19,381 nt of DNA, taken from the NCBI GenBank assembly GCA_003598085.1, contig QZKU01000010.1, positions 1-19,381 on the forward strand, read 5' to 3'. Positions 1 through 19,381 of this stretch are shown one piece after another (within the stretch, counting starts at the first letter, position 1; the number at the start of each line of letters is the position of its first letter). The notes below the pieces were generated by a model, which worked only from the letters and a program-made list of their open reading frames with translations, searched no databases and had not been told where the DNA came from. The position numbers were made by a program, and so were the translations under genes. Source of the stretch: Candidatus Abyssobacteria bacterium SURF_5 (GTDB lineage Bacteria; Abyssobacteria; SURF-5).

Positions 1-1
1 C

Positions 2-742
2 AATTTCAATACCTTAAGGAGAATCCAGGCCGAGGATGGAACGGTCATCGACGAGGAAGAGCGATTCACTCAATTGGCGAGCAGCGAATACATGCTGCAG
101 CACCTCAGGTCCGTCCTCGATGCAGAGGGCAGAGAGGCAATCGAAGACCTGCCCGATGGGATTCATTCCGGTCTGGCAAAACGCGGCGAGAAAGGGTTGT
201 TTTTCTCTTTCCAGGCGGGCGAGGAGAAGGACAAGAAGCACTTCTGGAAATATTACGATCTGAATCGAAAAGAGATAATTGACAACCGCTACCTCATCTC
301 CAGCCTCATCGCATGCGACAAAGATACGCCCCGAGTCGTTGCAGATTATGAAGTCTTCAAAATACAGGAGAAAATAATCGAGAACATTCTGAAGACCCAC
401 CAGGAGCAGCGCAGCCTGCAGGCTGTTCCCAAAACGGTTGACCCCGCTCAACAGGTGATCGCCACCACTCTTCAAGGGTATCTCAACCATCCCGACGTCA
501 ATCGGCAAAAGGCGACGCGGGCCATCCGGTTCCTTGGGCACCCCTTCTCGTCGCCTCTGGTGAAAGAGCTCAAGAAACTGCATGCGGAATTTCAACATTC
601 ATCTGATATCGTTTCTTTCCTCGATAACATCTCATCAATGGCGGAGAGATACGGCTCGATCGCGGATGCCCGCATTGAAACCGCCCCCGAGCTGCGCCGT
701 GAAGATTTGCGGCTGATTTGCTTTGATTACATCTGCAGCTAG
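2..742 (+). CDS. C-terminal part of a probable SNF2-family ATP-dependent helicase (5' truncated)
   Basis: The reading frame is open from the first bases of the window, so the true start lies upstream; the TTG at 74 is not a convincing start. About 246 residues remain. No helicase motor motif is visible. The segment resembles, from memory, the tail that follows the helicase C domain in bacterial HepA/SNF2-like proteins: a region reading GLAKRGEKGLFFSF, then HFWKYYDLN, then DNRYLISSLIACDKDTPRVV, and an ending LRLICFDYICS. The protein would be a nucleic-acid-dependent ATPase that remodels or unwinds DNA in the cytoplasm. The tail is largely helical and charged, with no membrane segment. The family call rests on recalled resemblance of the tail only, so it is moderate. 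The next gene is on the other strand, so no operon partner is visible. Confidence 0.5.
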   Translation, partial: NFNTLRRIQAEDGTVIDEEERFTQLASSEYMLQHLRSVLDAEGREAIEDLPDGIHSGLAKRGEKGLFFSFQAGEEKDKKHFWKYYDLNRKEIIDNRYLISSLIACDKDTPRVVADYEVFKIQEKIIENILKTHQEQRSLQAVPKTVDPAQQVIATTLQGYLNHPDVNRQKATRAIRFLGHPFSSPLVKELKKLHAEFQHSSDIVSFLDNISSMAERYGSIADARIETAPELRREDLRLICFDYICS

Positions 743-930
743 GTAAGTAGATTTTGAAGAGAAGCAGCTCTCTCCGTTTCCTCTGTTTGCTCCTGTGGAT
801 GTGTTTTTTCGGTCTAAAGAAATCTGCGGATGGGCCCTCTTTAGCTGGATCCTCGTTGGCGGTGTCGTGCGCGGAGAAGAGAGATCCTTCGATCACGCTA
901 AAGCGTGACTAAGAAGCAAGGCTCAGGATG

Positions 931-949
931 ATCCCGCGAGGCGCGGGAT
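931..949. repeat. Perfect 8-bp hairpin, repeated at 17581-17595
   Basis: ATCCCGCG (931-938), three-base loop, CGCGGGAT (942-949). The surrounding 16 bases atgatcccgcgaggcg occur again from about 17577, where the stem is one pair shorter (TCCCGC/GCGGGA at 17581-17595). A shared palindrome at two intergenic sites 16.6 kb apart indicates a dispersed repeat rather than a terminator, and neither copy is followed by a T-tract. Confidence 0.6.
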
Positions 950-1007
950 TTCGCTTCGCTCAACGAATCGCGATGGTAGGTCATCGGCGTGTATCGGCGG
1001 TTGAGAT

Positions 1008-1031
1008 AGAGATTCTTCCCCCGCGAGACGC
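1008..1031 (+). repeat. 24-bp direct repeat, copy 1
   Basis: The 24 bases from 1008 to 1031 (containing gattcttcccccgcgagac) recur exactly at 1240-1263. Both copies lie in the same non-coding gap, and neither is flanked by a transposase. It appears to be part of the local dispersed repeat family. Confidence 0.75.
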
Positions 1032-1110
1032 AAGGAAGAAGGGAGAAATCCCCCTCAGTCTCCCTTTGTCAAAGGGGGGATGGTGTATGGCGGGGTCGGG
1101 ATGAATCAAC

Positions 1111-1130
1111 GGGCACGGCCCGCCGTGCCC
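1111..1130. repeat. 9-bp perfect palindrome (GTAGGGGC-type element)
   Basis: GGGCACGGC (1111-1119), two-base loop, GCCGTGCCC (1122-1130), followed by ctac. The same tail, gccgtgcccctac, recurs near 17617-17629, and the reverse-oriented phrase gtaggggcgaccc starts at 17479. This is one member of a small family of GC-rich hairpins scattered through the gaps of this window. Confidence 0.65.
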
Positions 1131-1239
1131 CTACGAGCCGTGATGTTGCTCGTACACCATGGTAGAAAGCAGCGTGCATCCGTGTGCATTTGCGGTTTCA
1201 AGAATTCGTCTAATTGGTGCGAATTCGTGGTGAAAAAAG

Positions 1240-1263
1240 AGAGATTCTTCCCCCGCGAGACGC
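1240..1263 (+). repeat. 24-bp direct repeat, copy 2
   Basis: Exact second copy of the unit at 1008-1031. After this copy the sequence continues cggggtcagaatgac, whereas the first continues into aaggaagaaggg, so the identity stops sharply at the repeat edge. Confidence 0.75.
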
Positions 1264-1307
1264 GGGGTCAGAATGACAAAAGAGGGTGGTGAGCTTAGGC
1301 GCTGCGC

Positions 1308-3173
1308 TCAGCGGCGAGATGGCCGGCCGGATTTCTTCTTTCGGGCGCGCGAGGAAACGACGGTATCCGGGGATGCACGGTTTCGAAGCTGCCCGATCCG
1401 TTTGAGCAGATCGAGTCGGTGAGCACGGCTAAGGAAATCGGCAATCGCTTTCTCATTCTTCGGCTCATAGTACTGCAGCAGAGCGGCCTGAAGGACTTTT
1501 TCCTTATGGCCTCGGGCGACGAATATCTTCTTTCCTTTGGGGTCCCGGCCCGATGCGTACATCGCCGCTGAAGCGGTGAGCGGGATCGGTACGAAATCCT
1601 GCACCTGCCGCGGGCGCCACGAGCGCGAGACGAGATATTCGGTGAGCGCGAGCGCGTTTTCAACCGTGCAGCCGGGATGCGAGCTGACGAAATAGGGCAC
1701 GATGTATTGTTCCTTGCCGGCGCGACGCGACGCCTCCTGGAAGCGCGTCTCGAATTCCTCGAACAGCTCGAATGGCGGCTTGTTCATCAGGGCGAGCACA
1801 TTCGGGCAATAATGCTCGGGCGCCACTTTCAGATGACCGCCAACGAAATCGCGGGCCAGCATCTGAATATACTCGCCGCTCTGCAGTGCCAGATCATGGC
1901 GGATGCCCGACGCGACAAACACATTCAGCGATTGCTGTTCTTTCCATTTCTGGAAAGTTTGCATCATCTTTAAGAGCGGTCCGGCATCGGCGACCAGGTG
2001 TTTGCATTGCGACGGCCAAATGCAACTGGTGCGGTTGCAGGCGCTGGATTGCCCGCATCTCATCCCATACATATTTGAGGTTGGCCCGCCCAGATCGCTG
2101 ATCGTGCCGCGAAATTCCGGATGCCGGCGAAACGATTCCGCCTCCGAGAGAAGACTCTCAATCGAGCGCGAGCAGATTTGTTTTCCCTGATGCAGGTGAA
2201 TGGAGCAGAACGAGCACCCGCCGAAACAGCCTCGGTGGGTCGTGATTGAGAACAGCACCGGCTCGAGCGCGGGAACTCCGCCGAGGGTGTCGTAGCGAGG
2301 ATGCCATTTGCGCGTGAACGGCAGATCGTAAAGCTGATCCAGCTCTTCCTCGCCCAGGGGCTGAGACGGCGGCATCACCACAATTGCGCCCGGGTCCTGT
2401 TCCTGGACCACTGGCCTGCCGTTCAGGTAAGCTTGGGCCTGGTACGCCAATTGAGCAGCCATCACTTCTTCCGGATTTTCATTCTGCTGCGAGAGCGAAG
2501 GCAAGCTGACGACTTCTTCCGGCGCTTTCATCCCGCTCAAGAGCCGGTAGGCGGTGCCAGGAATATCGGTTATGTGTTCGATTGATTCGTCGGCAGCGAG
2601 GCGACCGGCAATTTCCTTTATGGCGCGCTCGCCCATTCCATGCACCAGCAGGTCGGCCTTCGCGTCGACCAGAACCGAGCGCTTCAGCTTGTCCTCGATG
2701 TAATCATAATGAACCAGGCGGCGGATGCTGGCTTCGAGTCCGCCCAGCACGATCGGGATGCCCTTGAAAGCCTCGCGCGCGCGGGCTGAATAGACGAGAA
2801 GGGGGCGCGGCGGCCGCAGGCCGGGAACGCCGCCCGGGCCGTAGAGGTCCTTTTTCCTGCGATGGCGCATCGAGGCGTAGTCGTTCAGGCGCGAATCGAT
2901 CGCGCCCGAAGTGATCCCCCAGAACAGCCGCGGCGGCCCGAAGGCTTTGAAAGCGTCCGCGCTCCTCCAATCGGGTTGGGCGAGGATGGCGACACGATAG
3001 CCGAGTTTCTCGAGGAATCGTCCGATCAGAGCGACGCCGAAGGCCGGATGATCGACGTACGCATCGGCCGTGACAAGAATGATATCGGCCTGCTTCCAGC
3101 CGAGTAGCTGCATTTCTTCGGGAGTCGCGGGAAGAAAAAGCTTTGGATCTTTATGAGAGATGCCACTTTGCAT
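1308..3173 (-). CDS. YgiQ-family radical SAM protein
   Basis: A 621-residue protein of the YgiQ (UPF0313) group, cytoplasmic, biochemical role unknown. The N-terminus has the family opening (FLPATPEEM near residue 13, then [17 protein letters not shown]) and a cobalamin-binding-like alpha/beta region. The radical-SAM cluster motif CFGGCSFC places the three ligands at Cys316, Cys320 and Cys323. A second cysteine-rich stretch ([18 protein letters not shown]), typical of YgiQ, follows about 60 residues later. The C-terminal part from [16 protein letters not shown] matches the start of the DUF3362-type tail. It is shorter than E. coli YgiQ (about 740 residues), mainly at the C-terminus. The start is an ATG at 3171-3173 with no clear ribosome binding site. 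It stands alone, flanked by repeat-rich gaps on both sides. Membership is clear; function is not. Confidence 0.93.
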
Positions 3174-3334
3174 ACATTAAGTTTACTATGTTACCTGCGG
3201 TTTATTCAAGGGATGATGAGCGAATGCAGACCGGGATCAGGTGCTCGGAGATCATGGAGGGGGTTCGCATTTCGAAGACGCCAATGACGTCGATGGAGAA
3301 CCGGGCCGTATGGCCGCGGAGAAAATCCCCCCTG

Positions 3335-3355
3335 TCCCCCTTTGTCGAAGGGGGA
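3335..3355. repeat. CCCCCTTTGTC-type hairpin
   Basis: TCCCCCTT, five-base loop, AAGGGGGA forms a strong stem in the gap between the divergent YgiQ and DUF362 genes. Related hairpins lie at about 1066-1080 (tccctttgtcaaagggggga) and 17531-17555 (ATTCCCCCTT/AAGGGGGGAAT). All sit in non-coding DNA, which supports a dispersed repeat family. Confidence 0.65.
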
Positions 3356-3446
3356 GAAGCGGCTAGGGGCGGGCTGGCGCCGAAGTCGAAGCCAAATGAT
3401 GTGCCGACCTGGCTGGTGCACCGCGCTCAAGCGTAGAATTTAAAGG

Positions 3447-3473
3447 TTCAATGAGATATACTTTTCCATTGAA
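3447..3473. promoter_or_regulatory. Inverted repeat TTCAATG-N13-CATTGAA upstream of the DUF362 gene
   Basis: The arms are 7-bp perfect (3447-3453 and 3467-3473). A TATACT hexamer lies in the loop at 3457-3462 and could be a -10 element, but I see no good -35 at the right distance. It sits about 45 bases before the gene start at 3518, so an operator for that gene is possible. The same arms could also fold as an RNA hairpin. Confidence 0.3.
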
Positions 3474-3517
3474 ACGGAATCCCGTCGAACCCATTACCAT
3501 TCCACAAGGAAAGCGAA

Positions 3518-4804
3518 ATGAAGAAGCGCAAAGTCATCCTCAGAAGATGCGAAGAATACAATCCGATTCGCATGAGGGAGATAATCAGAGACGGTATCGC
3601 GGAGTTGGGCGAGCAGCCGCGAGGAAGGATATTGATCAAGCCGAACGTGGTGACCGCAAACACCGAGTACATACATCATTCTTATACTGCGCCGCCGATA
3701 GTGGAAGCGATGGTCGATGTACTGCGCGAAACATCGGCAGGCTCGCAGATAACCATTGGCGAGTCCGGCGCAATCGGAGTGCCGACGCGGGCGTTCTTCG
3801 CGGATTCGGGCTACGCGAGGATGGCGAGAAACATCGGGATTCCGCTGCGGAATTTCAACGAGGAGAAGACAAAGGAAATCACATTGGCGCGCGCGAAGTG
3901 GCACAAGACGTTCCTGGCGGCGCGGTCGCTGCATGAAGCCGATTACAAGATATGGATGCCGAAGCTGAAGTATCACATTGTCTGCCAGATCACGAACGCC
4001 CTGAAACTGAATATCGGGATCCTAACGCACAAGGAGCGGTTCCTTTATCACGATGACCGGCTGAACGAAAAGGTTGTGGACCTGCTCGAATTCGGCTGGC
4101 CAAACCTGATTGTGACGGATGCGGTCATGATCGGGCACGGGTTCGAATCGAGCCCGTATCCTTTTCACCTTGGCGCGATCCTGATCTCGAACGATCCGGT
4201 GGCGGCCGACGTGGTCGCCGCCCGGATTCTGAATTATCAGCCCGAGGAAGTTGCGCACCTGGTCGAGGCGAGAGAGCGCGGCTATGGCTCGCTCGATATC
4301 AATGATATAGAAGTCACAGGCGATTTAAGCATCGACGACCTGGCCGCAAAGACGAAGGATATCGAGTCGGCGTTCCAGGATTTGCAGAAGCTCAAAACAC
4401 CCATCAAGTTTTATGAAGGCGTGAATCCGAAGACCGGCAACATCTGTTACGGCGGCTGCATCTGTTCCATAAAGGGAGTGCTCGGAACCGCTGAGAAGAA
4501 ATATCCGGGCAATCTCGCGGGCGCAAAGGCGGGCGCCATTGTGATGGGTTATTATAAGGGCGACGTGATCCATCCGGGCCAGCCGGTGGCGCTGATCGGG
4601 ACTTGTTCCGACGTCGAGGGACGCCTCGAGTGCGGGAGAATCATCCGGATAAAAAGTTGTCCCGTCAAGGTGCGGGACCTGGCAGTGCTCTTGCTGCGCA
4701 AGTTCGGGATGAAGAGCCCGGCGTTCGATGTTACGAATATTTCGAAGATGATTTTTTATTCTGCGATGGAAGCTTCTGCGAAGGCGTCGAGATCTTTTCG
4801 ATGA
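3518..4804 (+). CDS. DUF362 domain protein with cysteine-rich C-terminal extension
   Basis: A 428-residue cytoplasmic protein. The N-terminal 260 residues fit DUF362: GRILIKPNVV (about 36-45), a GESGAIG turn (81-87), DYKIWMPKLK (142-151), then the conserved LIVTDAVMIGHG and SNDPVAADVVAARIL. DUF362 proteins are often fused to or encoded beside iron-sulfur proteins, but their reaction is unknown. Here no classical ferredoxin domain follows. Instead a tail of about 130 residues carries Cys310, Cys314 and Cys316 (CYGGCIC), then Cys363, Cys372 and Cys381, which could bind a metal or Fe-S cluster; that is inference. The start is ATG 3518 with an aagga-type ribosome binding site about ten bases upstream. 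Its stop lies 30 bases from the stop of the convergent ligase gene, so the two are not co-transcribed. Confidence 0.85.
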   Translation: MKKRKVILRRCEEYNPIRMREIIRDGIAELGEQPRGRILIKPNVVTANTEYIHHSYTAPPIVEAMVDVLRETSAGSQITIGESGAIGVPTRAFFADSGYARMARNIGIPLRNFNEEKTKEITLARAKWHKTFLAARSLHEADYKIWMPKLKYHIVCQITNALKLNIGILTHKERFLYHDDRLNEKVVDLLEFGWPNLIVTDAVMIGHGFESSPYPFHLGAILISNDPVAADVVAARILNYQPEEVAHLVEARERGYGSLDINDIEVTGDLSIDDLAAKTKDIESAFQDLQKLKTPIKFYEGVNPKTGNICYGGCICSIKGVLGTAEKKYPGNLAGAKAGAIVMGYYKGDVIHPGQPVALIGTCSDVEGRLECGRIIRIKSCPVKVRDLAVLLLRKFGMKSPAFDVTNISKMIFYSAMEASAKASRSFR

Positions 4805-4834
4805 GGTCGAGAACCGCTCCGGCAGCGGACAGAT

Positions 4835-6256
4835 TCACAGCACCCTTTGCTTCTCGTGCTTAAAGTTTATCGGCGCCGTCGATATCACCCATTTAAACTT
4901 GCCCGCGGCAGTCCGCGGAATTTCGGATACCTCCTGCAAGTCCACCTGCATGTCCGAACCCACCCGTTTGCGGAATTCGACAAGAAGCGCATTGGCCTCC
5001 CGCCGTGAGAATCGCGGCTCAGCAACGATTTTGATCAGAATGTGGTCGACCCTGTCCTGGATAATCTGAGACATCTTGATCGTCTTCAGCGGTTTGAACG
5101 GATGCGTCAAAACGGAAGGCGAGATTAAGTTCCCCGCGGGCGTTACGATGATATCCTCCGCCTTCGTTGTGACGTCTTGTATGAGCGGGAGCGCCCTTCC
5201 GCACGAGCAGGATTTCTTCCTGATTGCGGAAATGTCGCTGGTCTGGTATCTGATGAAAGGCATCGCGTAATTGTGCAGGCTTGTGCCGACGACATATCCT
5301 TCCTTGCCGTCTACTACCGGAATGCCGTCTGAATCGAGTATCTCGCAGATTCCATACTCCAGGTTGAGATGACGGCCCTCGTGCCTGTCGCACTCGGTCG
5401 CGAAAACCACGCGCTCGGCCATTCCGTAATAGTCATACACGCGGCAATCGAAGGATTTCTCGATCGTTTCCTTCTGGAACGGGAACAGCGTCTCGGAGGA
5501 TGTAAGCACGGCTTTCAGCGGGAGCGTTTCCCTTCGGCTCTCCAGGTATTTCGCGATGATATATCCGGTGGACGGATAACATTCGAGGGCCATCGGCTTG
5601 AATTCCCGCAGCTTGCGGATGTAGCACGGCAGATTCTCCTCGTTGAGGTGGAATGAGGAAATCCAGAGTTGGTTATCCAGGTAATTCATGCGCCAGAACG
5701 GCGGCTTTTTTCGGGTGGTCGGGCACACGATCCTGCCGAGAGCGACTGCGAATTTGTCGCCGTACCGGAGACCTGCCCATCGAGCCTGTCTCCAGTAGGC
5801 CGCGTTGTTGAAGGCGCACATCTTCCTGTCCCAGAAGAACTCGAGGGGCGAGCCGGTGGTGCCGCTCGTGTGCCCGTGGGCGAGCTGTTTCTTGCGGTAG
5901 GCGCTGGAAAGAAGCTCGTGCTTATGTTTCCTGACGTCATCTCTCGTCAGCACCGGCAGTTTGCGGAGATCCTGGCTTGTCTTGATATCTGCCGGATCGA
6001 GTTTTCGCTGGTCCATGAGGCGCCGGTAATACGGAACGTTTTCATAGGCGTGCTCCACGAGCAGTTGCAGTTTCTGATTCTGATACTCTGCCAGTTCATT
6101 AGAAGAAAGCCATTGGGTCTTCTCCAGCTCTTCGAGTTGTTCGCGAAATTCGGGACCGTATCGCTCGAGATGGATTCGGACTGCATAAAGGGTGACGAGG
6201 AGCGATTGCGCGAAGGGCGGGAGCAGCGAATACAGCCGTTCGTAAACTCGTTGCAT
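4835..6256 (-). CDS. CapK/PaaK-type adenylate-forming ligase (phenylacetate-CoA ligase family)
   Basis: A 473-residue ANL-superfamily enzyme expected to activate a carboxylate with ATP and pass it to CoA or another acceptor. The P-loop-like AMP-binding motif TSGTTGSPL is at residues 120-128. Later come DYYGMAERVVFATEC, the acyl-adenylate contact region, then GYVVGTSLHNYAMPFIRYQTSD and SCSCGRALPLI, typical of the CapK branch. The C-terminal small domain (DHILIKIVAEPRFSRREAN) ends with AAGKFKWV, carrying the catalytic lysine region. I chose the ATG at 6254-6256 rather than an in-frame start at 6391: the extra 45 residues resemble nothing in the family and would overlap the promoter of the divergent gene. 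No strong ribosome binding site is visible. The substrate is unknown; relatives often sit in polysaccharide or aromatic-acid loci, but nothing here decides between these. Confidence 0.88.
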   Translation of the reverse strand: MQRVYERLYSLLPPFAQSLLVTLYAVRIHLERYGPEFREQLEELEKTQWLSSNELAEYQNQKLQLLVEHAYENVPYYRRLMDQRKLDPADIKTSQDLRKLPVLTRDDVRKHKHELLSSAYRKKQLAHGHTSGTTGSPLEFFWDRKMCAFNNAAYWRQARWAGLRYGDKFAVALGRIVCPTTRKKPPFWRMNYLDNQLWISSFHLNEENLPCYIRKLREFKPMALECYPSTGYIIAKYLESRRETLPLKAVLTSSETLFPFQKETIEKSFDCRVYDYYGMAERVVFATECDRHEGRHLNLEYGICEILDSDGIPVVDGKEGYVVGTSLHNYAMPFIRYQTSDISAIRKKSCSCGRALPLIQDVTTKAEDIIVTPAGNLISPSVLTHPFKPLKTIKMSQIIQDRVDHILIKIVAEPRFSRREANALLVEFRKRVGSDMQVDLQEVSEIPRTAAGKFKWVISTAPINFKHEKQRVL

Positions 6257-6384
6257 ATTTATCTCATTCGGAGGACGTAAGCAGCCGGACTTTTTAAATA
6301 AATATACTATGCATGCCGCAGCCTCCGATTGCCAGAAGGCGCAGTTTTGGAGGGGATTGCCTGGGGGTATGTTGCCGATTTTAC

Positions 6385-6413
6385 TTGACACGGCGGGCCC
6401 GTCGATGTATATT
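6385..6413 (+). promoter_or_regulatory. Near-consensus sigma70 promoter for the XRE-EIIA gene
   Basis: TTGACA (6385-6390), 17-base spacer, TATATT (6408-6413). The -35 is perfect and the -10 matches 5 of 6 bases. Transcription would begin near 6420 and run into the ribosome binding site at 6432-6439. This strength suggests a constitutively competent promoter that may be repressed, possibly by its own XRE-domain product. Confidence 0.75.
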
Positions 6414-6441
6414 GTTTAGTGAACACTGAACGAGGAGGTGG

Positions 6442-7338
6442 ATGGAAGTGAATTTCGGATATCTGCTGAAAACCCTGCGAATAGAGGCGGGAATTGGGTT
6501 GAGGGAATTATCCAGGAGTATCGATATCTCCCCGAGTTATCTCAGCATGATCGAGAACGGGCAACAGCCGCCGCCGACAGCCGCGAGAATAGCGCAGATA
6601 GAGCAGGCGTTAAGTCTGCCAAAAGGATACTTATTTTCATTGGCTCAGGACCTGGATCCTGACCTTGTTTCCTACATCCAGGCGGTGCCTGAGGTGAGGG
6701 ATTTTCTTTATGTTGCAAAAGAGAAGGGGATGCGTTCGAGCGATTTTACCCGGCTGTCGGGCTTGGTTAGTGCCTATGGGTTGGAGGGTTTGAATCTGAT
6801 TATCGGGAAAATGACTGCGTCAAACGGCGAGGAGATCGGATCGCGTGGCCAGAACCACGGGGTTCTGGGGCCGTTTCTCTGGCCATTCCTGACGGAGAAA
6901 TTGATTTTCGACTTGACAGGCGTCGAGGAAAAGAGCACATTTTTAGAATATGCAGTCGAACGACTTGCCGAACAAGTAGAGGGGCTGGATGCGGGGAAGA
7001 TTCTGGGGGATTTATTACAGCGCGAGAAGGCGGCCAGCACCGGTATCGGTCATGGAATTGCGGTGCCGCACGCATATTCGACAGGGCTTGAAGGAATGAT
7101 TGTAGCTCTATTTCGGGTGCCGGAAGGTCTGGATTTCGGTTCGATTGACGAGAAGCCGGTGCGTTTGGTTTTTATTTTGGCGGGTCCTCGATCTGATGAG
7201 TTATTGCATCTGAAGCTGCTGGCGCGGATCGCCAGGCTGTTCAGCCACAACAGCATTTATGAGAGAATTCTGAAAGCGCCTGCGCACAAGGAGGTCCTTT
7301 CGATATTCAGGTCGGCCGAGATGTGCCTGCCGTACTGA
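6442..7338 (+). CDS. XRE helix-turn-helix / PTS EIIA (fructose-nitrogen type) fusion regulator
   Basis: A 298-residue cytoplasmic protein with two recognisable domains. Residues about 5-62 form a Cro/C1-type HTH (LLKTLRIEAGIGLRELSRSI, then SPSYLSMIENGQQPP). Residues about 150-296 form a type-2 EIIA domain: TEKLIFDLTG, LLQREKAASTGIGHGIAVPH, and the closing HLKLLARIARLFSH. The phospho-acceptor histidine of the family is His210 in GIAVPH; His204 lies six residues earlier. This suggests a DNA-binding regulator whose activity follows the phosphorylation state of a PTS or PTS-Ntr phosphorelay. The linker (about 65-148) has no family I recognise. A strong GAGGAGGT site at 6432-6439 lies only 3 bases before ATG 6442 and 9 before the in-frame GTG 6448; either could be the start. 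It diverges from the ligase gene and precedes the zinc-ribbon gene. Confidence 0.85.
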   Translation: MEVNFGYLLKTLRIEAGIGLRELSRSIDISPSYLSMIENGQQPPPTAARIAQIEQALSLPKGYLFSLAQDLDPDLVSYIQAVPEVRDFLYVAKEKGMRSSDFTRLSGLVSAYGLEGLNLIIGKMTASNGEEIGSRGQNHGVLGPFLWPFLTEKLIFDLTGVEEKSTFLEYAVERLAEQVEGLDAGKILGDLLQREKAASTGIGHGIAVPHAYSTGLEGMIVALFRVPEGLDFGSIDEKPVRLVFILAGPRSDELLHLKLLARIARLFSHNSIYERILKAPAHKEVLSIFRSAEMCLPY

Positions 7339-7343
7339 ATAAG

Positions 7344-7384
7344 GAGACGACCGGTGACCCGGCGAGAACCGGGAAGGACGTCTC
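7344..7384. repeat. Nested inverted repeat between the XRE-EIIA and zinc-ribbon genes
   Basis: The outer arms GAGACG (7344-7349) and CGTCTC (7379-7384) enclose an inner stem CCCGG (7358-7362) / CCGGG (7369-7373). It begins six bases after the upstream stop codon. No T-tract follows on the plus strand, so it is not a textbook terminator. It could be an RNA structure affecting readthrough into the zinc-ribbon gene. Confidence 0.45.
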
Positions 7385-7493
7385 AAATTGATTAGAAGTT
7401 CAGTTGCATCCGAGTGTCTCTGTTTCATGAGAAGCTGGTCCGTCTCAATCGAAGGCAGATGATCCTGAGGGCGAGCTGAAAGGAGTGCCGATT

Positions 7494-7796
7494 ATGAAAG
7501 AATCTGCTCAAATCAGGCTTCTTCTCAAGCTGTACGAGTTGGAAACCGACGGGGAAGCGATTGATCGAGCCGCCGTGCTCGAGGAAATCAGGGAGAATCT
7601 GGACCCTTCGATTTTCAGGCGATATCTGAAAGTGAAAGAGCGGAAAGGAAGCGGGGTGGCTATTCTTCGGGATGGCATGTGCAGCGGGTGCAACATGATC
7701 TACCCGGACACGCACGAAGTGTTCCGACACGACGGTTTCATTCATACCTGTGAATTCTGCGGCAGGTTTTTAATACTGGATAAAGATGCGGCGTAG
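7494..7796 (+). CDS. Short C4 zinc-ribbon protein (stand-alone relative of the zf-RING_7 C-terminal domain)
   Basis: A 100-residue cytoplasmic protein. The start is ATG 7494, chosen because AAAGGAG at 7479-7485 is 8 bases upstream; an in-frame GTG at 7485 overlaps that site. The C-terminal 40 residues contain MCSGCNMIYP and, 20 residues on, HTCEFCGRFLIL: two CxxC knuckles in the pattern of the C4 zinc-ribbon (zf-RING_7, DUF164-type) domain. Usual members are about 240 residues, with a long coiled coil before the ribbon. Here only about 60 mostly helical, charged residues precede it, so it is a mini-version or a truncated descendant. A role in nucleic-acid or protein binding is inferred only. 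It lies 155 bases downstream of the XRE-EIIA gene on the same strand and may share its transcript. Confidence 0.75.
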   Translation: MKESAQIRLLLKLYELETDGEAIDRAAVLEEIRENLDPSIFRRYLKVKERKGSGVAILRDGMCSGCNMIYPDTHEVFRHDGFIHTCEFCGRFLILDKDAA

Positions 7797-7837
7797 GCGA
7801 AAGGATTTCCCCGGTTTCGAAGCAAGGTATTATAAAA

Positions 7838-7857
7838 GGGGCGCCTTCGGGCGCCCC
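7838..7857. terminator. Strong hairpin with TTCG loop between convergent genes; terminator for the formate dehydrogenase operon
   Basis: GGGGCGCC (7838-7845), TTCG, GGCGCCCC (7850-7857) is a perfect 8-bp GC-rich stem. Read on the minus strand it is followed by TTTTATAA, making a fair intrinsic terminator for the operon whose last gene ends at 7951. On the plus strand no T-tract follows, but it could still slow transcription leaving the zinc-ribbon gene. Confidence 0.75.
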
Positions 7858-7950
7858 TCGATGTCGTACTTCTACACATGTGCCCGCCGTGCGGCGATTC
7901 ATGCATTTAGGCTGGTGGATTGCCGCCGAAACCTCATCACGACCTCATCA

Positions 7951-10881
7951 TCAAGATTTTGACAGTTTCTCCTGTTTGAGCCGGCATTCGAGCCAGGTTC
8001 TCAGACGATCCTCGAGCGGCCCGATCCACTGCTCAATCCGTTTGAAATCGGCGTTCAGCAGGGCCTCTTTATGTTCGGCGGAAAGATCGTAGGCGATCAG
8101 GGCGCCTGCGGGATTCTCGGCGAGAGCGGTGAGAAAGGCATTATCCTCGGCCGCCCGTTCGAGCACCGCGAGCACGGCTTTGACGGAGGCCACTTTATAT
8201 TCAGGGATTTTGGCGACCGGATCGAAGACCGGATTGGTGAGAAGATTGGCCGGCGCATCGAGCCAATGGAAAGCCATGAACGCTTGCCCCGGGTTGACGC
8301 GAGGGGTTGTTTTAGCCTTGGTCTGAACCTTTCCGCGCCGCGATGAGAGGGAGACGATATCGCCCTCCCGGATGCCGAGTTGAGCGGCATCGGCCGGGCT
8401 GAGCTCGACGCTGCTCTCCGGCTGGAGCGCCTCGAGCACTTTCGAGCGATGGCTCATGCTTCCCGTATGCCAGTGTTCGAGTATTCTGCCGGTCGTGAGG
8501 ACCAGCGGATACGCGCGAGAGGGCAGTTCCGCCGGCGGCTTGTCATGGAGGACATGGAATTTACCGCGTCCTCGCGTGAATTGTTTCTTGTGAAGGATCT
8601 CAGTCCCCTTGTGTTTCACATTTGGGCAAGGCCATTGCAGGCCGCCGTTGTTCAGGCGTTGATGACGGATGCCGCCGTAGATCGGGGTCAACTGCGCGAT
8701 CTCCTCCATAATCTTCGCGCTCGACTCATAATGCATCGGGTATCCCAGCCGCTGTGCGATTTCGCAGGTAATCACCCAATCCACCTTGGCCTGTCCGGGA
8801 GGCTCGATGGCTTTGCGAACGGTTTGTACTCGGCGTTCCGTATTGGTGAAAGTGCCGTCCTTTTCGGCAAAGCTTGTGGCAGGCAAAATGACATCGGCAT
8901 ATTCCGCGGTCCCCGTCAGAAACAGATCCTGAACGACGAGGAAATCGAGTTTTGAGAGAGCGGTCTTGGCGTGGTTAACGTCGGGCTCGCTCATGGTGGG
9001 ATTCTCTCCCATAATATACATCGCCTTGAGCCGTCCGCTCTGGATGGCGCCGAACATTTCAGTGAGGGTGAGGCCGGGCTTATCGCTCAATTTTACGCCC
9101 CACGCGTTCTCAAAGGTCTCCCGGACCTGCGCATTGGAGACGGCCAGATAACCGGGGAAGACGTTGGGAAGCGCGCCCATGTCGCACGAGCCCTGCACGT
9201 TATTCTGACCGCGCAGCGGCGAGAAGCCGGTTCCTCTTCTTCCCATGTTTCCCGTCAGCATCAGAAGATTGGCCACCGCCTTCACGTTGTCGGTGCCGGT
9301 CGTGTGTTGTGTAATCCCCATGCCGTAGAAGATGATCGCTCTCTTGGCTTTGCCGAAGAGCAGAGCCGCCTGTTTTATCTTTTCAGCAGGGACGCCGGTG
9401 ATTTCCTCGACATACTGCAGCGAGTACGGCTTGAGCGATTCGAGGAACGGCTCGAAGTCTTCCGTGCGCGTCTCGATGAATTTTTTGTCATGAAGGCCCG
9501 ATTCGACAATTTGTCGCATCATTCCATTGAGCAGAGCGACATCGGTGCCCGGAAAATGATTCAGGCAGACGTCGGCCATTTCGCCCAATTCAGTTATGCG
9601 GGGGTCCGCCACCAGCAGCTTTGCGCCGTTGGTTCGTGCGGCTCGTTTGATCCGTCTCCCGGCGATAGGGTGGCATGCGGTGGTATTTGAGCCGATCACA
9701 AACAGCATATCCGCATGCTCGATATCGGAGAAGGAATTGCTCATTGCGCCGGAACCGAAGGAGGCAAGCGCCGCCGTCACCGTTGAAGCGTGGCACAGGC
9801 GAGCGCAATGATCAACGTTATTCGTACCAATGACTGCGCGCGCAAATTTCTGGACGACGTAATTTTCTTCATTTGTGCACTTGGCGGAGCTGATTACTCC
9901 GATGGCATCCGGGCCGTGTTGTTCGCGGATAGAACCAAGCTTCTTCGCGACCAGATCGAGCGCCTCGTCCCATTCAGCCTCGCGAAACATTTCTTTCGCG
10001 TTGCCATTGAACGCCTGCTTCGGCGCGCCCTCTTTCCGGATGAGCGGCCTGGTGAGGCGGTCGGGATGATTGACGAAATCGAGGCCGAACCGGCCCTTGA
10101 CGCAAAGCCCCTCCTGATTCACGCCGTTTTCCTTTGCGCTTCGCACGCGAGCGATGTCGCGCCCGCGAACGCCGAGGTAAATCGAGCAACCGACGCCGCA
10201 ATAAGGACAAATTGTTTTAACCTCGCGCTCGGGAGCGAGGGCGGATTTGGGCGACAGGGCGCCGGTGGGACAATGTTCGAGGCACTCTCCGCAGTTCTGG
10301 CATTGCGAGAGGGCAAGCGGCTGGTTGCCGAAGGTGGAAACGACGGTATCCTTCCCTCTGAAGGCGAAATCGATCGCGCCGACTCCAGTCAGCTCACTGC
10401 AGACTCTGACGCATTTTCCGCAGAGAATGCACTTGTTCGGATCAAAATTAAAGGCGGGGTTCGACCTGTCAATTGGTTTGTCCAGGGTCCCTTTCCGCAT
10501 TCGTTCGAGCGAACTCTTCTGGACGCCGACGTACCGGGCCACCTGCAGAAGTTTGCACTCATCGTTCTTCTCGCACAGGAGGCAGTCGTATGGATGATTT
10601 GCGATCGCCAGTTCGACGATGGTCCTTCGAATCCTGCGGATTTCCTCGGTCTCCCTGTGCACAACCATCCCCTCCTGCGCCGGTGTGGTGCAGGACGTGG
10701 GCAAACCTCTCATTCCCTCGATCTGGACAATGCACAGGCGGCACGCACCGTACGGTTTCAGTTCAGGGTCATGGCACAGTGTCGGCACATAGAGGCCGGC
10801 CTTCTCGATTGCATCCAGGACCGTTGCTCCTTGCGGGACCTCGACCCGGCGCCCATCTATTGTAAGTGAGATTTGCTTCAC
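7951..10881 (-). CDS. fdhA: NAD-dependent formate dehydrogenase, alpha (catalytic) subunit with extra C-terminal module
   Basis: A 976-residue cytoplasmic molybdenum/tungsten enzyme oxidising formate to CO2, or running in reverse. The N-terminus is NuoG-like: a [2Fe-2S] ferredoxin (Cys36, 47, 50, 64), a His/Cys3 4Fe-4S site (His96, Cys100, 103, 109), and an 8-Cys double 4Fe-4S domain (Cys151, 154, 157, 161 and 194, 197, 200, 204). The bis-MGD oxidoreductase core follows, opened by CPYCGVGC (225-232). The metal ligand is Cys363 in HCARLCH, where many relatives use selenocysteine; GAMSN just downstream fits formate dehydrogenases. The dinucleotide-binding domain contains TTGRILEHWHTGSMSHRS. Residues 913-973 form an added helical module also found in the receiver protein starting this operon. 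The start is GTG 10881, supported by AAGGAGG eight bases upstream. The electron-transfer partners are the two preceding genes. Confidence 0.95.
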   Translation of the reverse strand: MKQISLTIDGRRVEVPQGATVLDAIEKAGLYVPTLCHDPELKPYGACRLCIVQIEGMRGLPTSCTTPAQEGMVVHRETEEIRRIRRTIVELAIANHPYDCLLCEKNDECKLLQVARYVGVQKSSLERMRKGTLDKPIDRSNPAFNFDPNKCILCGKCVRVCSELTGVGAIDFAFRGKDTVVSTFGNQPLALSQCQNCGECLEHCPTGALSPKSALAPEREVKTICPYCGVGCSIYLGVRGRDIARVRSAKENGVNQEGLCVKGRFGLDFVNHPDRLTRPLIRKEGAPKQAFNGNAKEMFREAEWDEALDLVAKKLGSIREQHGPDAIGVISSAKCTNEENYVVQKFARAVIGTNNVDHCARLCHASTVTAALASFGSGAMSNSFSDIEHADMLFVIGSNTTACHPIAGRRIKRAARTNGAKLLVADPRITELGEMADVCLNHFPGTDVALLNGMMRQIVESGLHDKKFIETRTEDFEPFLESLKPYSLQYVEEITGVPAEKIKQAALLFGKAKRAIIFYGMGITQHTTGTDNVKAVANLLMLTGNMGRRGTGFSPLRGQNNVQGSCDMGALPNVFPGYLAVSNAQVRETFENAWGVKLSDKPGLTLTEMFGAIQSGRLKAMYIMGENPTMSEPDVNHAKTALSKLDFLVVQDLFLTGTAEYADVILPATSFAEKDGTFTNTERRVQTVRKAIEPPGQAKVDWVITCEIAQRLGYPMHYESSAKIMEEIAQLTPIYGGIRHQRLNNGGLQWPCPNVKHKGTEILHKKQFTRGRGKFHVLHDKPPAELPSRAYPLVLTTGRILEHWHTGSMSHRSKVLEALQPESSVELSPADAAQLGIREGDIVSLSSRRGKVQTKAKTTPRVNPGQAFMAFHWLDAPANLLTNPVFDPVAKIPEYKVASVKAVLAVLERAAEDNAFLTALAENPAGALIAYDLSAEHKEALLNADFKRIEQWIGPLEDRLRTWLECRLKQEKLSKS
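7963..8145 (-). other. Shared C-terminal helical module, copy in the formate dehydrogenase alpha subunit
   Basis: Residues 913-973 of the alpha subunit. Key positions are D913, F916, L920, AL at 927-928, Y931, L933, K938, A940, L942, D945, I949, G954, L956, and RL at 967-968. It aligns without a gap to the end of the receiver protein at 13482-13664, with 18 of 61 positions identical by my count. Formate dehydrogenase alpha subunits normally end near the dinucleotide-binding domain, so this is an addition. The pattern Y-x-L-[ST]-x3-K-x-A-[IL]-L-x2-D loosely recalls small helical LigA-like domains; I do not claim membership. Confidence 0.65.
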
Positions 10882-11019
10882 CGCTCGTTCCTCCTTATCA
10901 GGTCCGAGGCCGCTCCCCTACGGGAGAGGCGGGAACGTCCGTGTATTGAGACGATGCGCGCGAACAGCACGTATATTTCAGCCTCGACTGTTGTGACAAG
11001 GCTTCATTCAGCTTCGGCA
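10882..11019 (-). other. 138-base leader between the NuoF-like and FdhA genes with a small hairpin
   Basis: This is a long gap for an operon whose other junctions are 5 and 45 bases. It holds a stem CTCCC (10913-10917) / GGGAG (10922-10926) with a four-base loop, 20 or so bases before the fdhA ribosome binding site at about 10890-10896. There is no T-tract, so it is not a clear terminator. It may mark RNA processing, separate tuning of catalytic-subunit expression, or nothing at all. Confidence 0.35.
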
Positions 11020-12888
11020 TTATTTCACCATCACACTATCGAATTTGCACAGTTGATAGCACGTACCGCATTTGGTACACAGTGTCTGATCTATCGCGTG
11101 GGGTTGCTTCTTTTCGCCCGTAATCGCTCCGACCGGGCATTTGCGGGCGCAGGCGGTGCACCCGGTGCAGGAATCGGGGTCGATCTCATAATGAAAGAGA
11201 TGCTTGCAGACGCCGGCCGGACATTTGCCTTCGATGACATGCTTTTCGTATTCCGGCATGAAGTATCGAAGAGTCGTTTTTACCGGATTCGGCGCGGTTT
11301 GTCCAAGGCCGCACAAAGATCCTTTCTGGACGGCCTCACAGACGCGCTCGAGCAGTTCGAGATCGGCGGGCTGCCCATTTCCATCGCAGATGTCCTGGAC
11401 GACGTCGAGCATCTGTTTGATGCCCAGGCGGCACGGCATGCACTTGCCGCACGATTCGGACTTGGTGAAGCCAAGGAAGTAGCGGGCCATATCGACGATG
11501 CAGGTGTCCTCGTCCATCACGACCATACCGCCGGAGCCCATGATTGAGCCGGCCTGCGCGAGCGACTCGTAATCGACCGGGAGGTGCAGCAGCTCCGCCG
11601 GTATGCAGCCGCCGGACGGGCCGCCGGTTTGCACCGCTTTCAGGCGTTTGCCCTTTCGGACGCCGCCCCCGATGTCGTTAATTACCTCTTCGAGTTTGAT
11701 CCCCATCGGGACTTCGATGAGACCGGTGCGGTTGATTTTTCCGGCGAGCGAGAAGGTTTTGGTGCCGCGGCTTTTCTCGGTGCCGTATGAGGCGTACCAG
11801 CGGGCGTCACGCTCGAGGATCGCCGAAACATTGCCGAAGGTTTCGACGTTATTGATGTTGGTCGGTTTTCCCCAGAGGCCCGCCTGTGCGGGGAAAGGCG
11901 GGCGCGAGCGCGGCATGCCTCTGGCGCCCTCGATGGACGCCATAAGAGCGGTTTCCTCGCCGCATACAAAAGCTCCGGCGCCTTCTTTTATTTTGATTTC
12001 GAAATTAAAGCCGCTGCCCAGGATATTCTTTCCGAGCAAGCCATACTTGCGCATTTGTTTGATGGCGAGCACAAGCCGTTCGACGGCCAGCGGATATTCG
12101 GCGCGGATATAGATATATCCTTCGCTTGCCCCGATTGCATACGCCCCGATAACCATTCCTTCGAGAACCGCGTGCGGATCGCTCTCCAGCAGTGACCGGT
12201 CCATGAAAGCGCCCGGGTCGCCTTCATCGGCGTTGCAGATGATGTATTTTTGTGTGCCGTGCGCCTTCCTGGCGAACTCCCATTTCAAGCCGGTCGGGAA
12301 ACCTGCGCCTCCGCGCCCTCTGAGGCCGGATTCTTTCACCTCTTTGATGACCGCCTCCGGGGTCATCGAGAGAGCCTTGTTGAGGCCGCTGTATCCGCCG
12401 CGCGCGATATACTCGTCGATATTTTCGGGATCGATCAACCCGCAGTTCCGGAGGGCGATGCGGACCTGGGGGCGAATCATCGGGAGCTCGGAAAAGCGGG
12501 GGATTCCGTCAATGGAGCCATTTCCGTTGGCCGAGTTTTCGGCGAGAGTACAGATACTCCATTCGGCCTTGGGATCATCCTTGAGCAGATAACTTGTAAG
12601 TATTTGTTCCGCTTTTTTGGGGGTGAGATCGCCGTAGTAGATAAACGGCCGGCCGGGTTTTCGGACGGCCATGATCGGCTCGAGATAACACATGCCGATG
12701 CAACCCACCTTGATGATGCGTGCAAGCGGGTCGATGTCTTTGAGGGTGCTCTCGATAGTTGCGAGTACAGCTTCGGCGCCGGCCGCTCGTCCGCACGTTC
12801 CCATGCCGATATGGATCAGGGGGTGCTCGAGATTCGAGAGGTCGCGCCAGTACGTGTCCGCTTTCGCCTTTATGCTGGCAAAGTCCAT
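11020..12888 (-). CDS. NuoF/HydB-type NADH-binding flavoprotein subunit of the formate dehydrogenase
   Basis: A 622-residue cytoplasmic diaphorase subunit passing electrons between NAD(H) and the catalytic subunit. Domains in order: a thioredoxin-like [2Fe-2S] domain (TCGRAAG, Cys32; GCIGMC, Cys63 and Cys67); the 51-kDa core with glycine-rich NADH/FMN motifs GRGGAGFPTG (191-200), CNADEGDPGAF and GAGAFVCGEETAL; an SLBB-type segment; the N3 4Fe-4S site (Cys480, 483, 486, 526); and a C-terminal 2[4Fe-4S] ferredoxin (Cys574, 577, 580, 584 and 604, 607, 610, 614). The extra N- and C-terminal domains are as in HydB of bifurcating hydrogenases rather than plain NuoF. The start is ATG 12888, with AAGGA eight bases upstream; an in-frame TTG at 12909 would overlap the preceding gene. 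It lies 5 bases after the NuoE-like stop, indicating translational coupling. Confidence 0.93.
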   Translation of the reverse strand: MDFASIKAKADTYWRDLSNLEHPLIHIGMGTCGRAAGAEAVLATIESTLKDIDPLARIIKVGCIGMCYLEPIMAVRKPGRPFIYYGDLTPKKAEQILTSYLLKDDPKAEWSICTLAENSANGNGSIDGIPRFSELPMIRPQVRIALRNCGLIDPENIDEYIARGGYSGLNKALSMTPEAVIKEVKESGLRGRGGAGFPTGLKWEFARKAHGTQKYIICNADEGDPGAFMDRSLLESDPHAVLEGMVIGAYAIGASEGYIYIRAEYPLAVERLVLAIKQMRKYGLLGKNILGSGFNFEIKIKEGAGAFVCGEETALMASIEGARGMPRSRPPFPAQAGLWGKPTNINNVETFGNVSAILERDARWYASYGTEKSRGTKTFSLAGKINRTGLIEVPMGIKLEEVINDIGGGVRKGKRLKAVQTGGPSGGCIPAELLHLPVDYESLAQAGSIMGSGGMVVMDEDTCIVDMARYFLGFTKSESCGKCMPCRLGIKQMLDVVQDICDGNGQPADLELLERVCEAVQKGSLCGLGQTAPNPVKTTLRYFMPEYEKHVIEGKCPAGVCKHLFHYEIDPDSCTGCTACARKCPVGAITGEKKQPHAIDQTLCTKCGTCYQLCKFDSVMVK

Positions 12889-12893
12889 GGCAA

Positions 12894-13433
12894 TTATCCT
12901 TCCCGGCAACTCACTTCAAGAGTTTCGCCGGCGCCTGATTCAGCCTGGCGAAGCTCGTCCAAAAGCTCAGTCGTTTTGGCTGCAGTCATGAGAGCGTAGA
13001 CGTGGTCATTGACTACGACCACCGGCGCAAGAGCGCAGCAACCGAAACATGCGACGGTTTCCAATGTGAAGAGCCCGTCCTTCGTGGTCTGGCCCGGAGT
13101 CACCTGGAGGTAGTTCTGAATGTGATCCAGGAGCAGGTCGGACCCGCTCACGTGACAGGCGGTGCCCCGGCAGACTTTTATAATGTACTTTCCGATTGGC
13201 TGAAGCCTGAATTGGGCGTAGAAGGTAGCGACGCCGTACACGCTTGCGGGCGAAAGCCGGGTCAGCCGCGCGATTTCAAGGAGCGCGTTCTGGGGCAAAT
13301 ATCCAAACTCCTTTTGCACCATCTGCAGCATCGGGATCAGGTTTGCAGGTTTTCCGTCGAATCCCGCCAAAAGCTCCGAGACCCGGCCGTTTCCATCGTC
13401 GCTGGTAATCATATCCAAAGCACTTAGTGTCAT
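12894..13433 (-). CDS. NuoE/HydC-type [2Fe-2S] thioredoxin-fold subunit
   Basis: A 179-residue subunit that docks on the flavoprotein subunit. The N-terminal helical part (LIPMLQMVQKEFGYLPQNAL, then RLTRLSPASVYGVATFYAQF) is the standard NuoE fold start. The [2Fe-2S] ligands are Cys88 and Cys93 (CRGTAC) and Cys129 and Cys133 (CFGCC). In formate dehydrogenases of the FdsGBA type this corresponds to the gamma subunit. The length is normal for the family. ATG 13433 has GAGGAG seven bases upstream. It is followed at 5 bases by the NuoF-like gene and preceded at 45 bases by the receiver-protein gene, so all four genes look like one transcript. Confidence 0.93.
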   Translation of the reverse strand: MTLSALDMITSDDGNGRVSELLAGFDGKPANLIPMLQMVQKEFGYLPQNALLEIARLTRLSPASVYGVATFYAQFRLQPIGKYIIKVCRGTACHVSGSDLLLDHIQNYLQVTPGQTTKDGLFTLETVACFGCCALAPVVVVNDHVYALMTAAKTTELLDELRQAESGAGETLEVSCREG

Positions 13434-13478
13434 GCGCTTGCTCCTCTTGGAAGTGGACTCATTTCGAACAGCCGGGGC

Positions 13479-14153
13479 TTACCATGCCTCTCGCTCGAGG
13501 CGTTTGTTTATGAACGCGAGCTGTTCTTGCGTAAGTTCGCCAACATGCTTGCGAATCCATTCCAGATCGCCGGACAGTATCGCCGCTTTAGCTTGGCGCG
13601 TGAGCTTGTAGCCCTCGAGGGCTTGCGAACCTTTTTCCACAAGTTCGCCCCAGAATTCGGAATCCTTCGCTGTACGCTCGAGGACCCGGATCACTTCCCG
13701 TTTTTGAATCAGCCGGCCCTCGGTGGTCTCGGTGAGAAGGTGCTCCATCGAAGCCCCCTGTCGCGATTTCAGGGCGGCAGCGACGGCTGACTTAAATTCG
13801 TCCTCGGTGAAGGGTTTGCGCAGGTAATCGATCACACCGATTTTCACGGCCTTGACCGCGGAGGCGACAGAAGGATAGCCGGTGATGACGAGCAGCTTGG
13901 TTTCGGGACGCTCGATGCTGATCTCTTTAAGAACGTCCATGCCGTCGATATCCGGCAGCCGGAGATCTGCCACCACAAGGCTAAAGCCGTTGCTCCTGAA
14001 GGTTTCAAGCGCGCCTAAGCCTGTCATTGCCAGCGCGACCTCATATCCTTCCTCTCGCAGAACCATCTGAAGCCCTTTGCCCACATTTACTTCGTCCTCA
14101 ACGAGCAAAATGTGGGGTTTTTCGGCTGTTTTTTCCATCGTTGCCGGGCTCAT
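13479..14153 (-). CDS. Receiver-domain protein with a C-terminal module shared with formate dehydrogenase
   Basis: About 224 residues. The first 125 are a CheY-like receiver: HILLVEDE acidic pocket (Glu19, Asp20), phospho-acceptor Asp63 in VVADLRLPD, Thr91 in ITGYPS and Lys113 in LRKPF. No DNA-binding or enzymatic output domain follows. Instead, after a linker, residues 164-224 form a helical module (DSEFWGEL, then ALEGYKLT, KAAILSGDLEWI, and a closing LEREAW) that aligns without gaps to the end of the FdhA encoded three genes downstream. I infer a signalling protein that contacts the enzyme or a common partner, rather than a transcription factor. The start was set at ATG 14153 because AAAGGAG lies 8 bases before it; ATG 14159 is only 2 bases from that site. 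It is the first gene of the operon, downstream of the sigma54 promoter. Confidence 0.85.
   Translation of the reverse strand: MSPATMEKTAEKPHILLVEDEVNVGKGLQMVLREEGYEVALAMTGLGALETFRSNGFSLVVADLRLPDIDGMDVLKEISIERPETKLLVITGYPSVASAVKAVKIGVIDYLRKPFTEDEFKSAVAAALKSRQGASMEHLLTETTEGRLIQKREVIRVLERTAKDSEFWGELVEKGSQALEGYKLTRQAKAAILSGDLEWIRKHVGELTQEQLAFINKRLEREAW
13482..13664 (-). other. Shared C-terminal helical module, copy in the receiver protein
   Basis: Residues 164-224 of the receiver protein. Identities with the FdhA copy: D, F, L and E in the first ten columns; A, L and Y in the second ten; L, K, A and L in the third; D and I in the fourth; G and L in the fifth; R, L and E in the sixth. Most other columns are conservative (I/L, F/L, V/I, T/S, F/W). 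It replaces the usual output domain of a response regulator. Confidence 0.65.
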
Positions 14154-14214
14154 AGTCATTACTCCTTTTCAGGTAACCCCATGTGTACCTGTTTCTCTCA
14201 CTTCTCTCAATAGG

Positions 14215-14228
14215 GCAAGAACGATGCC
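14215..14228 (-). promoter_or_regulatory. Sigma54 (-24/-12) promoter for the formate dehydrogenase operon
   Basis: Minus-strand sequence CGGCATCGTTCTTGCC matches the consensus TGGCACG-N4-TTGCW at GGCA and TTGC, with exactly ten bases between the GG (14228-14227) and the GC (14216-14215). Transcription would begin near 14203, about 50 bases before the receiver-protein start. The divergent neighbour encodes a sigma54 activator, which is the expected partner. Confidence 0.6.
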
Positions 14229-14322
14229 GAAGAAAAACGGCGAAGAAAGAGCTGAAATTGGTTGTTTTTTACCGATTTTTGCTGCTGAAATGGGTATTTT
14301 GCCGATATAGAGCGGGATCGTC

Positions 14323-14340
14323 TGTATGGCCTTGCATACA
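14323..14340. promoter_or_regulatory. Perfect palindrome TGTATG-N6-CATACA; candidate activator-binding site
   Basis: The arms at 14323-14328 and 14335-14340 are exact reverse complements. The centre is about 128 bp upstream of the predicted sigma54 start site, inside the usual range for an upstream activating sequence of an NtrC-family protein. A degenerate second copy of the same 6-6-6 layout (TGTATA-N6-TATATA) lies at 14394-14411, overlapping the -10 of the kinase promoter; this may be chance in AT-rich DNA. Confidence 0.5.
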
Positions 14341-14372
14341 CCCTTGGCGCCGAGAAAGAGTTAATAGTGATG

Positions 14373-14401
14373 TTGTTATTGATGACTGGCAGATGTATAA
14401 T
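14373..14401 (+). promoter_or_regulatory. Sigma70-like promoter for the kinase/activator pair
   Basis: TTGTTA (14373-14378, 4 of 6 to consensus), 17-base spacer, TATAAT (14396-14401, perfect). It faces the histidine kinase gene 150 bases downstream. It overlaps the degenerate palindrome at 14394-14411, which would allow autorepression; that is inference. Confidence 0.55.
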
Positions 14402-14553
14402 AAAATATATAGCCGTAGCGTCTTTACACTGACGTTTTTCCTGGGGGGCTTGGGGCTGGAGGGATGAAGTTTGTTGGGGCGATCAGAAGGCAGTTTTTAC
14501 GTGAGAAAGAGGAAATAAAGGGCGCCTTTTTCTTGTCGTGAGTGGAGAGCACC

Positions 14554-15780
14554 ATGTACTCGTCAATAAATATACATACATTTCATGATATACGGACGTC
14601 GCTGCATTCGAGCGATCAGGTGAGTGAGGTTTTGAAGTGGATCGCCAAGAAGGCCGCCGATGTTATCGGGGCGAAGGGCGCGCTGGTGCGCATATTCGAT
14701 CTGGAAAAGAATGAATTTGACGCGGCTGCGGCCTATGGCCTGGGCGATCTGTACCTTTCAAGCAAACTACTGTCGCGTCCGGAAATTATCATGGACCTTT
14801 GCCAGTTGAACCAGATCGTGATTATGGACGACATCCTGCATGATCCCCGGGTGCAGCATCCGCGCCAGGCGTGGGAAGAAGGCATCCGGATGATGGTCGA
14901 TGTTCCGTTGAGCATCAAGGATCAGATTGTGGGAATAATCCGGGTGTATCTGACGGAAATCCGCAAGCTTTCCAAGCAGGAACTGAATTTTCTGGTGACC
15001 TGTGCGACGTGCGGGGCGTGCGCGATTGAAAAGGCGCGCGTGATGGAGACGCAGAGATCGCAGTATGATCATCTGGCGATCCAGACGGAGAAGCTTTCGG
15101 CTTTGGGGCGAATGGCTGCCGGTATTGCCCATGAGATAAACAATCCGCTTGCCGGGATTCTGTTATACAGCACGAATCTATTGAAAAAGGTCTCGCAGGA
15201 GAACCCGCTGAGGGAGGGGCTGGAGATCATCGTGCATGAGACGCAGCGGTGTGGGAAGATCATTCAGGAGCTTCTGGAGTTTTCGCGCGAGGGTGAACCG
15301 AACAAAGAACTGGTGGATATCAACTCGGTCATTGAGAAGGCGCTCAGCATCCTTGAGAACGAGTTTCGTCTTCACCACATTGAGATTCGGAAGCAGTTGA
15401 CCGAGGGGATGGCCGAGATCCTTATAGATGCGAACCAGATGGAGCAGGTTTTTGTGAATCTGCTGTTGAACGCGGTGGAGGCCATCCAGGAGCGCGGCGT
15501 GATCACAATCCGGAGCCGTTTCGGGCTGGACGGGAAGAGTGAGATCGTCGAGATCGAAGATACGGGGTGCGGGATACCTCCGGAGGATCTGCCGCGAATA
15601 TTCGAGCCGTTCTTCTCGAGCAAGGCGTCCGGTACGGGACTGGGGCTTGCGGTGAGTTTTGGCATTATACAGAAGCATCAGGGTCATATCAGGGTTTCGA
15701 GCGAGGCCGGGCGCGGCGCCCGTTTCACAGTCGAGTTGCCGCTTCTTCCGGCCAAGAGCGCAATCGAGATACTTGGGTAA
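14554..15780 (+). CDS. GAF-domain sensor histidine kinase (NtrB-like), cytosolic
   Basis: 408 residues with no membrane segment, so it senses an internal signal. An N-terminal GAF domain (about 15-165) is followed by a HisKA dimerisation domain with phospho-histidine His193 in AAGIAHEINNPLAG, and a HATPase domain: N box NQMEQVFVNLLLNAVEAI, G1 DTGCGIP, F box FEPFFSSK, G2 GTGLGLAVSFG. Near the end of the GAF domain is CATCGAC, giving Cys150, Cys153 and Cys156 in a CxxCxxC array where GAF domains normally have small residues; it may bind a metal or Fe-S cluster or act as a thiol switch. ATG 14554 was chosen because GGAG lies six bases before it; the GTG at 14542 has no such site. The stop is 3 bases before the sigma54 activator, its evident partner. 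Confidence 0.92.
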   Translation: MYSSINIHTFHDIRTSLHSSDQVSEVLKWIAKKAADVIGAKGALVRIFDLEKNEFDAAAAYGLGDLYLSSKLLSRPEIIMDLCQLNQIVIMDDILHDPRVQHPRQAWEEGIRMMVDVPLSIKDQIVGIIRVYLTEIRKLSKQELNFLVTCATCGACAIEKARVMETQRSQYDHLAIQTEKLSALGRMAAGIAHEINNPLAGILLYSTNLLKKVSQENPLREGLEIIVHETQRCGKIIQELLEFSREGEPNKELVDINSVIEKALSILENEFRLHHIEIRKQLTEGMAEILIDANQMEQVFVNLLLNAVEAIQERGVITIRSRFGLDGKSEIVEIEDTGCGIPPEDLPRIFEPFFSSKASGTGLGLAVSFGIIQKHQGHIRVSSEAGRGARFTVELPLLPAKSAIEILG

Positions 15781-15783
15781 GAA

Positions 15784-17199
15784 ATGGAAAAAGTATCAAT
15801 ACTTGTCATAGACGATGAACAAATCATCTGCAAGGGCTGCCAACTGACACTGGCCGGCGAGCAACGGACAGTTGACTGTTGTTCTACGGGAACAGCGGGC
15901 ATGAACGCGTTGCGCACCGGCTCGTATGATGTCGTGCTGCTCGACATGAAATTGCCGGACATGGACGGCATGGAGATATTGCGCGCGGTCCGCAAGGAGA
16001 AACCGCGCATCTCGGTCGTCGTAATGACCGGATATTCAACGATCGCGAACGCGGTCGAGGCGATGAAGCTGGGCGCCTTTGATTATCTGACCAAGCCGTT
16101 CACTGACGACCAATTGTCAATCTCTGTCGAAAAGGCAATTGAAAACAAGCGTCTGGTCGAAGAAAACTACTCGCTGCGGCAGGAGTTGCTGATCCGGAGC
16201 GGGTTCAACAACATTGTCGGAGCGAATCCGGCCATTCTGCGAATTTTTGATCAAATACAAAAAATGGCGCCGTCAGACAGCACGGTCCTTATCTTCGGGG
16301 AGAGCGGGACCGGAAAAGAGCTTTTCGCCGCCGCCATTCACGCCCACAGCCCGAGGGCAGCCAAACAGTTTCTGGCCGTCGACTGCAGCGCGCTTTCGCC
16401 GGGCCTTCTTGAGAGCGAGCTTTTCGGGCATGTGAGAGGGGCCTTTACCGGCGCAATACAGAACAAGACCGGCATATTCGAGACGGCCAACGGGGGAACG
16501 CTGTTTCTTGACGACATCGCAAATGTGAGTCTCGATATCCAGGCGAAGCTTCTGCGGGTGCTCGAAGCTCACGAGTACAAGCCGGTGGGCGCAAGCGTGT
16601 TCAAGAGGAGCACCGCGCGGATCATTGCCGCCACAAACAAAGATCTGAGAAAGCTGGTTGATGAGGGAGTTTTCAGGGAAGATTTGTTTTACCGGCTGAA
16701 CGTGTTTCCGATATACCTGCCGCCGCTGCGCGAGCGCAGAGACGACATTCCGATGCTCGCCTATCATTTCCTGAGACATTTCTGCCGCAAGACCGGCAAA
16801 CGAATCAATGGATTCACCGATGACGCGCTCGAAACGCTGGTGAATTACGATTGGCCCGGCAACGTGCGGCAGCTCAAGAACGTGATCGAGCGGCTGGTGA
16901 TCCTGTCGGATTCGGAGACACTGGATCTGGTGTATCTGCTCGATCATTTCCAGATGAAGCGGTCGCTGAAGCCGGACGCGATCCCGTCGACGATCGAGGA
17001 CCTGAACGCGATAAAAAAGGATATTCTGGAAACCACCTTCGGCCAGATCCAGAAGGCATTTATTTTGAAGGCGCTCCAGGCGTGTAACGGAAACATCTCG
17101 CGCGCGGCGGAAAGCGTCGGAATGCAACGGCCCAATTTCCACGCCCTCATGCGCAAGCATAAGATTTCAGCCAAAGACCTGAAGAAACAGATCAGTTAA
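15784..17199 (+). CDS. NtrC-family sigma54-dependent response regulator
   Basis: 471 residues with the full three-domain layout. Receiver: Asp10, Asp11, phospho-acceptor Asp54 in LLDMKLPDMDG, Thr82, Lys104. Central AAA+ domain: Walker A GESGTGKE (172-179), sigma54-contact loop GAFTGA (219-224), Walker B LFLDDI (Asp243, Asp244), and arginine fingers around FREDLFYRLN (Arg298, Arg304). C-terminal Fis-type helix-turn-helix: ALQACNGNISRAAESVGMQRPNFHALMRK (about 433-461). The usual Walker B is LFLDEI; here Glu is replaced by Asp. The protein should oligomerise when phosphorylated by the adjacent kinase and activate sigma54 promoters, most likely the one at 14215-14228. ATG 15784 follows the kinase stop by 3 bases, with only a weak GGGTAAG upstream, suggesting coupled translation. 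Confidence 0.95.
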   Translation: MEKVSILVIDDEQIICKGCQLTLAGEQRTVDCCSTGTAGMNALRTGSYDVVLLDMKLPDMDGMEILRAVRKEKPRISVVVMTGYSTIANAVEAMKLGAFDYLTKPFTDDQLSISVEKAIENKRLVEENYSLRQELLIRSGFNNIVGANPAILRIFDQIQKMAPSDSTVLIFGESGTGKELFAAAIHAHSPRAAKQFLAVDCSALSPGLLESELFGHVRGAFTGAIQNKTGIFETANGGTLFLDDIANVSLDIQAKLLRVLEAHEYKPVGASVFKRSTARIIAATNKDLRKLVDEGVFREDLFYRLNVFPIYLPPLRERRDDIPMLAYHFLRHFCRKTGKRINGFTDDALETLVNYDWPGNVRQLKNVIERLVILSDSETLDLVYLLDHFQMKRSLKPDAIPSTIEDLNAIKKDILETTFGQIQKAFILKALQACNGNISRAAESVGMQRPNFHALMRKHKISAKDLKKQIS

Positions 17200-17481
17200 G
17201 CAGGAACCGCTCTTCAGGATGCCTGATTCTTTCACCACGAATGTTCTCGGACTTTTACAGCGCGGCAAATCCACACCGAAAACGAAATGCGTGACACGCG
17301 TCCTTTCCACGACGTAAAGAATCTAACCACCAAGAAGAAGAACCGCGAAGAAGAAGAGAAAAGCATTAGTCGCCACGAAAGCCCCACGAAACCCACGAAT
17401 CGCGGATTACACAGCTTTTCTGGTTACAATCCAAAACATATTCCGGACTCAATCGGGGACCGGAGAATCTATGCACCGTAG

Positions 17482-17503
17482 GGGCGACCCTGGTGGGTCG
17501 CCC
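17482..17503. repeat. 9-bp perfect GC-rich hairpin (GTAGGGGC-type)
   Basis: GGGCGACCC (17482-17490), loop TGGT, GGGTCGCCC (17495-17503), preceded by gtag. It belongs with the GGGCACGGC hairpin at 1111-1130 and its partial relative near 17603-17629 as variants of one intergenic palindrome family. No T-tract follows. Confidence 0.65.
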
Positions 17504-17530
17504 GCCAGTCTTTGAATTCCGCCATACACC

Positions 17531-17555
17531 ATTCCCCCTTTCGTAAGGGGGGAAT
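17531..17555. repeat. CCCCCTTTCGT-type hairpin
   Basis: ATTCCCCCTT and AAGGGGGGAAT flank a short tcgt loop. It is the third member of the family seen at about 1066-1080 and at 3335-3355. Its neighbours in the gap are other hairpin families, suggesting these elements accumulate in the same places. Confidence 0.65.
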
Positions 17556-17897
17556 CATACCTTCGGAGGGGTCAAGATGATCCCGCGAGGCGGGACGAAT
17601 CAATGGGCGCGTCACGCCGTGCCCCTACATCGGCATTTATCGGCGTTCATCTGCGGATAAGAAATCTTGTCGTAAGTCTCCTTCTCTGCGGAAAGGTGCA
17701 GTTATTTTTCTCTGCCCAAAAATCCACCTTCCGTTATCGAATCCTCATTTCAAAACCTTCATTCGCGTGCATTGGCGTGCATTCGCGGTTCGAATAATCT
17801 CATCTTCGGTTAGATGTTCAATTAAGCTGGATTCCCTGACATATGATATATTGATTCAGGAAGGATCGTTAAGCCGAAGATATCGAGAGGGGGAAGA

Positions 17898-19181
17898 GTG
17901 GGACGGCCGAATGTAATCGTTTTCTTTACGGATCAGCAGCGGTGGGATACGACCGGCGTGCACGGGAATCCGCTCGGGCTGACGCCGAATTTCGACGATA
18001 TTGCCGCGCACGGCACGCATGTCTTCAACTCATTCACGTGCCAGCCGGTGTGCGCGCCCGCGCGCTCGTCGCTTCAGACCGGTCTCTACCCGACGAGGAC
18101 CGGCGTCTGGCGCAACGAGCTGGTCCTTCCGCCAGACATGAAGACGCTGGCTCATCATTTCAGAAGCGGCGGCTATCGCACGGCCTACATCGGCAAATGG
18201 CACCTGGCGAGCGGAGACCCGGTTCCCGAAAACGAAAGAGGCGGCTATGAGTACTGGCTGGGCGCGAACCTCCTCGAATTCACGTCGAGCCCGTATGATA
18301 CGATCATATACGACAACGACAATAGGCCGGTGAAGCTGCCCGGCTATCGCGTGGACGCGTTGACGGACGCCGCGATCCGCTACATTGACGCGCAGCGGGA
18401 GCATCCATTCTTTCTCTTCCTCTCGTTTCTCGATCCGCATCATCAGAATGACATCGACGATTATGTTGCGCCCGACGGTTATCGCGAGCGGTATGCCGAT
18501 CGCTGGATTCCGCCCGATCTGGCGGCGCTCGGCGGCTCGAGCGGCGAACACCTGGCGGGTTACTTCGGCATCATCAAGCGGCTTGATGAGGCGCTTGGCC
18601 GGGTGCTGGACGCGCTGAAGAGCCTTGGTATGAGAGAGCGGACGATCGTGCTGTTTACATCGGATCACGGGTGTCATTTCAAGACGCGGAACTGGGAATA
18701 CAAGCGCTCGTGTCATGAGAGCTCGATCCGGGTGCCGACGGCTCTGCAGGGGCCGGGCTTTGAAGGCCGCGGCCGGATTCGGGAACTGGTGAGCCTGATT
18801 GATCTGCCGCCGACGCTGCTTGATGCCGCCGGTCTGCCGATCCCGCCGGAAATGCAGGGGCGCTCGCTTTTCCGGTTGTTCCGCGGTGATCCGGAGCCGT
18901 GGCCCGAAGAGGTTTTTGTTCAGATCAGCGAGTCGCAGGTAGGCCGCGCGATACGCACGCATCGCTGGAAATACAGCGTGATCGCGCGCGATGCGGAGCC
19001 GTGGTTTGATTCGGCATCGGAAAAGTACAGCGAGGAGTTCCTCTACGATCTGGAGAGGGACCCGAACGAACTGGAGAATCTCGCTGGACTGGAGTCGCAC
19101 CGGAAAGTCGCGGAGGAACTGCGGGCGCGTCTTGTGCGGCGGATGGTCGAGGCGGGGGAAGCCGCGCCGGTTATTGAATGA
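17898..19181 (+). CDS. Type I (formylglycine-dependent) sulfatase, cytosolic
   Basis: 427 residues of the sulfatase/alkaline phosphatase superfamily, expected to hydrolyse a sulfate ester or related mono-ester. The maturation motif CAPARSSLQTG puts the formylglycine precursor at Cys52 and the conserved Arg at 56. Other active-site residues: Asp12 in FFTDQQ, Lys100 and His102 in GKWH, His181/182 in LDPHH, Asp256-His257 in TSDHG, and Lys269. There is no signal peptide, whereas many environmental sulfatases are exported. As a Cys-type enzyme it needs a formylglycine-generating or anSME-type maturase, which is not in this window. The start is GTG 17898, preceded by a purine-rich gagagggggaag. The substrate cannot be told from sequence; aryl or alkyl sulfatase and phosphonate monoester hydrolase relatives are all possible. 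Confidence 0.92.
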   Translation: MGRPNVIVFFTDQQRWDTTGVHGNPLGLTPNFDDIAAHGTHVFNSFTCQPVCAPARSSLQTGLYPTRTGVWRNELVLPPDMKTLAHHFRSGGYRTAYIGKWHLASGDPVPENERGGYEYWLGANLLEFTSSPYDTIIYDNDNRPVKLPGYRVDALTDAAIRYIDAQREHPFFLFLSFLDPHHQNDIDDYVAPDGYRERYADRWIPPDLAALGGSSGEHLAGYFGIIKRLDEALGRVLDALKSLGMRERTIVLFTSDHGCHFKTRNWEYKRSCHESSIRVPTALQGPGFEGRGRIRELVSLIDLPPTLLDAAGLPIPPEMQGRSLFRLFRGDPEPWPEEVFVQISESQVGRAIRTHRWKYSVIARDAEPWFDSASEKYSEEFLYDLERDPNELENLAGLESHRKVAEELRARLVRRMVEAGEAAPVIE

Positions 19182-19381
19182 GGGGAATCTAGTCCACAGG
19201 TTACAGTCCACAGTCCGCAGGGAAATACCATTTGCTTAAGCGCCTTCGAAAGAGGAGGTATGACACATTTTTAAAATCCCCCTTAATTATACTAAGTTAA
19301 GTAGTTAAGAGCTGTCAAATCGTGGAAATCTCGTCTGGCACCACGGGCAGTAGCCACCCATTCTAATCAGGAGGACCTGGA
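19182..19381 (+). other. Non-coding tail ending in a ribosome binding site for the next gene
   Basis: No gene is contained here. It starts with a decayed phrase gtccacaggttacagtccacagtccgcag (19192-19220) of dispersed-repeat character. A short direct repeat AGTTAAG occurs twice near 19295-19311, and CGTGG/CCACG (about 19321-19345) could form a hairpin. The final bases contain AGGAGG (19369-19374); with a six-base spacer the last base of the window could be the first base of a start codon, so a plus-strand gene probably begins at the right edge. Confidence 0.45.

Follow-up and report, generated by a model that had tools for sequence, protein, structure and literature searches.

The operon described here encodes a response regulator (RR) and the alpha subunit of a formate dehydrogenase (FdhA) that appeared, on first inspection, to end in the same helical module, and the question raised by this locus is whether the likeness is real and what a receiver protein and a metabolic enzyme would gain by sharing it. 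Few receivers are known to exert their effect on a metabolic enzyme directly. The coordinates of the features found in the window (the whole 19,381-nucleotide stretch of DNA that was analysed) and in related loci are collected in Table 1.

Table 1. Coordinates of annotated features in the window and, where a locus number is given, in related loci.
Feature	Location	Strand	Remarks
RR	13479..14159	-	Receiver and shared tail; PF00072, E 1e-24
Receiver domain of RR	residues 17-126, nt 13782-14111	-	PF00072
Shared module on RR	13482..13712, residues 150-226	-	NF038399, 22.9 bits, E 7e-5; five predicted helices
FdhA, NAD-type formate dehydrogenase alpha subunit	7951..10881	-	TIGR01591, 863 bits (cut-off 666)
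Shared module on FdhA	7963..8190, residues 898-973	-	Beyond the normal end; NF038399, 40.5 bits (cut-off 40)
NuoF-like subunit	11020..12909	-	Same operon as RR and FdhA; PF01512, E 9e-48
NuoE-like subunit	12894..13433	-	Same operon as RR and FdhA; PF01257, E 3.5e-51
Sigma-54-like -24/-12 site upstream of RR, CGGCATCGTTCTTGCC	14214..14229	-	Consensus match only
GAF-HisKA-HATPase histidine kinase (HK)	14542..15780	+	Conserved neighbour in close loci
NtrC-type sigma-54 activator (receiver, AAA+, Fis HTH)	15784..17199	+	Conserved neighbour
Receiver-FocA-type formate/nitrite transporter fusions (PF00072 and PF01226)	L056:8769-10073; L115:8952-10232; L118:7078-8385; L119:2670-4073; L127:7834-9114		Each beside an RR-tail gene
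GcvH-like proteins with C-terminal module	L126:8462-9445; L129:8779-9849; L131:8374-9450; L133:8513-9415		Near HdrA-like and TGA-containing FdhA genes

The C-termini of RR and FdhA were found to be homologous helical modules of about 75 residues by both BLASTP and profile-profile comparison. BLASTP aligns residues 154-224 of RR with residues 901-971 of FdhA without gaps (24 of 71 identities, E 9e-9), and 18 of these identities lie inside the 61-residue segment proposed by the initial annotation, whose ungapped register (RR nt 13482-13664 against FdhA nt 7963-8145, 18 of 61 identities) is correct. Residue numbers of RR are given here from the longest ORF start at 14159 and are two higher than those of the initial annotation, which began at the ATG at 14153. 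The two tails reach a local score of 104, compared to a maximum of 56 over 5000 shuffles and to 39 for the runner-up when the C-termini of 12 window proteins were compared with each other. A profile-profile comparison had been set beforehand as a possible refutation of the relationship; in hhalign, the profile of 12 RR tails matched that of 10 FdhA tails with a probability of 98.2 and an E-value of 4.9e-14. Chance or a generic likeness between helices was rejected on the basis of these three comparisons. A search of the genome itself with the RR tail found RR and FdhA as the only two copies. We also rejected a recent origin of the FdhA tail by copying from the RR tail in the same operon, as the two fall into separate groups in a tree of this short domain and the similarity within operons is not raised. 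The mean scores of tail pairs are 101.5 within operons and 100.1 between operons, hence there is no sign of partner-specific co-evolution.

FdhA is an NAD-type alpha subunit, with its TIGR01591 match above the cut-off and with NuoE and NuoF partners in the operon. Position 363 is a cysteine; in many relatives a TGA stands there and splits their ORFs. The alignment with relatives of known structure (6tg9_A) is confined to residues 4-902 of FdhA, and eight to 41 residues follow the IPEYKV motif in tail-less homologues compared to 76 to 84 in the tailed ones, which bears out the suggestion that in FdhA the module extends the enzyme beyond its usual terminus. FdhA resembles the RcFDH-type NAD-dependent formate dehydrogenase (6tg9) over nearly the full chain and in its NuoE- and NuoF-like partners, whereas the additional C-terminal domain of about 75 residues and the receiver gene heading the operon set it apart. 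In a predicted model of FdhA, which is unreliable with a mean pLDDT of 48, the helices of the tail occur in the same order as in the RR tail.

Response_reg is the sole family above its cut-off on RR, and no DNA-binding domain was found among the families above cut-off. The module occupies the place of an output domain, as had been claimed. The receiver has the acidic pocket, phospho-acceptor Asp, Thr/Ser and Lys of a phosphorylatable receiver; D22, D65, T93 and K115 are conserved in the ten closest orthologues and D65 is kept in 43 of 47 aligned ORFs, while four of the 50 ORFs are GcvH fusions that have no receiver. The helices of the tail region in the RR model span residues 146-165, 167-181, 188-196, 199-205 and 211-225 (pLDDT about 80). 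Other response regulators that have no DNA-binding output likewise combine a canonical receiver with the absence of an HTH and are expected to act via protein contacts; RR differs from these in that its output domain is related to the Os1348 clan and is also found on the enzyme of the same operon.

The module appears, from its sequence, to be related to the Os1348/NHLP clan (NF038399), a known domain type in new places. The FdhA tail of the window and another FdhA tail (41.8 bits) exceed the curated cut-off of this family, the RR tail falls below it, and a match at E <= 0.01 was found in 14 of 20 diverse tails. PF14407 and the LigA-like borosin precursors match the module weakly. The pair had been thought undescribed, and this part stands in that the open-access papers searched yielded no description of an RR-FdhA pair, of a fusion between a receiver and FocA or of a link between Os1348 and formate, which is weak evidence of novelty; the module, however, appears to belong to a known family (NF038399), which the initial annotation had not recognised. 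Crystallised Os1348 of Pseudomonas sp. Os17 has six helices and forms a hydrophobic dimer, the stability of which its authors infer from calculated interface energies (PMC7726476); the 85-residue chain 6lk7 is likely the entry for this crystal. The module resembles Os1348 in sequence, with FdhA tails above the family cut-off, and in length and predicted helix order, although known members of the family are small stand-alone proteins discussed as RiPP or bacteriocin precursors, whereas the present copies are C-terminal modules on a receiver, an enzyme and other proteins beside formate genes. A Foldseek search with the RR model was dominated by the receiver, to which all the matches were due. 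Another small helical bundle that binds protein is the LigA-like domain of SonA, which has five helices (PMC8429565) and matches the module weakly (profile E 0.03). In SonA, the domain is an N-terminal leader followed by a core peptide and its partner is a methyltransferase, in contrast to the C-terminal position of the module here.

Close relatives of RR occur in a six-gene unit, with the NtrC-type and HK genes on one side and RR-NuoE-NuoF-FdhA on the other. Records that contain this unit bear titles such as Poribacteria, Deltaproteobacteria and Syntrophaceae, a spread that may point to horizontal transfer. The module was found in 34 of 395 sampled genomes from the phylum of G025, which we infer to be Desulfobacterota from its DsrD, and in three small phyla, those of G121, of G271 and of the window itself (three genomes); the three genomes of the phylum of G041 gave no match. 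Most of these genomes are MAGs, the loci are related and non-independent, and the phyla are unevenly sampled.

The FdhA tail is narrow in distribution, with 13 loci of one cassette type, all on FdhA of the NuoE-NuoF type. The initial annotation had named as support a recurrence of the module on receiver proteins and on FdhA or hydrogenase subunits in common neighbourhoods, and in each of the 12 FdhA-tail loci that could be assessed we found an RR tail on the contig that carries the FdhA tail (the contig of the thirteenth, L102, ends near the FdhA start), although the tailed cassettes are closely related and do not amount to 12 independent events. A profile search gave no tail match on 61 other FdhA in 33 genomes. 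In a simple count, all nine tailed FdhA lie near an RR tail compared to about 30 of 70 FdhA overall, giving p = 2e-4, which is not a true probability as the sequences are related. RR tails have a far wider distribution than FdhA tails and are also found next to tail-less FdhA, in loci such as L024 (a Desulfobulbaceae MAG), L029, L055, L064 and L108-L111. FdhA tails form one clade in the short-domain tree, apart from most RR tails and beside stand-alone Os1348 proteins, with modest support, and are more like stand-alone Os1348 than the RR tails are. As the FdhA tails form a clade apart and RR tails occur without tailed FdhA, the RR tail is independent of the FdhA tail, and the latter has the look of a later or separate acquisition.

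Copies of the module outside FdhA track formate genes. In about 32 of the 49 mapped loci that carry such a copy, an FdhA gene lies no more than about 10 kb away, compared to about 1% expected by chance, a rate derived from the 70 over-cut-off FdhA in 33 genomes (about 0.01 expected per 18 kb). The match is convincing within the stretch in 31 of the 49, with that of L126 lying just outside and those of L116 and L122 being weaker. Five further loci (L056, L115, L118, L119 and L127) have no FdhA in the examined stretch, nor NuoE or NuoF, and instead have a receiver fused to a FocA-type transporter. L134 and L135 have neither FdhA nor receiver-FocA in stretches that are long enough, and several of the remaining loci are short or at contig ends, so that absence there is weak evidence. 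The module forms a formate-associated group, and its main setting is the output position of a response regulator in which the residues for phosphorylation are intact.

Carriers other than RR and FdhA include GcvH-like proteins (PF01597 E 1.6e-18 and 7e-21 in the two tested), a receiver in L113 that is degenerate in some of the conserved residues, and a stand-alone protein in L130. A tandem arrangement of two copies was observed on an RR in L116 (9242-10144). Another cassette type was seen in L029, L055, L064, L065 and L066, consisting of RR-tail, an NfnB-like flavoprotein with a NuoF-type Fe-S region, a TGA-containing FdhA, a kinase and a single receiver. A stand-alone tail gene with an in-frame TAG lies upstream of NuoE in L125 (1411-1638), and a tail fragment of which only the C-terminal part is open lies upstream of NuoE in L054 (7539-7631); both may be pseudogenes or sequence errors. 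Pyrrolysine was rejected as an explanation of the TAG because the L125 genome has no PylS above the cut-off.

The initial annotation had suggested that RR mimics or competes with the tail of the enzyme. This does not hold as a general role, as RR tails are kept beside tail-less FdhA and beside receiver-FocA genes without FdhA, and the FdhA tail cannot then be the usual target. The reading that we prefer, with a probability of about 45%, is that the module is a formate-associated docking or dimerisation domain by which a phospho-switchable RR binds formate-handling complexes, with FdhA carrying the matching domain in the tailed cassettes. It draws on the homology of the module, on the Os1348 dimer and the SonA binding domain, on the absence of a DNA-binding domain and the conserved receiver residues, on the association with formate genes, on the RR tail in all assessable loci with an FdhA tail, and on the variety of carriers, as would be expected of a docking module. 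Weighing against it are the retention of RR tails where FdhA has none, the equal likeness of tail pairs within and between operons, the score of the RR tail below the family cut-off and the close relatedness of the tailed cassettes. The module would serve as the docking or dimerisation unit; the neighbouring HK, which is probably the cognate kinase of RR, would phosphorylate RR, and phosphorylated RR, without contact to DNA, would dock on a formate-handling complex and change how active it is, how it assembles or where it lies. In the tailed cassettes, RR and FdhA would most likely meet via their homologous tails, as Os1348 pairs with itself. The receiver-FocA fusions show that a receiver from such a neighbourhood can be joined to a protein that handles formate; this favours, short of proof for RR itself, action on proteins over DNA. 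According to work cited in PMC11841067, E. coli FocA is regulated through direct contact with PflB; there the channel is controlled by protein contact, whereas here receivers are fused to FocA beside RR-tail genes and an effect on transport is hypothetical. A bolder form, which we consider somewhat unlikely, is a docking code in which two-component systems would switch formate dehydrogenases, and via the receiver-FocA fusions formate channels, post-translationally by phospho-controlled Os1348-type pairing, here as a hetero-dimer of the RR and FdhA tails.

The conserved HK and NtrC-type neighbours would also suit a transcriptional feedback, in which RR would act within the HK/NtrC-type pathway as an anti-activator or phosphate sink and dimerise through its tail, and tailed FdhA would titrate RR, thereby coupling the amount of enzyme back to its own sigma-54 promoter. 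Ahead of RR, a sigma-54-like site occurs at a similar position in most tailed cassettes, and several other loci have one as well; the pattern shows no enrichment across the whole window, so the site upstream of RR rests on this recurrence. Many RR-tail loci, however, have no NtrC-type gene in the examined stretch and the receiver-FocA fusions in like neighbourhoods point to protein-level action, leaving this feedback rather doubtful. We regard as unlikely a common third partner, such as NuoE/NuoF, an HdrA- or NfnB-like subunit or a maturation factor, which both tails would bind with no mutual contact: RR tails beside tail-less FdhA, the module on GcvH-like proteins adjoining HdrA-like genes and the stand-alone copies that precede NuoE in L125 and, in fragmentary form, in L054 agree with it, but no neighbour is universal to all loci and the FocA loci have no NuoE/NuoF.

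Independent recruitment of a common small domain, for oligomerisation of FdhA and for dimerisation of RR with no functional link, would account for the separate clade of FdhA tails near stand-alone Os1348 and their greater likeness to it; the restriction of FdhA tails to RR-tail cassettes (12 of 12 assessable) and the lack of a tail match among the 61 other FdhA make it improbable. A role of the tails as leader-like domains that a RiPP-type peptide-modifying enzyme would recognise is very improbable. Clan members do include RiPP precursors, but the module does not show their arrangement of a leader followed by a core with modification enzymes nearby: it lies at the extreme C-terminus, where no core peptide follows, and none of the neighbours in the mapped loci was recognised as a RiPP maturase, in a screen that covered models other than RiPP-specific ones.

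The tails on response regulators constitute a family that recurs in four phyla, has a domain related to the Os1348 clan at the position of a DNA-binding output and tracks formate genes. This family makes post-translational phospho-regulation of formate dehydrogenases and formate channels open to direct test in syntrophic and acetogenic-type bacteria, and formate metabolism may be switched there through protein docking besides gene control. It also points to a role in docking for the clan, of which mostly RiPP precursors have been known. In the window, the formate cassette is adjoined at 6442-7338 by a gene for an HTH domain fused to a PTS EIIA type 2 domain.
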